Source: Chryseobacterium gwangjuense
GTDB taxonomy: Bacteria > Bacteroidota > Bacteroidia > Flavobacteriales > Weeksellaceae
NCBI RefSeq assembly: GCF_021311115.1
Contig: NZ_JAJTNP010000004.1
Coordinates: 62,001-126,000, forward strand
Length of the DNA stretch: 64,000 bases
Reading direction: 5' to 3'
The notes below the pieces were generated by a model, which did not search any database, was not told the DNA's origin, and saw only the letters and a list, made by a program, of their open reading frames with translations. Below are positions 1-64,000 of the stretch, in pieces. Position numbers and translations under genes: made by a program. Each line of letters begins with the position of its first letter. Positions within the stretch are counted from its first letter, which is position 1.

Positions 1-786
1 TTCAAAAAACGTCCGAATGTAGAAACCAGAACTCCTGATATCAAATTCCACTTGCATATTGACAGAGAATTAATTACTATTTCTTTGGATTCTTCGGGTG
101 ATGCTTTGTTTAAAAGAGGATACAGGAGAGAGCAGGGTGAAGCTCCTATTAATGAGGTGTTAGCAAGCGGAATGCTGCAACTGGCAGGTTGGGACGGAAA
201 AGGGAATTTCCTTGATCCGATGTGTGGTTCCGGAACTTTATTGATCGAAGCGGCGATGATCGCGTTGGATCTTCCGGCACAGATTTTCAGAAAAAGATTT
301 GCTTTCCAAAACTGGCAAAATTATGATGCTGATCTGTTTACGAAAATTAAAGAATTCAGAATCAACAGAGTTAAAGAATTCACAGGAAAGATTGTTGGTT
401 ACGACATCGACGCCAGAATGCTGAATGCGGCCAGAATGAATATTGAAGCTGCTGAAATGGAAGATGTGATTGAAGTAAGAAAACAAAATTTCTTTGATTC
501 TAAAAAAGATCTTTTCCCATTGTTGATGGTCTTTAATCCGCCTTATGACGAGAGAATTTCGATTAATGATGATGATTTTTATAAGAAAATAGGAGATACG
601 TTCAAAACACATTATCCGAATACATTGGCCTGGTTGATTTCTTCAGATTTAGAGGCGGTAAAGAAAATCGGTCTTCGTCCGTCAAGAAAAATTAAACTTT
701 TCAACGGAAAACTGGAAACAAGATTTTTACAGTATGAAATGTATGAAGGAACGAAGAAGGTGCATAAATTAGAAAACGATAAATAA
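1..786 (+). CDS. THUMP-type class I SAM-dependent RNA methyltransferase (RlmL-like), 5' end missing
   Basis: The reading frame is open from the first base, so the gene begins upstream of the window and only about 261 C-terminal residues are seen. The visible part is a Rossmann methyltransferase. DPMCGSGTLLIEAAMIA is the SAM-binding loop, GYDIDARMLNAARMN is the ribose-binding acidic strand region, and VFNPPYDERI is the NPPY catalytic motif of N-methylating enzymes. This arrangement is that of the RlmL/YcbY family, which makes m2G in 23S rRNA. The N-terminal THUMP domain expected for the family would lie outside the window. The family is clear; the exact target nucleotide is inferred. The following gene starts 28 bases downstream and may be co-transcribed. 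Confidence 0.85.
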   Translation, partial: FKKRPNVETRTPDIKFHLHIDRELITISLDSSGDALFKRGYRREQGEAPINEVLASGMLQLAGWDGKGNFLDPMCGSGTLLIEAAMIALDLPAQIFRKRFAFQNWQNYDADLFTKIKEFRINRVKEFTGKIVGYDIDARMLNAARMNIEAAEMEDVIEVRKQNFFDSKKDLFPLLMVFNPPYDERISINDDDFYKKIGDTFKTHYPNTLAWLISSDLEAVKKIGLRPSRKIKLFNGKLETRFLQYEMYEGTKKVHKLENDK

Positions 787-814
787 AAAGATACCTTTTG
801 ATTTTTTTGATGGT

Positions 815-1189
815 TTGGGGGCAGTTTTAGATGTATTAAGTTTAGATCTAGGATCTTCTTCAAAATTTCCTTCAGATGAGAAGAGAAAAAATAAAAAATC
901 AAAATATAGAGGAGAAATTTGGAGTACAGCTTTTTTAGTTGTTGCTTCTTTCCTTTTGTATATAATTTTTAAAGATCCTTTGCCGGAGAAGAATTTAACT
1001 CAATCTATTATTGTATGTTCATTAATAGGTTTGGTTATATCTTTTATTATGTTTTTTTCGTTATATCATTTGGGGCTTTATTATTTCAAAAGCATTTTTA
1101 AATTTTTGTTCTTTAGTTGTTCATTAGTTTTGCTAATGGTTGCAATTGTTTTGAGTGTGTATTTTAAGTCAAATTTGTTTAGTCTTTAA
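815..1189 (+). CDS. small hypothetical membrane protein
   Basis: I do not recognise a family. The roughly 124-residue protein has a short charged N-terminus (KRKNKKSKYRGE) followed by three hydrophobic segments at about residues 35-50, 63-83 and 92-115, which suggests an inner-membrane protein. There is no ATG start. The frame is open back to a stop at 770, and the reading IPFDFFDGLGAVLDVLS just before and across the TTG at 815 looks like genuine protein. Translation may therefore begin slightly upstream at a non-standard codon, or at this TTG. It lies between a methyltransferase and a glycosyltransferase in the same direction. Codon use is AT-rich like its neighbours. Confidence 0.6.
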   Translation: MGAVLDVLSLDLGSSSKFPSDEKRKNKKSKYRGEIWSTAFLVVASFLLYIIFKDPLPEKNLTQSIIVCSLIGLVISFIMFFSLYHLGLYYFKSIFKFLFFSCSLVLLMVAIVLSVYFKSNLFSL

Positions 1190-1200
1190 ATTTTAAAAAA

Positions 1201-2205
1201 TTGAATCCTACTATTTCCATAGTCGTCGCTATATTTAACCGAAAAGATGAACTTTTCGAACTTCTCAATTCACTGACTTTTCAAACCGATAAAGTTTTTG
1301 AAGTCATTATTGTGGATGATGGATCACTCATTGATCTGAAACCTACCATCGAAAATTTTAATGGAATTTTAGATATTAAATATTTCAGAAAAGACAATTC
1401 TGGACCTGGTTTGACCAGGAATTACGGAGCTAGAAGAGCGGCAAATGACTGGTTGGTTTTTGTAGACAGCGATGTGATTGTAGAGAAAGACTATATCGAA
1501 AACATCAAAAAGGATATCATTGAAATTCCTTGTGATGCTTTTGGTGGAGCGGATAAGGCGCATAAAGGCTTTAACCTGATGCAAAAAGCAATCTCTTATT
1601 CCATGACTTCGGTTTTTACAACCGGGGGAATTAGAGGGAATAAAAAGGCGGTTTCTAAGTTTCAGCCCCGAAGTTTTAATATGGGAGTGAAAAAAGAAGT
1701 TTTTGAAAAAGTAGGCGGTTTCTCTGAGATGAGAATCGGTGAAGATCCGGATCTTTCTATGACGCTTTGGGAAAACGGTTTTACAACTGCATTTTTTGAT
1801 GATATTGCAGTATATCATAAACGTCGTGTGGATTTTGGTAAATTTTCCAAGCAGGTTTATCAGTTTGGCTGTGCAAGACCTATTTTGAATCAGAGACATC
1901 CTAATTATGTAAAGATTTCATTTGCATTTCCTACTTTATTTCTATTAGGATATTTATTGGGATTTGTAGAGTATTTTGCCTTAGGAAAAGGTTTTATACT
2001 TTCTTTGTTTGGTCTGTATACTTTTATGGTACTGATCCATGCGCTTATCGTGACTAAAAATATTGCGATTGCGGCAATGGCGGTAGTATCTACCTATATT
2101 CAAATGTTTTCGTACGGTTACGGATTTTTGAAATCGTGGATTTTACTGAATGTTTTAAGGATGAAACCTGAAGAAGCTTTCCCGAAACATTTTCATAAAA
2201 TTTAA
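1201..2205 (+). CDS. family 2 glycosyltransferase, membrane-anchored
   Basis: The 334-residue protein has a GT-A fold typical of GT2: TISIVVAIFNRKDELFELL at the N-terminus, the nucleotide-sugar-binding DDGS at residues 39-42, the metal-binding DSD at 89-91, and an acidic GEDPDLSMTLWENG segment as the catalytic base region. The C-terminal third (about residues 235-325) is hydrophobic with two to three membrane segments, so the enzyme probably works at the cytoplasmic face of the inner membrane on a lipid-linked or surface glycan acceptor. The start is TTG, because no in-frame ATG precedes the essential N-terminal strand. Donor and acceptor cannot be read from the sequence. It ends about 195 bases before a strong palindromic terminator. 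Confidence 0.85.
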   Translation: MNPTISIVVAIFNRKDELFELLNSLTFQTDKVFEVIIVDDGSLIDLKPTIENFNGILDIKYFRKDNSGPGLTRNYGARRAANDWLVFVDSDVIVEKDYIENIKKDIIEIPCDAFGGADKAHKGFNLMQKAISYSMTSVFTTGGIRGNKKAVSKFQPRSFNMGVKKEVFEKVGGFSEMRIGEDPDLSMTLWENGFTTAFFDDIAVYHKRRVDFGKFSKQVYQFGCARPILNQRHPNYVKISFAFPTLFLLGYLLGFVEYFALGKGFILSLFGLYTFMVLIHALIVTKNIAIAAMAVVSTYIQMFSYGYGFLKSWILLNVLRMKPEEAFPKHFHKI

Positions 2206-2226
2206 TTTAGCTGTAAGTTTTTTTGA

Positions 2227-2322
2227 AGCAAAGATTTTTTTAATCGTTGATTTTAGAAGGCAAAAGCAAATAAATTTGCTGCGCGAAGCATGAACGATAG
2301 CTTAATGTGATTCATCTTTGCT
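2227..2322. repeat. nested inverted-repeat element
   Basis: This 96-base intergenic stretch contains three nested pairs of complementary arms. AGCAAAGAT at 2227-2235 pairs with ATCTTTGCT at 2314-2322. ATCGTT at 2243-2248 pairs with AACGAT at 2293-2298. AGCAAAT/ATTTGCT forms a tight hairpin at 2265-2280. Nothing coding is visible. It could be a REP- or MITE-like element or a structured RNA. Confidence 0.45.
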
Positions 2323-2400
2323 TGCTTAAATAGAAATAGTATTTACATTAAACTTTGTGTTTGAGAAATCTAAGGTTCAGTGTTAAAATCAAAAAATAAC

Positions 2401-2432
2401 ATAAAAGCTGTTGAATATTCAACAGCTTTTAT
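2401..2432. terminator. perfect 32-bp palindrome, bidirectional terminator
   Basis: The sequence is a perfect palindrome with arms ATAAAAGCTGTTGAAT and its complement. It lies 8 bases past the stop of the minus-strand PLP enzyme, and a T-rich run follows in that direction. It probably ends that transcript and may also stop read-through from the glycosyltransferase side. Confidence 0.8.
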
Positions 2433-2439
2433 AAAATAA

Positions 2440-3666
2440 TTAGGATATGGAAATAGTTTCATGGTTAAGAACACCTGTTTTAATCATGCATTCTTTCATT
2501 TTTGTATAAGTTCTTTCAATATCATGATCTAACCCGATTGAGAATCTGATCAAACCGTCTGAAATTCCCATTTCGGCACGTTCTTCTTCCGGGATTTCTG
2601 ATGAGGTAGAGCTTCCTGAACATGAGAATAATGTTTTATAGAATCCTAAACTCACTGCTAAATAGCCTAAGTTCTCTTGTTGCATCATCTCCATAAGATC
2701 ATTTGCTTTTTCAGTAGTTCCTGCGTCTAAAGTCAATAAGCCACCGAATCCGTACTCTTCATGCATCATGCTTTTCATAAGCTCATGATTTCTGTGAGAT
2801 TTTAATCCGGGATATACCACTCTTAATCCGTCGTTTTCAAATCTTTCAGCTAGATACATTGCATTGTGGCTGTGCTGCTTCATTCTGATATGAAGAGTTC
2901 TTAAGTTCTTTAAGATGCTTGCTGAACGGAAACTGTCCATTGTAGGTCCTAACAACATACAAGCTCCTGTATTTACATTCTTCGTATCATTAATGAATTC
3001 CTGGCTTCCACAGTAAACACCGCCTACAGTATCACTGCTTCCGTTAATAAATTTCGTTAAAGAATGAATTACGATATCTGCTCCTAATGAAGTAGGAGAA
3101 ATCGATAGAGGTGAAAAAGTATTATCAACAATCAGTTTTAGATTGTGTTTTTTACAGATTTCAGAAAGTTTTCTAAGATCTGCTACTTCCAATAACGGGT
3201 TGCTTACGCTTTCACAATAAATCATTTTTGTATTCGGCGTAATAGCACTTTCTATCGATTCAAAATTGTTGATGTCTACGAAAGTCGTATTGATATTATA
3301 AGGAGGAAGGAAGTTCTTTAAAAAAGCATAGGTTCCTCCGTAGATTGTTCTGCTTGAAATAATATGATCTCCGCTTTTACAGATTTGCATTAAAACGGAA
3401 GTGATCGCTCCCATTCCAGATGCAGTTACATTAGCTGTTTCTGTATTTTCCATCTTGGCAAGTGCTTGTGAAAGATACAGATTCATAGGTGAGGAATGTC
3501 TTGAATATAAATAGCAACCGTCTGCATTTCCTTCAAAAGTGTCGAACATGGTTTTCGCAGAAAGGAAAGTGTATGTTGAACTGTCTGAAATAGAAGGGTT
3601 TACTCCTCCGAATTCTCCAAAATATTGTAAGTCCTGGATTTCATTAGCCGCATTAAAATGCTCCAT
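2440..3666 (-). CDS. Cys/Met-metabolism PLP-dependent enzyme (methionine gamma-lyase / cystathionine lyase-like)
   Basis: The 408-residue protein belongs to the fold-type I trans-sulfuration family. YSRHSSP at 54-60 is the phosphate-contact motif donated across the dimer, DNTF at 181-184 holds the pyridine-binding Asp, and SLTKFINGSSD carries the PLP lysine Lys205. The family degrades or makes sulfur amino acids, releasing 2-oxobutyrate, ammonia and a thiol in the lyase members. The position that is a conserved Cys in classical methionine gamma-lyases (YGCT) is Gly here (YGGT, 109-112), so canonical lyase activity should not be assumed. It is divergent from an Lrp/AsnC regulator with a 157-base shared promoter region, an arrangement like mdeA/mdeR of Pseudomonas putida. 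Family sure, substrate unsure. Confidence 0.85.
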   Translation of the reverse strand: MEHFNAANEIQDLQYFGEFGGVNPSISDSSTYTFLSAKTMFDTFEGNADGCYLYSRHSSPMNLYLSQALAKMENTETANVTASGMGAITSVLMQICKSGDHIISSRTIYGGTYAFLKNFLPPYNINTTFVDINNFESIESAITPNTKMIYCESVSNPLLEVADLRKLSEICKKHNLKLIVDNTFSPLSISPTSLGADIVIHSLTKFINGSSDTVGGVYCGSQEFINDTKNVNTGACMLLGPTMDSFRSASILKNLRTLHIRMKQHSHNAMYLAERFENDGLRVVYPGLKSHRNHELMKSMMHEEYGFGGLLTLDAGTTEKANDLMEMMQQENLGYLAVSLGFYKTLFSCSGSSTSSEIPEEERAEMGISDGLIRFSIGLDHDIERTYTKMKECMIKTGVLNHETISIS

Positions 3667-3823
3667 AATTATGATTGTTTTTATTATGGATAAAAATGTA
3701 AATAACTGATGTTTTTTACAATAATGTTTTACTTTTTTAGAATATAAAACTGTATAATTGAAAAAATATAGTAATATTGTTTAAATTATGTATTGAATAT
3801 GAATTTTAACCAAAAATATAACT

Positions 3824-4282
3824 ATGGATTTTGATGATTTAGACAAAAAATTGCTGGTATATCTGCAGGAAGATGCCAAACAAACCACCAAAGAATTGTC
3901 TTACAAGTTGGGGTTATCTGTAACGGCAGTATACGAACGCATAAAAAAACTTGAAAAAAACGGAGTCATCTCAAAATATGTTGCATTGCTGAATAAAGAT
4001 AAAATTAATAAAAATTTCATTGTCTTATGCCATGTAAAACTGATTCAGCATAAAAAAGAATATGTGATCGATTTTGAAAAAGAAGTGGTTAACCTACCGG
4101 AAATAACTGAGTGCTTTCATGTGAGTGGGGACTATGATTATATTTTAAAAATTAATGTAAAAGATATGCAGGATTACAGAAGCTTTATGCTGACAAAATT
4201 AACGACCATTAAGCATATTGCAAGCACTCATAGTTCATTCATGATCTCTGAGGTGAAAAATACAACGGCAATTGTTTTGTAG
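3824..4282 (+). CDS. Lrp/AsnC family transcriptional regulator
   Basis: The 152-residue protein has the standard two-part layout. Residues 1-60 form an N-terminal winged HTH (DDLDKKLLVYLQEDAKQTTK, then LGLSVTAVYERIKKLEKNG). Residues about 70-145 form a C-terminal RAM/ligand domain with the typical GDYDYILKINVKDM segment. Such proteins sense amino acids and regulate adjacent amino-acid genes. It is transcribed away from the PLP lyase-like gene, so control of that gene by methionine or another amino acid is the simplest inference. It converges on the bestrophin gene with only 17 bases between stop codons. Confidence 0.92.
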   Translation: MDFDDLDKKLLVYLQEDAKQTTKELSYKLGLSVTAVYERIKKLEKNGVISKYVALLNKDKINKNFIVLCHVKLIQHKKEYVIDFEKEVVNLPEITECFHVSGDYDYILKINVKDMQDYRSFMLTKLTTIKHIASTHSSFMISEVKNTTAIVL

Positions 4283-4299
4283 TTATATCAATGGCGGTT

Positions 4300-5331
4300 T
4301 TACACCAGAACACCATTTTTAGAGGAAATAGGGTCAGGAAGTTCAGTTTCTCCGGTCATTTGCAGCAAATCGATTTCAATGGTTCTGCAGATGGAAAGCA
4401 TAGGAACGTCAAACATTAATCCGGCAAAAGGATTTTCTGAATAATCTCCAACCAATTCCATAATAATATAAATCCAGCCGATAATAATGCAGAACGGAAT
4501 AGAAGTCCAGATTCCCCAATCGCCTAATTTTGCAAATTCATTGACTAAACCTAAAGGAAGTAACATGATAAAAAGTACATTGAAAACAAAAGCTGTACTC
4601 GCAAACTGCCTTGGAGACGGGAATTTTTTAATTCTTTCTGCCTGTCCCTGGAAATTGTAAAATTCATTCAGGGAAGCCTGTAATTGGGTTTGATTGAAGT
4701 CAGAAATTGCCTGAATGTTTTTTAAATTATTGATATCTTTTGCCTGTTGAGAAACCAAATACGTTGCGAAATTCTTATAATGAGACTGAAGCTCGGCTTC
4801 TTCTTCCGAAAGATATTTGTTAAGGAAAATCGGCGTTCTCCCATAATCCGGAAACCCGGCTTTAATTAATCTGTTACGTCGATGATTAATATGATGGGAA
4901 TGTTCTTTTTCAGCTTTAATATGTTCCCATTCCGTTGGAACTAATAATTGTTCCCGGAATGCATATAACCAAGCAATATGGCGATAAACGATTTTTTTTC
5001 TTCGGTCTTCTAGATCAAAAAGACCTACTTCTTCATTGTCCGTATTAAATGCATAGACCATAGATGCGAAAGAACGGCTGGAATTTACAATTCCGCCCCA
5101 TATTTTTCGGGCTTCCCAAAGTCTGTCGTAGGCCTGATTATTTTTAAAACCCACCAAAAATGCTTCTGCGGTACCAATCAGTGCAACCGGAACCCAAGGA
5201 ATAATCATCCATTCCCAATGGAAAAAATGAAATAAAACGGCAATTAATGTGCACCAAACCGAAATCCAGATAAGATGAACTCCCGACAAATCGAGAACTT
5301 GTCTGTAGTTAACATATTTTGTGGTAATCAT
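4300..5331 (-). CDS. bestrophin-family anion channel
   Basis: The 343-residue protein matches bacterial bestrophins (the former UPF0187). An N-terminal pair of membrane segments (about 15-60) includes the signature GFKNNQAYDRLWEARKIWG just after the first pair. A long charged helical cytosolic region follows, then a second membrane pair around residues 245-300, and a conserved end with GDYSENPFAGLMFDVPM. Homologues form pentameric channels in the inner membrane. The gene is a single unit with about 100 bases separating it from the terminator of the E1 gene upstream. There is no neighbouring gene that hints at a physiological role. Confidence 0.88.
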   Translation of the reverse strand: MITTKYVNYRQVLDLSGVHLIWISVWCTLIAVLFHFFHWEWMIIPWVPVALIGTAEAFLVGFKNNQAYDRLWEARKIWGGIVNSSRSFASMVYAFNTDNEEVGLFDLEDRRKKIVYRHIAWLYAFREQLLVPTEWEHIKAEKEHSHHINHRRNRLIKAGFPDYGRTPIFLNKYLSEEEAELQSHYKNFATYLVSQQAKDINNLKNIQAISDFNQTQLQASLNEFYNFQGQAERIKKFPSPRQFASTAFVFNVLFIMLLPLGLVNEFAKLGDWGIWTSIPFCIIIGWIYIIMELVGDYSENPFAGLMFDVPMLSICRTIEIDLLQMTGETELPDPISSKNGVLV

Positions 5332-5385
5332 AAGTGTTCTACATTTTAATACAAACTTGATTAAAAGTAGTAAAAAAAATGCACA

Positions 5386-5418
5386 AAAAAACCTCTAAAA
5401 TTATTTAGAGGTTTTATA
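5386..5418 (-). terminator. rho-independent terminator of the E1 gene
   Basis: The arms AAAACCTCTAAA (5388-5399) and TTTAGAGGTTTT (5404-5415) form a 12-bp hairpin with a 4-base loop. In the minus direction a T run follows, just after the E1 stop codon. Confidence 0.85.
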
Positions 5419-5431
5419 TTTTCTAGTTGAA

Positions 5432-7504
5432 TTAGTATTTCAACATCTCTTCAATTTTTGCGCTTAGTTTTTCCGCATTTGGAAGCATTTCTCTTTCCAA
5501 GACCAAATTAATAGGAACAGCAGGTGTATCTAAAGACCCCATTGTTTCTACAGGTGCATCAAGATATTTGAAGCAGTTCTTAGAAATTCTGTGTGCGAAG
5601 GCTTCGGCAAACGAATTGTTAAGCTGTTCTTCTGTAAGAACAATACATTTTCCGTGAGCTTTTACTCTTTCGAAAACAAGTTCTTCATCCAAAGGAATTA
5701 AAGTTCTCAGATCGATCACCTCAACTCTTCCGTTAAAGTTTTTCGAAGCTTCTTTAGCCCAGTAAACTCCCATTCCGTAAGTTACGACTAATAAAGTTCT
5801 GCCTTTTTCAGTTTCGTTTTTATCAGCTTCAATGATTACTCTACCTTTTCCGAAAGGTAAGATATAGTCTTCTGCAGGTTCAATCGTTTTTGCATCTTCA
5901 GTTCCCGGAACTTTGCTCCAGTACAATCCTTTATGCTCCAACATCACTACCGGATTCGGATCGTAATAAGCTGCTTTTAGTAATCCTTTAAAATCTGCTG
6001 CATTACTTGGATAAGCGATTTTAATCCCTTTAATATTGGCTAAAATACTTTCAACACTTCCACTGTGGTAAGGACCACCACCTCCGTATGCTCCAATCGG
6101 AACACGGATGATATTGCTTACAGGGAATTTACCCTGACTTAAATAACTTGATTTTGAAATTTCAGTAATCAATTGGTTGATTCCCGGATAGATATAATCT
6201 GCAAATTGTACTTCAACAATCGGTTTTAATCCTACAGCACTCATTCCCGTTGTAGAACCAATGATATAGGCTTCCTGAATAGCGGTATTGAAAACTCTTT
6301 TGCTTCCGAATTTCTTTCCTAAAGTTACCGTTTCACGGAAAACTCCACCAATTCTTTCTCCAACATCCTGTCCGTAAAGAAGAGCTTCTGGGTGTTTCCA
6401 CATCAATTCCTGAATAGCATGAATCGCAGCATCTACCATTACGATTTTTTCTCCACCTTCAGGTTCGCGAGTTCCCACTTCTTCCGTAATCGGAGTAGGA
6501 GCGAAAATGTGTTGCATTACCGTTTCAGGCTTTGGATCTTCTGCTTTCTGAGCTCTTTCGAATGCTTCTTCAGCTTCCAAACGAGCTTTTTTAGTGATTT
6601 GTTTTAATAATTCTTCGTCAACACCAGCATCGATCAAATGATTTCTAAGAATTTCTCCCGGATCTTTTGCTCTGTGCTTCGTTAAATCTTCTTCATCTCT
6701 GTAGAATTCTCTTCTCACTCCTGAAGTGTGGTGACCGATTAAAACTGTTTTAGCACAAACAACCAAAGGTTTTCTTTCAGTTCGTACAAAATCAACAGCT
6801 TTTTTCATGGCTTCATAGCTTTCTACGAAATCTGTTCCGTCAACTCTCATTCTGCTTAAACCGGTAAATCCAGCTACAAAATCATATGCGTCACAAGTTC
6901 TAGCTTCATCTTTTGTAACAGAAATTCCCCATTCGTTATCCTGAACCAGAAAAATGATAGGAAGTTGATGTAATGCTGAAAACTGAAGCGCTTCACTCAC
7001 TTCACCTTCCGTTACAGAATTGTCTCCAAGGCTGCAAACCACAACCGGATTGTTTTCAAATTGCTGTAAATTAAAATCCTGAATATATTTTATCCCTTGT
7101 GCAACTCCCGCAGTAGGAATCGTTTGCATTCCTGTTGCTGAACTTTGATGAATGATTTTTGGTTTGTCTTCATCTCTGCTCGAAGGGTGAGAATAATAAG
7201 ATCTTCCTCCTGAAAAAGGATCATCTGCTTTTGCCAATAACTGCAACATCAATTGGTAAGGTTCGAAACCGATTCCCAAAAGGATACTTTCGTCTCTGTA
7301 GTAAGGAGAAACCCAGTCTTCTTTTTTTAGCTGATAAGCGGTTGCCAATTGAATAGCTTCATGACCTCTTGATGTGCTATGAACATATTTAGTAACATTT
7401 CTGTTTTCTTCATAGATATCTGCCATTGCTTTAGCAAGCATCATATGGTTGTATGCTTTAAGCAAAATATCTTGAGAAACTTTTTCGTGAAGTGTATTTT
7501 CCAT
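5432..7504 (-). CDS. 2-oxoacid dehydrogenase E1, fused alpha and beta subunits (branched-chain type)
   Basis: The 690-residue protein joins both halves of a heterotetrameric E1. Residues 1-~330 are the thiamine-diphosphate-binding alpha part (STSRGHEAIQLATA, YYRDESILLGIG, then GDNSVTEGEVSEAL). Residues ~360-690 are the transketolase-like beta part (GQDVGERIGGVFRETVTLG, VEVQFADYIYPGINQLI). The fusion is usual in Bacteroidota and is annotated as branched-chain 2-oxoacid dehydrogenase E1. It would decarboxylate oxoacids from Val, Leu and Ile to acyl-CoA with separately encoded E2 and E3. An upstream in-frame ATG at 7531 was rejected because a TATATTTG promoter box lies between it and the ATG at 7504. 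The usual GDG of the cofactor motif reads GDN. Confidence 0.9.
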   Translation of the reverse strand: MENTLHEKVSQDILLKAYNHMMLAKAMADIYEENRNVTKYVHSTSRGHEAIQLATAYQLKKEDWVSPYYRDESILLGIGFEPYQLMLQLLAKADDPFSGGRSYYSHPSSRDEDKPKIIHQSSATGMQTIPTAGVAQGIKYIQDFNLQQFENNPVVVCSLGDNSVTEGEVSEALQFSALHQLPIIFLVQDNEWGISVTKDEARTCDAYDFVAGFTGLSRMRVDGTDFVESYEAMKKAVDFVRTERKPLVVCAKTVLIGHHTSGVRREFYRDEEDLTKHRAKDPGEILRNHLIDAGVDEELLKQITKKARLEAEEAFERAQKAEDPKPETVMQHIFAPTPITEEVGTREPEGGEKIVMVDAAIHAIQELMWKHPEALLYGQDVGERIGGVFRETVTLGKKFGSKRVFNTAIQEAYIIGSTTGMSAVGLKPIVEVQFADYIYPGINQLITEISKSSYLSQGKFPVSNIIRVPIGAYGGGGPYHSGSVESILANIKGIKIAYPSNAADFKGLLKAAYYDPNPVVMLEHKGLYWSKVPGTEDAKTIEPAEDYILPFGKGRVIIEADKNETEKGRTLLVVTYGMGVYWAKEASKNFNGRVEVIDLRTLIPLDEELVFERVKAHGKCIVLTEEQLNNSFAEAFAHRISKNCFKYLDAPVETMGSLDTPAVPINLVLEREMLPNAEKLSAKIEEMLKY

Positions 7505-7510
7505 AGGTAG

Positions 7511-7542
7511 CAAATATACATAAAAAAACAAAATACTAACAA
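7511..7542 (-). promoter_or_regulatory. flavobacterial promoter of the E1 gene (TTG-N21-TATATTTG)
   Basis: On the minus strand TATATTTG (7511-7518) matches the TAnnTTTG -7 element of Bacteroidota. A TTG lies 21 bases upstream at 7540-7542, within the expected -33 spacing. The box ends only 6 bases before the ATG, so the mRNA should be leaderless or nearly so. Confidence 0.7.
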
Positions 7543-7550
7543 GTGTTAGT
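7535..7550. promoter_or_regulatory. operator-like palindrome over the -33 element
   Basis: ACTAACA and TGTTAGT form 7-base arms with a 2-base spacer and cover the -33 TTG of the E1 promoter. The size and symmetry fit a dimeric repressor, for example a TetR-type protein, but no such regulator lies in the window. Confidence 0.5.
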
Positions 7551-7732
7551 GTTTTTAGGTAATCTATTGAGTGCTATTTGGTTTTATTTAAAAACTTAGG
7601 AATAAGTCTGATATATGATTGCTAAAAATATACATTGTGATTCAGAGAGATTTATAAAAACTAATTTCAAAAGATAAAAAATTGAAGTAACTTTACATTC
7701 TCTTTTATAATTAAAAGCTAGAAAAAAGTTAC

Positions 7733-10700
7733 ATGTATTTAGTTTTTGACACAGAAACCACGGGTTTACCAAAGAATTTCAACGCTCCGCTTTCAGACTC
7801 TGATAACTGGCCAAGAATGGTTCAGATTGCGTGGCAGTTGCATGATGATGACGGAACTTTAATTGAAAACCAGGATTATATTATAAAACCTGAAGGGTAT
7901 GATATTCCCTTTAATGCGGCTAGAATTCACGGAATCACTACAAAAATTGCGAATGAAGAAGGTCGTGATCTTGAAGAAATTTTAAATGAATTTGCCAAAG
8001 TTTTAGAAAAAGTAAGAGTTGTTTCCGGACATAATGTTGAGTTTGATTACAACATCGTCGGAGCCGAATTCTACAGAAAAAATATACAAGATAATCTTCA
8101 GGAGAAACCAAGAGCCGATACCATGATTTTAGGTACGGATTTTTGTCAGCTTGGAGGTGGTCGTGGAGGAAGGTTCAAACCTCCGAAATTGGAGGAATTG
8201 TACGAAAAATTATACGGTCATAAGTTTGATGAAGCTCATAATGCTGCAGCCGACGTAAATGCAACGGCTCAGGTTTTCTTCGAAATGATGAGAATCGGGG
8301 TGATTCCGGCTGAGGTTTTGAAAACTTCGGAAGATCAGTTAGCTTACTTTAAAACACTTTACCCGGATCCAATAAAACCCTTCAATATTGTTATCAGAAG
8401 GCAGGTTGCGGATTTTAATAATAAGAAAAAGCAGCAGGATTTTGGTAGTATTGATGAGATTGATTTAGGTAAATATTTCAATTTCAACAGTCATAGTGTT
8501 TTCTCAACATTAATGGCGACTTCCAGCATTAATGATTTGATTAAAAAAGCTTCGGATGATAATTTCCCTGCCGTAGGAATGGTGGATTTGGGAAATATGA
8601 TGGGGGCTTTCAAATTTGTTTCTGCAGTAGAAGGAGCAAATGGTGACCGTGCAAAAAAACATAAAGAGTATTTAGCCAAAAAACAGGAAGCAGAAGAAAA
8701 AGGAGAGGAGTTTAAGGAAGAAGAACCAGTTTCTGAGCCGTTAATTCCTGTTGTGGGCTGCGAATTTTATATATCAGACCGTTATGAACAGAAACAGTTT
8801 ACGAAAGATGATCCGGATAGAAGAACCCAGGTTGTTTTGTTGGCGAAAGATTTTAACGGGTATAAAAATTTAGCGAAACTTTCAAGTATCGGGTTTCTTA
8901 AAGGATTCTATTTCGGAGTTCCAAGGATCAGTCGTGAATTGATTGCAGAATATAAAGAAGGGATCATTGCTTTAACTTCCGGAATTAATGGAGACATTCC
9001 TGATGCCATCTTAAATACCGGTGAACAAAAAGGGGAGGAGCTTTTCAAATGGTGGAAAGATACTTTTGAGGATGACTTTTATGTTCAGATTCAAAATCAT
9101 AAATTACCAGAAGAAGAGCATTTAAATGATGTTTTATTACATTTTGCAGATAAATATAATGTTAAAATCTTAGCACAGAACGAAACTTTTTATTCCAATA
9201 AAGACGATTCCAATATTCAGGATATTGTAAGCTGTATCAAGGACGGTGAAAAACTGACTACACCTGTAGGAAAAGGTTTTGGAAAGAGAAGAGGTTTGGC
9301 AACAGGAGAATATTATATTAAAAATTCAGAGGAAATTAAGGAAGCGTTTTTAACATATCCTGATGCTTTTGAAGCGTACGAAGAATTTACAGCAAAATTT
9401 AAACCATACACTTTAAAAAGAGACGTTCTCCTTCCAAAATTCGATATTCCGGAACAATTTATTCATGCAGAAGATGATATTGACGGAGGAAAACGAGGGG
9501 AGATGGCTTATCTGACGTATTTAACTTATGAAGGTGCGAAAAAAAGATATGAAGCAACCGGAATTACTCCCGAAATTAAAGAACGTCTTGATTTTGAGCT
9601 AGAAGTAGTTGCTAATACAGGTTACCCAGGTTACTTCTTGATCGTTCAGGATTTCTGTAACGAGGCCCGAAAAATGGGTGTTTGGGTTGGTCCTGGTCGT
9701 GGTTCGGCGGCAGGTTCAGCAGTAGCATACTGTATTGGAATTACCAATGTTGACCCAATTAAATATGATCTCCTTTTTGAGAGATTCCTGAATCCTGAAA
9801 GGGTTTCGATGCCCGATATCGATATCGACTTTGATGATGAAGGTCGAGATAAAATCATCAAATGGGTAGTTGAAAAATATGGTAAAACTCAGGTGGCTCA
9901 GATTATTACCTACTCGGTTTTAGGGGGGAAATCTGCGATCAAAGATGCAGGAAGAGTATTGGATGTTCCCATTCCTGATACCAATAATATAGCAAAACTA
10001 ATTCCTCCGAGTCCGGGGATGAACATTGCAAAAGCTTTATCTAAATATGATAAGCTAAAACCTGAAGAACAAATGCTTGTCGATGAGATGAAGTATGTTC
10101 TTAATACACCGGATGATGCACGTCACGGAGTTTTGTCAAGTGCTAAAAAGATGGAAGGCTGTATTCGAAATACAGGAATTCATGCCTGCGGTGTCATTAT
10201 TACGCCGGAAGATGTGAGTAATCTGGTTCCGGTAACGATTGCAGCAAAAGATGCCGATATTTTGGTGTCTCAGTTTGATAACTCGGTGGCAGAAAGTGCG
10301 GGTCTTTTGAAGATGGACTTCCTGGGTCTTAGAACTTTGACAATTATTAAAGATGCTTTAAAACTAGTTAAAGCAAGATATGGTTTAGACATTGATCCGG
10401 ATTTAATTCCGCTTGATGATGCGAAGACTTATCAATTATTTAAAGAAGGAAGAACGGTTGGGATTTTCCAATATGAAAGTCCGGGAATGCAAAAGTATAT
10501 GAGGGAGCTTAAGCCGACGGTTTTTGCCGATCTTATTGCGATGAACGCCCTTTATCGACCGGGACCAATTAAATATATTCCAAACTTTATCAACAGAAAA
10601 CACGGAATCGAGGAAATTGTTTACGATTTACCGGAAACTGAGGAATATTTAAAGGAAACTTACGGAATTACCGTTTATCAGGAGCAGGTAATGTTGCTGT

Positions 10701-12412
10701 CTCAGAAATTAGCCAACTTTACAAAAGGTGAAGCCGATACGTTGAGAAAAGCGATGGGTAAGAAGCAAATCGACGTTCTGAATAAAATGTATCCGAAGTT
10801 CATTGAAGGTGGAAGAAAAAATAATCTTGATGAAGAACGATTAGAAAAAATCTGGAACGACTGGAAAGCCTTTGCAGAATATGCCTTCAACAAATCTCAC
10901 TCCACTTGTTATGCATTTATTGCTTATCAGACGGCGTTTTTGAAAGCTAATTATCCGGCAGAATATATGGCGAGTGTGATGAGTAATAACATTAACAATA
11001 CGGATTCAATTACCATGTTCATGGAGGATTGTAAAAGTATCGGAGTTGATGTTTTAGGTCCGGATGTAAACGAATCTCAATATAAATTCTCGGTAAACGA
11101 AAAAGGTCAGATCCGTTTTGGTTTGGGAGCGATTAAGGGAATTGGTGAAGGTCCGAGTGAGGCGATCACAAGAGAAAGAGAAAACGGAAGGTTTAAAAAT
11201 ATTTATGATTTCTTTGAAAGGATTTTACCTTCTCAGATGAATAAAAGAGTTGCGGAAAGTTTGGTGTTGGCAGGAGCTTTCGACGAATTGGATGCTTTCC
11301 ACCGAGGTCAGTATTTTGATATTGATATGGCAGGGAGAACCAATCTGGAACGATTGATCAGATACGGACAAAGTTTTCAGGAAAGTAAAAACGAGATGGA
11401 AAATTCTCTTTTTGCAGATTTTGCCGAGGAAGTTCAGATCGAGCAGCCGAAATTGGCTCCTTGTCCGGAATGGCCAAACATGCATAAATTAAATAAGGAA
11501 AAGGAAATCATTGGTTTCTATCTTTCTGCGCATCCACTGGATGAATTTAAATATCAGTTTCAGTTTATTCAAGGAAGTCTTTCTAAGAAAAATGTTTTGG
11601 AAAAAGATGAGGAAGCAAAGGTTGTAGTAGATGAAGCTCCGGTGTTGGAACAGGATTCTGTGGATGAAACGGCAGATTTAATAGAAATTGTTTCTGATGA
11701 TATTGTGGCAGGTGAAGAAGAGGAAATGATTGAAGAAGTAACAAAAAAAGCAGAACCAAAAGGTGTTTTCCATTTCTTAAATCTCGATGAGGTAGATGCT
11801 TATAAAGAACAGGCATTTGCCAATAAGCAGGAAGAATTGTTTGAAGAAAAGAAAAAAGACTGGAAAACCCTCCAAAAAGAAAGAGAAAACGGTGGTGGCG
11901 GAAAAGAGTATACTGTTGCCGGTTTAATCACTGAATATGTGGTGAAAGATGGTTTCAGGAGTGGTGAAAAGGTTGCATTTGTTACGTTGGAAGATTATTC
12001 GGGATCCTATTCTTTCAGACTGGGAGATCGTGATTATATGAAATTGAAAGAAAAGCTTGAGGTACAGCGATTTGTTATTTTAAAAATAAAATTTGCCCAG
12101 GTAAAAGACGGTAGGGTTTTCGTGAATGTAAATGATGTCATCGAGCTTCAGGAAGCTTTTGAAAGATTTGCTAAAAGTATTTCTTTGGTGATGGATGTGA
12201 TGGATTTCCGACCGGAAGATCTTAGTTTCTTCAGGACAGTTCTCGAACGAAATCAAGGGAATCAGAAACTGAAATTTTATATTAAGAATATTGATGATGA
12301 TTTGAATACAGAACATCTTGAGGTGCAGTCGATGAAGCATTCGGTCAACCTTAATGGTGATCTGATTAAAGAAATTCAGCTTCTTAATAAATATGAGTTT
12401 TATTTGAATTAA
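7733..12412 (+). CDS. dnaE: DNA polymerase III alpha subunit with N-terminal proofreading exonuclease
   Basis: The 1559-residue protein is a C-family replicative polymerase. Residues 1-190 are a DnaQ-like DEDDh 3'-5' exonuclease, with D6 and E8 in FDTETTG, D105 in HNVEFD, and H169 and D174 in HNAAADV. Residues ~250-480 correspond to the PHP domain, which looks inactive: the first metal-binding His is lost (FNSHS) and DHGNM is DLGNM. The palm and fingers follow, with GPGRGSAAGS near 650 and the catalytic PDIDIDF at 694-700. A helix-hairpin-helix region and a C-terminal OB fold (VAGLITEYVVKDGF, ~1400-1470) complete it. An acidic linker of about 50 residues precedes the OB part. The fused exonuclease presumably proofreads in cis. 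It is a single gene with its own terminator. Confidence 0.95.
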   Translation: MYLVFDTETTGLPKNFNAPLSDSDNWPRMVQIAWQLHDDDGTLIENQDYIIKPEGYDIPFNAARIHGITTKIANEEGRDLEEILNEFAKVLEKVRVVSGHNVEFDYNIVGAEFYRKNIQDNLQEKPRADTMILGTDFCQLGGGRGGRFKPPKLEELYEKLYGHKFDEAHNAAADVNATAQVFFEMMRIGVIPAEVLKTSEDQLAYFKTLYPDPIKPFNIVIRRQVADFNNKKKQQDFGSIDEIDLGKYFNFNSHSVFSTLMATSSINDLIKKASDDNFPAVGMVDLGNMMGAFKFVSAVEGANGDRAKKHKEYLAKKQEAEEKGEEFKEEEPVSEPLIPVVGCEFYISDRYEQKQFTKDDPDRRTQVVLLAKDFNGYKNLAKLSSIGFLKGFYFGVPRISRELIAEYKEGIIALTSGINGDIPDAILNTGEQKGEELFKWWKDTFEDDFYVQIQNHKLPEEEHLNDVLLHFADKYNVKILAQNETFYSNKDDSNIQDIVSCIKDGEKLTTPVGKGFGKRRGLATGEYYIKNSEEIKEAFLTYPDAFEAYEEFTAKFKPYTLKRDVLLPKFDIPEQFIHAEDDIDGGKRGEMAYLTYLTYEGAKKRYEATGITPEIKERLDFELEVVANTGYPGYFLIVQDFCNEARKMGVWVGPGRGSAAGSAVAYCIGITNVDPIKYDLLFERFLNPERVSMPDIDIDFDDEGRDKIIKWVVEKYGKTQVAQIITYSVLGGKSAIKDAGRVLDVPIPDTNNIAKLIPPSPGMNIAKALSKYDKLKPEEQMLVDEMKYVLNTPDDARHGVLSSAKKMEGCIRNTGIHACGVIITPEDVSNLVPVTIAAKDADILVSQFDNSVAESAGLLKMDFLGLRTLTIIKDALKLVKARYGLDIDPDLIPLDDAKTYQLFKEGRTVGIFQYESPGMQKYMRELKPTVFADLIAMNALYRPGPIKYIPNFINRKHGIEEIVYDLPETEEYLKETYGITVYQEQVMLLSQKLANFTKGEADTLRKAMGKKQIDVLNKMYPKFIEGGRKNNLDEERLEKIWNDWKAFAEYAFNKSHSTCYAFIAYQTAFLKANYPAEYMASVMSNNINNTDSITMFMEDCKSIGVDVLGPDVNESQYKFSVNEKGQIRFGLGAIKGIGEGPSEAITRERENGRFKNIYDFFERILPSQMNKRVAESLVLAGAFDELDAFHRGQYFDIDMAGRTNLERLIRYGQSFQESKNEMENSLFADFAEEVQIEQPKLAPCPEWPNMHKLNKEKEIIGFYLSAHPLDEFKYQFQFIQGSLSKKNVLEKDEEAKVVVDEAPVLEQDSVDETADLIEIVSDDIVAGEEEEMIEEVTKKAEPKGVFHFLNLDEVDAYKEQAFANKQEELFEEKKKDWKTLQKERENGGGGKEYTVAGLITEYVVKDGFRSGEKVAFVTLEDYSGSYSFRLGDRDYMKLKEKLEVQRFVILKIKFAQVKDGRVFVNVNDVIELQEAFERFAKSISLVMDVMDFRPEDLSFFRTVLERNQGNQKLKFYIKNIDDDLNTEHLEVQSMKHSVNLNGDLIKEIQLLNKYEFYLN

Positions 12413-12429
12413 GAAATTGTAATATAGAA

Positions 12430-12470
12430 ATTAAAGAGTGGCTTTTTAAGTCACTCTTTAATTTTTTATT
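12430..12470 (+). terminator. terminator of dnaE
   Basis: The arms ATTAAAGAGTG and CACTCTTTAAT enclose an 11-base loop and are followed by TTTTTT, just past the dnaE stop. The rest of the gap to 12709 is very AT-rich and I see no gene in it. Confidence 0.85.
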
Positions 12471-12709
12471 TGTAAAAAAAGTTTTTAAAATATTCCTTTT
12501 TGTTGGAATTATTGTATATGTGTAATTATCTGAAAATTAATGTTTTAAAAATAAGTCTCTGAATTATGATATTTTATTTAAAATTGAAAAATTGTAATTT
12601 TATTTTCAATAAAATTATTTATTTGTTAAAAAATATTCAATAAAATGTTAATTTTAAGTAAAATTATATTGATTGTTTCGTATTTTTACTGCAATAATAT
12701 TTAATAAGC

Positions 12710-15658
12710 ATGAAAAAACTTTTACTCATGTGTATGTTGATCTTAGGAATAGGAGTAACTGCACAAATTGATGTTGCCAATTACGCTTTTTCTAAAAGCA
12801 CAGGCAATACCTATACGCCAATTACTGGAGGAACAAAATTATTCCCAACAGGAACGAACACTACATATGATAATGAAATTTCGGCAGCAATTACTTTGTC
12901 CTCTCCTTTTACTTTTGGTGGTGTTGCTATGACAACATGCTATGTGAGTGCAAATGGTTATATAGCTTTTGGTGCTGCACCTACGGGTACGAACTATACA
13001 CCTTTATCAACTTTGGGTTCAACAACCGGAGCGATTGCTGCTTTTGCTCAGGATGGAGGTTTTTCATCTTCGGATGCTACGCAGCCTCCAGGAAATCATG
13101 AAGTTAGATATGAGGATTTAGGAACTGAATTTGTTGTTCAATGGCAGGATCATGCAAACTATTTTAATAGATCTACAGAAAAATTGAATTTTCAAATCCG
13201 ATTGGTCTATGCAACGGGACAGATAAATATAATATATGGAACCTGTACAGATCCGGGAACGGTAAGCACATCAGGAACAGCTCCTCAAGTGGGGATAAGA
13301 GGAAATAGCACAACCTATGCAACCAATGTAAATTCACTTATGAATGGTAATATACCGGCAGGAACAACTTGTGATTGGTCTAAAGTGGTTACTGGAAGTG
13401 CAAATAATAGCAGTTTATTATTTTCTGGAACAACCAATGTGAATGTTAAAATACCTGCGGGATTGAAGTATTCCTGGACTCCGGGGACTCAATTACCGGT
13501 AAGAACTTTTGCTGCGACAACTGCGGTTACTAATAATGGTGCAACTTTAAGCTGGACAGCTCCTACTGGTGCAACAACTTACAATGTTCAGTATAGAATT
13601 ATTGGAAACTGTGATTGGACTAATTTTAGTGGAAATCCTGTTGCTGCTGCTACTGCTTCATTGACAGGTTTGGATCAAAACACTACTTATCAGGTTCAGG
13701 TTCAGGCTTTGAATGGAACTGCGCAATCTATATACTCTCATATACCAAATTTAGCGGGAACAGGTAGTGGATATGTAGCTGCAGGAAGTTTTACAACGGT
13801 AGCAAATTGTGCGAGTACGGTTACAGGACTTGCTTCTTCTGCAATAACTCCGAATACAGCAACAATTAGTTGGACGGCATCCACAGCGCCTCCTGCAAAT
13901 GGATATGAGTATTATTACAATACATCATCTACTACTCCAGCAAATAATGTAACACCATCAGGGTCAACTGCAGCTGGTGTAATTACAGCAAACTTATCAG
14001 GATTAGCTCCTTCGACACAATATTATTATTGGGTGAGAGCAAATTGTAATGGAACAGATAAGGGAGCTTGGTCTAGTTCTGCAAACTTTACTACGCTTGG
14101 TCTTTGTCCTACAGTTACTGCTCCTGCAGCAAGTGCAACAGGTCAAAGTGTAACGCCTACCATTACTTGGACAGCAATAACTGGTGTAACAGGATATAAA
14201 CTAAGAGTCGGAACTACTTCTGGAGGAACAGATATTTTAAATGATATTGATTTAGGAAACGTAACAACTTATACTTTTCCAGCTGCTTTAAATTATTTTA
14301 CGACCTATTATTATTCTGTAACGGGTTATACGGCTACAACAGCGGCTCCGGCTACACCTTGTACAATAAGAAGTTTTACAACAATAGCTAGTTGTATAGA
14401 GCCTACTGCATTAACAGTTACGAGTGCAGCAATAACATCATCAGGAGGTGGCGTGTCTTGGACAGCTCCTTCAACAGCTCCGGCTACTGGATATGAGGTG
14501 TATTATAGTACATCAAGTACGGCTCCTACTTCAAGTACAGTTTTAAATTCAACAAACTCAACTACGTCTACAACAACAACTGCTACAATAGGTGGATTGT
14601 TACCTTCTACTGTCTATTATGTTTGGGTGAGATCTGCATGTATAGGTACGGATAGAAGTGTTTGGACAGGGCCTGCATTATTTGTAACCTTATGTCAGCC
14701 ACCGGTTGTGTTGTCTGCTACAGGGGCAACAGTTTGTCCGGGAGCAACGGCAACGCTGTCTGCAACTACGGATGCAGGGGCGACAATTAATTGGTATAAC
14801 GCCTCAACAGGAGGTGCTGTCTTGGCAACAGGCAATTCATATACGACACCAGCTTTAGCAGCTACGACTAATTATTGGGTATCGGCTGCAACTGGAACAA
14901 ATGGATCTGTTGGCTTTGCAAATGCAGTGTCTACCTCTAATTATACATTAGAAGCAGGGTTGTTCTTTAATGCTATAGCTGGTTTCACGCTGGAAGGTGT
15001 ATATGTTTATCCTACAGGAACAGGTGCAGGTACAGTAACTATTGCATTACAGGATGGAAGTGTTTCTCCTGCAACAACGCTTCAATCTATTACTGTAAAC
15101 TTAACAGGTAGTGCAACACCTGTGAAAACATTTGTCCCTTTGAACTTTATAGTTGCTCCAGGAAGTAACTACAAGTTGATGATGATGACAAAAACGGGTA
15201 GTGTAACCGGGCTTATCAGAGAATCGGGTAGTAGTTGGGGAACTTATCCTTTAACATTGCCGGGAATTGTCTCTATTACTAATGGAAATTGTTGTTCAGC
15301 TAATGCTACTTCAACAAGTTATTATTATTTTTACGATTGGAAGATACGTACAGGATGTGAGTCTGCTAGACAAATGGTTACAGCGACTGTAAGCTCTGCT
15401 GGTTGTCTAGGTACTTCTGAAACTTCTGGTAAAGAAGAAGTAAAAGTTTCTCCAAACCCATTTGCCGACATATTGAATATTTCAGATGTCAATAATGTAA
15501 AATCTATCTCTATAATGGATATTTCAGGTAGATTGGTGAAAACATTTGATAAGCCAGATTCAACACTTCATTTAGGAGATCTGAATTCAGGAATGTATTT
15601 AGTGGTTCTGAATATGAAAGATGGATCTAAACAAACAATTAAAGCAATAAAAAGATAA
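12710..15658 (+). CDS. secreted fibronectin type III repeat protein with T9SS type A sorting domain
   Basis: The 982-residue protein starts with a Sec signal peptide (LLLMCMLILGIGVTAQ, cleavage near residue 19). An N-terminal beta-rich domain follows (to about 255) of a kind seen in Bacteroidota surface proteins (SPFTFGGVAMTTCYVSANGY). Three to four fibronectin type III domains follow (~265-655), with repeated SWTAPTGATTYNVQYR-like and STVYYVWVRSACIGTD-like strands, then an Ig-like domain (CPGATATLSATTDAG). The end, VKVSPNPFADILNISDVN to IKAIKR, is a type A T9SS sorting domain. The protein is therefore exported across both membranes and attached to or released from the surface. No catalytic motif is visible, so adhesion or scaffolding is a guess. 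Confidence 0.88.
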   Translation: MKKLLLMCMLILGIGVTAQIDVANYAFSKSTGNTYTPITGGTKLFPTGTNTTYDNEISAAITLSSPFTFGGVAMTTCYVSANGYIAFGAAPTGTNYTPLSTLGSTTGAIAAFAQDGGFSSSDATQPPGNHEVRYEDLGTEFVVQWQDHANYFNRSTEKLNFQIRLVYATGQINIIYGTCTDPGTVSTSGTAPQVGIRGNSTTYATNVNSLMNGNIPAGTTCDWSKVVTGSANNSSLLFSGTTNVNVKIPAGLKYSWTPGTQLPVRTFAATTAVTNNGATLSWTAPTGATTYNVQYRIIGNCDWTNFSGNPVAAATASLTGLDQNTTYQVQVQALNGTAQSIYSHIPNLAGTGSGYVAAGSFTTVANCASTVTGLASSAITPNTATISWTASTAPPANGYEYYYNTSSTTPANNVTPSGSTAAGVITANLSGLAPSTQYYYWVRANCNGTDKGAWSSSANFTTLGLCPTVTAPAASATGQSVTPTITWTAITGVTGYKLRVGTTSGGTDILNDIDLGNVTTYTFPAALNYFTTYYYSVTGYTATTAAPATPCTIRSFTTIASCIEPTALTVTSAAITSSGGGVSWTAPSTAPATGYEVYYSTSSTAPTSSTVLNSTNSTTSTTTTATIGGLLPSTVYYVWVRSACIGTDRSVWTGPALFVTLCQPPVVLSATGATVCPGATATLSATTDAGATINWYNASTGGAVLATGNSYTTPALAATTNYWVSAATGTNGSVGFANAVSTSNYTLEAGLFFNAIAGFTLEGVYVYPTGTGAGTVTIALQDGSVSPATTLQSITVNLTGSATPVKTFVPLNFIVAPGSNYKLMMMTKTGSVTGLIRESGSSWGTYPLTLPGIVSITNGNCCSANATSTSYYYFYDWKIRTGCESARQMVTATVSSAGCLGTSETSGKEEVKVSPNPFADILNISDVNNVKSISIMDISGRLVKTFDKPDSTLHLGDLNSGMYLVVLNMKDGSKQTIKAIKR

Positions 15659-15669
15659 AATTTATGTTT

Positions 15670-15703
15670 AACAGGAATTGAGTAATCAGTTCCTGTTTTT
15701 TTT
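15670..15703 (+). terminator. terminator of the fibronectin-repeat gene
   Basis: The arms AACAGGAA and TTCCTGTT enclose a 12-base loop and are followed by a run of eight or more T. Confidence 0.85.
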
Positions 15704-15723
15704 ATAGTATTAAATGCATTGAA

Positions 15724-15760
15724 AAAAAAGAAGCTTTCCATTTTGGAAAGCTTCTTTTTT
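15724..15760. terminator. bidirectional terminator between convergent units
   Basis: AAAAAAGAAGCTTTCC and GGAAAGCTTCTTTTTT form a 16-bp hairpin with A and T runs on both sides. It serves the minus-strand channel operon and backs up the terminator of the plus-strand gene. Confidence 0.85.
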
Positions 15761-15774
15761 ATTTTAATAGAATG

Positions 15775-15933
15775 TTATTTATTAGGCACAGGCTGAATTT
15801 TCCCGGTGTTCATAAGGTCAAAAACAGTGGGGAAAAACATCACGAGAATGAAATAGATGATAATCATTAATACAATCAATGCAAAAAGAATAATGACTAA
15901 ACTGTTGGGTTTATTTTTCTTTTTTGGTTCCAT
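15775..15933 (-). CDS. 52-residue single-pass membrane protein
   Basis: This small gene encodes MEPKKKNKPNSLVIILFALI followed by more hydrophobic residues. It has a positively charged N-terminus, one strongly hydrophobic helix at about residues 12-34, and a polar tail ending QPVPNK. It starts 42 bases after the stop of the K+ channel gene on the same strand and lies just before the shared terminator, so it is very likely the second gene of that transcript. I know no family for it. Its position suggests a small partner or subunit of the channel, which is inference only. The clean ATG, the amphipathic layout and the terminator placement argue that it is real. Confidence 0.65.
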   Translation of the reverse strand: MEPKKKNKPNSLVIILFALIVLMIIIYFILVMFFPTVFDLMNTGKIQPVPNK

Positions 15934-15975
15934 GACTTTGTGGTATTTGGTTAATAGATTGAATGATATAGTAAC

Positions 15976-16803
15976 CTAAGCTAATTTCTTGCCACACTGT
16001 TTACAGTATCTGGCATCATCATCAATATCATCATTTCCGCATTGCTCACAGATCTTTTCCAGATTTTGTCTTTTATTACGCATTTCGGCGGTTACAATCC
16101 CTGTAGGAACAGCGATAATGGAATAACCGGCCAGCATTAAAATTACAGCAAAGAATTTTCCCATAGGCGTAATAGGAGAGACGTCTCCGTATCCGACGGT
16201 AGTTACCGTTACCACTGCCCAGTAAATAGATTGTGGAATGGTTTCAAAACCCGGTCTTCCACCTTCCACCATAAACATTAAGGAACCGACAATTACTGAA
16301 AAAATGATCAGGAATAAAAGGAAAATATAGATCTTCCGGGAACTGTTTTTTAAAGCTTTTACAATAAGATAACCATCGTTCATGAAATCCAGAAGATTAA
16401 AAATTCTAAAAATTCTTAACATTCTCAGCATTCTGAATATGAGGAAATACTTGGTTATGGGAAAGAAAAAGCTTAGATAAAACGGAACAAGCGCCAAAAA
16501 ATCAATAATTCCGAAGAAACTAAAAACATATTGCTTTTTATTTTTTATTACTGCAATTCTGGACCAGTATTCAGCGGTAAAAAGCAATGAAATAATCCAT
16601 TCAAAGACGAGAAAGGTATAGTGGAATTTTTTATCCAGTTGAGGTACACTTTCCATCATGATGATGGCAGTACTTATTAAAATTAATGATAATAATATGA
16701 TATCGAACAGTTTTCCGAGCTTGGTATCGGCACGATAAATTATTCGATAAAGGAATCTTTTCCAAAGAATGTCTTCGGGAATAAGATTGTGTTCTCTTTC
16801 CAT
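15976..16803 (-). CDS. voltage-gated-type potassium channel with C-terminal zinc ribbon
   Basis: The 275-residue protein has six membrane segments. S4 carries regularly spaced arginines (R124, R127, R130, R133 in FRMLRMLRIFRIF), and the pore loop holds the K+ selectivity filter TTVGYGD at 201-207, followed by S6 (AVILMLAGYSIIAVPTGIV). It is therefore a tetrameric inner-membrane K+ channel of the Kv/KvAP kind. The cytosolic tail ends in a treble-clef or zinc-ribbon-like CEQC...CKQC motif (C252, C255, C267, C270), which is less usual and could bind zinc or assist assembly. The downstream 52-residue membrane protein probably shares its transcript. Confidence 0.92.
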   Translation of the reverse strand: MEREHNLIPEDILWKRFLYRIIYRADTKLGKLFDIILLSLILISTAIIMMESVPQLDKKFHYTFLVFEWIISLLFTAEYWSRIAVIKNKKQYVFSFFGIIDFLALVPFYLSFFFPITKYFLIFRMLRMLRIFRIFNLLDFMNDGYLIVKALKNSSRKIYIFLLFLIIFSVIVGSLMFMVEGGRPGFETIPQSIYWAVVTVTTVGYGDVSPITPMGKFFAVILMLAGYSIIAVPTGIVTAEMRNKRQNLEKICEQCGNDDIDDDARYCKQCGKKLA

Positions 16804-17049
16804 TTAGGCTGTTATTTCACAAGAAAGTTAATAATTTCTATCAAATATAAAGCAAAGATTCGACTGTTAAAAGATTTTTTAAAATGTTAAAATTTTTTTA
16901 ATCGAAAATAGGTGAGTTATTTGTTGTAATTATATGATTTTCAAATCGTTATATTAGGTAAAATACGAATAAAATACTTAAAATAAAAATTTATTTTTTA
17001 ATATATTTTAGGGTATAGTTTGTACTTTTATTCAACAAAACCTAATATC

Positions 17050-17898
17050 ATGAGAAAATTATTAACTTCTTTTATTCCAATATTCATATGTAGTATTATA
17101 TATGCTCAGGTTGGGATTAATACTACGTCTCCCAACGGAGCGACAGTGTTGGATATTACTTCTAATCAGAAGGGGATTCTTATACCTCGTCTTTCAGACA
17201 CAGAAAGAAATGCGAATCTTGCAGATAATGATCCTTTAACAATACCGCCTACTGGTGTTGTCAATGCAAATCTTACCGTAGGAACCTTGATTTTTAACAC
17301 CACAGCGATGGGGTTTCAATTCTGGGACGGTACGCTTTGGAAACAGCTATTTGTTCCCACAAATTCTCAGGCTGGTAACGACGGTGTCGTTAAGATCAAT
17401 TCTGGAAACGCAAATGTAAAACCCTCTCTTAGTTTAAATCCCTCAGGTAATACTTACGGTGCAGCAGTTACCGTAACCTATGCAACACCATTGGTGTTTG
17501 CTCCAAGTCCAACCACAAGCTGGCCGGAAACGACAGTTCCGTTCCCTGGTGTAACAGCCAATATTTATACGGCCGCAACAAATAAGTGGCGTGAAAATGA
17601 AATTTATGGGCAGGTTCATGTATGGAGATTGATTGCTACGGTAACTCCGGGGTCCAATTCTTCAGGATCTGTAAAAGCGACTTTTAGAAATCCTGATTCA
17701 GGGTTTGAAATTACTTCAATCCAACTGCTTCCAGCGGGTTCCAGTGGAACAGGGAATGTTCTTACATTCTATTTCTATACCATTGCAGATGCAGATAGTT
17801 TGAACCCTGGAAGAGGATATCTGATGTCTATGCAATCAGATACAACCTGTACGGCAGTTGTAGAATCTTTTACCAGAGTATCCTTATTTAAAGATTAG
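17050..17898 (+). CDS. exported surface-type protein, function unknown
   Basis: The 282-residue protein has a signal peptide (MRKLLTSFIPIFICSIIYAQ). Next comes the motif VGINTTSPNGATVLDITSNQ and KGILIPRLSDTERNAN, common at the N-terminus of many secreted flavobacterial proteins, with LIFNTTAMGFQFWDGTLWKQL shortly after. The remainder is beta-rich with no motif I recognise and no T9SS sorting domain. An in-frame ATG exists at 17020, but the residues it would add (YFYSTKPNI) spoil the signal peptide, so the ATG at 17050 is preferred. It is a single gene flanked by terminators. Confidence 0.75.
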   Translation: MRKLLTSFIPIFICSIIYAQVGINTTSPNGATVLDITSNQKGILIPRLSDTERNANLADNDPLTIPPTGVVNANLTVGTLIFNTTAMGFQFWDGTLWKQLFVPTNSQAGNDGVVKINSGNANVKPSLSLNPSGNTYGAAVTVTYATPLVFAPSPTTSWPETTVPFPGVTANIYTAATNKWRENEIYGQVHVWRLIATVTPGSNSSGSVKATFRNPDSGFEITSIQLLPAGSSGTGNVLTFYFYTIADADSLNPGRGYLMSMQSDTTCTAVVESFTRVSLFKD

Positions 17899-17928
17899 TT
17901 TCAAATATATTTTAAGTGTTTGTATTGA

Positions 17929-17957
17929 GCCGGTTTTCGAAAGAAAACCGGCTTTTT
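17929..17957 (+). terminator. terminator
   Basis: GCCGGTTTTC and GAAAACCGGC form a 10-bp hairpin followed by TTTTT, 30 bases past the stop of the exported protein. Confidence 0.9.
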
Positions 17958-18091
17958 GTAGGAAAGTATTGACGCTGTAGTAATTTTTATAAAATTCATT
18001 TTTATCAGGAATGTAAATTTGTATTTATAAGCTACAACTTCATTTTAGTCTATTAAAATTAATATCTTCGTTGAACAACAAAATTTACTTA

Positions 18092-19189
18092 ATGAAGCTA
18101 AGAACTGTAATTTCAAAAATTGAAGAAAGAATACAAATCAATCAGGCAGAAGATTTTGATAATGTGGGATTGTTATGCGGTGTTCCGGATCGTGAGGTTT
18201 CCGGGATTCTGGTTTGTCATGATGCGCTGGAGAATGTAGTGGAAGAAGCGATAGATAAAAACTGCAATTTAATTGTATGTTTTCATCCCATTATTTTTTC
18301 AGGATTGAAATCATTAACGGGCAAAAACTATGTAGAAAGAGCTGTTTTAAAAGCTATTGAAAATAAAATTGCCATTTATGCCATTCATACAGCTTGGGAT
18401 AATGATTTCCTTGGAGTAAATGCAGGAATTTGCAATCAATTAGGATTAAAAGACTTGAAAATTCTTCAGCCTAAAAAAAATAACTTAAAACAATTAACGG
18501 TTTTTGTTCCGACAGACTATTCTGAAAAAGTAAAAGAAGCCCTTTTTTCAGCCGGAGCAGGAAATATAGGGTTTTATGATGAGTGCAGCTTTTCAATCAA
18601 CGGAAACGGTACCTTTAGGCCTGTAGAAGGTTCAAACCCGTTTTCAGGGCAGCAAAATATCAGAGAAAATGCTGATGAGGATATGATTTCTGTCATTTTT
18701 GAAGACTATAAACAAGGTCAGATTGTAGCAGCAATGAAAACTGCTCATCCTTATGAAGAAGTGGCGTATCAAATCTATACTTTGGATAATGAGAATCATC
18801 ATTCAGGATTGGGAATGTATGGAGATTTTGAAGAGCCAATGGATGAAAAGGATTTCTTGCAATTTGTGAAAGAAAAATTTAATCTGGAAATGATCCGTCA
18901 TTCAGATTTCAATAATAAAAAAATTAAAAGAGTAGGGGTCTTGGGAGGTTCCGGAGCAAGTGGAATACGATCGGCAATATCCAAAAAATGTGATGCTTAT
19001 TTAACAGGAGACGTAAAATATCACGATTTTTTCCTGGCAGAATCAAAAATGCTGATTTGTGATATAGGACATTTTGAATCAGAACAATTTGTGACTCAAC
19101 AATTATTTGAAATTTTTTCACAAAAATTTAGTACATTTGCAATCTTAAAATCTATTGAGAAAACAAACCCGGTAAATTATTTCATTTAA
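18092..19189 (+). CDS. Nif3-like dinuclear metal-binding protein with inserted PII-like domain
   Basis: The 365-residue protein is a NIF3/YqfO family member. The split metal-binding halves contain CFHPIIFSGLKSL and HTAWDNDFLGVN near the N-terminus, and GGSGASGIRSA, LTGDVKYHDF and DIGHFESE at the C-terminus. The middle (about residues 130-230) is the extra domain found in longer members (VFVPTDYSEKVKEALFSAGA, MKTAHPYEEVAYQIY). Homologues form hexameric toroids; their biochemical role is unsettled, with GTP cyclohydrolase-like annotations being doubtful. A TTG at 18071 would lengthen the protein by seven residues, but the ATG at 18092 gives the normal start. It is followed after 3 bases by the coiled-coil gene, so the two form an operon. 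Confidence 0.9.
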   Translation: MKLRTVISKIEERIQINQAEDFDNVGLLCGVPDREVSGILVCHDALENVVEEAIDKNCNLIVCFHPIIFSGLKSLTGKNYVERAVLKAIENKIAIYAIHTAWDNDFLGVNAGICNQLGLKDLKILQPKKNNLKQLTVFVPTDYSEKVKEALFSAGAGNIGFYDECSFSINGNGTFRPVEGSNPFSGQQNIRENADEDMISVIFEDYKQGQIVAAMKTAHPYEEVAYQIYTLDNENHHSGLGMYGDFEEPMDEKDFLQFVKEKFNLEMIRHSDFNNKKIKRVGVLGGSGASGIRSAISKKCDAYLTGDVKYHDFFLAESKMLICDIGHFESEQFVTQQLFEIFSQKFSTFAILKSIEKTNPVNYFI

Positions 19190-19192
19190 GAT

Positions 19193-19969
19193 ATGGCAAA
19201 AACCAACGATATTCCAGTTGAAGAGAAGTTAAGAGCTTTATACGATTTGCAGATCATTGATTCTAGATTGGACGAGATCCGAAATACAAGAGGAGAATTG
19301 CCAATCGAAGTAGAGGATCTTGAGATTGAGATCGAAGGTCTTGAAAAAAGAGCAGATAAATTTCATGCAGACATTAAAGATCAGGATGATCAGATTAAAA
19401 CAAAGCATGAGGTAATCAACCATGCAAAAACTTTAATTGAAAAATACAAGTCTCAGCAAGATAATGTAAGAAACAATAAAGAGTTTGAAGCATTAGGAAA
19501 AGAGATTGAATATCAGGATCTTGAAATTCAGCTTTCTGAAAAAAGAATCAAAGAATTCGGAGTTAAGATTGCTCATAAAAATGAAACATTAAGTGAATTA
19601 AACGCGAAAATCAACGATTTAAAAAATCACTTAAAATTCAAGAAAGAAGAGCTAGAAGGTCTTATCTCTGAAACTCAGAAAGAAGAAGAATATCTATTAG
19701 AGCAGTCTAAAGATTATGCAGCAAAAATCGATGACAGATTATTGGCTTCTTACAACAGAATCAGAACAAACTCTATCAACGGTCTTGCAGTAGTAGGTCT
19801 TGAAAGAGGAGCTCCAAAAGGATCATTCTTTACGATTCCACCTCAAAAGCAGATGGAAATCGCTCAGAGAAAGAAAATCATTATTGATGAGCATTCAGGA
19901 AAAATTCTTGTAGATGACGAATTGGTAATGGAAGAAAACGAAAGAATGAAATCTGTAATTAAATTCTAA
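19193..19969 (+). CDS. coiled-coil protein of the C4 zinc-ribbon family with the cysteines lost
   Basis: The 258-residue protein has a long coiled coil (about residues 10-180, rich in E, K, I and L), then a tail reading GAPKGSFFTIPPQKQMEIA and KKIIIDEHSGKILVDD. The layout and the IPPQ and GKIL signatures match the family annotated as C4-type zinc ribbon, in which the tail normally has two CxxC pairs around these motifs. Here all four cysteines are replaced (GAPKGS and DEHSG), so the tail cannot bind zinc in the usual way. The family is thought to act in RNA or protein handling but is poorly characterised. Its pairing with nif3 is a common arrangement. Confidence 0.8.
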   Translation: MAKTNDIPVEEKLRALYDLQIIDSRLDEIRNTRGELPIEVEDLEIEIEGLEKRADKFHADIKDQDDQIKTKHEVINHAKTLIEKYKSQQDNVRNNKEFEALGKEIEYQDLEIQLSEKRIKEFGVKIAHKNETLSELNAKINDLKNHLKFKKEELEGLISETQKEEEYLLEQSKDYAAKIDDRLLASYNRIRTNSINGLAVVGLERGAPKGSFFTIPPQKQMEIAQRKKIIIDEHSGKILVDDELVMEENERMKSVIKF

Positions 19970-19991
19970 TTTTAATTACGATTTAAAATAT

Positions 19992-20025
19992 AAAAGCTGT
20001 TTCAATTTTGAAGCAGCTTTTTTGT
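19992..20025 (+). terminator. terminator of the nif3 operon
   Basis: AAAAGCTGTTTCAA and TTGAAGCAGCTTTT form a 14-bp hairpin with one G-U pair, followed by TTTTT. Confidence 0.85.
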
Positions 20026-20039
20026 TTTGATTTTGCTGA

Positions 20040-20178
20040 TGTCATTGCGAGGAGCGAAGTGACGAAGCAATCTTTAATTAAAAAATAATCGAAAAGTTTG
20101 TCATTCCGTAAGAATCTAGCCCATGAATGAATTTAATAATAAAAATATTAGATTCCACGCTTCGCTCTGAATGACAAA
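20040..20178. repeat. pair of REP-like palindromic repeats
   Basis: Two elements sit side by side. The first (20040-20073) contains GAGGAGCGAAGTGACGAAGC between ATTGC and GCAAT arms. The second (20097-20178) starts TTTGTCATTC and ends GAATGACAAA, with inner arms GAATCTA/TAGATTC and the core ACGCTTCGCT. Sequences of this type, whose translation reads HSERSVES, recur in intergenic DNA of many flavobacteria. Nothing here is coding. Confidence 0.7.
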
Positions 20179-20206
20179 TAAGAGGTAAGATCGGATCTCT
20201 TACAAT

Positions 20207-20236
20207 AAAAAACCGCCTCAATTGAGGCGGTTTTTT
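20207..20236. terminator. bidirectional terminator
   Basis: AACCGCCTCAATTGAGGCGG is the core of a perfect palindrome with A and T runs on its flanks. It stops the minus-strand acyl-CoA synthetase transcript just past its stop codon and any plus-strand read-through. Confidence 0.85.
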
Positions 20237-20240
20237 ATTG

Positions 20241-22019
20241 TTATTCATGATGCTCATACATCTTATTGTAAAGATCAATAAACTTCTCTTTAATAGCTTT
20301 TCTTTTTAATTTCAAGGTTGGCGTTAAAAGTCCTGCATCGATGCTCCAGATTTCAGGAGTTAATTCGATTTTCTTGATTTTTTCCCAATTTCCAAGATGT
20401 TCGTTGATGCCGTCAATTTCTTTTTCAATTCTTTCCTTTAACTCTGGGCTTTTAGCAATTTCCTGAGGAGTAGAACCTAAATTTAGATTATTTCTCATTG
20501 CCCAGCTTTTGGCAAATTCAAAATCAGGTTGTATTAAAGCACAAGGCATTTTTTCGCCGTCACCTACTACCATGATCTGTTCAATGAATTTTGAAGCTTT
20601 TGCTAAGTTTTCAATCGTTTGAGGAGCAATATATTTACCTCCGGAAGTTTTGAACATTTCCTTTTTACGGTCAGTGATCTGTAAGAAGCCATCGCTATCG
20701 ATATGTCCTATATCTCCTGTTTTGAAATATCCGTCACTTGTAAAGGATTCTTTGGTCATTTCTTCGTTTTTGAAATAGCCTTTAAATACAGAAGGTCCTT
20801 TCACGGTAATTTCTCCATCTTCCTGAATTTTCACACTTAAATTATCCAAAGGATGTCCTACAGTACCGATTCTCATTTTATCAAAACTGTTTACAGAAAT
20901 TACAGGTGATGTTTCCGTAAGTCCATAACCTTCCAAAATAGGAATTCCTGCATTCTGAAACATTAAATTTAATCTTGTAGATAAAGCAGCAGAACCGGAA
21001 ACCAAAGTAATGATTTCACCACCTAAGCCTTCTCTCCATTTTTTGAAAACAAGTTTGTCAGCAATGATTTGTTGTAAACCTGAAGGTTTTGAAACGGTTT
21101 TCTTTTTAGTGATAAGATTAAGAGCCCAAAAGAAGATTTTTGATTTTAACCCTCCTGCAGAAGATCCTGTATTGTAAATTTTATCATATACTTTTTCTAC
21201 CAATCTCGGTACTACGCTCATGTAGTGAGGTTTCACTTCTTTTACGTTTTCACCCATTTTATCAATACTTTCGGCAAAATAAATGGAGAAACCATTATAT
21301 TGGAAAAGGTAAAAAAGCATTCTTTCAAAAATATGGCAGATCGGCAAAAAGCTTAATACTCTTGTATCTTTGTAATCCAAGCTTCTTTTTCTAGGAATTC
21401 TTGGAATAGAACCTAAAACGTTGGAGACGATATTTTCGTGGGTCAACATTACTCCTTTTGGTTTTCCTGTTGTTCCTGAGGTGTAGATTATCGTTGCTAA
21501 ATCATCCGTATTAATGGCTTTGGAAAGATCCTCCACTTCAATCTGGGTAGAATCGTCTTCACCCAGGTCTAATATTTCTTTCCAGTTGGCGGCACCGCTT
21601 ACGTTCTCGAAAGTGAAAATGCCTTGCAGAGAAGGGATGTTGTGCTTCACCTTCATGACCTTGTTCAGAAGATCCTTATCAGAGACAAAACAGTACTGTA
21701 TTTCCGCATTATTGAAAATAAATTCATAATCTTCCGGTGAAATACTGGGATAAACAGGTACGGAAACAACGCCTATCTGAGAAAGCCCTAAATCCATTAT
21801 TGCCCATTCTGTGCGGGAATTGGTAGTGATTAAAGCAATTTTATCTCCCGGTTTTATTCCAAGTTTTAAAAGCCCGCGTGAAATCTTATTTCCTTCATTG
21901 ATAAACTCTTGTGTGGATGTTTTTTTCCATTCACCATGATATTTAGTCACGAACATATCAGACTTTGGAAACTTTTCTAAAGCGTGATATGGTATGTCAA
22001 ATAATCTCTTGATCGTCAT
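20241..22019 (-). CDS. long-chain acyl-CoA synthetase (AMP-forming)
   Basis: The 592-residue protein is an ANL-superfamily adenylating enzyme. It has the phosphate-binding YTSGTTGKPKGVMLTHEN near residue 180, GYGLTETSPVISVN (~355), the FKTGDIGHIDSDGFLQITDR hinge region with its conserved Asp and Arg, and the C-terminal lysine region (LTPTLKLKRKAI). Length and motifs match FadD15/Faa-type synthetases that activate long-chain fatty acids to acyl-CoA for beta-oxidation or lipid synthesis at the membrane face. It stands alone but is divergent from an acyl-CoA dehydrogenase 243 bases away, which supports a fatty-acid role. Confidence 0.9.
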   Translation of the reverse strand: MTIKRLFDIPYHALEKFPKSDMFVTKYHGEWKKTSTQEFINEGNKISRGLLKLGIKPGDKIALITTNSRTEWAIMDLGLSQIGVVSVPVYPSISPEDYEFIFNNAEIQYCFVSDKDLLNKVMKVKHNIPSLQGIFTFENVSGAANWKEILDLGEDDSTQIEVEDLSKAINTDDLATIIYTSGTTGKPKGVMLTHENIVSNVLGSIPRIPRKRSLDYKDTRVLSFLPICHIFERMLFYLFQYNGFSIYFAESIDKMGENVKEVKPHYMSVVPRLVEKVYDKIYNTGSSAGGLKSKIFFWALNLITKKKTVSKPSGLQQIIADKLVFKKWREGLGGEIITLVSGSAALSTRLNLMFQNAGIPILEGYGLTETSPVISVNSFDKMRIGTVGHPLDNLSVKIQEDGEITVKGPSVFKGYFKNEEMTKESFTSDGYFKTGDIGHIDSDGFLQITDRKKEMFKTSGGKYIAPQTIENLAKASKFIEQIMVVGDGEKMPCALIQPDFEFAKSWAMRNNLNLGSTPQEIAKSPELKERIEKEIDGINEHLGNWEKIKKIELTPEIWSIDAGLLTPTLKLKRKAIKEKFIDLYNKMYEHHE

Positions 22020-22230
22020 GATTCTTTAAGTGTAATTTTAATAAACTTAAATATAAGCATTTTTTTTAATTAGGGAAATCGGAAGTGATTAATTAGAAAT
22101 TAATAAAATGTATGCCATAATACATTTAATAATTCAAACTTAATTTATATATGATGAATATTTAAGAATTAAGCATATTCCTTGATTTACTCTAATTTGT
22201 GATTCTATTTTCAGATTTGTTCAAAAAGTG

Positions 22231-22238
22231 TAAATTAG
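22231..22238 (+). promoter_or_regulatory. -7 box variant TAAATTAG before the acyl-CoA dehydrogenase
   Basis: TAAATTAG followed by C differs by one base from TAnnTTTG and lies 24 bases before the ATG. The same variant appears before both fungalysin genes. No -33 TTG with ideal spacing is seen, so confidence is modest. Confidence 0.4.
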
Positions 22239-22262
22239 CGACCATCTAATTATTCAATTTTT

Positions 22263-23402
22263 ATGGACTTTAATTTATCAGAAGAACAGCTGATGATTCA
22301 GCAGGCAGCAAGAGATTTTGCTCAAAACGAACTATTACCGGGAGTAATCGAAAGAGACCGCGATCAGAAGTTTCCTGCAGAACAGGTAAAGAAAATGGGA
22401 GAAATGGGGCTTTTGGGTATGATGGTAGATCCTAAATACGGAGGTGCAGGAATGGACAGCGTTTCTTACGTTTTGGCAATGGAGGAGATCGCGAAAATTG
22501 ATGCTTCTGCAGCTGTTGTAATGTCTGTAAATAACTCATTGGTTTGTGCAGGACTTGAAAAATTCGCTTCTGAAGAGCAAAAAGTGAAATACCTTACTCC
22601 TCTTGCAAGCGGACAGGTAATCGGAGCTTTTGCTTTGTCTGAGCCTGAAGCTGGTTCTGATGCTACTTCTCAGAAAACAACTGCAGAAGATAAAGGAGAT
22701 TATTATTTATTAAACGGGATCAAAAACTGGATCACCAACGGAGGTACTGCTTCTTACTATATCGTAATCGCACAAACTGATCCAGAGAAAAAACATAAAG
22801 GAATCAATGCTTTCATCGTTGAAAAAGGATGGGAAGGTTTCGAAATCGGAACGAAAGAAGATAAATTGGGAATCAGAGGAAGTGATACGCATTCTTTGAT
22901 CTTCAACAACGTAAAAGTACCGAAAGAAAACAGAATTGGTGAAGACGGTTTCGGATTCAATTTTGCAATGGCTGTTTTGAACGGAGGAAGAATCGGTATT
23001 GCTTCTCAGGCTTTAGGTATCGCTTCAGGAGCTTACGAATTGGCGTTGAAATATGCTAAGACAAGAAAAGCTTTCAAAACTGAAATTATCAACCACCAGG
23101 CAATTGCCTTTAAATTGGCAGATATGGCAACTCAGATCACGGCGGCAAGAATGCTTTGCTTCAAGGCTGCTTGTGAGAAAGATGCTGGTAAAGATATTTC
23201 TGAAAGTGGAGCAATGGCAAAACTATATGCTTCTCAGGTAGCAATGGATACAACTATTGAAGCTGTACAAATTCATGGTGGATATGGATATGTGAAAGAA
23301 TATCACGTAGAAAGATTAATGAGAGATGCAAAAATCACTCAGATCTATGAAGGAACTTCTGAAATCCAGAAGATCGTTATTTCAAGAAGCATTGCAAAGT
23401 AA
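22263..23402 (+). CDS. acyl-CoA dehydrogenase (short-chain type)
   Basis: The 379-residue flavoprotein shows the full family layout: an N-terminal helical domain (MDFNLSEEQLMIQQAARDFA), the middle beta domain with ALSEPEAGSD and the FAD-contacting NGIKNWITNGG, and the C-terminal helical domain with the FAD-binding QIHGGYGYVKEY. The catalytic base is the Glu of YEGTSEIQ (E363), the position used by short- and medium-chain dehydrogenases. It oxidises acyl-CoA to 2-enoyl-CoA in fatty-acid or branched-chain amino-acid breakdown, passing electrons to ETF. It is a single gene with a strong terminator, divergent from the acyl-CoA synthetase. Confidence 0.93.
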   Translation: MDFNLSEEQLMIQQAARDFAQNELLPGVIERDRDQKFPAEQVKKMGEMGLLGMMVDPKYGGAGMDSVSYVLAMEEIAKIDASAAVVMSVNNSLVCAGLEKFASEEQKVKYLTPLASGQVIGAFALSEPEAGSDATSQKTTAEDKGDYYLLNGIKNWITNGGTASYYIVIAQTDPEKKHKGINAFIVEKGWEGFEIGTKEDKLGIRGSDTHSLIFNNVKVPKENRIGEDGFGFNFAMAVLNGGRIGIASQALGIASGAYELALKYAKTRKAFKTEIINHQAIAFKLADMATQITAARMLCFKAACEKDAGKDISESGAMAKLYASQVAMDTTIEAVQIHGGYGYVKEYHVERLMRDAKITQIYEGTSEIQKIVISRSIAK

Positions 23403-23427
23403 TTGCTTAATTATATATTGAAATAGT

Positions 23428-23456
23428 AAAAGGCTCTCAATTTGAGAGCCTTTTTA
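23428..23456 (+). terminator. terminator of the acyl-CoA dehydrogenase gene
   Basis: AAAAGGCTCTCAA and TTTGAGAGCCTTTTT form a tight hairpin ending in a T run. Confidence 0.9.
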
Positions 23457-23583
23457 CGTACACACGAACCACAATATTAATTATATATTATTTTACTTTT
23501 CCGGAATGAATCATCAGCTAAATGATATATAAATTTAAGAAGAACTTATTATTTAGAGCTAGAAACAGGATTAAAATAAAATT

Positions 23584-23612
23584 AAAAAAATCCATCATGA
23601 AAGATGGATTTA
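23584..23612 (-). terminator. terminator of the DUF4349 gene
   Basis: AAATCCATC and GATGGATTT flank a 6-base loop, and the minus strand continues into a T run. The stretch between this and the previous terminator shows nothing recognisable. Confidence 0.8.
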
Positions 23613-23616
23613 CAAT

Positions 23617-24549
23617 TTAGTTAGAATCGTTATTTGGAGTGTTTTTGTTTCTCTTTTTGTAAAAATAATATCCAATACCCATAATTAAAAATAGAGGCCA
23701 CAACGGAAGGATAAATAAGAAAATAGACATGATCACATCCCAACCGGAAGAAATTGCGGCAAAAGTTTTTCCTCCGAATGTTTCTGGTTCTTTGTTTTCA
23801 GTATAGCTGCCTTCTTTTCCGTACAGGGTAATATCAACTTCACACATGGTATTCTGAACAAAATCCTGTCCTGAAACTTCAATGCCCTTGTTTTCAACCG
23901 TACCAATATTATAACTGAGATCCTCTATCAGATATTCAAATTTTTGAATGGGAACTTTCACCTTTAAATAAGCAATTTTCTTTTCGTTGTTGTTTAATGA
24001 AGTGTTTTCACTTTTTATAAAACCATCATATTTTTTCACTTCTTCCTTTACGATTTCCCTGGCAACTTCAGCATCATTTACAGTAAGTTCCAATACTCCA
24101 GTTTTTACCATTTTATTTTTCGGAACATTCAATTCGTAGTTTTCCGTTTTAGGTTTGTCTTTATAAATGATTTTGGTTTCTTTAATGACTTTAGGAGCAG
24201 GAACATTCACTACAATTTTCTCCTCTTTTTTTACAGAATCTTTTTTCCCTTTTTTTGATTCTAACTTTGCTGATGAAATTTTATCAGAAAGAGAATCTAC
24301 CAATTTTGAAGTATTTTCAAACTGATCTTTTACCTTTTCTTTCGCATTTTCAAAATCTTTGATCTTAATATCAGCAGAGTCCAGTGCTGCATTGGCCGTA
24401 GTATTAATTTCATTAATTTTTTCAGAAGCTGCAGAAATTGTGCTGTCCGCAGAGTTAGCTGCATTTTCCAGTTTTGATACTGTAGATTCTCCTTTTTTAC
24501 ACATGATAAACGTGCTTGATACAGCAACCAGTAAGATGAATTTTTTCAT
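23617..24549 (-). CDS. DUF4349 domain lipoprotein with coiled coil and C-terminal membrane helix
   Basis: The 310-residue protein has a lipoprotein-type signal (ILLVAVSSTFIMC, Cys17; Met at -1 is atypical). A long helical, Ala/Ser/Lys/Glu-rich region follows (~25-110), then the DUF4349 core (TGVLELTVNDAEVAREIVKE, YDGFIKSENTS, AYLKVKVPIQKFEYLIEDL, GIEVSGQDFVQ). A hydrophobic helix (~275-297) precedes a lysine-rich tail. If both the lipid anchor and the C-terminal helix are real, the protein would be tethered at both ends in the periplasm. DUF4349 proteins are of unknown function. It is a single gene bounded by terminators. Confidence 0.85.
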   Translation of the reverse strand: MKKFILLVAVSSTFIMCKKGESTVSKLENAANSADSTISAASEKINEINTTANAALDSADIKIKDFENAKEKVKDQFENTSKLVDSLSDKISSAKLESKKGKKDSVKKEEKIVVNVPAPKVIKETKIIYKDKPKTENYELNVPKNKMVKTGVLELTVNDAEVAREIVKEEVKKYDGFIKSENTSLNNNEKKIAYLKVKVPIQKFEYLIEDLSYNIGTVENKGIEVSGQDFVQNTMCEVDITLYGKEGSYTENKEPETFGGKTFAAISSGWDVIMSIFLFILPLWPLFLIMGIGYYFYKKRNKNTPNNDSN

Positions 24550-24724
24550 AATATTAATTTTTTCGATGAGGTAAAATTAGGAGGGCAGCTCTTGTAAAGA
24601 TTGTAAATGAAATGTATTCATGTGGTAAATTTGTATCTGTTTTATATTCAGTGTTTTGTATTTGTTTTACAAAGCGTTTTACAAAGTTTTTTCTGAATAG
24701 AATATTTGTTTTTCAGAATGAAAT

Positions 24725-24754
24725 AAAAAAATCCGTGAAAAACTTCACGGATTT
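24725..24754 (-). terminator. terminator of prfC
   Basis: AAATCCGTGAA and TTCACGGATTT enclose a short loop, with a T run following on the minus strand, 23 bases past the prfC stop. Confidence 0.85.
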
Positions 24755-24776
24755 GATATCTAGATTTTACTATGGA

Positions 24777-26372
24777 TTAGCTATTCTGAAATTCACTAAT
24801 AAAATGCAGCTTCACATTCGGGAATTTCTCCTGGGTCATGTGAATCGTGAAAGAAGAATCGGCAAGGAAAACCAATTGGTTGTATTTATCTCTTGCTAAG
24901 AATCTCTGTTTCAATCTTGCAAACTCCTTGAACTCGTCTGATTTTTCATCAGCTTCTACCCAACAAGCTTTGTGCATGGAAAGAGGTTCATAGGTACATT
25001 TCGCACCGTATTCATGCTCCAAACGGTACTGAATAACCTCATACTGAAGTGCACCAACTGTTCCGATGATCTTTCTGTTGTTCATTTCAAGCGTAAATAA
25101 CTGTGCAACACCCTCATCCATCAACTGATCGATACCTTTTGCCAATTGCTTAGCTTTTAACGGATCGTTATTATTAATATATCTGAAATGTTCCGGAGAG
25201 AAGCTTGGAATTCCTTTGAAACTCAATTTTTCACCACCTGTCAATGTATCACCAATTCTGAAACTTCCCGTATCGTGAAGTCCGACGATATCTCCAGGGA
25301 AACTTTCGTCCACCACTTCTTTTTTATCGGCGAAGAATGCGTTGGGTGAAGAGAATTTCATTTTCTTACCTTCTCTTACCAATAAGTAATTTTCATTTCT
25401 TTTGAATGTTCCCGAAACAATTTTAACGAAAGCCAATCTGTCTCTGTGCTTCGGATCCATATTCGCATGGATTTTGAAAACAAATCCTGTGAAAGTACTT
25501 TCTTCAGGCTTTACCAGACGAGTATCACTTTCTTTCGGTTGTGGCATCGGTGCAATATCGATGAAAGCATCCAACAATTCACGAACCCCAAAATTATTCA
25601 AAGCAGAACCAAAGAAAACAGGTTGAAGATCTCCTTTCATATAATCTTCACGATTAAATTCTGGGTAAACAGACTGAATTAAATCCAGCTCTTCTCTTAA
25701 TGTTGCTGCAGCTTTTTCACCGATTACTTCATCAATTGACGTGTCATTAATATCATTAAACTTAATAGAATCACCAACTTTCTGTTTTTTCTCTTCCAGG
25801 AATAACTGAATATTGTTTTCCCAAATATTATAAATTCCCTGGAAATCACTTCCCATACCAATTGGTAAAGAAAGTGGACATACAGTTAATCCTAATTTCT
25901 GCTCAACTTCATCCAGCAAATCAAAAGCATCTTTACCTTCACGGTCAAGCTTATTAATGAAAACCAACATTGGGATATTTCTCATTCTACAAACCTTAAC
26001 CAATTTTTCGGTCTGTTCCTCAACCCCTTTTGCAACGTCGATGACAACGATTACGGAATCTACGGCAGTTAAAGTTCTGTACGTATCTTCTGCGAAATCC
26101 TTGTGACCCGGAGTATCCAAAATGTTGATTTTGTGATCTCTGTATTCAAAAGCCAACACGGAAGTTGCTACGGAGATTCCTCTCTGTCTTTCAATTTCCA
26201 TGAAATCGGAGGTGGCTCCTTTTTTTATTTTATTGGATTTCACCGCACCCGCTTCCTGAATCGCACCTCCGAAAAGTAGTAACTTTTCCGTAAGGGTGGT
26301 TTTTCCGGCATCGGGGTGAGAGATAATCCCGAAGGTTTTTCTTTTTTCTATTTCTTTGATTAAGTCTGACAT
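24777..26372 (-). CDS. prfC: peptide chain release factor 3
   Basis: The 531-residue translational GTPase has P-loop SHPDAGKT (18-25), the switch I region ending in RGISVATSV, switch II DTPGHKDFAEDTYRTL and NKLDREGKD. RF3-specific features follow: EERDLIQ-like spacing and a C-terminal domain with GTVGALQYEVIQYRLEHEYG. RF3 uses GTP to remove RF1/RF2 from the ribosome after peptide release. An upstream in-frame ATG at 26465 would add 31 residues unlike any RF3 N-terminus, so the ATG at 26372 (MSDLIKEIEKRKTFGIISH) is chosen. It is a single gene with its own terminator. Confidence 0.95.
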   Translation of the reverse strand: MSDLIKEIEKRKTFGIISHPDAGKTTLTEKLLLFGGAIQEAGAVKSNKIKKGATSDFMEIERQRGISVATSVLAFEYRDHKINILDTPGHKDFAEDTYRTLTAVDSVIVVIDVAKGVEEQTEKLVKVCRMRNIPMLVFINKLDREGKDAFDLLDEVEQKLGLTVCPLSLPIGMGSDFQGIYNIWENNIQLFLEEKKQKVGDSIKFNDINDTSIDEVIGEKAAATLREELDLIQSVYPEFNREDYMKGDLQPVFFGSALNNFGVRELLDAFIDIAPMPQPKESDTRLVKPEESTFTGFVFKIHANMDPKHRDRLAFVKIVSGTFKRNENYLLVREGKKMKFSSPNAFFADKKEVVDESFPGDIVGLHDTGSFRIGDTLTGGEKLSFKGIPSFSPEHFRYINNNDPLKAKQLAKGIDQLMDEGVAQLFTLEMNNRKIIGTVGALQYEVIQYRLEHEYGAKCTYEPLSMHKACWVEADEKSDEFKEFARLKQRFLARDKYNQLVFLADSSFTIHMTQEKFPNVKLHFISEFQNS

Positions 26373-26517
26373 ATCGTATTTTGAAGTTGCAAAAATCGTG
26401 AATTTTGTCGAATTCTGAAAATTGAATTTATGGTAACCACAAAAGTCACAAAAGTTATGCAGCAAAACTTAAACTTAATTCAGCTACAGTGTTACAATCT
26501 TTTAATTTAAGGATAAG

Positions 26518-27309
26518 CTAAAATTCTAAAGGGGCCAAATCATCAAAATATAATAAGAGCAAACTTTTATTGGATTTGTTATTACGTTTTCCATATTTAT
26601 AAAGTTGTAAATTTTTGAGGATTAAATTTTCAATTTCTATATCTTTTTCACCGACTTGTTTAATGGGAATTATTTTTTTTATTTTCAAATCTTTATTAGT
26701 GAGCACTTTATATATACCAATTCTATCATAGGGATTAGAAATATTTAATTTTATAAAATCTGTATGTGGTGTATAAGGGTACGTCATGCGTGTTTCTGAA
26801 GAATCATAAAAATCTTCGAATTTCAAATTTGAAAATTGATTTTTATATTTTTCTATGTTTTCAAAAAGTTTGGTATAACTATTTATTAGTCTATTTTCTT
26901 CATTAATTAAATTATGATAACTTAAGCGAATGATTCTACTGCATGAGCTTATCCAATATTCATTATTTTGATTTTTTTTAAGAATCACAAAATATTTTTC
27001 TCCGGGTTTGAGATATAATGAACAGCCTTGATAGAAATCTTTCTTGTCACTTATTATTCCAAATACATTTAAGAAATTTAGTTTTTTGCCTTTTATTATT
27101 TTATCAAAGTTCATTTCAGCTTTATAAAAATAATTTTCACTTCCTGATTTGTATTTTAAAATGTTTTCATCAAAAGTTTTTGTTATAGTTATAACTCCTA
27201 CAAAGTCAGCGTCAAGATATTCTTGAACAATATTTTCTGAGCTACATCTACAAGCGAATATTTTTAAAGTGAAGAATAAAAAGAAAATTAGAAGTAAGTT
27301 TTTTTTCAT
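26518..27309 (-). CDS. exported protein with N-terminal CRC motif (TIMP/netrin-like start)
   Basis: The 263-residue protein has a hydrophobic signal peptide (LLLIFFLFFTLKIFA) directly followed by CRCSSENIVQEYLDADFVGV. A CxC at the mature N-terminus followed by an ADFVG-type strand resembles the start of the netrin/TIMP-like OB domain seen in various Bacteroidota exported proteins, and QGCSLYLKPGEKYFVILKK and SSCSRI supply the partner cysteines expected there. The rest (from ~125) has no motif I recognise. It could instead be a lipoprotein with lipidated Cys20, although Phe at -2 fits poorly. The gene is very AT-rich and stands alone. Confidence 0.6.
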   Translation of the reverse strand: MKKNLLLIFFLFFTLKIFACRCSSENIVQEYLDADFVGVITITKTFDENILKYKSGSENYFYKAEMNFDKIIKGKKLNFLNVFGIISDKKDFYQGCSLYLKPGEKYFVILKKNQNNEYWISSCSRIIRLSYHNLINEENRLINSYTKLFENIEKYKNQFSNLKFEDFYDSSETRMTYPYTPHTDFIKLNISNPYDRIGIYKVLTNKDLKIKKIIPIKQVGEKDIEIENLILKNLQLYKYGKRNNKSNKSLLLLYFDDLAPLEF

Positions 27310-27456
27310 CGTATTAATTTTGTTGAATAACGTTTTAGGGGGAGGTTTAGTTTATAAGGCGTAAATTTTTCCCGAAGTCTACTGAATTTTTTATGTATTA
27401 AGATTGTTTAGTAGAAAATCAATTATCTTTGTTTTTCAATTAGTAAGAGTAAAATA

Positions 27457-28287
27457 ATGGAAGTTAGCAAATATCCGAAATATACATTCACATGGTTGGG
27501 TGGGCTTGTTTTGTTGGGAGGTTATATTTTTGGAAGCATTATCGTTGGGTTCGCAAGTGTGCTTTGGACTGTTATATATGGAGGAAGTATTCAGAATGAA
27601 GGTTGGTTTATGATGATAGGCAATGCGGTGGTTTTTGTTCCGATCATTGCAGCTTTTGATTTTTTTATTGTAAGACCTACAACTCAGAAAAAGCTGAGTT
27701 TTAATTTTTCGCCCACTAATTTTTATACTTATCTTCTGATTTTTCCTATGATGATCGGGATGATGTTTATAGGAGAATTTATCACGGCACAGATTCCGAC
27801 GACAGGACCGTTTTTTGGAGAATATTATAAATTTTTTGAACGATTAATGGGGCAACTTACTGATGACCCTGTTATTATGTTGATTACTGCGGTTGTGATG
27901 GCGCCTATTTTTGAAGAGATTATTTTCAGAGGAATTATTCAGAAAGGCTTAATTAATAAAGGTGTTGAACCGTGGAAAGCCATTCTTTTTGCGTCTATAG
28001 TTTTTGGGCTGGTTCACGCCAATCCGTGGCAGTTTGTAGGAGCGGTTTTATTGGGTTGTGTGTTGGGTTTGGTGTATTATAAGACAAAATCATTACTGCT
28101 TCCCATGCTTTTACACGCTTTTAATAATTTATGCTCTTCAATTTTAATATTTTATACCAAAAGTGAAAGTTTTGCGGATGCTTTTAAAGTTTCCGAATGG
28201 GTGATACTCGTCATTGGAATGATCCTTTTCTCACTCTTTTATTACCTTTTTACGAACAAAAATAAGGTGCATTATTCGGAAATGTAA
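27457..28287 (+). CDS. CPBP family intramembrane glutamic endopeptidase (CAAX/Abi type)
   Basis: The 276-residue protein has about seven membrane helices and the family motifs: EEIIFRG (E153, E154, R158), FGLVHANP (H187) and a final LLHAFNN (H220). The family cleaves substrates within the membrane; bacterial members act in prenyl-protein-like processing, bacteriocin immunity or signalling, and the substrate here is unknown. It is first in a compact three-gene unit, with 4 bases to a hypothetical membrane protein and 3 more to rdgB. The gene content gives no hint of a peptide substrate. Confidence 0.9.
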   Translation: MEVSKYPKYTFTWLGGLVLLGGYIFGSIIVGFASVLWTVIYGGSIQNEGWFMMIGNAVVFVPIIAAFDFFIVRPTTQKKLSFNFSPTNFYTYLLIFPMMIGMMFIGEFITAQIPTTGPFFGEYYKFFERLMGQLTDDPVIMLITAVVMAPIFEEIIFRGIIQKGLINKGVEPWKAILFASIVFGLVHANPWQFVGAVLLGCVLGLVYYKTKSLLLPMLLHAFNNLCSSILIFYTKSESFADAFKVSEWVILVIGMILFSLFYYLFTNKNKVHYSEM

Positions 28288-28291
28288 GCTT

Positions 28292-28798
28292 ATGAGAAAA
28301 AGGTTTAGAATTCTTTCTGGAGTACTTTTGTTGTGTTCTTTGCTATTATTTTTGTTAACGTTCACGTCTTTTAAATTTGATTTTAAAGAAATAAAAATTC
28401 CGGGAAAGTCTGAATTAACTTTGACTAAAGGATCTTATACTGTTTATTTTATTAATGATGAAAATGAATCAAAGCACAGGAATTATTATTTTGAATTGAA
28501 AAATTCACAAAATAAAATAATCAGAAAATTTCCTGATACCATAAAAACAGATTTGATATTTACAACAAGTAGTTTCGAATTAGGAAATAAGAAATATAAT
28601 TCATATTCTGAATTTAATCTCGATAAGGATGATGACTATACCTTAATATCTTATTCAAAAAATAATAATATAAAAGAAATTGCAATAGGAAAAGATGAAC
28701 ATGTAAATCCAAGAGTTATTTTATTATACTTAATAGCATTAATTTTTGTTTTCTGTTCGGTTATTTCTTTAATTGTAAGTTTCTTTGTAAAAAAATAA
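28292..28798 (+). CDS. hypothetical protein with two membrane segments
   Basis: I do not recognise a family. The 168-residue protein has a membrane helix near residues 8-27, a polar beta-rich middle of about 115 residues (KSELTLTKGSYTVYFIN, then several short strands), and a second helix near 143-165. The middle probably faces the periplasm. The gene is sandwiched between the CPBP protease and rdgB with 3-4 base gaps, so it is translated from the same mRNA. A functional link with the protease, as substrate or partner, is possible but unproven. Confidence 0.75.
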   Translation: MRKRFRILSGVLLLCSLLLFLLTFTSFKFDFKEIKIPGKSELTLTKGSYTVYFINDENESKHRNYYFELKNSQNKIIRKFPDTIKTDLIFTTSSFELGNKKYNSYSEFNLDKDDDYTLISYSKNNNIKEIAIGKDEHVNPRVILLYLIALIFVFCSVISLIVSFFVKK

Positions 28799-28801
28799 AA
28801 A

Positions 28802-29377
28802 ATGGAATTATTAGTAGCAACACACAACATACATAAAAAAGAAGAAATTCAGCAGATTTTAGGAAGTGAATTTGCCGTAAAAAGTCTTACAGATTATGAT
28901 ATTCACGACGAAATTATTGAAGATGGAGACTCTTTCAATGCGAATGCTTTGATTAAAGCTAAATACTGTTTTGAAAAAACCGGAATTCCGAGTCTGGGTG
29001 ACGACAGTGGTTTGGTGGTTGAATCTTTAAACGGAAGACCAGGGATTTTTTCTGCGCGTTATGCTGGAGATCATGATTTCGCTAAAAATATTGAAAAAGT
29101 ATTGAGTGAAATGGAAGGTGTTGAGAATAGAAAAGCTTATTTCATCACAGTTTTATGTTATTATGATGAAAACGGAGCTCAGTATTTTGATGGAAGAGTA
29201 CATGGAAACCTCCTGAAAGAAAATAAAGGTTTTAAAGGGTTTGGATATGATCCTATTTTTGTGCCTGAAGGATATGAGATGACCTTTGCAGAAATGGAGC
29301 CTGAAGCAAAAAATAAAATCAGTCATAGAAAACAAGCGCTTGATTTGTTTCTGGATTTCTTGAAAGTGAAAGAATAA
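28802..29377 (+). CDS. rdgB: XTP/dITP diphosphatase (non-canonical purine NTP pyrophosphatase)
   Basis: The 191-residue protein matches the HAM1/RdgB family in length and motifs: VATHNIHKKEEIQQIL at the N-terminus, SLGDDSGLVVESLNGRPGIFSARYAG in the middle, and GFGYDPIFVPEGY with SHRKQAL at the end. It hydrolyses dITP, XTP and ITP to monophosphates, keeping deaminated purines out of DNA and RNA. It is the last gene of the CPBP unit. The following intergenic stretch carries a long inverted repeat rather than a classical terminator. Confidence 0.95.
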   Translation: MELLVATHNIHKKEEIQQILGSEFAVKSLTDYDIHDEIIEDGDSFNANALIKAKYCFEKTGIPSLGDDSGLVVESLNGRPGIFSARYAGDHDFAKNIEKVLSEMEGVENRKAYFITVLCYYDENGAQYFDGRVHGNLLKENKGFKGFGYDPIFVPEGYEMTFAEMEPEAKNKISHRKQALDLFLDFLKVKE

Positions 29378-29382
29378 AATTG

Positions 29383-29524
29383 AGGTTGAAGTTAAGATTA
29401 AGGAATGTGCTTAAAGTTTACATTAACAAGGTTTTAAGATCTATTTGAATGAATGTTGAATTCTAGTTTTTGTATTCATTTTTGAAATTCATTTTAATTG
29501 TATTCTAAACCTTAATCTTAACCT
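29383..29524. repeat. inverted repeat with GATTAAG core (copy 1)
   Basis: AAGTTAAGATTAAGG at 29389-29403 is complementary, with one mismatch, to CCTTAATCTTAACCT at 29510-29524. The roughly 105 bases between the arms hold no gene. Related hairpins with the same GATTAAG core occur at 42790-42847 and 51472-51528. Confidence 0.55.
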
Positions 29525-29531
29525 AAATCCG

Positions 29532-29539
29532 TACATTTG
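29532..29539 (+). promoter_or_regulatory. -7 box TACATTTG of the rnz operon
   Basis: TACATTTG matches TAnnTTTG exactly and lies 21 bases before the TTG start codon of rnz. I see no TTG at the ideal -33 distance. Confidence 0.55.
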
Positions 29540-29560
29540 TCGCTATAATACACTATTAAA

Positions 29561-30475
29561 TTGAGTACTTATTTAACGATATTAGGTTTTAATTCAGCGA
29601 TACCTACAGTGAATACTTCGCCGACTGCCCAGTTGTTGGAAATGGAGGAAAGAAATTTCCTGATCGATTGTGGTGAAGGAACACAGGTTCAGCTGAGAAA
29701 GGCTAAAGCAAGGTTTTCGAAGATCAATCATATATTCATTTCCCATCTTCATGGTGATCATTGTTTCGGTTTGCCCGGACTTATTGCGTCATTCCGTTTG
29801 TTGGGAAGAGAAGTTCCCTTACATGTTTATGGTCCCAAAGGAATCAAAAATATGCTGGAAACTATTTTTTCCATTACAGAAACGCATAGAGGATTTGAAG
29901 TGGTGTATCATGAGCTGGATAAGGATATTTCTGAGAAAATTTATGAAGATAATAGAGTAGAAGTCTATACTATTCCGTTGGATCACAGGATTTATTGCAA
30001 TGGCTATCTTTTTAAGGAAAAACCAAAAGACAGACATCTCAACATGAAGGAGATTGCAAAATACAGTGAGATTGAAACCTGTGATTATCATAATTTAAAA
30101 GCAGGAAAAGACTTTGTATTGAGTGATGGATATGTGCTAAAAAATGAAGTCTTAACGATTGCTCCGGCTCCATCTGTTTCTTATGCTTTTTGTAGTGATA
30201 CGAGATATTTGGAGAGTGTGATTCCGATCATTAAAAATGTAACGGTTTTATATCATGAATCTACATTTTTGCATGATTTGAAAGAAATGGCAGATTATAC
30301 AGGGCATTCAACTGCTTTGGAAGCGGCAATCATTGCTCAGAAAGCAGATGTTGGAAAATTGATTTTGGGGCATTTTTCTAATCGATATGGAGATTTGACG
30401 GTGTTTACAGACGAAGCAAGAACTGTTTTTGCCAATTCGTTTTTACCAAAGGCTTTGGAAGCTGTGAAAATTTAA
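29561..30475 (+). CDS. rnz: ribonuclease Z
   Basis: The 304-residue metallo-beta-lactamase-fold nuclease carries the zinc motif HLHGDH (H62, H64, D66, H67). It also has IDCGEGTQVQLRKAKARFSK typical of RNase Z, PLDHRIYCNGYLF, YHESTFLHDL, TGHSTALEAA and the final LGHFSNRY. It trims the 3' ends of tRNA precursors. Translation begins at TTG, because MSTYLTILGFNSAIPT is the normal N-terminus and no nearby ATG fits. It is first in an operon with the TIGR02757 gene (4-base gap) and the heptad-repeat membrane protein. Confidence 0.95.
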   Translation: MSTYLTILGFNSAIPTVNTSPTAQLLEMEERNFLIDCGEGTQVQLRKAKARFSKINHIFISHLHGDHCFGLPGLIASFRLLGREVPLHVYGPKGIKNMLETIFSITETHRGFEVVYHELDKDISEKIYEDNRVEVYTIPLDHRIYCNGYLFKEKPKDRHLNMKEIAKYSEIETCDYHNLKAGKDFVLSDGYVLKNEVLTIAPAPSVSYAFCSDTRYLESVIPIIKNVTVLYHESTFLHDLKEMADYTGHSTALEAAIIAQKADVGKLILGHFSNRYGDLTVFTDEARTVFANSFLPKALEAVKI

Positions 30476-30479
30476 GAGG

Positions 30480-31253
30480 ATGACATTAGGTTTTGAAGAA
30501 TTGAAAATTTTTCTTGATGAAAAAGCGGATCAGTATAATCAGGTTGATTTTATTGAAAATGATCCCATTCAGATTCCGCACCGTTTTTCTTTGCAACAGG
30601 ATATTGAGATTGCCGGGTTTTTGGCAGCTACGATTTCTTGGGGAAACAGAAAAGCGATCATCAAATCGGCTGAAAAAATGCTGGATATTATGGGGAATTC
30701 GCCCTATGATTTTGTAATGAATCATTCTGAAGAAGAACTGAAAGCTCTTCAGGATAAAAGTATTCACCGTACCTTTAATGGAGAAGATTTTGGATATTTT
30801 ATCAGGCAATTCCAGAGAATTTACAGAGAAAACGAAAGTCTGGAAAATTTATTTATAACAAAGGATTCAGAAATTAATTTTCAGCATGCTATTGAAAGAT
30901 TCAGAAGTCAATTTTTAGGAACGGAAAAACACAGGAGTCACAAACACGTAAGCTCACCTTACAAGAATTCTTCCACGAAAAGAATCATCATGTTTCTTCG
31001 ATGGATGGTTCGTAAAGATAAACGTGGAGTCGATTTCGGAATCTGGGAAAATGTAGATCAAAGATTCTTATCAATTCCTTTGGATGTACATACCGGAAAT
31101 ATATCCAGAAAATTAGGTTTGGTGGTAAGAACGCAGGACGATTGGAAGACCGTTGAAGAACTGGATGTTGCCATCCGTAAGTTTGATGATAAAGATCCTG
31201 CAAAATATGATTTTGCACTTTTCGGATTAGGAGTTACAAAAGAACTTATATAA
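30480..31253 (+). CDS. TIGR02757 family protein (DUF2400)
   Basis: The 257-residue protein matches the TIGR02757/DUF2400 family. It has HRFSLQQDIEIAGFLAATIS with WGNRKAI near the N-terminus, then MFLRWMVRKDKRGVDFGIW, PLDVHTGNISRKLGLV and ALFGLGV at the end. The all-helical fold and the LDVHT segment recall HhH-GPD DNA glycosylases, but function in the family is not established. It follows rnz by 4 bases and precedes the DUF1003-like gene by 12, so the three are probably co-expressed. Confidence 0.88.
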   Translation: MTLGFEELKIFLDEKADQYNQVDFIENDPIQIPHRFSLQQDIEIAGFLAATISWGNRKAIIKSAEKMLDIMGNSPYDFVMNHSEEELKALQDKSIHRTFNGEDFGYFIRQFQRIYRENESLENLFITKDSEINFQHAIERFRSQFLGTEKHRSHKHVSSPYKNSSTKRIIMFLRWMVRKDKRGVDFGIWENVDQRFLSIPLDVHTGNISRKLGLVVRTQDDWKTVEELDVAIRKFDDKDPAKYDFALFGLGVTKELI

Positions 31254-31265
31254 AAATAAAAGAGG

Positions 31266-31796
31266 ATGAAAAAATATAATGAAAGAGCCGAGTTTTTAGA
31301 GAAAATTGCCAACGGAATTACCTGGTGGATTGGTTCTATTCCGTCCCTCATTGTACATACCTTGTTTTTTATTATTTCCTTTCTTCTTCCCATATTGCAT
31401 ATTGTAGAATTTGATAAAATGCTTCTTATTCTTACTACAGTAGTTTCTTTAGAAGCTATTTACCTTGCGATTTTCATCCAGATGTCCGTTAATAAAAGTC
31501 ACGAAAAAATTGAAGATATTCAGGAAGATATTGAAGATATCCAGGAAGACATTGAAGAAATCAGTGAAGATATTGAAGAGATCAGCGAGGATATAGAGGA
31601 GATTAATGAAGATATTGAAGATATTCAGGAAGATATTGAAGAAATTAACGAGGAGGAAGATGAGGAAGATCACAGTGAAAGAGCCAAAGCGGTGATGTTG
31701 AAAAGTAATGTTAACTCAAATAAAAATCAAATCAAATCTTTAAAAGATAAAATACAAGAACTTCAGGATATGATTGATGAACTTAAAAAAGATTAA
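31266..31796 (+). CDS. DUF1003-like membrane protein with seven perfect heptad repeats
   Basis: The 176-residue protein has two membrane helices (about 20-38 and 48-72), with VVSLEAIYLAIFIQMSVNKS resembling the end of the DUF1003 domain. From residue 82 to 130 come seven uninterrupted heptads of the form IEDIQED, IEEISED or IEEINED, with Ile at both a and d positions and acidic residues elsewhere. An acidic stretch and a second coiled coil follow (NQIKSLKDKIQELQDMIDEL). Ile at a and d favours a parallel trimer or tetramer, so the protein probably oligomerises just below the membrane. Function unknown. It is the last gene of the rnz operon. Confidence 0.7.
   Translation: MKKYNERAEFLEKIANGITWWIGSIPSLIVHTLFFIISFLLPILHIVEFDKMLLILTTVVSLEAIYLAIFIQMSVNKSHEKIEDIQEDIEDIQEDIEEISEDIEEISEDIEEINEDIEDIQEDIEEINEEEDEEDHSERAKAVMLKSNVNSNKNQIKSLKDKIQELQDMIDELKKD
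31509..31655 (+). repeat. seven tandem 21-bp coding repeats
   Basis: The heptads are encoded by seven in-frame 21-bp units, such as ATTGAAGATATTCAGGAAGA(T), that vary mostly at third positions or by Asp/Glu and Gln/Ser/Asn exchanges. The copies have diverged, but the array keeps the frame, so unit gain or loss by slippage would lengthen or shorten the coiled coil by whole heptads. Confidence 0.85.
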
Positions 31797-31971
31797 TTTT
31801 ATACTAATCTGTTATAACTGTAAATAATATATTTGTTAAAAAGGCTAATTGTAGATTAGTCTTTTTTGTTTTAAAATTAAAGCAAAATTGGAGAGGAGTT
31901 ATAATTGAAATAAAATGAGATATTGTTGTTAATTATCTAGATTAAAGTGGTTTTTTAATTGTAAAAAGTAG

Positions 31972-31979
31972 TATTTTTG
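31972..31979 (+). promoter_or_regulatory. -7 box TATTTTTG of the first choice-of-anchor L gene
   Basis: TATTTTTG matches TAnnTTTG and lies 16 bases before the ATG, predicting a leader of about ten bases. The two downstream paralogues have the same arrangement. Confidence 0.6.
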
Positions 31980-31995
31980 AACAAACAATTATAAA

Positions 31996-34374
31996 ATGTT
32001 AAAATATAGATTAAAACATTACTTCTTCTTTTTAGTATTGCTTTTGGTTTCCGGATCAATATTTGGACAAAATAAAAGTGTTAGCCGAGTTACTACAGAA
32101 AAGGCAGCTCCAAAAGGAACAGCTAAGGCAGGAACATTTATTGATGTAAATGTTGCTCCTTACCCAGCTTCTAACTATACTATTGAACAACTTGTAAAAA
32201 ATGTTCTGATTGCCGGAACTTCAAGTTGCAGCAGTGGTGCAAATGTTTCGAATGTGACGGTTACTCCAAACCATCTTGTTACAAATACAGATAGAGCTTG
32301 GGGATATTTTAATAAAGGGACTACTAATTTCCCTTTTAAGGACGGTATCGTTTTAGTGACCGGTAAAGCCAGAAGAGCAGGGAATGTAAGTGAAGGTGGA
32401 TTAAGTGATCCTGTATCAGGAACTACTGAGACCGATGCTGATCTAGTAGCTGCTATTTCACCTTTAGCAGCTCTTAGGGATGCTGTTTTTATTGAGTTCG
32501 ATTTCGTTCCTACAAGTACGCAAATAAAATTTAATTATCTTTTTGCATCTGAAGAATACACATCAAGTTTTCCATGCGGAGTATTTTCAGATGGTTTTGC
32601 TTTATTGCTAAAACCTAATACACCGGGATCTACCTATACAAATATGGCTGTTCTTCCTGGAGGAGCAGGACCTGTAAGTGTTACTAATATTGTACCTTCA
32701 AGTTTTTCTTGTGGTCCTATTAACGAGATGTATTTTGGAGGACTAAATCCTACTCCAAATATTGAAACCAACTTTAATGGAAGAACAATTCCTTTAACGG
32801 CTACAGCAACTGTAATTCCGGGGCAATCTTATCATTTTAAAATGGTTTTGGCAGATGCTTCTGATCCTTCATTTGATTCTGCGGTATTTCTTGAAGGGGG
32901 ATCTTTTGATATAGGAATTAAACTTGTTGATAGTAATGGGGTTGCATTACCAGCAACGATGAATGTATGTGATAATGCTCCTCAGACTTTAGTGGCTCAG
33001 GTTTCTGGTATTACAGGTGCTACCTATCAATGGTATAAGGACGGAGTATTGATACCAGGTGCAACAAGCCCAACGTATATTGCGACATCACCAGGTGTTT
33101 ATACCGTTAAAGTTACGATCCCTGGGAATACTTGCCCGGTTGAAGCAAAAGTGACGATCGTAGGAGGAACAACTCCGACAGCACAAAATGCAACGTTGAA
33201 ACTTTGTACTACACCAACAGTAAGTACTTTTAATTTAAATGATGCTAAACCTCAGATAAGTACAACAACAGGAGCTGTTTTCCGTTTTTATGTAAATCAG
33301 GCGGATGCAGTAGCGCAAAATGCTAATTATATTCCTGATGCCAATTTGCCAAGTTACAACGGTACAGATGGACAAGTCTTATATGTTGTAGTGTCAAACG
33401 GAGCTTTCTGTAGTAAAATGGTTACTTTAACCTTGAGAAAAGAAGCGACTCCTGTTGCTCAGTTAGTTGCTTCAGATACAAAAATATGTGTAGGAGAAAC
33501 AGTTATGTTGACAGCTTCTAACGGAGTTACTTATCAATGGGTAAGCGGTTTAACCGGAACAGCACCGGTGCAATTGGTTTCTCCAAAACAAACTACAACC
33601 TATTCTGTATATGCAATCGGAGCACAGGGCTGTAAGTCTTTACAACCGGCTACTGTTACGGTAGAAGTCGTTCCGGCTATTGTTTCAAATTTATCTGGAG
33701 GTATGATTTGTACAGGTGATCAGATTACCTTAGATGCTGGTGCAGGTCCTAATTATACTTACCTTTGGAATACGGGTGCTACAACACAAACTCTCTCCGT
33801 AGCTACGCCGGGAACGTACTCGGTAATCATAGATAATGGTGTTTGTACAAGCGTATACAAGACAGAAGTTATCAAAGCAATCATTCCTGAAATTATCAAA
33901 GTAGATTATAATGAAAGTGGTGTATTAGTTGTTACAGCAAGTAATCCAAGTAACGGACCATTAGAATATTCTGCAGATAACGGAGTGACTTGGCAAAACT
34001 CTAATGTATTTACAAATATTCCTAAAAATATAGTTGTTTCTATCAGAGTAAGAGTTAAAAAAACAAGCTGTGTTGGAGTGTTAGAATATTTTACATTCAT
34101 CATGAAGAATGTAATTACTCCAAATGGGGATAATGTGAATGATATGATTGACTTTAGAGGGGTTAGTAAATATAATAGCTTTAAAGCAGTAATTTCAGAT
34201 AGATACGGAAGAGAAGTTTACAAAGCTGAAAAAGTACGTCCGTATTGGGATGGCTTATTCCAAGGTAAAAAACTTCCTACAGCTTCTTATTGGTATCAGG
34301 TAACTTTCGAAGATCCTGCAACCAAACAGATCGTTGTAAAAACAGGTTGGATTCTATTGAAAAATATTGAATAA
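31996..34374 (+). CDS. choice-of-anchor L surface protein with T9SS type B sorting domain (paralogue 1)
   Basis: The 792-residue protein has a signal peptide (FFFLVLLLVSGSIFGQ). A choice-of-anchor L domain (~45-310) contains FIDVNVAPYPASNYTIEQLV, FNYLFASEEYTSSFPCG and HFKMVLADASDPSFDSAVFL. Ig-like/PKD-like beta domains follow (VCDNAPQTLVAQVSGITGA, KICVGETVMLTASNGVTYQW, TGDQITLDAGAGPNYTYLWN). A type B T9SS (gliding-motility-associated) C-terminal domain ends the chain, from NVITPNGDNVNDMIDFRGVS to TGWILLKN. It is therefore secreted by T9SS and probably displayed on the surface. Binding partner unknown. It is the first of three tandem paralogues, each its own transcription unit. Confidence 0.9.
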   Translation: MLKYRLKHYFFFLVLLLVSGSIFGQNKSVSRVTTEKAAPKGTAKAGTFIDVNVAPYPASNYTIEQLVKNVLIAGTSSCSSGANVSNVTVTPNHLVTNTDRAWGYFNKGTTNFPFKDGIVLVTGKARRAGNVSEGGLSDPVSGTTETDADLVAAISPLAALRDAVFIEFDFVPTSTQIKFNYLFASEEYTSSFPCGVFSDGFALLLKPNTPGSTYTNMAVLPGGAGPVSVTNIVPSSFSCGPINEMYFGGLNPTPNIETNFNGRTIPLTATATVIPGQSYHFKMVLADASDPSFDSAVFLEGGSFDIGIKLVDSNGVALPATMNVCDNAPQTLVAQVSGITGATYQWYKDGVLIPGATSPTYIATSPGVYTVKVTIPGNTCPVEAKVTIVGGTTPTAQNATLKLCTTPTVSTFNLNDAKPQISTTTGAVFRFYVNQADAVAQNANYIPDANLPSYNGTDGQVLYVVVSNGAFCSKMVTLTLRKEATPVAQLVASDTKICVGETVMLTASNGVTYQWVSGLTGTAPVQLVSPKQTTTYSVYAIGAQGCKSLQPATVTVEVVPAIVSNLSGGMICTGDQITLDAGAGPNYTYLWNTGATTQTLSVATPGTYSVIIDNGVCTSVYKTEVIKAIIPEIIKVDYNESGVLVVTASNPSNGPLEYSADNGVTWQNSNVFTNIPKNIVVSIRVRVKKTSCVGVLEYFTFIMKNVITPNGDNVNDMIDFRGVSKYNSFKAVISDRYGREVYKAEKVRPYWDGLFQGKKLPTASYWYQVTFEDPATKQIVVKTGWILLKNIE

Positions 34375-34394
34375 TTATAAAATACATAGGTAAA

Positions 34395-34434
34395 AAACAA
34401 ACAAGGCTGAAAAAATCAGCCTTGTTTGTTTTTT
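34395..34434 (+). terminator. terminator after paralogue 1
   Basis: AAACAAACAAGGCTGA and TCAGCCTTGTTTGTTT form a 16-bp hairpin followed by T. Confidence 0.9.
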
Positions 34435-34511
34435 AATAATAAATAATGATGTCAAATTAAATATCTTGTATTATAAGTAAACCAAATTTAAATTTTAACC
34501 AAAAAAAGTGT

Positions 34512-34519
34512 TATTTTTG
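34512..34519 (+). promoter_or_regulatory. -7 box TATTTTTG of paralogue 2
   Basis: TATTTTTG is identical to the box of paralogue 1 and also lies 16 bases before the ATG. Confidence 0.6.
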
Positions 34520-34535
34520 TTTAAAAGATTGTAAA

Positions 34536-37500
34536 ATGTTAAATACGAGGACAAGAAGTCTATTTTTTGCTTTGTTTTTAGTGCTTATAAGTAATAATTT
34601 TATGTTTTCTCAAAAAAAAGGGAGAACAGGAATTACTGCTATGCCTACTTCCCAAAGTATGAAAACAGGGGCTTTTATTGATGTAAATACAAGCGCTTAC
34701 CCTGAATCAAACTATGATATTGCCCAATTAATTAAAGATGTACTTATAAAAGGGGGAACATCATGTACTTCTGCCAATATAACAAACGTTACCGTTACTC
34801 CGAATTTATCTGTTTCTAACCAAAACAGAACATGGGGCTTTTTCAATAAAGGAACAACGGCTTTCCCTTTTACGAAAGGAATTGTATTGTCTACAGGATA
34901 TGCAAGAAACGCAGGGAATTCTTTTATTCCGGGTACCTTAAGTAATACGTATTCTACAACGGGAGATACAGACTTGTCTACAGCTTTAGGGGTTGTTAAT
35001 AACTATTATGATGCAACGTATATAGAATTTGATTTTGTACCCACTTCTAATGAAGTTACCTTTAGATATATTTTTGCTTCTGAAGAATATTCAGATGATT
35101 ACCCATGTTCATTTACAGATGGTTTTGCCTTATTGTTGAAACCAAATACACCAGGTTCTACTTACACCAATATGGCTATTTTGCCAGGAACGGCAGGTCC
35201 TGTAAGTGTTAAAAATATTCGTCCTGCTAATCAATTCAGTGGTGCTCCTCTTAGCTGTGGACCATTAAATGCTGCTTATTTTGCAGGATATAATACTGCC
35301 GGAATAGAAACCAACTTTAACGGAAGAACAATTCCTTTAACAGCAAAAGCAACTGTTGTTCCCGGACAATCCTATCATTTTAAAATGGTGTTGGCAGATT
35401 GGGATGATGGTTCGTATGATTCATCTGTATATTTGGAAGCTGGATCATTTGATATAGGAGTGCAAATTTTAGATCCTGCAGGTGTTCAATTGCCGGCTTC
35501 AATTAATGTATGTGATAATCAACCACAAGTATTCAATGCTTCTGTTCAGAATCCGAATGCAACTTACCAATGGTATTTAAATAATAATATTATTCCTGGA
35601 GCAACTTCAAGCTCCTATACGGCAACACAACCCGGAATATACAAAGTAGAAGTACTGGTTCCTGGAAATACGTGTCCCGGAACTGCAACTGTAACAATTG
35701 TCGGTGGAACTTCACCTACCGTTCAGAATGCTACTTTAACGGCTTGTTATGCAGCAGGAAATATCAATTACGACTTAACTTCTGCCCAACCTTCTATAAG
35801 TACAACGGCCGGAGCTACTTTTTCATATTATTTAAACCTTGCCGATGCTAATGCAGGAAACGGAAATACAATACCTACTCCTACCTCATTTTCCAGTGCA
35901 GGAGGACAAACAATTTATGTATTGGTTAAAAACGGTTTCTGTTCAAAAGTGGCTCAGTTGCAATTGGTAAAAGCGGCACAGATCGTTGCTACGATTGCCC
36001 CACCTGCAGCATTAACTTGCGCGACACCTCAGATTACGTTGAACGGATCAGCCTCTACTTATCCAACAGGATCAACATTTAGCTGGACGACTACAGGAGG
36101 AACAATCGTTTCAGGAGGTAATACGCTATCTCCGGTTGTAAGTGCAGCTGGAGTGTATACATTGACTATTTCTAATATATTTGCTCCGGATAATGTGACA
36201 TGTACCTCTGTAGCTAATGTAACGGTAACTGGGAATAGTGCGCCACCTACAACAACTTTAACCGCTTCAAAAGTATTAATATGTGCTGGTGAAAGTGTGA
36301 CCTTAACAGCCGGAGGAGGAGCTACTTATACATGGACTGGTTTGCCTGGAACAGGAAATACCCAAATTGTAGCACCAACAACAACAACGACTTATACGGT
36401 AAATGCAATTGGTGCAAATGGATGTGCTTCACAAACTCCTGCGACGATCACCATTGAAGTTTCCCAGCCTATAACAGTGCAAAATGCAACATTAATTAAA
36501 TGCTATCAACCGGGAAATATTACTTATGACTTAACTTCAGCACAAACTCAGATAACATCTACGGTAACTGGTGTTACTTTTGCCTATTATATAAATCAGG
36601 CTGATGCCATTGCCGGGAATGCTAATACCATTGTTACTCCTACGGCTTTTCCAAGTGCAGGAAACCAAACAATCTATGTGTTGGTTAAAAATGGAGGATG
36701 TAGCTATGTGGTTAATTTATTATTATTAAAAAGCCAGGTAACCACTTTAACGATTGCAGCACCTCAGAATATTACTTGTACAGTAGCGCAGATTACTTTG
36801 AATGCTTCATCTTCGGTGATTCCGACAGGATCTACTATTGCATGGACGACTACAGGTGGAAATATCGTTTCAGGGGCAAATACGTTAACTCCGGTTGTAA
36901 ATGCTGGAGGAGTATATACATTAACGGTTTCAAATACTTCACAACCTGGCAATTTAAATTGTACTTATACCGCCAATGTTACGGTAACAGAAGATAAAGT
37001 TGCGCCGGTTGCGAATGTGACATCATCTGTGGCTCAGATATGTCCGGGAGAATCGGTAACACTTACTGCAACGGGCGGTGCTACCTATAATTGGGGAAAT
37101 GGTTTGACAGGGAACGGAAGTACTCAAACTGTTTCGCCGGCAACAACAACGACTTATACTGTATTTGCAGTAGGAGCAAATGGTTGTATTTCTCAGAACC
37201 AGGCATCTGTTACGGTGGTTGTAGGGCCTCCTACGGCAGGAATATCAGCCTCAAAATCAAAAATATGTGCAGGAGAGCCTGTGACTTTATTGGCAACTGG
37301 TGGAGTGACTTATAACTGGATAGGTTTACCAGGAACTGGAAATACTCAAGTTGTTACACCACAAACTACAACAACTTATACAGTATATGCTTTAGGAGGA
37401 AACGGATGTTCATCTGTAAATCCTGCGACGATCACAATAGAGGTTGTTCCGGCAATTGTTTCTACTTTAGAAGATGTATACGCTTGTGCAGGAGATTCCG

Positions 37501-38147
37501 GCATTTTTGATGCAGGATCTGGTCCAAATTATACTTATTTATGGAGTACAGGTGTGACTACTCAAACGATGACAACGAATATACCGGGTACTTATACTGT
37601 TGAAATCAGTAATGGAACTTGTTCAAAAATCTTTACTGCTCATTTGTATAATCCGGATCTGCCGCAATTTACTAATGTTGTCTATAATAATGGAACTCTT
37701 ACGATATCAGCAACCAATCCTACGGGTGGAGCATTAGAATATTCTATCGATGGAGGAGTAACTTGGCAGACTTCCAATATATTTATCAATGTTTTAAAAA
37801 ACACGAACTATAATTTAAGAGTAAGAATAAAAGATGCAAAATGTAACACGCCTTTAGAGTTCTTTACATTTGTTGTTAATAATGCTATTACTCCGAATCA
37901 GGACGGTATAAATGATGGAATAGATTTCTCTGGAATAAGTGGTTATAATAATTTTGCAGCCTCTATATTTGATAGATATGGTGCACAAGTATTTAAAGCA
38001 GATAAGTCCAACACAATTTGGAATGGAAATATCAAAAATATGAACGTTCCTACTGGTACTTATTGGTATAGAGTGCAATGGGAAAATCCGGCAAGCAAAA
38101 AGCTAGAACAGCGAAGTGGCTGGATTTTACTTAAAAATAGAAATTAA
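34536..38147 (+). CDS. choice-of-anchor L surface protein with T9SS type B sorting domain (paralogue 2, long form)
   Basis: The 1203-residue protein has the same order as its neighbours: signal peptide (LFFALFLVLISNNFMFS), choice-of-anchor L domain (FIDVNTSAYPESNYDIAQLI, FRYIFASEEYSDDYPCSFTD, HFKMVLADWDDGSYDSSVYL), Ig-like domains and a type B sorting domain (NAITPNQDGINDGIDF to GWILLKN). It is longer because a module of 252 residues is duplicated. QNATLTACYAAGNINYDLTS begins one copy at residue 397 and QNATLIKCYQPGNITYDLTS the next at 649, and a further CAGEPVTLLATGGVTYNW domain follows. The extra modules would extend the stalk between anchor-L head and cell surface. Confidence 0.9.
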   Translation: MLNTRTRSLFFALFLVLISNNFMFSQKKGRTGITAMPTSQSMKTGAFIDVNTSAYPESNYDIAQLIKDVLIKGGTSCTSANITNVTVTPNLSVSNQNRTWGFFNKGTTAFPFTKGIVLSTGYARNAGNSFIPGTLSNTYSTTGDTDLSTALGVVNNYYDATYIEFDFVPTSNEVTFRYIFASEEYSDDYPCSFTDGFALLLKPNTPGSTYTNMAILPGTAGPVSVKNIRPANQFSGAPLSCGPLNAAYFAGYNTAGIETNFNGRTIPLTAKATVVPGQSYHFKMVLADWDDGSYDSSVYLEAGSFDIGVQILDPAGVQLPASINVCDNQPQVFNASVQNPNATYQWYLNNNIIPGATSSSYTATQPGIYKVEVLVPGNTCPGTATVTIVGGTSPTVQNATLTACYAAGNINYDLTSAQPSISTTAGATFSYYLNLADANAGNGNTIPTPTSFSSAGGQTIYVLVKNGFCSKVAQLQLVKAAQIVATIAPPAALTCATPQITLNGSASTYPTGSTFSWTTTGGTIVSGGNTLSPVVSAAGVYTLTISNIFAPDNVTCTSVANVTVTGNSAPPTTTLTASKVLICAGESVTLTAGGGATYTWTGLPGTGNTQIVAPTTTTTYTVNAIGANGCASQTPATITIEVSQPITVQNATLIKCYQPGNITYDLTSAQTQITSTVTGVTFAYYINQADAIAGNANTIVTPTAFPSAGNQTIYVLVKNGGCSYVVNLLLLKSQVTTLTIAAPQNITCTVAQITLNASSSVIPTGSTIAWTTTGGNIVSGANTLTPVVNAGGVYTLTVSNTSQPGNLNCTYTANVTVTEDKVAPVANVTSSVAQICPGESVTLTATGGATYNWGNGLTGNGSTQTVSPATTTTYTVFAVGANGCISQNQASVTVVVGPPTAGISASKSKICAGEPVTLLATGGVTYNWIGLPGTGNTQVVTPQTTTTYTVYALGGNGCSSVNPATITIEVVPAIVSTLEDVYACAGDSGIFDAGSGPNYTYLWSTGVTTQTMTTNIPGTYTVEISNGTCSKIFTAHLYNPDLPQFTNVVYNNGTLTISATNPTGGALEYSIDGGVTWQTSNIFINVLKNTNYNLRVRIKDAKCNTPLEFFTFVVNNAITPNQDGINDGIDFSGISGYNNFAASIFDRYGAQVFKADKSNTIWNGNIKNMNVPTGTYWYRVQWENPASKKLEQRSGWILLKNRN
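35724..37235 (+). repeat. tandem duplication of a 756-bp coding module
   Basis: Two in-frame copies (35724-36479 and 36480-37235) encode the same domain order. It runs from the QNATL...YDLTSAQ start through a TWTTTGG/AWTTTGG Ig-like domain to a CxGESVTLTAxGGATYxW domain. Paralogues 1 and 3 have a single, shorter version. Confidence 0.75.
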
Positions 38148-38154
38148 AATTATC

Positions 38155-38190
38155 GAAAATAGTCTTCATATTAATGGAGGCTATTTTTTT
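38155..38190 (+). terminator. terminator after paralogue 2
   Basis: AAAATAGTCTTCAT pairs with ATGGAGGCTATTTT, using two G-U pairs, and a T run follows. Confidence 0.75.
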
Positions 38191-38234
38191 TATATAAAAA
38201 TGGATAAATGTGTGTCATATATTTAAAAATAAAT

Positions 38235-38242
38235 TAAATTTG
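38235..38242 (+). promoter_or_regulatory. -7 box TAAATTTG of paralogue 3
   Basis: TAAATTTG matches TAnnTTTG and lies 17 bases before the ATG, as in the two paralogues upstream. Confidence 0.6.
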
Positions 38243-38259
38243 TTTAAACAAATAATATT

Positions 38260-40638
38260 ATGAAGAGATATCTATTAGCTTTATCTTTTATTTTATCAAC
38301 AAATCTTGTGTTTTCACAAACTGACCAGACACGAAAGGTTCCGAAACCTAATACTAGCTTGGCCAAAAAGCAAGGGGCATTTATTGATGTTAATACACCA
38401 ACGTATACTGAGTCTAGTTTTAATATTACTCAATTGGTTAAGGATGTATTGATATCTTCCGGAACGAACTCTTGTGTTACCCCTCAAGTTTCAAATGTGC
38501 AGGTAAGCCCTAATTTGCCTGCAACTAACGATGACAGAGCGTGGGGATACTTTAATAGAGGAACGACCAGCTTTCCTTTTAAAGACGGGATTGTATTGGT
38601 AACTGGCAAGGCAAAGCGTACAGGAAATGATTATGTTGATGTAAACAGTGCCTTAAGTGATATCGTAGGGACAAATAGTGATCCTGATCTAGTAGCAGCC
38701 ACAAACCCGACTAAACCATTGAAGGATGCTGTAATTTTGGAATTTGATTTTGTTCCGACTTCTTCACAGGTAAAATTTAATTATCTTTTTGCTTCTGAAG
38801 AATATACAGGTACTTACCCTTGTAGTTTCTCAGATGCGTTTGCATTACTACTTAAACCTATTGCAGGAGGACCATATCAAAACATGGCGGTTCTTCCGGG
38901 GAGTGCGGGTCCGGTAAGTGTTACTAATATTCGTCCGGCAACAACATTTGCTGGTGGACCATTAGGTTGTGCTGCTATGAACGCTGCATTTTTTGGAGGC
39001 TATAATACCACTAATATCGAAACCAACTTTAACGGAAGAACAGTTCCTTTAACGGCAACTGCAACAGTAGTAGCAGGGCAGGCTTATCACTTTAAAATGG
39101 TAATTGCTGATGCAGGTGATACCGCATTTGACTCTGCTGTTTTCTTGGAAGGAGGATCATTTAATATTGGGGTAGAATTGTTAGATCCAAGTGGAGCTAC
39201 ATTACCTGAAGAAATTAATGTTTGTGATAATGAACCTCAGGTGATTACTGCTTCTGTAAGTGATCCTAATGTCAACTATAAATGGTATTATAATAATGGT
39301 ACCACTACGACTGTAATACCTGGAGCTACTACAAACTCTATTACAGCAATTCTACCGGGAACATATACTGTTGAAGTATCTTATCCGGGAAGTCCTTGTC
39401 CGGGAACAGCTTCTATTGTTATTAATGGAGGAACAACACCTTCTGCTCAGGATGCTACTTTACTTCATTGTGCAACTCCTGATGTTCCTGATTTTGATTT
39501 AAATTTCTCAAAACCATTGATTAGCAATACACCGGGAGCGGTATTCCGTTTTTATGTAAATCAAACGGATGCTGTCGCTCAAAATAATAACTATATTCAG
39601 GATCCTTATCATTTTAATGGTACTGATGGACAAATTCTGTATGTTGTAGTTTCAAATGGAGGCTTCTGTAGTAAAATGGTGAAGTTGACACTTGCCAAAG
39701 AAACAACACCTACGGTGACTTTAATGTCTACAAAATTGAAAATTTGCCCTGGAGATTCAGTAGATTTAACAGCAACAGGAGGAACTACTTATCAATGGAG
39801 TAATTTTTCAGGTACAGGAGGTACTCAGACTGTGACATTAGATCATACAACTACATTTCAAGTATATGCAGTAGGTGTTAAAGGTTGCGTTTCTGTAAAA
39901 CCGGCAACAGTTACTGTAGAAGTGGTTCCTGCTATTGTTACAGCTTTAAAAGATGTTGAAACTTGTATCGGAGATAGAGTTACTTTAGATGCTGGAACAG
40001 GTCCGAATTATAAGTATCTGTGGAGTACAGGTGAATCTACACAAACCATAAGTGTTGATAAATTAGGAATTTATTCGGTTACTATTGATAACGGATATTG
40101 TAAGAGAAAATTTAGTGCAAAAGTATTGGCAGCAGCCTCTCCTTTCATTACAGCTCTGAACTATGATAACAATAATACGCTGACCGTAACTGCAAATAAT
40201 CCTCCGATTAATAATATTCCTACAGTATTAGAATATTCTATTGACGGAATTAACTGGCAGACTTCAAATGTATTCAGTGGATTAACTGATAATACAAACT
40301 ATACGGTTCAGGTAAGAACGCAGGGAAAAAGCTGTCAAAACGCGGTAGACTTCTTTACATTACATATTAATAATATCATTACTCCGAACCAGGATGGTGT
40401 GAATGATGTTCTAGATCTTAAAGCTTTAGGAGATTTCGATAACTTTACAGGTTCTGTGTATGACAGATATGGTGTTGAAATCTTTAGATTTACAAAACAA
40501 AACCCAGTTTGGAATGGTACTGTAGGAGGAAAAAGATTACCAACTTCAACGTATTGGTATAAATTTAACTTCCAGTATCCAAAATCAAAAGTACAGATGA
40601 ACAGCTCTGGATGGATTATGTTGAAAAACAGGGAATAA
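38260..40638 (+). CDS. choice-of-anchor L surface protein with T9SS type B sorting domain (paralogue 3)
   Basis: The 792-residue protein has a signal peptide (LLALSFILSTNLVFSQ). The choice-of-anchor L domain contains FIDVNTPTYTESSFNITQLV, FNYLFASEEYTGTYPCSFSD and HFKMVIADAGDTAFDSAVFL. Ig-like domains follow (VCDNEPQVITASVSDPN, KICPGDSVDLTATGGTTYQW, IGDRVTLDAGTGPNYKYLW), then the type B sorting domain (NIITPNQDGVNDVLDL to GWIMLKN). In length and in the FRFYVNQTDAVAQNNNYI segment it is closest to paralogue 1. It ends in a terminator shared with the convergent ksgA gene. Confidence 0.9.
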   Translation: MKRYLLALSFILSTNLVFSQTDQTRKVPKPNTSLAKKQGAFIDVNTPTYTESSFNITQLVKDVLISSGTNSCVTPQVSNVQVSPNLPATNDDRAWGYFNRGTTSFPFKDGIVLVTGKAKRTGNDYVDVNSALSDIVGTNSDPDLVAATNPTKPLKDAVILEFDFVPTSSQVKFNYLFASEEYTGTYPCSFSDAFALLLKPIAGGPYQNMAVLPGSAGPVSVTNIRPATTFAGGPLGCAAMNAAFFGGYNTTNIETNFNGRTVPLTATATVVAGQAYHFKMVIADAGDTAFDSAVFLEGGSFNIGVELLDPSGATLPEEINVCDNEPQVITASVSDPNVNYKWYYNNGTTTTVIPGATTNSITAILPGTYTVEVSYPGSPCPGTASIVINGGTTPSAQDATLLHCATPDVPDFDLNFSKPLISNTPGAVFRFYVNQTDAVAQNNNYIQDPYHFNGTDGQILYVVVSNGGFCSKMVKLTLAKETTPTVTLMSTKLKICPGDSVDLTATGGTTYQWSNFSGTGGTQTVTLDHTTTFQVYAVGVKGCVSVKPATVTVEVVPAIVTALKDVETCIGDRVTLDAGTGPNYKYLWSTGESTQTISVDKLGIYSVTIDNGYCKRKFSAKVLAAASPFITALNYDNNNTLTVTANNPPINNIPTVLEYSIDGINWQTSNVFSGLTDNTNYTVQVRTQGKSCQNAVDFFTLHINNIITPNQDGVNDVLDLKALGDFDNFTGSVYDRYGVEIFRFTKQNPVWNGTVGGKRLPTSTYWYKFNFQYPKSKVQMNSSGWIMLKNRE

Positions 40639-40655
40639 CAATATTTAAAATAATT

Positions 40656-40688
40656 AAAAAGCCTTTCAAATTTTTGAAAGGCTTTTAT
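40656..40688. terminator. bidirectional terminator between paralogue 3 and ksgA
   Basis: AAAAAGCCTTTCAAA and TTTGAAAGGCTTTT form a hairpin with A and T runs on both sides, in a 69-base gap between convergent genes. Confidence 0.85.
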
Positions 40689-40707
40689 TTTTTTAGTGTG
40701 ATGAAAG

Positions 40708-41478
40708 TTATTGGTTTTCTTTCCAAAGTTGAGTGAAGGCAATAAAGTCTGAAACACTCAGTTCTTCCGCTCTTTTATCTAAAAATTCGTGCGTTTTTAA
40801 AGCTTCCGGAATATTGAGAACTTTCAAAGCATTGGATAGCTTTTTTCTTCTTTGATTGAATCCTGCTTTTACAATTTGCTTAAATAAAACCTCATTTCCG
40901 GTCAAGCCTTCTTTTGGGTTTCTTGTAATTCTGATCACCCCGGATTTTACTTTTGGCGGTGGATTGAATACATTCTCATGAACAGTAAACAAATAGGTGG
41001 TATCATAATAAGCCTGAATTAAAACAGACAATATTCCGTAATCTTTCGTTCTCGGAACAGCGGCTGTTCTTTCAGCAACTTCCTTTTGAAACATTCCCAC
41101 CATTTCAGGAATCAGTTCGTAATGATCGATGATCTGAAATAAAATTTGCGAAGAAATATTATAAGGGAAATTTCCGATAATGGCAATCTGCTCACCGTTG
41201 GTAAACTGAAAATCCTGTTTCAGGAAATCTCCGACAAAAGTTTCTTCAGTTATTTTAGAATAGTTGTTTTTTAAGTATTCTATAGATTCCTTATCAATTT
41301 CAGCAAGATAAATGTTTTGATCTTTTTCCAAAAGGTATTTGGTAAGAACTCCCATTCCGGGACCTACTTCCATTACATTATTATAGCTCTCAAAACTAAG
41401 ACCTTCTACTATTTTTCTTGCGATGTTTTCATCCGTCAAAAAGTGTTGACCAAGATGCTTTTTTGCTTTTACACTCAA
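40708..41478 (-). CDS. rsmA: 16S rRNA (adenine1518/1519-N6)-dimethyltransferase
   Basis: The 256-residue protein is KsgA/RsmA. It has KKHLGQHFLTDENIARKIVE at the N-terminus, the SAM loop MEVGPGMGVLT, an acidic AEIDKESIEYLK strand and the catalytic IGNFPYNISSQI (NLPY motif with Phe). The C-terminal VRITRNP, FNQRRKKLSNALK and RAEELSVSDFIAF segments complete it. It dimethylates two adenines in helix 45 of 16S rRNA during small-subunit assembly. The start codon is TTG, preceded in frame by a TAA, so no longer version is possible. It is divergent from ftsX with a 92-base gap. Confidence 0.95.
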   Translation of the reverse strand: MSVKAKKHLGQHFLTDENIARKIVEGLSFESYNNVMEVGPGMGVLTKYLLEKDQNIYLAEIDKESIEYLKNNYSKITEETFVGDFLKQDFQFTNGEQIAIIGNFPYNISSQILFQIIDHYELIPEMVGMFQKEVAERTAAVPRTKDYGILSVLIQAYYDTTYLFTVHENVFNPPPKVKSGVIRITRNPKEGLTGNEVLFKQIVKAGFNQRRKKLSNALKVLNIPEALKTHEFLDKRAEELSVSDFIAFTQLWKENQ

Positions 41479-41570
41479 TGTTTTTTATGATTTTATTAAC
41501 AGTGATTTTCTCTTTTTCGTTCCCAAATTTCGGAAGTTTTTTTCTATTTTAGCCAAAAATTTTAATATTA

Positions 41571-42470
41571 ATGGCTAAATCTGTAGATGAGTTTAATAAG
41601 AAAAGGCTTAGGTCTAGCAATATTACAGTAGTAATAAGTATTGCCTTAGTGTTATTTTTGTTAGGATTAATGGGGCTTATTTTAATTAATGCTCAAAAAT
41701 ATTCTGACTATATCAAAGAACAGCTTGTAGTGAATGCTTACTTTGATGAAAATTATGATGCTAAAGACTCTGTAAAAATTGCAAAACTGGAAGAAGAAAC
41801 CTTTAAAAAAGTACAGACTTTAGCTCCGGTGAAGAGAGCAACCTATATCTCGAGAGAAAAAGCGGCTCAGGAAGCCAAAAAAAGTATGGGAATCGACAGT
41901 GATGCCCTGTTTGAAGAAAATATTTTTCCGTCATCTATAGAAGTTGCCTTAAAACCTGAATATGTAGATCCTGCAAAAATAGATGAAGCGATTAAAATTA
42001 TAAGCTCAGTTCCGGGCGTTGTAGACGTGAAGAACGATAGCAGTCTTATGGTAGATGTATACAACAACCTAAATAGAATTTTGAAGTGGATTTTAGGATT
42101 CTCTCTTTTATTCCTGGTATTGGCTGTCGTATTGATTAACAACTCGATTCGTCTGAAGATCTTCTCCAAAAGATTTATCATTAAAACCATGCAGTTGGTA
42201 GGGGCAAAAAGAAGGTTTATTTTGAAGCCATTCATCATAGAAGCGGTTATTTTAGGGGCTATTGGTTCAGTAATAGGTCTTTTAGCATTATTTGGAGTTT
42301 GGTATTACTTCACAAGTCAAATTGGTTCTGCATTCGTACAAGATAATCAACAATATTTCTGGTTGGTGTTACTAGTGTTGGGAGTAGGTATTTTTATTAC
42401 AGTATTGAGTACCGTAATTGCAACCTGGAGATTCCTGAAAACGAATGTTGATGATTTATATTATTCATAA
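41571..42470 (+). CDS. ftsX: cell division protein FtsX (ABC permease-like)
   Basis: The 299-residue protein has the FtsX layout: a cytosolic N-terminus, a first membrane helix (~19-42), a periplasmic domain of about 120 residues (VVNAYFDENYDAKDSVKIAKLE, SSIEVALKPEYVDPAKIDE), and three more helices with the conserved LINNSIRLKIFSKRFIIKTM and LVGAKRRFILKPFIIEA. With the ATPase FtsE, not seen here, it controls peptidoglycan hydrolases during division. It heads a dense seven-gene string (DUF3098, uppP, hypothetical, truB, beta-barrel, rluF), much of which is conserved in flavobacteria. Confidence 0.92.
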   Translation: MAKSVDEFNKKRLRSSNITVVISIALVLFLLGLMGLILINAQKYSDYIKEQLVVNAYFDENYDAKDSVKIAKLEEETFKKVQTLAPVKRATYISREKAAQEAKKSMGIDSDALFEENIFPSSIEVALKPEYVDPAKIDEAIKIISSVPGVVDVKNDSSLMVDVYNNLNRILKWILGFSLLFLVLAVVLINNSIRLKIFSKRFIIKTMQLVGAKRRFILKPFIIEAVILGAIGSVIGLLALFGVWYYFTSQIGSAFVQDNQQYFWLVLLVLGVGIFITVLSTVIATWRFLKTNVDDLYYS

Positions 42471-42472
42471 AA

Positions 42473-42769
42473 ATGAGCAATAAAACAAATAAATTTTCCG
42501 CAGCGGATTACGGAAAAGAAACAGAAGCTTCCGAAGAAAAAACTTTTTACTTTGGAAAAGAAAACTTTAAATGGATGTTAATAGGATTAGCATTTATTCT
42601 TGTTGGCTTTCTTTTGATGATGGGTCCGGATGCAAATACAGTAGATGGAAAATTTGATCCGAATTCTTGGAATGACGATATCTTTTCTATCCGTAGAATC
42701 AGAATTGCACCACTATTTGTAGTCATTGGTTTTGCTATTGAAGTGTACGCGATTTTGAAAAAAAAATAA
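42473..42769 (+). CDS. DUF3098 membrane protein
   Basis: The 98-residue protein has a polar N-terminus, the characteristic FYFGKENFKWMLIGLAFILV start of the first membrane helix, a short loop with MMGPDANTVDGKFDPNSWND and DIFSIRRIRIAP, and a second helix before a lysine tail. This is DUF3098, a Bacteroidota protein of unknown function found beside ftsX. Only 2 bases separate it from ftsX. Context suggests a role in the division or envelope machinery, which is inference. Confidence 0.9.
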   Translation: MSNKTNKFSAADYGKETEASEEKTFYFGKENFKWMLIGLAFILVGFLLMMGPDANTVDGKFDPNSWNDDIFSIRRIRIAPLFVVIGFAIEVYAILKKK

Positions 42770-42789
42770 GAAAATAAATTTTTATTTAG

Positions 42790-42847
42790 AGATTAAGAAA
42801 TTCAGAGATTTAAACAATATGTTCTAAATTTCTGAATTTCTTAATCT
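42790..42847. repeat. long hairpin with GATTAAG core inside the ftsX operon (copy 2)
   Basis: AGATTAAGAAATTCAGA at 42790-42806 is perfectly complementary to TCTGAATTTCTTAATCT at 42831-42847. Five more pairs, one of them G-U, extend the stem to 22 bp around a 14-base loop. It lacks a T tract, so it is more likely a processing, attenuation or REP-like element than a terminator. Confidence 0.75.
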
Positions 42848-42866
42848 TTTAATTTTAACATAAATT

Positions 42867-43688
42867 ATGGATTTAATCAAAGCGATTATTATTGCGATCA
42901 TAGAAGGATTAACAGAATATCTTCCTATTTCTTCAACGGCTCATATGGGGTTTACCGCAAACTTAATGGGACTGCCTGAAGATGAGTTTTTAAAAATGTT
43001 TCAGGTATCTATTCAGTTTGGAGCGATTTTGTCAGTAGTGGTTGCTTATTGGAAAAAATTCTTTGATTTAAACAATCTAAAGTTTTATTATAAATTGGCT
43101 TTTGCAGTAGTTCCTGCTTTAGTTTTAGGATATTTATTCGATGATAAAATTGAAGCGGTTTTAGGAAATCAAATTGCGATTTCATCAGTTTTAGTATTGG
43201 GTGGAGTAGTATTATTGTTTGCTGATCAATGGTTCAAAAACCCTAAAATTGACGATGAAAAAGGAATTACGGTAAAAAAAGCAATTACCATAGGTTTCTG
43301 GCAGTGTTTAGCCATGATGCCGGGAACGAGTAGAAGTGCGGCTTCCATTATTGGTGGTATGACGCAAGGATTAACAAGAAAAGCTGCTGCTGAATTTTCA
43401 TTCTTTTTAGCAGTTCCTACCATGTTGGCAGTAACGGTATATTCGGTTTTTGTAAAAACTTGGGGGAAAGAAACGGCAACTCCACAAAAAGGATATGAAA
43501 TGATTATGGCTTCACAAGATCACATCACTATTTTTATCGTAGGAAATGTGGTGGCATTTATCGTAGCTTTAATTGCGATAAAAGCATTTATCGGAGTTTT
43601 AAATAAATACGGGTTCAAACCTTGGGGTTGGTATCGTATTTTCGTTGGTGTAGCTTTGTTGATTTATTTTTACTTTTTTAAAGTTTAA
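42867..43688 (+). CDS. uppP: undecaprenyl-diphosphate phosphatase
   Basis: The 273-residue polytopic protein is UppP/BacA. The first consensus EGLTEYLPISSTAH (13-26) supplies the catalytic acidic and His residues, and the second, PGTSRSAASIIGG (152-164), supplies the catalytic Arg156. It dephosphorylates undecaprenyl pyrophosphate so that the lipid carrier can be reused for peptidoglycan and surface glycans, and it underlies bacitracin tolerance. It sits in the ftsX operon after a 97-base gap that contains a 22-bp hairpin. The next gene begins 2 bases downstream. Confidence 0.95.
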   Translation: MDLIKAIIIAIIEGLTEYLPISSTAHMGFTANLMGLPEDEFLKMFQVSIQFGAILSVVVAYWKKFFDLNNLKFYYKLAFAVVPALVLGYLFDDKIEAVLGNQIAISSVLVLGGVVLLFADQWFKNPKIDDEKGITVKKAITIGFWQCLAMMPGTSRSAASIIGGMTQGLTRKAAAEFSFFLAVPTMLAVTVYSVFVKTWGKETATPQKGYEMIMASQDHITIFIVGNVVAFIVALIAIKAFIGVLNKYGFKPWGWYRIFVGVALLIYFYFFKV

Positions 43689-43690
43689 CA

Positions 43691-44101
43691 GTGAAAAAAA
43701 TAATTTTCAAGAGTAGAATTGTCTATTGGCTTTCGGTTGTTTTTTTTAGTCTTTCCAGTTTAGTCTTAATAACAAAATTAGCGATTCAAATAGGTGAAAA
43801 TTTCAATGTATTTAGTTTTTTATACTTATCAATTTTAGCTGTTTTGTCAATAATTGTATGTGTCAAATTATTTGAAAAGGAAAAGAATGCAGTTGCTTAT
43901 ATAAATGTCTTGCAGCCTTTATTAATTATTTCAGTATTATTTAATTCATTTAAAATTTATTCCACTCATTATATTTATGAACCTGAAGATATAATATTTG
44001 GTATTTTAATGATTATTTTTCTGGTTATAATTAATAAGAATAGGCTAGTATCAAGGGAAATCGCTAAAGAAGAGGAAATTGAAGAAATAGGAAAATCATG
44101 A
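43691..44101 (+). CDS. hypothetical four-helix membrane protein
   Basis: I do not recognise a family. The 136-residue protein begins at GTG (KKIIFKSRIVYWLS) and has four hydrophobic segments at about residues 11-30, 39-56, 70-87 and 95-113, with a charged tail rich in Glu and Lys. It starts 2 bases after uppP, and its stop overlaps the truB start by four bases (ATGA), so it is translationally coupled within the operon. It is more AT-rich than truB, which suggests an accessory gene inserted between conserved ones. Confidence 0.75.
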   Translation: MKKIIFKSRIVYWLSVVFFSLSSLVLITKLAIQIGENFNVFSFLYLSILAVLSIIVCVKLFEKEKNAVAYINVLQPLLIISVLFNSFKIYSTHYIYEPEDIIFGILMIIFLVIINKNRLVSREIAKEEEIEEIGKS

Positions 44102-44796
44102 CATCAGAACAATTACAATCCGGACACATATTTTTATTGGACAAACCTTTGGATTGGACCTCTTTTCAGGCAGTCAATAAAATGAAATACAAACTCAAAA
44201 GAGAGTTTAATCTTCCCAAAAAATTCAAGATTGGCCACGCCGGAACTTTAGATCCGAGAGCAACCGGTCTTTTAATCGTTTGTTGTGGGAAGTTCACGAA
44301 AAAAATTCCTGAAATACAGGATGCACCGAAAGAATATTGGACGGAGATAAAAATCGGAGTACAAACGGAATCTTATGATACCGAAAAACCTGAAATTCTT
44401 CATCAGGACTTTTCACATATTACGGAGGAGCAGATTAATATTGCTTTAGAAAAATTTGTTGGAGAAATTGATCAGAAACCGCCAGTGTTTTCAGCGATAA
44501 AAATTGACGGACAAAGAGCCTACAATTTAGCAAGAGCAGGAGAGGAGGTTGAAATGAAATCTAGAAAAACCACGATCTTTTATATTCAGGATATTAAAAT
44601 TGATCTTCCTTTGGTAAGCTTTACCGTAGGCTGTTCAAAAGGAACGTATATTAGAAGTCTGGCTCACGATATTGGCCAGGAATTGGGAGTGGGAGCTTAT
44701 TTAACACAATTGAGAAGAACAAAAATCGGAGACTATACCATTGAAGATGCTACTTCAGACTTTTTAGAGAATGATTTTAGATTTGAGAATTCATGA
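44098..44796 (+). CDS. truB: tRNA pseudouridine(55) synthase
   Basis: The 232-residue protein contains FLLDKPLDWTSFQAVNKMK, the catalytic GHAGTLDPRATGLL (Asp52), EYWTEIKIGVQTESYDTE, KPPVFSAIKIDGQRAYNLAR and CSKGTYIRSLAHDIGQELG. It makes pseudouridine 55 in the T loop of tRNAs. It lacks the C-terminal PUA-like extension of the E. coli enzyme, as is usual for the shorter type. Its start overlaps the preceding gene and its stop overlaps the beta-barrel gene, each by four bases, so the group is translationally coupled. Confidence 0.95.
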   Translation: MTSEQLQSGHIFLLDKPLDWTSFQAVNKMKYKLKREFNLPKKFKIGHAGTLDPRATGLLIVCCGKFTKKIPEIQDAPKEYWTEIKIGVQTESYDTEKPEILHQDFSHITEEQINIALEKFVGEIDQKPPVFSAIKIDGQRAYNLARAGEEVEMKSRKTTIFYIQDIKIDLPLVSFTVGCSKGTYIRSLAHDIGQELGVGAYLTQLRRTKIGDYTIEDATSDFLENDFRFENS

Positions 44797-45374
44797 TGAA
44801 AAAATTATTTTTATTAATCACTTTATGTGGTTCTTTACTATCCTTTTCACAAAATACAGAGACTAAAAAACAGAAAATGGATTTTTATTTTAATCCTTCT
44901 CTGAATATAGGGTACAATCTGTTTAAAGAAAAAGAAGTTCCTAATAATACGCAGTATATTCAGCCAAAAGCACCCAATAAAATCACCTACGGAATTACAG
45001 CAATCGGAGGTTATAATTTTCTTCCTAACTTTGCATTGGGAACAGGCTTTAAATATAGTTTTATAGAAGATAATTATCATTTGGTGTATGTGATGATTCA
45101 ACCGAAGTTCATCTTTGCACCGGGAGATCGCCCATTTTATATAGATCTTAATTACGGAAAGCAGATCAATAATGCAGTAGTTTCAGATTCTGAATTTTGG
45201 GGCGCACGATTGGGAATGCAGGTTTCTTATTCAAAGAGATTGAGTCAGGAAGGAGGAATTATTTTTGAAGGGTATAAATTAGGTAACGCTAATAAAAATC
45301 CATTTTTTATTGGGTTGAGTTACGGAATTACGATTTTCAGCAATAAAAATTATACAGGTTACGGAGAAGATTAA
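44793..45374 (+). CDS. outer-membrane beta-barrel family protein
   Basis: The 193-residue protein has a signal peptide ([17 protein letters not shown]). Alternating aromatic/polar strands of a small porin-like barrel follow: [74 protein letters not shown] and [12 protein letters not shown]. It is probably an eight-stranded outer-membrane barrel; function unknown. It overlaps truB by four bases and rluF by one base, so it is fully embedded in the operon, which is unusual company for an outer-membrane protein. Confidence 0.8.
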
Positions 45375-46096
45375 TGGAAAAAACGCGTATCAATAAATAT
45401 TTATCAGAAGTTGGATACTGCTCCAGAAGAGCGGCAGATAAACTTTTGGAAGAAGGAAGAATAACGATCAACGGAAAAATTCCGGAAATGGGAACCAAAG
45501 TTTCCGATGAAGATCTTGTAGAGGTTGATGGAAAACCTATCCGTGAACCGCAGGATAAACCTATTTATATCGCTTTTAATAAGCCTGTCGGAATTGTCTG
45601 CACTACAGATACAAAACGCGAAAAAAACAATATTGTTGATTATATCAATCACCCAAAAAGGATTTTCCCTATTGGAAGGTTGGATAAACCAAGTGAAGGT
45701 CTTATTCTGCTGACGAGCGACGGTGATATCGTGAATAAAATCCTTAGAGCAAGAAACAATCACGAAAAAGAATATCTGGTACGAGTAGACAAGCCGATCA
45801 CGCCGAGATTCCTGGAGAAAATGCGAAATGGAGTTCCTATTTTAGATACCGTAACCAAAAAATGTGAGGTTGAAAAAATAGACGATATGAACTTCAGGAT
45901 TGTTCTTACACAAGGTCTGAACCGACAAATCCGTAGAATGTGCGAATTTTTGGGTTATGAAGTGAAAAAACTTAAAAGAATCCGTATCATGAACATCAAA
46001 TTAGATCTCCCGATTGGTAAATGGAGAGATCTGACGGATGAAGAATTTTCAGCACTCAATATGCTTTTAGAGGACTCGAGTAAAACGGCTGAATAA
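45374..46096 (+). CDS. rluF: 23S rRNA pseudouridine synthase, RluF-like
   Basis: The 240-residue protein has an N-terminal S4 RNA-binding domain ([20 protein letters not shown]) and an RsuA-type catalytic domain with [18 protein letters not shown] (Asp104). It ends with the RluF-like signature [18 protein letters not shown] and [11 protein letters not shown]. RluF modifies U2604 of 23S rRNA; the RsuA family also includes RluB and RluE, so the target is inferred from the [13 protein letters not shown] segment. It is the last gene of the ftsX operon and converges on the HhH gene with a 3-base gap. Confidence 0.9.
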
Positions 46097-46099
46097 ATT

Positions 46100-47383
46100 T
46101 TATTTAGTATATAATCTCATTCTTTTTTCATATTCAGGTTTTAGCTTCAAATATTTCCAGATTTTTTTGTCATCAGGATTGCTGACTCTGTAGTATAAAA
46201 TTTTATCTGCAGAATATTTAAAATAAGGATGGTTTTTCAGCCATTCTTCCGGAGCTTCAGTCAACGTATATTTCTGAATACTTGAAGTATTTAATTGAGC
46301 GATGGAAAGTAATTTTTGTGTTAACTCTGCATCAATATTATACGTGGTCAGGATTTGCTCTTTATTGACAAATCCGCCCAGTTTTTTTCTGAAACCGATC
46401 ATAGAACCGGCTGCTTTTTCATCAAAACCAAACTCAATAAGTTGTTTAAAAGTAACAGCATTGAGATCTACTTTCGAAAAATCTGTTTTTTCCTGTTGCC
46501 TTATCTCCGTTTTTAGAATGGTTGCTGAATTTAATTTGATAAAAGGTTTCATCTCCTCAAACTTCTCGGCGGAAACCACAAAACATTTTTGAATATCTTC
46601 CAGACTTTTGAAACTTCCTTGTAGATTCCGGTCCCTGTAATTAATGATGGTTTGCGCCTGTTTATCAGAAAAGCCAAAAGATTTCCAACCTTCAAGATCT
46701 AATGTATTCGGATCAAAAGAATAATAACGATTTTTTTCTGACTTAAAGCTTTTAGCAGCATTATTAAAATTTGAATGTGTTTTTTCCGGCAGAATCAAAT
46801 AAGGACTGATCTTTTGGAAATTTTCTTCACTAATAATAAAACATTCTTTTAGCTTTTCTTTGCTTACAAAACTGCCTCCTAAATATGTTTTATATTTCAA
46901 GATAGCTTCGGATTGTTTTTTGCTAAACCCAATTTTAATCCAATCGTTGAGAGTATAATGATCTGGGTTGAATTTTTGGGAAATTGTGAGGGTTCTTTTT
47001 TCAAAACCTTTGAAATTACCGGATTTTGCATCGTTGTTACTTTCCGGCAATAAGATGTAAGGTTCCAGTACTGCAAATTTTTCAGAGGAAACTGCAAAAC
47101 ATTTCTTGAATTGTTCTTTCGAGGTAAATCTTCCGCCGACAATCTTTTTATAATTCAGAATCGTGGCAATCTGTTGCGATGAAAATCCTAAGTGCTGCCA
47201 TTGCTTTTCGTCCAAATCATTGGGATCAAAATCCGTTAATTCCAACATGGAATTGTTTTCAGAAATGAATTTAACCTCCGGAAAGTTCTCGTTTTTTGCT
47301 TTAGAATAATTCTGAAACGCAATGAGAAAGAGCAGGAAAATACCTAATCCTGCAATTTTTGTGTAATAATTTCTGTTCATCAT
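46100..47383 (-). CDS. exported helix-hairpin-helix repeat protein (ComEA-like)
   Basis: The 427-residue protein has one N-terminal membrane helix or uncleaved signal (IAGLGIFLLFLIAFQNYSKA). Four related repeats follow, beginning FDPNDLDEKQWQHLGFSSQQ, FNPDHYTLNDWIKIGFSKKQ, FDPNTLDLEGWKSFGFSDKQ and LNAVTFKQLIEFGFDEKAA. The first three continue with an ILNYKKIVGGRFTSKEQFKKC-like helix and a KCF-type motif. This is the helix-hairpin-helix fold of ComEA-type periplasmic DNA-binding proteins, but with four copies. A charged C-terminal domain ends the chain. It may bind DNA or mediate protein contacts outside the cytoplasm; competence genes are not nearby. Confidence 0.82.
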   Translation of the reverse strand: MMNRNYYTKIAGLGIFLLFLIAFQNYSKAKNENFPEVKFISENNSMLELTDFDPNDLDEKQWQHLGFSSQQIATILNYKKIVGGRFTSKEQFKKCFAVSSEKFAVLEPYILLPESNNDAKSGNFKGFEKRTLTISQKFNPDHYTLNDWIKIGFSKKQSEAILKYKTYLGGSFVSKEKLKECFIISEENFQKISPYLILPEKTHSNFNNAAKSFKSEKNRYYSFDPNTLDLEGWKSFGFSDKQAQTIINYRDRNLQGSFKSLEDIQKCFVVSAEKFEEMKPFIKLNSATILKTEIRQQEKTDFSKVDLNAVTFKQLIEFGFDEKAAGSMIGFRKKLGGFVNKEQILTTYNIDAELTQKLLSIAQLNTSSIQKYTLTEAPEEWLKNHPYFKYSADKILYYRVSNPDDKKIWKYLKLKPEYEKRMRLYTK

Positions 47384-47469
47384 AAAAAATTTAATAATAA
47401 ATTATATTAAATCAGATACGATGCGAAATGAATTTAGTTTAAAATTCTAGTTATGAGTGTTTGCGTAAA

Positions 47470-47820
47470 TTAAAGGCTTTCTGTATCTCTTTCTGCCAAA
47501 GAATCTTTTAATTTCAAAAGTTCTGCCTTTACGAATTCCAAACGATCAATTAAAGTAACGGTTTCAGAGATTTTGCTGTTGGTCGTCAGTGCAACACGGG
47601 CTCCGTCCAACGTATAGCCTTTTTCCTTTACCAAATGATAAATCATCTGAAGGTTACTGATATCTTCCGGAGTGAAATATCGGTTCCCTTTTTTGTTTTT
47701 TTTAGGTTTTATAATGGGGAATTCCTGTTCCCAATAACGTATTAATGAAGTGTTTACATCAAATGCTTTTGCAACTTCTCCTATTGAATAATACAGCTTA
47801 TCGGGTAAATTTATCTTCAT
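47470..47820 (-). CDS. MerR family transcriptional regulator
   Basis: The 116-residue protein has an N-terminal winged HTH of the MerR type (KLYYSIGEVAKAFDVNTSLI, then RYWEQEFPIIKPKKN and GNRYFTPEDISNLQMIYHL) and a short C-terminal helix for dimerisation without a visible metal- or drug-binding domain. An in-frame ATG at 47841 was rejected because it overlaps a clear TATCTTTG promoter box; the ATG at 47820 gives MKINLPDKLYYSIGEVAK. It is divergent from an AraC-type regulator. Its target genes are not evident. Confidence 0.9.
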   Translation of the reverse strand: MKINLPDKLYYSIGEVAKAFDVNTSLIRYWEQEFPIIKPKKNKKGNRYFTPEDISNLQMIYHLVKEKGYTLDGARVALTTNSKISETVTLIDRLEFVKAELLKLKDSLAERDTESL

Positions 47821-47838
47821 TTTTAGAATCCTAATCTT

Positions 47839-47869
47839 CAAAGATAAAAATTTTTAAAAAACGTAACAA
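47839..47869 (-). promoter_or_regulatory. promoter of the MerR gene (TTG-N20-TATCTTTG)
   Basis: On the minus strand TATCTTTG (47839-47846) matches TAnnTTTG, and a TTG (47867-47869) lies 20 bases upstream. The box is 18 bases before the chosen ATG and settles the start. Confidence 0.75.
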
Positions 47870-47979
47870 ATATATAATGTATGTTTATGTTTTCTGTGTT
47901 TAATAAAACTAAAAGTAGTGATGAATTTCTATGGAAAATACCTTTGTTTTCATTAATTTTGGTTAAAATAAAAATTACA

Positions 47980-48861
47980 TTGGATTCTATTTCTGTGCTT
48001 CATATCGATCTGTTTCAGTCGGGGAGAAGAACCTCTGATTTTTATTTCAGTACTCTGCAAAATCATTTAATTGTAGGTCATCGTCATCTTGAAAAAGCCC
48101 ATCGCCACGATTTTTATGCTACCATTTTATTTACGAAAGGAACAGGAGTTCACGAGATTGATTTTCAAAAGTATGAGGTGTCTGCAGGAAGCCTGTTTTT
48201 TATGTCTCCCGGACAAATCCACAGTTGGGAGCTGTCGGATGATATTGAAGGCTACCTGTTCTTCTGTTTGCAGGATTTTTATGAGATGCATTATGTGAAT
48301 CAAAAACTGAGAAGCTTTTCATTCTTTGGATCGGTCAATTTTCCTCGAAAATTACAACTTAATGAAACGGAATTACATGAAAATCTCAGTCTATTTCTTG
48401 AATTGGAAAAAGAATATCATCAGCAAGACGTGTTGAAAAACGGATATATGCTGTCACTAATGTCACAGATCTTTATAAAATCAACAAGACAGTTTTCCAG
48501 AGACTTTGATCATCTGGCTTCTTCTGCAAGTCTTTCGTATTTTAAGCATTATCAGGATTTTGAAACGTTGGTAGAGCAGTATTTCAGTGAAGAAAAATCA
48601 ATTGCTTTTTATGCTTCGTTAATGGATATTTCTCCAAAACATTTAAACCGTATAACTCAGACGGTAGTACAAAAAACGGCAACGGATGTCATTACTGAAA
48701 GAACGATTCTGGAAGCGAAAAGAATGCTGATGTATCTGGATGAAAGCCTTGTAGAGATTGCTTTCCGATTAGGTTATGAAGAATATTCTTATTTTGTGAG
48801 AGTATTCCGAAAAACTTCTGGAATGACTCCCACTCAATTTATTAAAAAATACAAGGTTTAA
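47980..48861 (+). CDS. AraC family transcriptional regulator with cupin sensor domain
   Basis: The protein has an N-terminal cupin-like sensor (HRHDFYATILFTKGTGVHEI, VSAGSLFFMSPGQIHSWEL) and a C-terminal double HTH of AraC type (SIAFYASLMDISPKHLNRIT, then VEIAFRLGYEEYSYFVRVFR and KTSGMTPTQFIKKYK). Such regulators sense small molecules and activate nearby or distant genes. The frame is open back to an ATG at 47881, but the added 33 residues (VFNKTKSSDEFLWKIPLF and similar) look non-coding and contain a TACCTTTG promoter box at 47939-47946. I therefore prefer the TTG at 47980 (294 residues), with moderate confidence. It is divergent from the MerR gene; its targets are unknown. Confidence 0.85.
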   Translation: MDSISVLHIDLFQSGRRTSDFYFSTLQNHLIVGHRHLEKAHRHDFYATILFTKGTGVHEIDFQKYEVSAGSLFFMSPGQIHSWELSDDIEGYLFFCLQDFYEMHYVNQKLRSFSFFGSVNFPRKLQLNETELHENLSLFLELEKEYHQQDVLKNGYMLSLMSQIFIKSTRQFSRDFDHLASSASLSYFKHYQDFETLVEQYFSEEKSIAFYASLMDISPKHLNRITQTVVQKTATDVITERTILEAKRMLMYLDESLVEIAFRLGYEEYSYFVRVFRKTSGMTPTQFIKKYKV

Positions 48862-48864
48862 TAA

Positions 48865-50307
48865 CTATAATAAAAGTTTGAAAGGTCCTTCAAATGTAGT
48901 ATCAAAAGAATCTACCATTTCTCCCTTTTCATCAAAAACTCCAATGGTCATATCTTGTTTTGAAAACTTAATGTCTTTCTCAGGAAACGTAATATTGATA
49001 TTACCCTTTAAAATTTCATCTCCTTTTAAAACAATTCTACTGGTGCCAAAGAAATCAATTTCTCCGTTTTCTGGAGTAACAACTTTAATCGTTAATATCT
49101 TTTTTTCATTGGTCTTATTTAGGAGCGTATAAATAAAAGTATTGGTGATTTTTCCGTTTTTTACGAAGAATGTAGATCCTGCAGGTTTGATGAATTTAGC
49201 TTCCATCGTACCTCGGTCGTACATCAGAAAACCCAAAAATCCGATTAATAAACATAGAAATACTGCCGTCGCTTTCATTCTTGAGGTGAATTTGAATTCC
49301 TCCTGATTTTCAATTTCTGCCTCTGTAGCATAACGAATCAGTCCTTTTGGAAGACCTACTTTCTCCATAACTTCATCACATGCGTCAATACAGGCAGTAC
49401 AGTTCACGCACTCCAGTTGTTGTCCGTTTCTGATATCAATTCCTGTAGGACAAACAACAACGCATTGATGACAATCTATACAATCTCCTTTCCCGACAGC
49501 TTTTCGATCCTCATTGTTTCTCCATTTTGAACGGTTTTCACCTCTTTTAAAATCATAATAAACATTAATTGTCTGCTTGTCAATTAAAACACCCTGAAGT
49601 CTTCCGTACGGACAAACAAGTGTACAAACCTGTTCCCGAAGCCATGCAAATGTAAAATAGAAAGTGATAGCAAAACCGATCATTCCTAAAAACTTTAAAG
49701 AATGATCTGCAGGTCCTTCAGTTATTATTTTAAAAACTTCTTCATAACCAACGATGTACATGAACATGAAATTGGTAATTAGTACTGATGTTAAAGCAAA
49801 AACAGACCATTTTATGACTCTTTTTCTGATTTTCTCAGCATCCCATTCCTGTCTGTCAAGTTTCATCTGTTTGTTTCGATCACCTTCAATCCAGTATTCG
49901 ATTTTTCTGAAAACACTTTCCATGAAAATGGTTTGAGGACACAGCCACCCACAAAAAATTCTTCCGAAAACCACTGTGAAAAGCATCACAAAGATTACAG
50001 AAGTCACGGCTCCTAAAGCGAGAATGAAGAAATCCTGGAGATAAAACGGCTGACCAAAAATGAAAAACCTTCTGTCTATTACATTGAATAAAAAAACGGG
50101 ATTATTGTTGATCTTGATAAAAGGCAATCCGAAAAACAGAGCTAATAAGAAATAACTTACGTAGTTTCTGTAGTTGGTGTATTTCCCTTTTGGCTTTCGT
50201 GGAAATACCCATTTTCTTTTTCCGGTCTGATCCATGGTTCCCACCGAATTTCTAAAATCTTCATAATCTATTTCTGAGGGTTGGAGGTTGTCGGATGGTA
50301 TATTCAT
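48865..50307 (-). CDS. ccoG: cytochrome c oxidase accessory protein CcoG (FixG/RdxA)
   Basis: The 480-residue membrane iron-sulfur protein has five or six membrane helices, a conserved VVFGRIFCGWLCPQTIFMES segment, a TLVCPYGRLQGVLID loop, and a ferredoxin-like domain with two 4Fe-4S motifs (CIDCHQCVVVCP and CVNCTACIDACD). A C-terminal Ig-like periplasmic domain completes it (NKTNEKKILTIKVVTPENGE). CcoG supports copper delivery and assembly of cbb3-type cytochrome oxidase. The ccoNOP and other assembly genes are not in the window, so it stands apart here. It converges on the AraC gene with a 3-base gap. Confidence 0.95.
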   Translation of the reverse strand: MNIPSDNLQPSEIDYEDFRNSVGTMDQTGKRKWVFPRKPKGKYTNYRNYVSYFLLALFFGLPFIKINNNPVFLFNVIDRRFFIFGQPFYLQDFFILALGAVTSVIFVMLFTVVFGRIFCGWLCPQTIFMESVFRKIEYWIEGDRNKQMKLDRQEWDAEKIRKRVIKWSVFALTSVLITNFMFMYIVGYEEVFKIITEGPADHSLKFLGMIGFAITFYFTFAWLREQVCTLVCPYGRLQGVLIDKQTINVYYDFKRGENRSKWRNNEDRKAVGKGDCIDCHQCVVVCPTGIDIRNGQQLECVNCTACIDACDEVMEKVGLPKGLIRYATEAEIENQEEFKFTSRMKATAVFLCLLIGFLGFLMYDRGTMEAKFIKPAGSTFFVKNGKITNTFIYTLLNKTNEKKILTIKVVTPENGEIDFFGTSRIVLKGDEILKGNINITFPEKDIKFSKQDMTIGVFDEKGEMVDSFDTTFEGPFKLLL

Positions 50308-50569
50308 TGTTTTGAAAGTTGTATAATATGGTTTGCAGAATGTTTTTTTGTTTTAGTAAATGCTCATTTTGCAAATTTGATGATTGAAGCTTTTTGCTAT
50401 TTTAGCTCTTGCAAATCTCTTAATTAAATAACTTCACTACTAATATTATCTACTTCTTAAATAGGATTATTCGGACATTTTTAAATATTGTTTTAATGTA
50501 TCAGAATGAGAAAATAATTTTGAATCTGATTGTACATGTTGTAAATTGTGCTTCTTAAAATTGAGAGGC

Positions 50570-51463
50570 ATGAAAAAAATATTGAAAATCGGCTGGGTTG
50601 GTTTGGTTTTAGCAGTAGTTAGCTGTAAATCAGTAAATACTAATAAAATGTTTTATGGTGGTGTAAAGCCCGAAAAAATTTCTGATCAGTTTAGTTTTAC
50701 AGAAGGTCCTTCTTCGGATAAAGAAGGTAATGTTTACTTTACGGATCAGCCTAATGATAAAATTTACTTTTGGGATTGGAAAACGAATACAATTGCTGAG
50801 TTTTTAGATAAAACGGGAAGAGCGAACGGAACTTATTTTGATAAAGAAGATCATTTAATTACCTGTTCGGATGATCAGGGAGAAATCTGGAAAATTTCAA
50901 AAAATAAAAAGATAGAAGTTTTATCAAGAGGTTTTGAAGGAAAAAGGCTCAATGGACCTAATGATTTGTGGATAGATGCTTTTGGAGGAATCTATTTTAC
51001 AGATCCACTGTATGAAAGGGAGTATTGGAAAAATTTTAAACAGGAAATTCCACAGAAAAATCTGTACTATAGAAATAAAGAGGGTATAATTTCAAAATTG
51101 GAAACCTTTATTCAGCCTAATGGAATTGTAGGAAGTGAAAAACTGAAAAAACTATATGTTTCAGATATTGATGCGGGGAAAACCTATGTGTACGATCTAC
51201 TTGGTGAAGGAAAGCTTTCGGAAAAGAAACTTTTTTGCGAAATGGGTTCAGACGGAATGACGTTAGATAAGCATGGTAATCTTTATTTAACCGGAAATGG
51301 TGTTTCTGTTTTTAACAGAGAAGGAAAGAAAATATACCAGATTCCGATTCCTGAAAAGTGGACTTCGAATGTAACTTTCGGTGGAGAAAATAATGATATT
51401 CTGTTTATTACAGCTTCCGAATCGGTTTATGTTTTACCAACAAGAGTGACAGGAGTGAGATGA
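50570..51463 (+). CDS. SMP-30/gluconolactonase-like beta-propeller lipoprotein
   Basis: The 297-residue protein has a lipoprotein signal ending LAVVSC (Cys18), followed by a six-bladed propeller. Family motifs are FTEGPSSDKEGNVYFTDQPN, NGPNDLWIDAFGGIYFTDPL (acidic metal-binding loops), FIQPNGIVGSEKLKKLYVSD and SDGMTLDKHGNLYLTG. These match SMP-30/gluconolactonase/LRE lactone hydrolases, here anchored by lipid in the periplasm or outer membrane. The substrate is unknown; a sugar-acid or other lactone is likely. A possible start at 50546 would add eight residues (CFLKLRG) and is less likely than the ATG at 50570. It is a single gene. Confidence 0.85.
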   Translation: MKKILKIGWVGLVLAVVSCKSVNTNKMFYGGVKPEKISDQFSFTEGPSSDKEGNVYFTDQPNDKIYFWDWKTNTIAEFLDKTGRANGTYFDKEDHLITCSDDQGEIWKISKNKKIEVLSRGFEGKRLNGPNDLWIDAFGGIYFTDPLYEREYWKNFKQEIPQKNLYYRNKEGIISKLETFIQPNGIVGSEKLKKLYVSDIDAGKTYVYDLLGEGKLSEKKLFCEMGSDGMTLDKHGNLYLTGNGVSVFNREGKKIYQIPIPEKWTSNVTFGGENNDILFITASESVYVLPTRVTGVR

Positions 51464-51471
51464 TAGTTTTG

Positions 51472-51528
51472 GGTTGAGATTAAGGTTAATAAAACACGAT
51501 GTTTATAATCTTAGTCTTAATCTCAACC
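51472..51528. repeat. hairpin with GATTAAG core (copy 3)
   Basis: GGTTGAGATTAAG at 51472-51484 is perfectly complementary to CTTAATCTCAACC at 51516-51528. Further weaker pairing extends inwards, and the element ends just before the stop of the convergent helicase gene. It shares the core with the hairpins at 29383-29524 and 42790-42847. Confidence 0.65.
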
Positions 51529-51534
51529 TCAATC

Positions 51535-52842
51535 TTAATAGGCTACTTCCATTTTTACCTTTTTCCCCTTCAGCTTTTCAGTGCTTAGCTTTTTCAAAAC
51601 AGCATTCACTTTATTTCTTGAAACGGCAACATAAGAAGTAATATCTTTAACCTCGATCAAACCAATGTCTTCTTTTTGAAGCTCACCTTTCTTGATCAGG
51701 TATCCAACAATATCCACTTTATTCACTTTATCTTTTTTTCCGGCACTGATGTAAATCGTCTGGAAAGGTGTTTTTTCAGGAACTTTATTAAATCCTGCAA
51801 CACTTTCTTCCGGAGTATTATTTTTAATGAAAGGAAAATTTTCTTCCGCTGTCATAATTAAATAAGCAAAACCTTTTGCATTCATTCTTGCGGTACGACC
51901 GTTTCTGTGAATGAAAGCATCTTCTTTCGGAGGTAACTGATAATGCACAATAGATTCTACTTCAGGTACGTCCAAACCTCTTGCTGCCAAATCTGTCGTA
52001 ATTAAAATTCTCGCAGAATCATTTCTAAATTTTAATAAAGCGCGTTCTCTTTCGTCCTGTTCCATTCCGCCGTGGAAGGTTTCTCTATCAATTCCTTTTT
52101 GATGAAGAAGTTCGGAAATTCGGTCAACCGCTTCTCTGTGATTACAGAAAATCAAGGTTCTTTTATTCCCGATTTTACAGATTAGGTTAAATAAAGTATC
52201 CAGTTTTTCCTCGGAAATGGTCATTACTTTTTTTAACTGAATATCTGGTTTTGCTTCACTTAATTTTAAGAAGTTGATGATTTTTTCATTTTTTAATCCT
52301 GTAAAAGCCGGAATTTCATCCATTGCAGTTGCAGATGTCAAAATTCTTTGTGAAAGACCTTTTAAAGAATTGGAAATAAATTCCATATCATCGTGGAAAC
52401 CTAATTCTAATGCTTTGTCAAATTCATCCAAAACTAAGGTCTGAATCGTTTTCGGATCAAAATTATTATTTCTTAAATGATAAACCACTCTTCCCGGAGT
52501 TCCGATTAAAACAGCAGGAGCTTCAATTAAATTATTGACTTCAATCTTTTTATCATGACCGCCATAGCAGACAGAAACTTTAAAATCTGTTCCCATCGAT
52601 TTGAAAACCTGTTCAATCTGTAATGCCAATTCTCTGGCAGGAACTAAAATCAACGTCTGAATTCCGGAAACATTTTTTTTCAGATTTCGAAGAACCGGAA
52701 ACAAAAAAGCCAGCGTTTTCCCTGAACCGGTGGGAGAGAGCAGAACAACGTCCTGTTGGTTTTCAGTCGCTTTGTAGGCAGATTGCTGCATCTGATTCAT
52801 TTCCTGAATCTGTAGTTTTTGATAGATGGATTGTAGTTGCAT
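51535..52842 (-). CDS. DbpA-like RNA helicase with DEFD box
   Basis: The 435-residue protein has two RecA-like domains: Walker A SPTGSGKT (36-43), VPARELALQ, TPGRVVYHL, a motif II that reads DEFD (139-142) instead of DEAD, TSATA, FCNHREAV, TTDLAARGLDVP and HRNGRTARM. The C-terminal domain (~360-435) with IYISAGKKDKVNKVDIVGYL and DITSYVAVSRNKVNAVLKKL is the DbpA RNA-binding fold that in E. coli targets hairpin 92 of 23S rRNA during large-subunit assembly. The Asp residues needed for catalysis are kept, so activity is expected. It is a single gene. Confidence 0.92.
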   Translation of the reverse strand: MQLQSIYQKLQIQEMNQMQQSAYKATENQQDVVLLSPTGSGKTLAFLFPVLRNLKKNVSGIQTLILVPARELALQIEQVFKSMGTDFKVSVCYGGHDKKIEVNNLIEAPAVLIGTPGRVVYHLRNNNFDPKTIQTLVLDEFDKALELGFHDDMEFISNSLKGLSQRILTSATAMDEIPAFTGLKNEKIINFLKLSEAKPDIQLKKVMTISEEKLDTLFNLICKIGNKRTLIFCNHREAVDRISELLHQKGIDRETFHGGMEQDERERALLKFRNDSARILITTDLAARGLDVPEVESIVHYQLPPKEDAFIHRNGRTARMNAKGFAYLIMTAEENFPFIKNNTPEESVAGFNKVPEKTPFQTIYISAGKKDKVNKVDIVGYLIKKGELQKEDIGLIEVKDITSYVAVSRNKVNAVLKKLSTEKLKGKKVKMEVAY

Positions 52843-53175
52843 TTTGCAAAGATAATGAATTAGTTGATGGTTGTAAATGAATGCTGGCCGGTTTAAATGA
52901 GCTTATTAATCTCCGATTTAAGGCCGCTTTTAAGAAATTTAGAAAGATTCGGGAATGTTATTTGGGTTTTTTAGTGGTTGATTTTCATTGTTTTATGTAG
53001 TTTTTGAGGATAATAAAAATTATTGTTTATCTTAAATAAAATTAGTATCTTTGCACCCACTTTTGTGGCGAACAGGTTTGAAGAGTAAATTATTATAAAT
53101 TAATTACTTCCGTATTTTTTAAATCCACATTTATTCAAACCATTAAAAAAGAAGGAATACAAATTTTATTAGAAA
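52843..53175 (+). promoter_or_regulatory. rpsA upstream region: promoter and ~115-base leader
   Basis: This 333-base gap holds a strong flavobacterial promoter: TTG at 53023-53025, 20 bases, then TATCTTTG at 53046-53053 followed by C. It predicts a transcript starting near 53060 with an unusually long leader. The leader contains GGTTTGAA (53075-53082) complementary to TTCAAACC (53134-53141), which could close a structured domain, as expected for autogenous control of a ribosomal protein. Nothing else is seen in the gap. Confidence 0.7.
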
Positions 53176-54966
53176 ATGTCAAAAGAGACAAATTCAGCAG
53201 AGGTTATTTTAAACCAAAACGTAGCACCAGAACAATTTGATTGGGATTCTTTCGAATCAGGTCTTGATGCAGATGCGAGAAAAGAAAAAAGCGACTTAGA
53301 AGAAATCTATAACGGATCTCTTAGCAGCTTAAACGACAACGACGTTATCGTAGGTAAAGTTGTAAGATTAACTGACAAAGAAGCTATCGTAGACATCGAC
53401 TTCAAATCAGAAGGTGTTATTTCTCTTAACGAATTCCGTTACAACCCAGGCCTAAAAGTAGGTGATGATGTTGAAGTAATGGTTGACAGAAGAGAAGACA
53501 AAACAGGACAGTTACAATTATCTCACAGAAAAGCTAGAACGCTTAAAGCTTGGGATAGAGTAAACGAACTTCACGAAACTGGAGAAATCGTAAACGGTTT
53601 TGTTAAGTCTAGAACTAAAGGAGGTATGATCGTTGACGTACACGGAATCGAAGCATTCTTACCAGGTTCTCAAATTGATGTTAAGCCAATTAAAGATTAC
53701 GATCAGTTCGTAGGTAAAACTATGGAGTTCAAAGTTGTGAAAATCAACCCTGAGTTCAAAAACGTAGTAGTATCTCACAAAGCATTGATCGAAGCAGATA
53801 TCGAAGGTCAGAAAAAAGAAATCATCGCTCAGTTAGAGAAAGGACAAGTTCTTGAAGGTACTGTTAAGAATATTACTTCTTACGGTGTGTTCATCGACTT
53901 AGGAGGTGTTGATGGATTGATCCACATTACAGACCTTTCTTGGTCTAGAGTGAACCACCCATCTGAAATCCTTGAGGACGGACAAACTGTAAAAGTTGTT
54001 ATCCTTGACTTTGATGATGAGAAAACAAGAATCCAATTAGGTATGAAGCAATTAGAAGCTCATCCTTGGGATGCTCTTTCTGCTGATATGAAAGTTGGTG
54101 ACAGAGTAAAAGGAAAAGTAGTAGTTCTTGCTGACTATGGTGCATTTGTAGAAATCGCTCCAGGTGTAGAAGGATTAATCCACGTTTCTGAAATGTCTTG
54201 GTCTACTCACTTGAGATCTGCTGGTGACTTCGTGAAAGTAGGTGATGAAGTAGAAGCTGAAGTATTAACTTTAGATAGAGAAGAAAGAAAAATTTCTCTT
54301 GGTATCAAGCAATTGTCTAAAGATCCATGGGAAAATATCGAAGCTAAGTATCCAGTAGGATCTAAGCATGTAGGAACTGTAAGAAACTTCACTAACTTTG
54401 GTGTATTCGTAGAATTAGAAGAAGGTATCGACGGGTTAATCTACATCTCTGATCTTTCTTGGACTAAGAAAATCAAGCACCCATCTGAGTTCTGTGCAGT
54501 AGGTGATAAATTAGATGTTGTAGTTCTTGAATTAGATATCCAAGCTAGAAGATTATCTCTAGGTCACAAGCAATTGACTGACAACCCATGGGATGCTTTC
54601 GAAACTAAATATGCTGAAGGAACTATCCACGCTGGTAAAGCTGTAGAAGTTCACGATAAAGGAGCTTCTGTACAATTCGAAGATGCTGAGGTTGAAGCTT
54701 TCTGCCCATCAAGATTATTAGAGAAAGAAGATGGATCTAAAATCAAGAAAGGTGAAGATGCTCAATTCAAAGTAATCGAATTCAACAAAGAATTCAAGAG
54801 AGTAGTAGTTTCTCACACAGGTATCTTCAGAGATGAAGAGAAGAAAAATGTGAAAGAATCTACTTCTAGAAATGTATCTTCTTCTTCAAACAATGAAGAA
54901 AGATCAACTCTTGGAGATATCGATGCTTTAGCAGAATTGAAAAGAAAAATGGAAGAAGGTAAATAA
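53176..54966 (+). CDS. rpsA: 30S ribosomal protein S1
   Basis: The 596-residue protein contains six S1 RNA-binding domains. Their starts are visible as VGKVVRLTDKEAIVDID, VNGFVKSRTKGGMIVDV, LEGTVKNITSYGVFIDLGGV, VKGKVVVLADYGAFVEIAPG, HVGTVRNFTNFGVFVELEEG and HAGKAVEVHDKGASVQFEDA, spaced 80-90 residues apart. GLIHITDLSW, GLIHVSEMSW and GLIYISDLSW mark domains 3-5. S1 binds mRNA on the small subunit. Codon use is visibly biased toward preferred codons (GAA, GTA, AAC, ATC), consistent with high expression. It has a strong promoter, a long leader and its own terminator. Confidence 0.97.
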   Translation: MSKETNSAEVILNQNVAPEQFDWDSFESGLDADARKEKSDLEEIYNGSLSSLNDNDVIVGKVVRLTDKEAIVDIDFKSEGVISLNEFRYNPGLKVGDDVEVMVDRREDKTGQLQLSHRKARTLKAWDRVNELHETGEIVNGFVKSRTKGGMIVDVHGIEAFLPGSQIDVKPIKDYDQFVGKTMEFKVVKINPEFKNVVVSHKALIEADIEGQKKEIIAQLEKGQVLEGTVKNITSYGVFIDLGGVDGLIHITDLSWSRVNHPSEILEDGQTVKVVILDFDDEKTRIQLGMKQLEAHPWDALSADMKVGDRVKGKVVVLADYGAFVEIAPGVEGLIHVSEMSWSTHLRSAGDFVKVGDEVEAEVLTLDREERKISLGIKQLSKDPWENIEAKYPVGSKHVGTVRNFTNFGVFVELEEGIDGLIYISDLSWTKKIKHPSEFCAVGDKLDVVVLELDIQARRLSLGHKQLTDNPWDAFETKYAEGTIHAGKAVEVHDKGASVQFEDAEVEAFCPSRLLEKEDGSKIKKGEDAQFKVIEFNKEFKRVVVSHTGIFRDEEKKNVKESTSRNVSSSSNNEERSTLGDIDALAELKRKMEEGK

Positions 54967-54989
54967 TCTTCACTTCATTTAAAATATTT

Positions 54990-55015
54990 AAGCCACTCTT
55001 TGAGTGGCTTTTTTA
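54990..55015 (+). terminator. terminator of rpsA
   Basis: AAGCCACTC and GAGTGGCTT close a 3-base loop, followed by TTTTT. Confidence 0.9.
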
Positions 55016-55165
55016 TGTTCTTAAGTTGTATAAAATAGGGAGTTTTAGAGAGATTGTAAGGTGTTGATAAATTCACTTTTTAGAGAAGATTGATAAAATA
55101 GAAAAAATAATCACATTATTTTATAAAAATTTCAAATAATATGCGATTGAAATATGAATTATTTG

Positions 55166-55173
55166 TAAATTAG
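55166..55173 (+). promoter_or_regulatory. -7 box variant TAAATTAG of fungalysin gene 1
   Basis: ATTATTTGTAAATTAGC is shared exactly with the second fungalysin gene. The TAAATTAG box lies 16 bases before the ATG, and a TTG lies 16 bases further upstream. Confidence 0.5.
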
Positions 55174-55189
55174 CGCCTTATTAGTTGAA

Positions 55190-57787
55190 ATGAAAAAAAT
55201 AATTCTACCTGTGTTAATTGCTGTATTATCAGTAATGCCTTCCACTTTGTTTTCGCAAGATAACGAAAAACTTATTAAAGACTATATTTCTCAAAATAAA
55301 CTAAGAGAATATAAAAAGTCTGATCTTACAAACTTTATCGTTGATAATGTAGATGTTTCAAAATCATTAAATGGAAGTATTGTAAAGTTTCAACAGACTT
55401 ATAATGGTCTTCCTGTGTATAATGCCGAAGGGACAGCTCTTGTAAGGGATAACAAAATTATTTATTACACCGATACTTTTTTGAAAGATTATAGTTCTGC
55501 GGTTATGAATAGTGCAAGTGTAAGTAAAACAGCGGCACTTCAGAAAATTTCAGAAAATATTCAAAATCCAAAAGTTGCTTCTTATCCTATTTTAGGATTT
55601 TCTGAAGCTGAACCGGATAATGTAAAAACAGCAAAACAAAGATTAGTATATGTAGAAGATGCGGGAGTACTGAAATTGGCTTATCAATTTTCAGTTCCTG
55701 AACCAGATGCTCCCAATTATTGGGATGTTCTTGTAGATGCTACGAATGGGAATATTATTAATAAGCTTGATTTAAACTTGTCCTGTAATTTCCACAAAGA
55801 TGCATTTTCACATGATTATGCTCATTCTCAACATGATTTCATTGGACCTTTAAATGGAACTCAACAAAATTTTTCATTTTTAGTACCTGATAACGCATCA
55901 TATAATGTTTTTCCTCTACCATTAGAAGCTCCTACATTCGGATCTAGAGCTATTGTTAGTAACCCTTGGAATCTGGCTGCTTCTCCTGAAGGATGGCATT
56001 ACGATGGTACGACACATTATACAATTACAAGAGGTAATAATGCTTTTGCTTACGAAGATACTGCCGCCTTTAATGCTCCAGGAATTTCACCTGATGGGGG
56101 AGCTTCTCGAAATTTTGATTATTCTTTTAGTATTAATGGAGATCCCTCTATCAATCAAAATGCAGCGATTACTAATTTATTTTATATGAATAATAAAATG
56201 CATGATATTTTTTATGCATTTGGTTTTACACCAGCAGCTAGGAATTTCCAAAATACAAACTTTGGTCTTGGTGGTGTAGGGAATGATTATGTAAATGCTG
56301 AGGCACAAGATGGAGGAGGAACTAATAATGCAAATTTTGCTTCTCCTGCAGATGGAAGCAAACCAAGAATGCAGATGTACCTTTGGTCACCTACAACTCC
56401 AAGAATATTTTTTTATAATGCACCCTCTGTTGCTGTTCCGAGACAGCCAGGTGCTGGAACGGCGCAATTTGGCCCTGTTTTAGACGCTACAGGAGTTACG
56501 GGTAATGTTAAATTGGCCTCAATCATAGATGGGTGTACAGCGTTACCTGCAGGTTCGCTTACTGGAAAGATTGGTTTGATGGAAAGAGGGACTTGTTCTT
56601 TTACTGTGAAGGTTAAAAATGCGCAAGATGCAGGTGCTGCTGCTGCTATTATATATAATGATGCTATAAATGGAGATACTCTTTTAAATATGGCAGGAAC
56701 GGATGCAACCGTTACCATTCCTTCTGTTTTTATCGGTAATACTGAAGGTGAATATATAAAAACACACCTTGCAGCTAATACAACAGTAAATGTTACTCTA
56801 AAAAATGATCCGTCTACAGTGATTACTCCAGATGGAGATTTTGATAATGGAATTATTGCTCATGAATATGGACATGGAATTTCGAACAGATTAACAGGGA
56901 CAGGATCAGGATGTCTAAGTTCATCTGCAGATAAAGAGCAAATGGGAGAAGGATGGTCTGACTTTTTTGCTTTAATGCTTACAAATAAAGCTGGTGATAA
57001 CGCTTCAGTTCCAAGGGGAACAGGAACATATGCAATTGGACAATCAATAACTGGAAGTGGAATTAGACCTGCAAAATATTCTCCTGATTTTACGATCAAT
57101 GACTATGTTTATGCAGATACAAACGGAATGGAATATACATCAAATGGCGTTCTGGTTCCGGATGTACACTCTATTGGTTTTGTATGGGCGACCATGTTAT
57201 GGGATCTTCATTGGCAATATGTTGCTAAATATGGATATGCTTCAGATGTGATGTCAAATACAACTAATGGTAGCTCTAGAGTTTTACAACTTGTTACGGA
57301 TGCATTAAAACTTCAGGTTTGTAACCCTACATTTATTGATGGTAGAAATGCTATTTTACAAGCAGAATTGGCTACAACAGGAGGAGCTGATAAATGTATG
57401 ATTTGGAGAACTTTTGCAAAGAGAGGTTTAGGTGTAGCTGCATCTGCAGGGTCTAAGACTAATATTAATGATCAGGTACAAGATTTCACAGTGCCTGCAG
57501 AATGTGTATTGGCAACTGATGAAGTTAAATCTGTTAAATCAAATACAATTTCAATTTATCCAAACCCGGCTAAGAATGAATTCTTTATCAATTTCCCAAG
57601 CAATACGTTAGGAAAAGTAAGTGTAGAAATTTATGATATGTCTGGTAAATTAATTTCAACAGAAGATAAAATTTCACCGGAAGCTAAGAAATCCATTTCA
57701 ACAGATAAGTTGATCAACGGAACTTATATGGTAAAAGTAAAAGGTATTGGTATTGATGCAGCTTCGAAAGTCATCATTAAAAAATAA
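55190..57787 (+). CDS. secreted M36 (fungalysin) metallopeptidase with T9SS type A sorting domain (copy 1)
   Basis: The 865-residue protein has a signal peptide (LPVLIAVLSVMPSTLFSQ). An FTP/PepSY-like propeptide follows (~25-190, with FQQTYNGLPVYNAEGTALV). The fungalysin catalytic domain is interrupted by a PA domain (~440-540, CTALPAGSLTGKIGLMERG). Zinc ligands are H558 and H562 of HEYGHG, with catalytic E559 and third ligand E587 in MGEGWSDF. The C-terminal ~75 residues (SIYPNPAKNEFFINF to KVIIKK) are a T9SS type A sorting domain. It should be secreted as a zymogen and degrade extracellular protein. It is followed by a close paralogue, and the last ~590 bp of the two genes are almost identical. 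Confidence 0.95.
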   Translation: MKKIILPVLIAVLSVMPSTLFSQDNEKLIKDYISQNKLREYKKSDLTNFIVDNVDVSKSLNGSIVKFQQTYNGLPVYNAEGTALVRDNKIIYYTDTFLKDYSSAVMNSASVSKTAALQKISENIQNPKVASYPILGFSEAEPDNVKTAKQRLVYVEDAGVLKLAYQFSVPEPDAPNYWDVLVDATNGNIINKLDLNLSCNFHKDAFSHDYAHSQHDFIGPLNGTQQNFSFLVPDNASYNVFPLPLEAPTFGSRAIVSNPWNLAASPEGWHYDGTTHYTITRGNNAFAYEDTAAFNAPGISPDGGASRNFDYSFSINGDPSINQNAAITNLFYMNNKMHDIFYAFGFTPAARNFQNTNFGLGGVGNDYVNAEAQDGGGTNNANFASPADGSKPRMQMYLWSPTTPRIFFYNAPSVAVPRQPGAGTAQFGPVLDATGVTGNVKLASIIDGCTALPAGSLTGKIGLMERGTCSFTVKVKNAQDAGAAAAIIYNDAINGDTLLNMAGTDATVTIPSVFIGNTEGEYIKTHLAANTTVNVTLKNDPSTVITPDGDFDNGIIAHEYGHGISNRLTGTGSGCLSSSADKEQMGEGWSDFFALMLTNKAGDNASVPRGTGTYAIGQSITGSGIRPAKYSPDFTINDYVYADTNGMEYTSNGVLVPDVHSIGFVWATMLWDLHWQYVAKYGYASDVMSNTTNGSSRVLQLVTDALKLQVCNPTFIDGRNAILQAELATTGGADKCMIWRTFAKRGLGVAASAGSKTNINDQVQDFTVPAECVLATDEVKSVKSNTISIYPNPAKNEFFINFPSNTLGKVSVEIYDMSGKLISTEDKISPEAKKSISTDKLINGTYMVKVKGIGIDAASKVIIKK
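57200..57787 (+). repeat. near-identical 3' segment, copy in fungalysin gene 1
   Basis: This ~588-bp end, covering the last part of the catalytic domain and the sorting domain, differs at only about twenty positions from 59931-60518. An unbroken identical run of about 160 bp spans the start of the sorting domain. Upstream coding sequence is far more diverged. Confidence 0.85.
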
Positions 57788-57811
57788 TAAATAATTGACT
57801 TGAAATATTAT

Positions 57812-57852
57812 AATAATGGCTATTCTTTTGAGAGAATAGTCATTATTGTTTT
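57812..57852 (+). terminator. terminator between the two fungalysin genes
   Basis: AATAATGGCTATTCT pairs with AGAATAGTCATTATT, with one G-U pair, and is followed by GTTTT. Confidence 0.75.
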
Positions 57853-57880
57853 AAAAAACGTTTTTATCGAAGATTATTTG

Positions 57881-57888
57881 TAAATTAG
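57881..57888 (+). promoter_or_regulatory. -7 box variant TAAATTAG of fungalysin gene 2
   Basis: The box and its flank ATTATTTGTAAATTAGC are identical to those of copy 1 and lie 17 bases before the ATG. Confidence 0.5.
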
Positions 57889-57905
57889 CACCTTTATTAA
57901 TCAAT

Positions 57906-60518
57906 ATGAAAAAGAGAACTCTACCCCTTATGTTTGCTGCTTTAGCAGTTTTCTCATCTTCAAGTTTATTTTCTCAAGATAATGAGAAATTAATTAAAGA
58001 TTATATATCTCAAAATAAAATTAGAGAATATAAGAAATCAGATCTTACTAATTTTAGTATTGATGTAAATGACTATTCAGAAAGTATGAATGCTGGAGTT
58101 GTAAAAATACAACAAATGTATAGAGGTATTCCTGTTTATAGATCATTAGGCTCTGTGTTAATAAAAAATAATCAGGTTGTGTATTATAATGATTCTTTTG
58201 AAAAAGATTATTCTAATGCAGACTCGAATACTCCTTCAATTACGAAGGAAGCAGCTTTTGGATTTGCTTCTCAAGGCACTAACATAGAAGATCCAAGTAA
58301 AGTACAAATACTGAATTTTCATGATGCAGATATAAAAAATGCATTTGCAAAACACCAATTAGTATATGTAAAGAAAGATCAACAATTGGTTCTATGCTAT
58401 GAATTTACTTTTCCTGAAAGAAAAACATCAAATTATTGGGATGTTTTAGTAAATGCAAATACTGGAGAAATTGTAGAAAAAAATAATTTAAATCTTAGTT
58501 GCAACTTTACTGATCATCCATTTGCTCATTCTCATGAAAATCAATTAGCAGTATTTCCATTAGGTAAAGACCATTATCAACAAAAAAATCCAAATTCAAG
58601 CTTATTATTAGCTCCGGATAATGCATCATATAATGTATTTCCTTTCCCTATTGAAGCTCCTACTTTTGGTTCAAGGTCTGTAGTTACAAATCCTTGGAAT
58701 CTTACAGCTTCACCAGAAGGATGGCACTCTGACGGAACCACTCACTATACGAATGCTCAAGGGAATAATGTTTTTGCATATCAAGATTTAGATGATTTTG
58801 ACTTTTTTTCTGGGGTGACTGTAGACGGTGGGGCTTCAAGAAATTTTAATTTCCCTTATACGGCTGGAGCACTTGCTTTAACAAACCAAGATGCATCAAT
58901 TACGAATTTATTTTATGCCAATAATATGGTACATGATATTTTCTATAAGTTTGGTTTTACTCCAGCAGCAAGAAATTTCCAAAAAAATAATTTCAATTTA
59001 GGAGGTGCCGGAAATGATTTTGTAAATGCAGAAGCTCAAGATGGTGCTGCAACTCCTGTTACTTCAACTGTTCAAAATTATAATAACGCAAATTTTGCTA
59101 CACCTCAAGATGGAGGAAGTGGTAGAATGCAGATGTATGTATGGGTTAATGATGCTCAAAAATTATTTTATAATGCACCAGCATCAGCAACAACAAGAAC
59201 TCCCGTAGCTTATACAGCTCAGTTTGGTCAGCAAATTACAGGCGTTCCGGTAACTGGAAATGTAAAATTGTCACCAGTTTTAGATGCGTGTACAGCGTTG
59301 CCTGCAGGTTCATTAACTGGTTTTATTGGATTGGCAGAGAGAGGAACTTGTGATTTTAACGTAAAAGTTCAAAATATGCAGGATGCCGGAGCAACTGGGG
59401 CTATTATTTATAATGCCGCTACTTCAGCAGCACCTGGTAATATGGGAGGAACCAATCCTAGTGTTTTTATTATGTCAGAACTTATTGATAATGTAGAAGG
59501 AGAATATATTAAAACACAATTGGCAAATAATATTCCTGTAAATGTATCAATGAGCTATAGCACAAAACAAGATGGTAGCTTTGATAATGGAGTTATGATT
59601 CATGAATACGGTCATGGTATTTCAACTCGTTTAACAGGAAACGGTTATAGCTGTTTATCTACTAATGGCTCATATGAGCAAATGGGAGAAGGCTGGTCTG
59701 ACTTCTTTGCTTTAATGCTTACTAATAAACCTGGTGATAATGCTTCTGTTGCTAGAGGTATGGGTACATACGCATCTGGTGAGGGAATTACTGGAGCAGG
59801 GATTAGACCTGCTAAATATTCACCGGATTTTGCAATTAATGATTACACTTATACTGATACCAATGGTTTAGCATTTTCTAATGGAGCACCAGATGTGCAT
59901 TCAATTGGATTTATTTGGGCAACAATGTTATGGGATCTTCATTGGCAGTATGTTGCTAAATATGGATATGCTTCAGATGTAACTTCAAATACAACAAATG
60001 GTAGCTCTAGAGTTTTACAACTTGTTACGGATGCATTAAAACTTCAGGCTTGTAGTCCTACTTTTGTTGATGGTAGAAATGCTATTTTACAAGCAGAATT
60101 GGCTACAACAGGAGGAGCTGATAAATGTATGATCTGGAGAACTTTTGCAAAGAGAGGTTTAGGTGTAGCTGCATCTGCAGGGTCTAAAACTAATATTAAT
60201 GATCAGGTACAAGATTTTACAGTGCCTGCAGAATGTGTATTGGCAACTGATGAAGTTAAATCTGTTAAATCAAATACAATTTCAATTTATCCAAACCCGG
60301 CTAAGAATGAATTCTTTATCAATTTCCCAAGCAATACGTTAGGAAAAGTAAGTGTAGAAATTTATGATATGTCTGGTAAATTAGTTTCTACAGAAGATAA
60401 AATTTCACCGGAAGCTAAGAAATCCATTTCAACAGATAAGTTGATCAACGGAACTTATATGGTAAAAGTAAAAGGTATTGGTATTGACGCAGCTTCAAAA
60501 GTTATCGTTAAAAAATAA
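57906..60518 (+). CDS. secreted M36 (fungalysin) metallopeptidase with T9SS type A sorting domain (copy 2)
   Basis: The 870-residue paralogue has the same plan: signal peptide (LPLMFAALAVFSSSSLFSQ), FTP propeptide (IQQMYRGIPVYRSLGSVLIK), a catalytic domain with inserted PA domain (CTALPAGSLTGFIGLAERG), the HEYGHG zinc site at H566/E567/H570, MGEGWSDF, and an almost identical T9SS type A sorting domain. The propeptide and most of the catalytic domain have diverged clearly from copy 1, whereas everything from WDLHWQYVAKYGYASDV onward is nearly the same, which points to gene conversion. It has its own promoter box and terminator, so the two copies can be regulated separately. Confidence 0.95.
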   Translation: MKKRTLPLMFAALAVFSSSSLFSQDNEKLIKDYISQNKIREYKKSDLTNFSIDVNDYSESMNAGVVKIQQMYRGIPVYRSLGSVLIKNNQVVYYNDSFEKDYSNADSNTPSITKEAAFGFASQGTNIEDPSKVQILNFHDADIKNAFAKHQLVYVKKDQQLVLCYEFTFPERKTSNYWDVLVNANTGEIVEKNNLNLSCNFTDHPFAHSHENQLAVFPLGKDHYQQKNPNSSLLLAPDNASYNVFPFPIEAPTFGSRSVVTNPWNLTASPEGWHSDGTTHYTNAQGNNVFAYQDLDDFDFFSGVTVDGGASRNFNFPYTAGALALTNQDASITNLFYANNMVHDIFYKFGFTPAARNFQKNNFNLGGAGNDFVNAEAQDGAATPVTSTVQNYNNANFATPQDGGSGRMQMYVWVNDAQKLFYNAPASATTRTPVAYTAQFGQQITGVPVTGNVKLSPVLDACTALPAGSLTGFIGLAERGTCDFNVKVQNMQDAGATGAIIYNAATSAAPGNMGGTNPSVFIMSELIDNVEGEYIKTQLANNIPVNVSMSYSTKQDGSFDNGVMIHEYGHGISTRLTGNGYSCLSTNGSYEQMGEGWSDFFALMLTNKPGDNASVARGMGTYASGEGITGAGIRPAKYSPDFAINDYTYTDTNGLAFSNGAPDVHSIGFIWATMLWDLHWQYVAKYGYASDVTSNTTNGSSRVLQLVTDALKLQACSPTFVDGRNAILQAELATTGGADKCMIWRTFAKRGLGVAASAGSKTNINDQVQDFTVPAECVLATDEVKSVKSNTISIYPNPAKNEFFINFPSNTLGKVSVEIYDMSGKLVSTEDKISPEAKKSISTDKLINGTYMVKVKGIGIDAASKVIVKK
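59931..60518 (+). repeat. near-identical 3' segment, copy in fungalysin gene 2
   Basis: This is the partner of the segment at 57200-57787, in direct orientation about 2.7 kb away. Recombination between the two would delete one gene or form a chimera. Confidence 0.85.
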
Positions 60519-60542
60519 TCAATTCTTTAACCCGATATAATG

Positions 60543-60574
60543 AATCACCGCAAGCTTGCTTGCGGTGATTTTAT
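60543..60574 (+). terminator. terminator of fungalysin gene 2
   Basis: AATCACCGCAA and TTGCGGTGATT flank a 6-base loop, followed by TTATTT. Confidence 0.85.
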
Positions 60575-60626
60575 TTATCTATTATAATATTAAATTCCAT
60601 CTTCATGATTTTAAATTATTATATCA

Positions 60627-60634
60627 TACCTTTG
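60627..60634 (+). promoter_or_regulatory. -7 box TACCTTTG of the DMT transporter gene
   Basis: TACCTTTG followed by C matches TAnnTTTG and lies 21 bases before the ATG. Confidence 0.6.
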
Positions 60635-60655
60635 CAGGCTGTTCAAAAATGAATT

Positions 60656-61636
60656 ATGAAGAAGAAAAATATTTTTAAAGGAGTTTTATTTGTAGGAATT
60701 GGTGCCAGTATATATGGGATGTTAGCGACTTTTGTTAAACTGGCCTATCAGGATGGATATACTACATCAGAAGTGACAACATCTCAGTTTGTATTAGGAT
60801 TATTTGGACTTTTAATTTTAAATTTTATTCAGACTGTAACTTCTAAGAAAATATTACCATCACCAAATTCAAAAGAGATCAGAGATTTAATGCTGGCGGG
60901 AACTTCACTGGGATGTACAAGTTTATTTTATTACATAGCAGTTCAGTATATTAATGTTTCGGTTGCTATTGTTTTATTAATGCAGTCGGTTTGGTTTAGC
61001 GTAGTAGTTGAAAGTTTTATGACAAAGAAATTACCAAAGACCAAAAAAGTAGTATCGGTAATTATTGTCTTATTAGGAACTGTTTTAGCAACAAATTTAA
61101 TTAATTCAAAAATAGATCTCGATTGGAAAGGTGTTTTCTGGGGAGTAATGGCGGCAGCTTCTTATACCTTGACTATGTTTACCTCAAATACATTGGCAAC
61201 ATATCTTCCTGTGTTCAGAAAAAGTTTTGTTATGCTTTGTGGAGGGTCTATAGTGATTTTCGCGTTTTTATTTTTTGCGCAAATCGGACCGCTATACTTT
61301 GATGGCTTGAAATCAGTGTATCTTAACTTTACAGAAAATACGGAACATATTCGTGCTTTCGACTATTCCATTCTTTGGAAATATGGGTTGATATTATCTT
61401 TATTTGGAACCATAATTCCTCCTGTTTTATTTAATGTAGGCTTTCCGAATGCAGGTTTGGGATTGGGAAGTATTGTTTCATCATTAGAACTTCCTGTTTC
61501 CGTTACAATGGCTTTTGTTTTGTTGGGAGAAGAAGTGGTTTTCATTCAATGGATTGGGATTGCTTTAATTCTTTTCGCGATTATTTTAATGAATTTGCCA
61601 GCACAAAAAGAGTATAAAATTGCGGAATTATCTTAA
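60656..61636 (+). CDS. DMT family (EamA-type) transporter
   Basis: The 326-residue protein has ten hydrophobic helices in two EamA repeats. The first repeat includes FVGIGASIYGMLATFVKLAY and FYYIAVQYINVSVAIVLLMQ, with YYIAVQYI-type signature before helix 4. The second includes GVMAAASYTLTMFTSN and LGLGSIVSSLELPVSVTMAF with VLLGEEV. The family exports or imports metabolites such as amino acids and purines; the substrate is not readable here. It is a single gene with promoter box and terminator. Confidence 0.9.
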   Translation: MKKKNIFKGVLFVGIGASIYGMLATFVKLAYQDGYTTSEVTTSQFVLGLFGLLILNFIQTVTSKKILPSPNSKEIRDLMLAGTSLGCTSLFYYIAVQYINVSVAIVLLMQSVWFSVVVESFMTKKLPKTKKVVSVIIVLLGTVLATNLINSKIDLDWKGVFWGVMAAASYTLTMFTSNTLATYLPVFRKSFVMLCGGSIVIFAFLFFAQIGPLYFDGLKSVYLNFTENTEHIRAFDYSILWKYGLILSLFGTIIPPVLFNVGFPNAGLGLGSIVSSLELPVSVTMAFVLLGEEVVFIQWIGIALILFAIILMNLPAQKEYKIAELS

Positions 61637-61659
61637 AGAAATAATAATTAATACATGAT

Positions 61660-61690
61660 AAACCGTTTCTTTGAGAACGGTTTTTTATTT
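61660..61690 (+). terminator. terminator of the DMT transporter gene
   Basis: AAACCGTT and AACGGTTT flank an 8-base loop, followed by TTT and A/T. Confidence 0.8.
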
Positions 61691-61711
61691 TTAATACTTA
61701 AATAAAATTTC

Positions 61712-62707
61712 ATGAAAAATTTAAAAAATATTGCTGCTGTTTTAATGATATCGATGGTATCAAATTTTTCCTTTTCTCAAGTAAAACCTTTGGATGCAGA
61801 ACTCACAAATTATCAATATCCTTACGAAGTCTATTTTTACAATTTTAAATCTCAGAAGAACGATTTGAAAATGGCTTATATGGATGTAAAGCCAAAAGCC
61901 GCAAATGGAAAAACAATACTGCTTCTTCATGGAAAAAATTTTAACGGAGCATATTGGGGGAGAACAGCAAAAGACCTTTCAGATAAAGGCTTTAGAGTGA
62001 TTATTCCGGATCAGATAGGATTTGGAAAATCTTCAAAACCTCAAAATTATCAGTTTTCATTTTCTCAGTTGGCAGATAATACAAAAGCTATTTTAGATGA
62101 GTTGAAAATTGATAAAGCCATTGTTTTAGGACATTCGATGGGAGGGATGGTCGCTACTAGATTTACTTTGTTGTATCCGGAAAAAGTTCAGAAACTCATT
62201 CTCGAAAACCCGATCGGATTAGAAGATTATAAAACTTTTGCAGCGTATCAGACGATCGATCAGGCGTATCAATCAGAATTAAAAAATACAGCTGAGACTT
62301 ATAAAAATTATCAGTTAAAATTTTATTACGATAATAAATGGAAAGAGGAATATCAGTCTTGGCTGAATTTAATTGCCGGTTGGACTTTGCATCCGGATTA
62401 TCCGAAAGTAGCTTGGGATGCGGCTTTAACTTCGGACATGATCTACAATCAACCGGTTTGTTATGAATTTAAAAATATTAAAACTCCGACCTTGTTAATC
62501 ATTGGAACAAGAGACAGAACGGCGATAGGAAAAGACAGGACTCCAAAAGAACTTCAGCCGAAAATGGGGCAGTATCAGGAACTGGGAAAGAAAACACAAC
62601 AACAAATCGAAGGTTCAAAATTGGTTGAAATTGAAAATGTAGGACATCTTCCGCATATTGAAGTCTATAATCAATTCTGGGCTGCGTTGTATGATTTTAT
62701 TAAATAA
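61712..62707 (+). CDS. exported alpha/beta hydrolase
   Basis: The 331-residue protein has a signal peptide (NIAAVLMISMVSNFSFSQ) and a classical alpha/beta-hydrolase fold. The oxyanion region is LLLHGKNFNGAYWG, the nucleophile elbow GHSMGG holds Ser142, a likely acid Asp is in LLIIGTRDRTAIG, and the catalytic His is in VGHLPHIE. It is expected in the periplasm or outside. Esterase, haloalkane-dehalogenase-like or lactonase activity is possible; the substrate is unknown. It is monocistronic, converging on rplS with a shared terminator. Confidence 0.9.
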   Translation: MKNLKNIAAVLMISMVSNFSFSQVKPLDAELTNYQYPYEVYFYNFKSQKNDLKMAYMDVKPKAANGKTILLLHGKNFNGAYWGRTAKDLSDKGFRVIIPDQIGFGKSSKPQNYQFSFSQLADNTKAILDELKIDKAIVLGHSMGGMVATRFTLLYPEKVQKLILENPIGLEDYKTFAAYQTIDQAYQSELKNTAETYKNYQLKFYYDNKWKEEYQSWLNLIAGWTLHPDYPKVAWDAALTSDMIYNQPVCYEFKNIKTPTLLIIGTRDRTAIGKDRTPKELQPKMGQYQELGKKTQQQIEGSKLVEIENVGHLPHIEVYNQFWAALYDFIK

Positions 62708-62724
62708 AGAAAAGCCGTAAAAAT

Positions 62725-62759
62725 AAAAAGAGACTCCTAAAAATTAGCAGTCTCTTTTT
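62725..62759. terminator. bidirectional terminator between the hydrolase gene and rplS
   Basis: AAAAAGAGACT and AGTCTCTTTTT enclose a 13-base loop, with A and T runs serving both directions. Confidence 0.85.
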
Positions 62760-62778
62760 GTATGTATTGTTGTCTGAA

Positions 62779-63135
62779 TTATTTCTTCTTGTAAGCAGCG
62801 TCTTTAATTCTAGCTTTCTTACCTCTAAGATCTCTGAAGTAATAGATTCTAGATCTTCTAACTCTACCTCTTCTATCAACTTCAATTTTTTGTAAAGCTG
62901 GCATGTTGATTGGGAATACTCTCTCAACACCTACATCTCCACTCATTTTTCTGATAGTGAAAGTTTTTGTAGAACCAGTACCTCTTAATTGGATAACTGT
63001 TCCTTTGAAGAACTGAGTTCTAGTCTTTTGTCCTTCTTTAATTTCGTAATACACAGTAATTGTATCACCTGCTTTGAATTCAGGGAATTCTTTTTTCGCA
63101 ATGTACTTGTCTTGTACGTACTTTAATAAATCCAT
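62779..63135 (-). CDS. rplS: 50S ribosomal protein L19
   Basis: The 118-residue protein matches bL19: FKAGDTITVYYEIKEGQKTR, TQFFKGTVIQLRGTGSTKTF, TIRKMSGDVGVERVFPINMP and RRGRVRRSRIYYFRDLRGKK. It sits at the interface of the two ribosomal subunits. It is transcribed alone from a strong promoter about 70 bases upstream. In many bacteria rplS follows rpsP-rimM-trmD; here it is separate, as usual in this phylum. Confidence 0.97.
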   Translation of the reverse strand: MDLLKYVQDKYIAKKEFPEFKAGDTITVYYEIKEGQKTRTQFFKGTVIQLRGTGSTKTFTIRKMSGDVGVERVFPINMPALQKIEVDRRGRVRRSRIYYFRDLRGKKARIKDAAYKKK

Positions 63136-63234
63136 TATTAATAAATAAAATGTTAAAGCTAAGCAACTTACACGCTTATCGTCAGAGGTTGAATAACAGG
63201 ATGCAAAAATATAACTTTTTTATATAAAAACCAA
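63136..63234 (-). promoter_or_regulatory. rplS promoter (TTG-N20-TATTTTTG) and leader
   Basis: On the minus strand TATTTTTG (63204-63211) followed by C, with TTG (63232-63234) 20 bases upstream, is a near-ideal flavobacterial promoter. It implies a leader of roughly 60 bases, long compared with most genes here. The leader contains the small complementary pair TAAGC/GCTTA and could carry autogenous control by L19. Confidence 0.7.
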
Positions 63235-63378
63235 TACTTTACATAATATTTTTGAATAAAATTTAGGCAGAAAAAATAAAAAGCTTTTCTATTTTTCAAA
63301 ATAATGCATTGGAAGAAGTCGTTTTCGCAGTTTCATAAAAATGTTTAAATTTAGAACTCAAAATTTAATAGCAAAATA

Positions 63379-64000
63379 ATGATAGATAAAAGAGTAAAAA
63401 ATGCAAAGGAAGCCATCGAAGGAATTCAGGATGGAATGACCTTGATGTTGGGTGGATTTGGTCTTTGCGGCATTCCTGAAAACTCAATTAATGCTTTGGT
63501 AGAGAGTGATGTAAAAGATCTTACATGTATTTCAAATAATGCGGGTGTTGATGATTTCGGATTAGGATTGTTGCTTCATAAAAGACAAATAAAGAAGATG
63601 ATTTCTTCTTACGTAGGGGAAAATGCAGAATTTGAAAGACAAATGCTTTCCGGAGAATTAGACGTAGAATTGACTCCTCAAGGGACTTTGGCGGAAAAAT
63701 GCAGAGCTGCTCAGGCAGGAATTCCTGCTTTTTACACACCAGCAGGTTTCGGAACTGAAGTGGCAGAAGGAAAAGAAGTGAAAAATTTCAAAGGTAAACC
63801 TCATATTCTTGAACATGCTTATGAAGCAGATTATTCAATCGTAAAAGCTTGGAAAGGGGATCATGCAGGAAATCTGATTTTTAAAGGTTCGGCGAGAAAT
63901 TTCAATCATCCGATGGCCGGAGCAGGAAAAATCACCATTGCAGAAGTAGAAGAACTGGTAGAACCGGGAGAATTAGACCCGAATGAGATTCATATTCCGG
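63379..64000 (+). CDS. 3-oxoacid CoA-transferase subunit A (3' end beyond window)
   Basis: The frame starts at ATG ([20 protein letters not shown]) and runs 207 codons to the end of the window without a stop, so the gene is cut by the window edge. It matches family I CoA-transferase alpha subunits: [14 protein letters not shown] is the CoA-binding glycine motif, and [63 protein letters not shown] and [18 protein letters not shown] follow. Such enzymes move CoA from succinyl-CoA to acetoacetate in ketone-body and branched-chain breakdown. The beta subunit is expected just downstream. Nothing else is seen between it and the rplS promoter. Confidence 0.93.

Follow-up and report, generated by a model that had tools for sequence, protein, structure and literature searches.

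The window, that is, the whole analysed stretch of 64,000 nucleotides, comes from a draft genome of 14 contigs and 3.49 Mb (hereafter G000) and contains two intact open reading frames in tandem on its forward strand. Family searches assigned gene A (positions 55190-57787, 865 amino acids) and gene B (57906-60518, 870 amino acids) to the M36 (fungalysin) metallopeptidases, and on the basis of their domains both are T9SS-dependent members of this family, predicted to be secreted and to act in proteolysis. Gene A matched Peptidase_M36 (E = 2.5e-130), PA, FTP and Por_Secre_tail, while gene B matched Peptidase_M36 (E = 6e-126), PA and Por_Secre_tail, with no match to FTP reported at E 0.001. The T9SS type A sorting domain (CTD) covers residues 789-863 of A (57554-57778; PF18962, E = 7.9e-15, and TIGR04183) and residues 794-868 of B (60285-60509; PF18962, E = 5.1e-15, and TIGR04183), on the forward strand in both cases. 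Over their whole length both proteins score above the curated cut-off of 885 bits for NF038113, the family that joins the PF02128 fungalysin to a PF18962/TIGR04183 CTD (A, 1108 bits; B, 1034 bits). The proteins themselves thus look ordinary, and the oddity is the evolution of their 3' ends. Both translations contain HEYGH, which we take to be the HExxH motif, and downstream of it EQMGEGWSDFF, presumably completing the zinc site with its glutamate; these putative zinc-site residues precede the homogenised tract described below. A and B were the only M36 genes found when G000 was searched, and the named relatives of the window's M36 gene are nearly all from Chryseobacterium.

The pair lies in a slot bordered upstream by a gene for an S1-like protein (53176-54966) and downstream by a gene for an EamA-family transporter (60656-61636), which is followed by an alpha/beta hydrolase gene (61712-62707) that is syntenic at most loci; all three are on the forward strand, and the latter two were used for the flank tree. 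For the genes at the borders of the slot we use the names rpsA (the S1-like gene) and rplS, which we assigned by reading the sequences. The M36 gene or genes adjoin the EamA gene in all of the 26 loci examined, from about 24 genomes. Where the DNA extends far enough, rpsA is located on the upstream side and the hydrolase and rplS genes on the downstream side. Exceptions are few: L218 and L219 have no hydrolase or only a poor match to it, rplS was unseen in L081, L145 and L150, locus L146 begins at a contig end, and about 2 kb separate rpsA from the M36 gene in L143 and L185. The occupants of the slot are an A gene alone (for example in G131, G125 and C. tagetis), a B gene alone (G045, G104 and G090, the last cut by a contig end), both genes in the order A-B (G000, G143, G035) or B-A (G159, G119, G163), or two A-like genes (A-A'; G003, G040). 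B-type genes, with identities of at least 77%, were found in 9 of 173 genomes of the genus, G000 included, and the next match, at 70%, was A itself. Judged from gene order and sequence, the slot is genus-wide and the bodies of its occupants fall into two deep lineages, of which B represents the one and A the other.

According to the initial annotation, the two genes are clearly diverged over the propeptide and most of the catalytic domain and differ at only about twenty positions in their last 590 bp or so, and our measurements bear out both statements. In a codon alignment the bodies (A codons 56-660) are 63.8% identical at the nucleotide level and 49.0% identical at third positions, as compared to 96.8% and 93.4% over the last 196 codons. 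The homogenised tract (57194-57787 in A, 59925-60518 in B, both on the forward strand) is 594 bp long, aligns without gaps and contains 19 differences, 10 of which are in positions 57217-57335, 5 in 57336-57756 and 4 in the last 31 bp. An identical run of about 160 bp had been placed at the sorting domain; such a run does exist, with 165 bp at 57488-57652 identical to 60219-60383 as the longest in the pairwise alignment, but it corresponds to codons 767-821 and thereby to the linker and somewhat less than half of the Por_Secre_tail domain, so that the placement was only partly right. A single change-point was located at A codon 669, directly downstream of a variable loop that contains two indels and about 120 codons upstream of the sorting domain, and with a 2*delta-logL of 309 the step in identity is far beyond chance. 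The similarity between A and B ends at the stop codon: the 90 nucleotides downstream of the two stop codons are 71% alike, as compared to 72% in shuffles, and the downstream flanks have not been copied. A DNA search of G000 with the shared tract matched A and B only, and the idea of a third copy acting as donor was therefore rejected.

To place these values in context, we compared A and B with their orthologues. Over the body each gene is nearer to its orthologue than to its neighbour, with 86.3% identity between A and its nearest orthologue, in G131, and 80.3% between B and its nearest orthologue, in G143. At the 3' end the similarity of A to B exceeds that to any fetched orthologue, the best value for A being 89.6% (G131) and that of the nearest B orthologue 85.0% (G143). 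The copies within the genome are thus closer to each other than to the orthologues only at the 3' end, which is the pattern that the initial annotation had associated with conversion, and the orthologues of other species have different 3' sequences, where a common one would have signified constraint.

The synonymous divergences, estimated as dS (NG86) with values above about 1 considered saturated and read only as large, were 0.103 between A and B over the tail, 0.063 over codons 731-856 and 1.47, that is saturated, over the body. For comparison, the A genes of G000 and G131 yielded a dS value of 0.483 over the tail, and the flanking genes of the same two genomes 0.322. The site patterns changed in the same region: the numbers of tail sites at which A equals B and not G131, A equals G131 and not B, and B equals G131 and not A were 52, 10 and 8, as compared to 84, 494 and 94 for the same three arrangements in the body. 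Across the five species with A-B or B-A pairs, the identity at third positions of the tail was 76.5% when A and B were paired within species versus a mean of 59.9% in permutations, and the within-species pairing was the best of 120 permutations. For the body the corresponding values were 47.0% and 45.5%, with 4 of the 120 permutations yielding values as high, which is slightly non-random.

We also examined the congruence of trees inferred from the body (94 rows, quick method), the 3' region (51 rows) and the flanking EamA and hydrolase genes (36 rows). All eight B rows formed one clade in the body tree (support 100), and a constraint joining A with B of G000 was rejected for the body (p = 5e-5). 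In the 3' tree, A and B of G000 grouped together (100/96), as did the pairs of G143 (99/87), G119 (98/96) and G163 (99/81), the two genes of G003 (100/100) and those of strain c4a (100/99), and monophyly of B was rejected (p-AU = 8e-66). The A and B genes of G035 did not form an exclusive pair and were placed in an unresolved small clade with the B gene of G090 and others. The species groups in the flank tree and the 3' tree broadly agree: both place G000 with G131, G125, tagetis and taiwanense, G143 with L048, G035 and G090 with L066, G045 with L042 and L081, and G119 and G163 with L044. G104 was located next to L077 in the flank tree and in a group of four rows with L137, L049 and L077 in the 3' tree, L137 being absent from the flank tree. 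The agreement is imperfect in that L040 was placed differently and several forks are open, and the terminal branches in the flank tree are long (median 0.29). From the comparison of the body, 3' and flank trees it appears that the 3' end broadly tracks the chromosome, while the body tracks a lineage of its own that is older.

The near-identity of A and B at their 3' ends is, with high probability, the product of homologous recombination between the two copies, in the form of gene conversion that is presumably non-reciprocal. Recent gene conversion was also proposed in the initial annotation, and conversion as such is strongly supported by the silent sites, the divergence of the orthologues and the boundary at the stop codon. 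A different process, which is compatible with conversion and which we regard as possible although not the likelier course, is that A and B cassettes arrive horizontally and recombine upstream of a 3' end that stays with the chromosome, so that it is the body that is replaced and the B-only genomes and some of the tandem ones are mosaics. The 3' ends of genes from species with B alone do group with the A genes of chromosomal neighbours, as seen for G045 with L081 and L042 in both the 3' and the flank trees. When the five species with tandem A-B or B-A pairs were left out, the three B-only 3' ends (among them that of G090, cut by a contig end) failed to group as a clade (p-AU = 7e-6), in contrast to their bodies, which did so (100/100). 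Moreover, the species with a B gene are dispersed over the flank tree, with a single clade rejected (p = 1e-99) and at least 6 changes needed. The initial annotation had noted that the direct repeat can produce chimeras, and the chimeric part of this suggestion is plausible since in the B-only genomes a B body is joined to the 3' end of their own chromosomal lineage. However, conversion followed by loss of A would yield an identical B-only pattern, the branching of the B bodies agrees in part with that of the species (G119 with G163, G035 with G090), and two copies in G000 at a dS value of 0.10 with long-diverged bodies would need either to have exchanged sequence inside the genome or to have arrived separately with the same tail. 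Replacement of the body may well contribute besides conversion.

For gene conversion in G000, the nearest sampled relative, G131, provides a point of reference for age and direction. A grouping of A from G000 with A from G131 in the 3' region was not rejected by the AU test (p = 0.261, delta-lnL 13.5), and the case for exchange after the split from G131 rests on the bootstrap/aLRT support, the site patterns and the dS values. Taken together, these favour a homogenisation that at least partly postdates this split. Nine derived sites in the tract are common to A and B only, and seven of these nine, absent from A of G131, are located in a block at 57421-57565 (forward strand), probably the clearest trace of an exchange after the split. 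Another 12 derived states are common to A, B and A of G131, and would fit A as the donor at some time. Cutting across these are three sites at which A and G131 agree without B and two at which B and G131 agree without A, which makes the tract patchy and its direction uncertain. In the 5' part of the tract (57217-57335, forward strand), where more than half of the differences are located, B retains the states of the G143 B gene at 57252, 57253, 57318 and 57324, and this segment may represent an older or incomplete exchange. The simplest account of these patterns would be several exchanges of differing age, with A-lineage sequence having entered B at least once.

It is improbable that the same similarity arose through unequal crossing-over, or through recent duplication of the 3' part of A into a position behind a B body. 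Tandem direct repeats would allow such events, and the occupancy of the slot does vary (A, B, A-B, B-A and A-A'). However, they would also have brought along the downstream flank of A, and the flanks of the two genes are no more similar than shuffled sequences in G000, G143, G119, G163 and G003; with no flank similarity in G000, a crossover or duplication carrying the downstream flank of A was rejected. The one doubtful case is G035, with downstream flanks 78% alike versus 71% in shuffles over 60 aligned bases. The derived states in patches also argue against this scenario, as they suggest several short events.

Even less probable is that purifying selection for one T9SS signal and one catalytic C-terminus maintained the similarity without recombination. 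The 3' region is certainly conserved at the protein level, with low dN values even between species. Yet the silent sites have been homogenised as well: the A and B tails within G000 are identical at 93% of their third positions, as compared to 46-67% for cross-species comparisons of A with B among the five species. The tract also starts well ahead of the sorting domain, and CTDs share limited sequence identity and work with it, according to PMC4804311. Within G000 itself, CTDs located on other contigs or more than 50 kb apart average 32-33% amino acid identity. Because of the homogenised silent sites, protein constraint was rejected as the sole cause, and the alternative offered in the initial annotation, selection for a common T9SS signal, is unsupported in that role. 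A collapsed or mis-joined repeat in the 14-contig draft of G000 is the least probable explanation of all, given that 19 differences persist along the tract, that the longest identical run is 165 bp and that the same pattern is seen in genomes assembled into one (G119, G163) or two (G035) contigs.

To estimate how common such homogenisation is, we surveyed 32 tandem M36 pairs of near-full-length genes among the matches listed, including three couples from closely related genomes. The CTD was considered homogenised if the third-position identity of the sorting domain was at least 15 points above that of the body. By this one criterion, homogenisation was seen in 18 of the 32 pairs among the matches listed: in 11 of 24 pairs located in the rpsA-EamA slot and in 7 of 8 pairs outside the slot, which belong to a more distant M36 subfamily. 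All but one of the 14 unhomogenised pairs among these matches are of one recurring type, situated without exception in the rpsA-EamA slot, with a first gene that is A-like and a second gene that is 59-63% identical to A and 53-56% to B. These unconverted pairs can be viewed as a natural control, having the same slot, the same tandem arrangement and a similar body divergence without the homogenisation. Tandem placement alone is hence insufficient, and the idea that all tandem M36 pairs convert was rejected, with 14 of 32 unhomogenised among the matches listed, 13 of them in the slot of the window.

The change-point was located at codon 582-787 in 16 of the 18 homogenised pairs among the matches listed; for the distant subfamily it was at 760-787, near the start of the sorting domain, in 6 of 8. 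The tracts of G119 and G163 start further upstream, at codon 582, and are older (dS 0.5-0.9). In the other two of the 18 pairs, L187 and L188, a single change-point was found at codon 102 and the genes are alike over codons 1-102; a few pairs, these two among them, are alike at the 5' end instead of, or in addition to, the 3' end. The change-point is thus not a fixed boundary, since tract starts vary among the homogenised pairs. As judged from their own sequences, homogenisation is recurrent, affecting other species and other tandem M36 arrays.

The boundaries of the tracts suggest how gene conversion may proceed. Pairing of the RecA type would start within the sorting domain and the conserved last part of the catalytic domain, where the paralogues stay similar, and each exchange would renew the very 3' similarity that permits pairing, resulting in a feedback. 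Extension in the 5' direction would halt in divergent sequence with indels, and the unrelated flanks would bring extension in the 3' direction to a halt at the stop codon. The propeptide, the PA insert and, within the catalytic domain, the part that binds zinc have remained diverged. In other species the tracts start at differing places and reach the stop codon or its vicinity, and pairs that have diverged too far, such as the unconverted type, would cease to exchange. We infer the recombination pathway and the feedback, and the same applies to any benefit of the exchange.

We also compared the sorting domains of other cargo genes in G000, in which 82 such domains were matched and 80 compared. 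The 16 CTD pairs less than 6 kb apart had a mean amino acid identity of 53%, versus 31-33% in the other distance classes. Tandem duplicates explain part of this excess and there are opposite cases, for which reason a general proximity rule for CTDs is weak and was set aside: in two of six close pairs with related bodies (C1:599420/605018 and C13:2913/7943) the CTDs are less alike than the bodies at third positions, and in the first of these the bodies are 71% identical in amino acids and the CTDs 45%. Two adjacent pairs other than A and B, with related bodies, have CTDs clearly more alike than the bodies, as do some pairs on different contigs. For the adjacent genes C13:69738/71307 the third-position identities were 66% in the CTD versus 46% in the body, for the adjacent genes C11:232094/235023 they were 69% versus 52%, and for C14:4488/C13:2913, both near contig ends and so possibly neighbours, 90% versus 60%. 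The CTDs of C1:599420 and C13:7943 are 84% identical, with bodies that are barely related and genes that lie more than 140 kb apart at the least. This comparison, which is uncontrolled, suggests that sorting domains may have been exchanged among cargo genes of G000. A broader and more tentative hypothesis is that the T9SS sorting domain evolves as a separate module, homogenised by recombination in neighbouring and sometimes in unlinked cargo genes and tied to the chromosomal lineage, while the bodies diverge or are replaced upstream.

The slot provides a natural experiment in partial concerted evolution, with two old bodies present in either order or alone at one location, and with a third type of pair that does not exchange in the same slot. 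Trees inferred from whole M36 or T9SS genes may blend two histories, and little about the ancestry of the cargo can be read from the sorting domain. Homogenisation of T9SS signals by recombination thereby becomes testable.

In the open-licence PMC literature we found no report of conversion of M36 genes or of T9SS sorting domains in Chryseobacterium, and in PMC5808330 and PMC5714932 the term gene conversion was seen in the reference lists only. Several processes described for other genes resemble the one suggested here. Multiple conversion between the release-factor genes is named in the title of a study of bacterial class-I release factors (PMC4530459); those genes encode translation factors, whereas A and B encode predicted secreted cargo. 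Recurrent and long-lasting concerted evolution in prokaryotes, with mention of tandem cases, is described by Wang and Chen 2018 (PMC6053082), in whose main text there was no match for Bacteroidetes or Chryseobacterium. The likeness to their cases is that paralogues are closer within a species than orthologues are, at both synonymous and non-synonymous sites and repeatedly, and the difference is that A and B have been homogenised in the 3' part only, their bodies being deeply diverged. Domain rearrangement and allelic exchange are reported for the T9SS gingipains of Porphyromonas gingivalis (PMC5266723); these are likewise T9SS proteases, in which C-terminal modules and catalytic variants are unlinked, an absence of linkage ascribed to gene conversion and recombination. 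What varies from strain to strain in the gingipains is the adhesin modules and catalytic variants, while the comparison of A and B is made across species and concerns tandem M36 genes, with the sorting domain and the last part of the catalytic domain as the affected segment. The A and B genes are in this light a new and unusually clear instance of a known process, concerted evolution.

The T9SS sorting domains of some cargo genes on different contigs of the C. gwangjuense genome (G000, a draft of 14 contigs) are more alike than the genes that carry them. Within the window, the sorting domain at 15446-15652 (+) forms the end of a 986-codon frame; it is 77% identical in DNA sequence to that of the gene at C11:235023 (contig:position) on another contig, whereas the bodies share just 38% protein identity. 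Likewise, the sorting domains of C1:599420 and C13:7943, which are distant genes with barely related bodies, are 84% identical at the DNA level. Five others (C11:164-370, C3:164-370, C14:4488, C14:9341 and C13:2913) are near-identical (94-97% DNA identity) and lie either close to the start of a contig or on a short one (C14, 10 kb; C3, 4 kb); these are probably repeats that broke the assembly.

The order of the tandem M36 genes in the slot between rpsA and EamA is A-B in G000, G143 and G035 (loci L152, L143 and L144) and the reverse, B-A, in G159, G119 and G163 (loci L147, L148 and L150), indicating either more than one origin of the tandem or a rearrangement of it.

Silent sites in the first 55 codons were unusually conserved in both A-to-A and B-to-B orthologue comparisons. 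The dS value (NG86) to the nearest orthologue was 0.09 for A (55190-55354; G131) compared with 0.59 for the body, and 0.25 for B (57906-58070; G143) compared with a saturated 1.22, to be read only as large. Despite this conservation, A and B differ from each other across these codons. A constraint at the mRNA level is possible.

In some other tandem M36 pairs, the two copies were more similar over the first 102 codons (L187 and L188; 84.8% against 69.9% in the body for L187) or the first 55 codons (L053, L186 and L193) than over the body, so such pairs may be homogenised at both gene ends.
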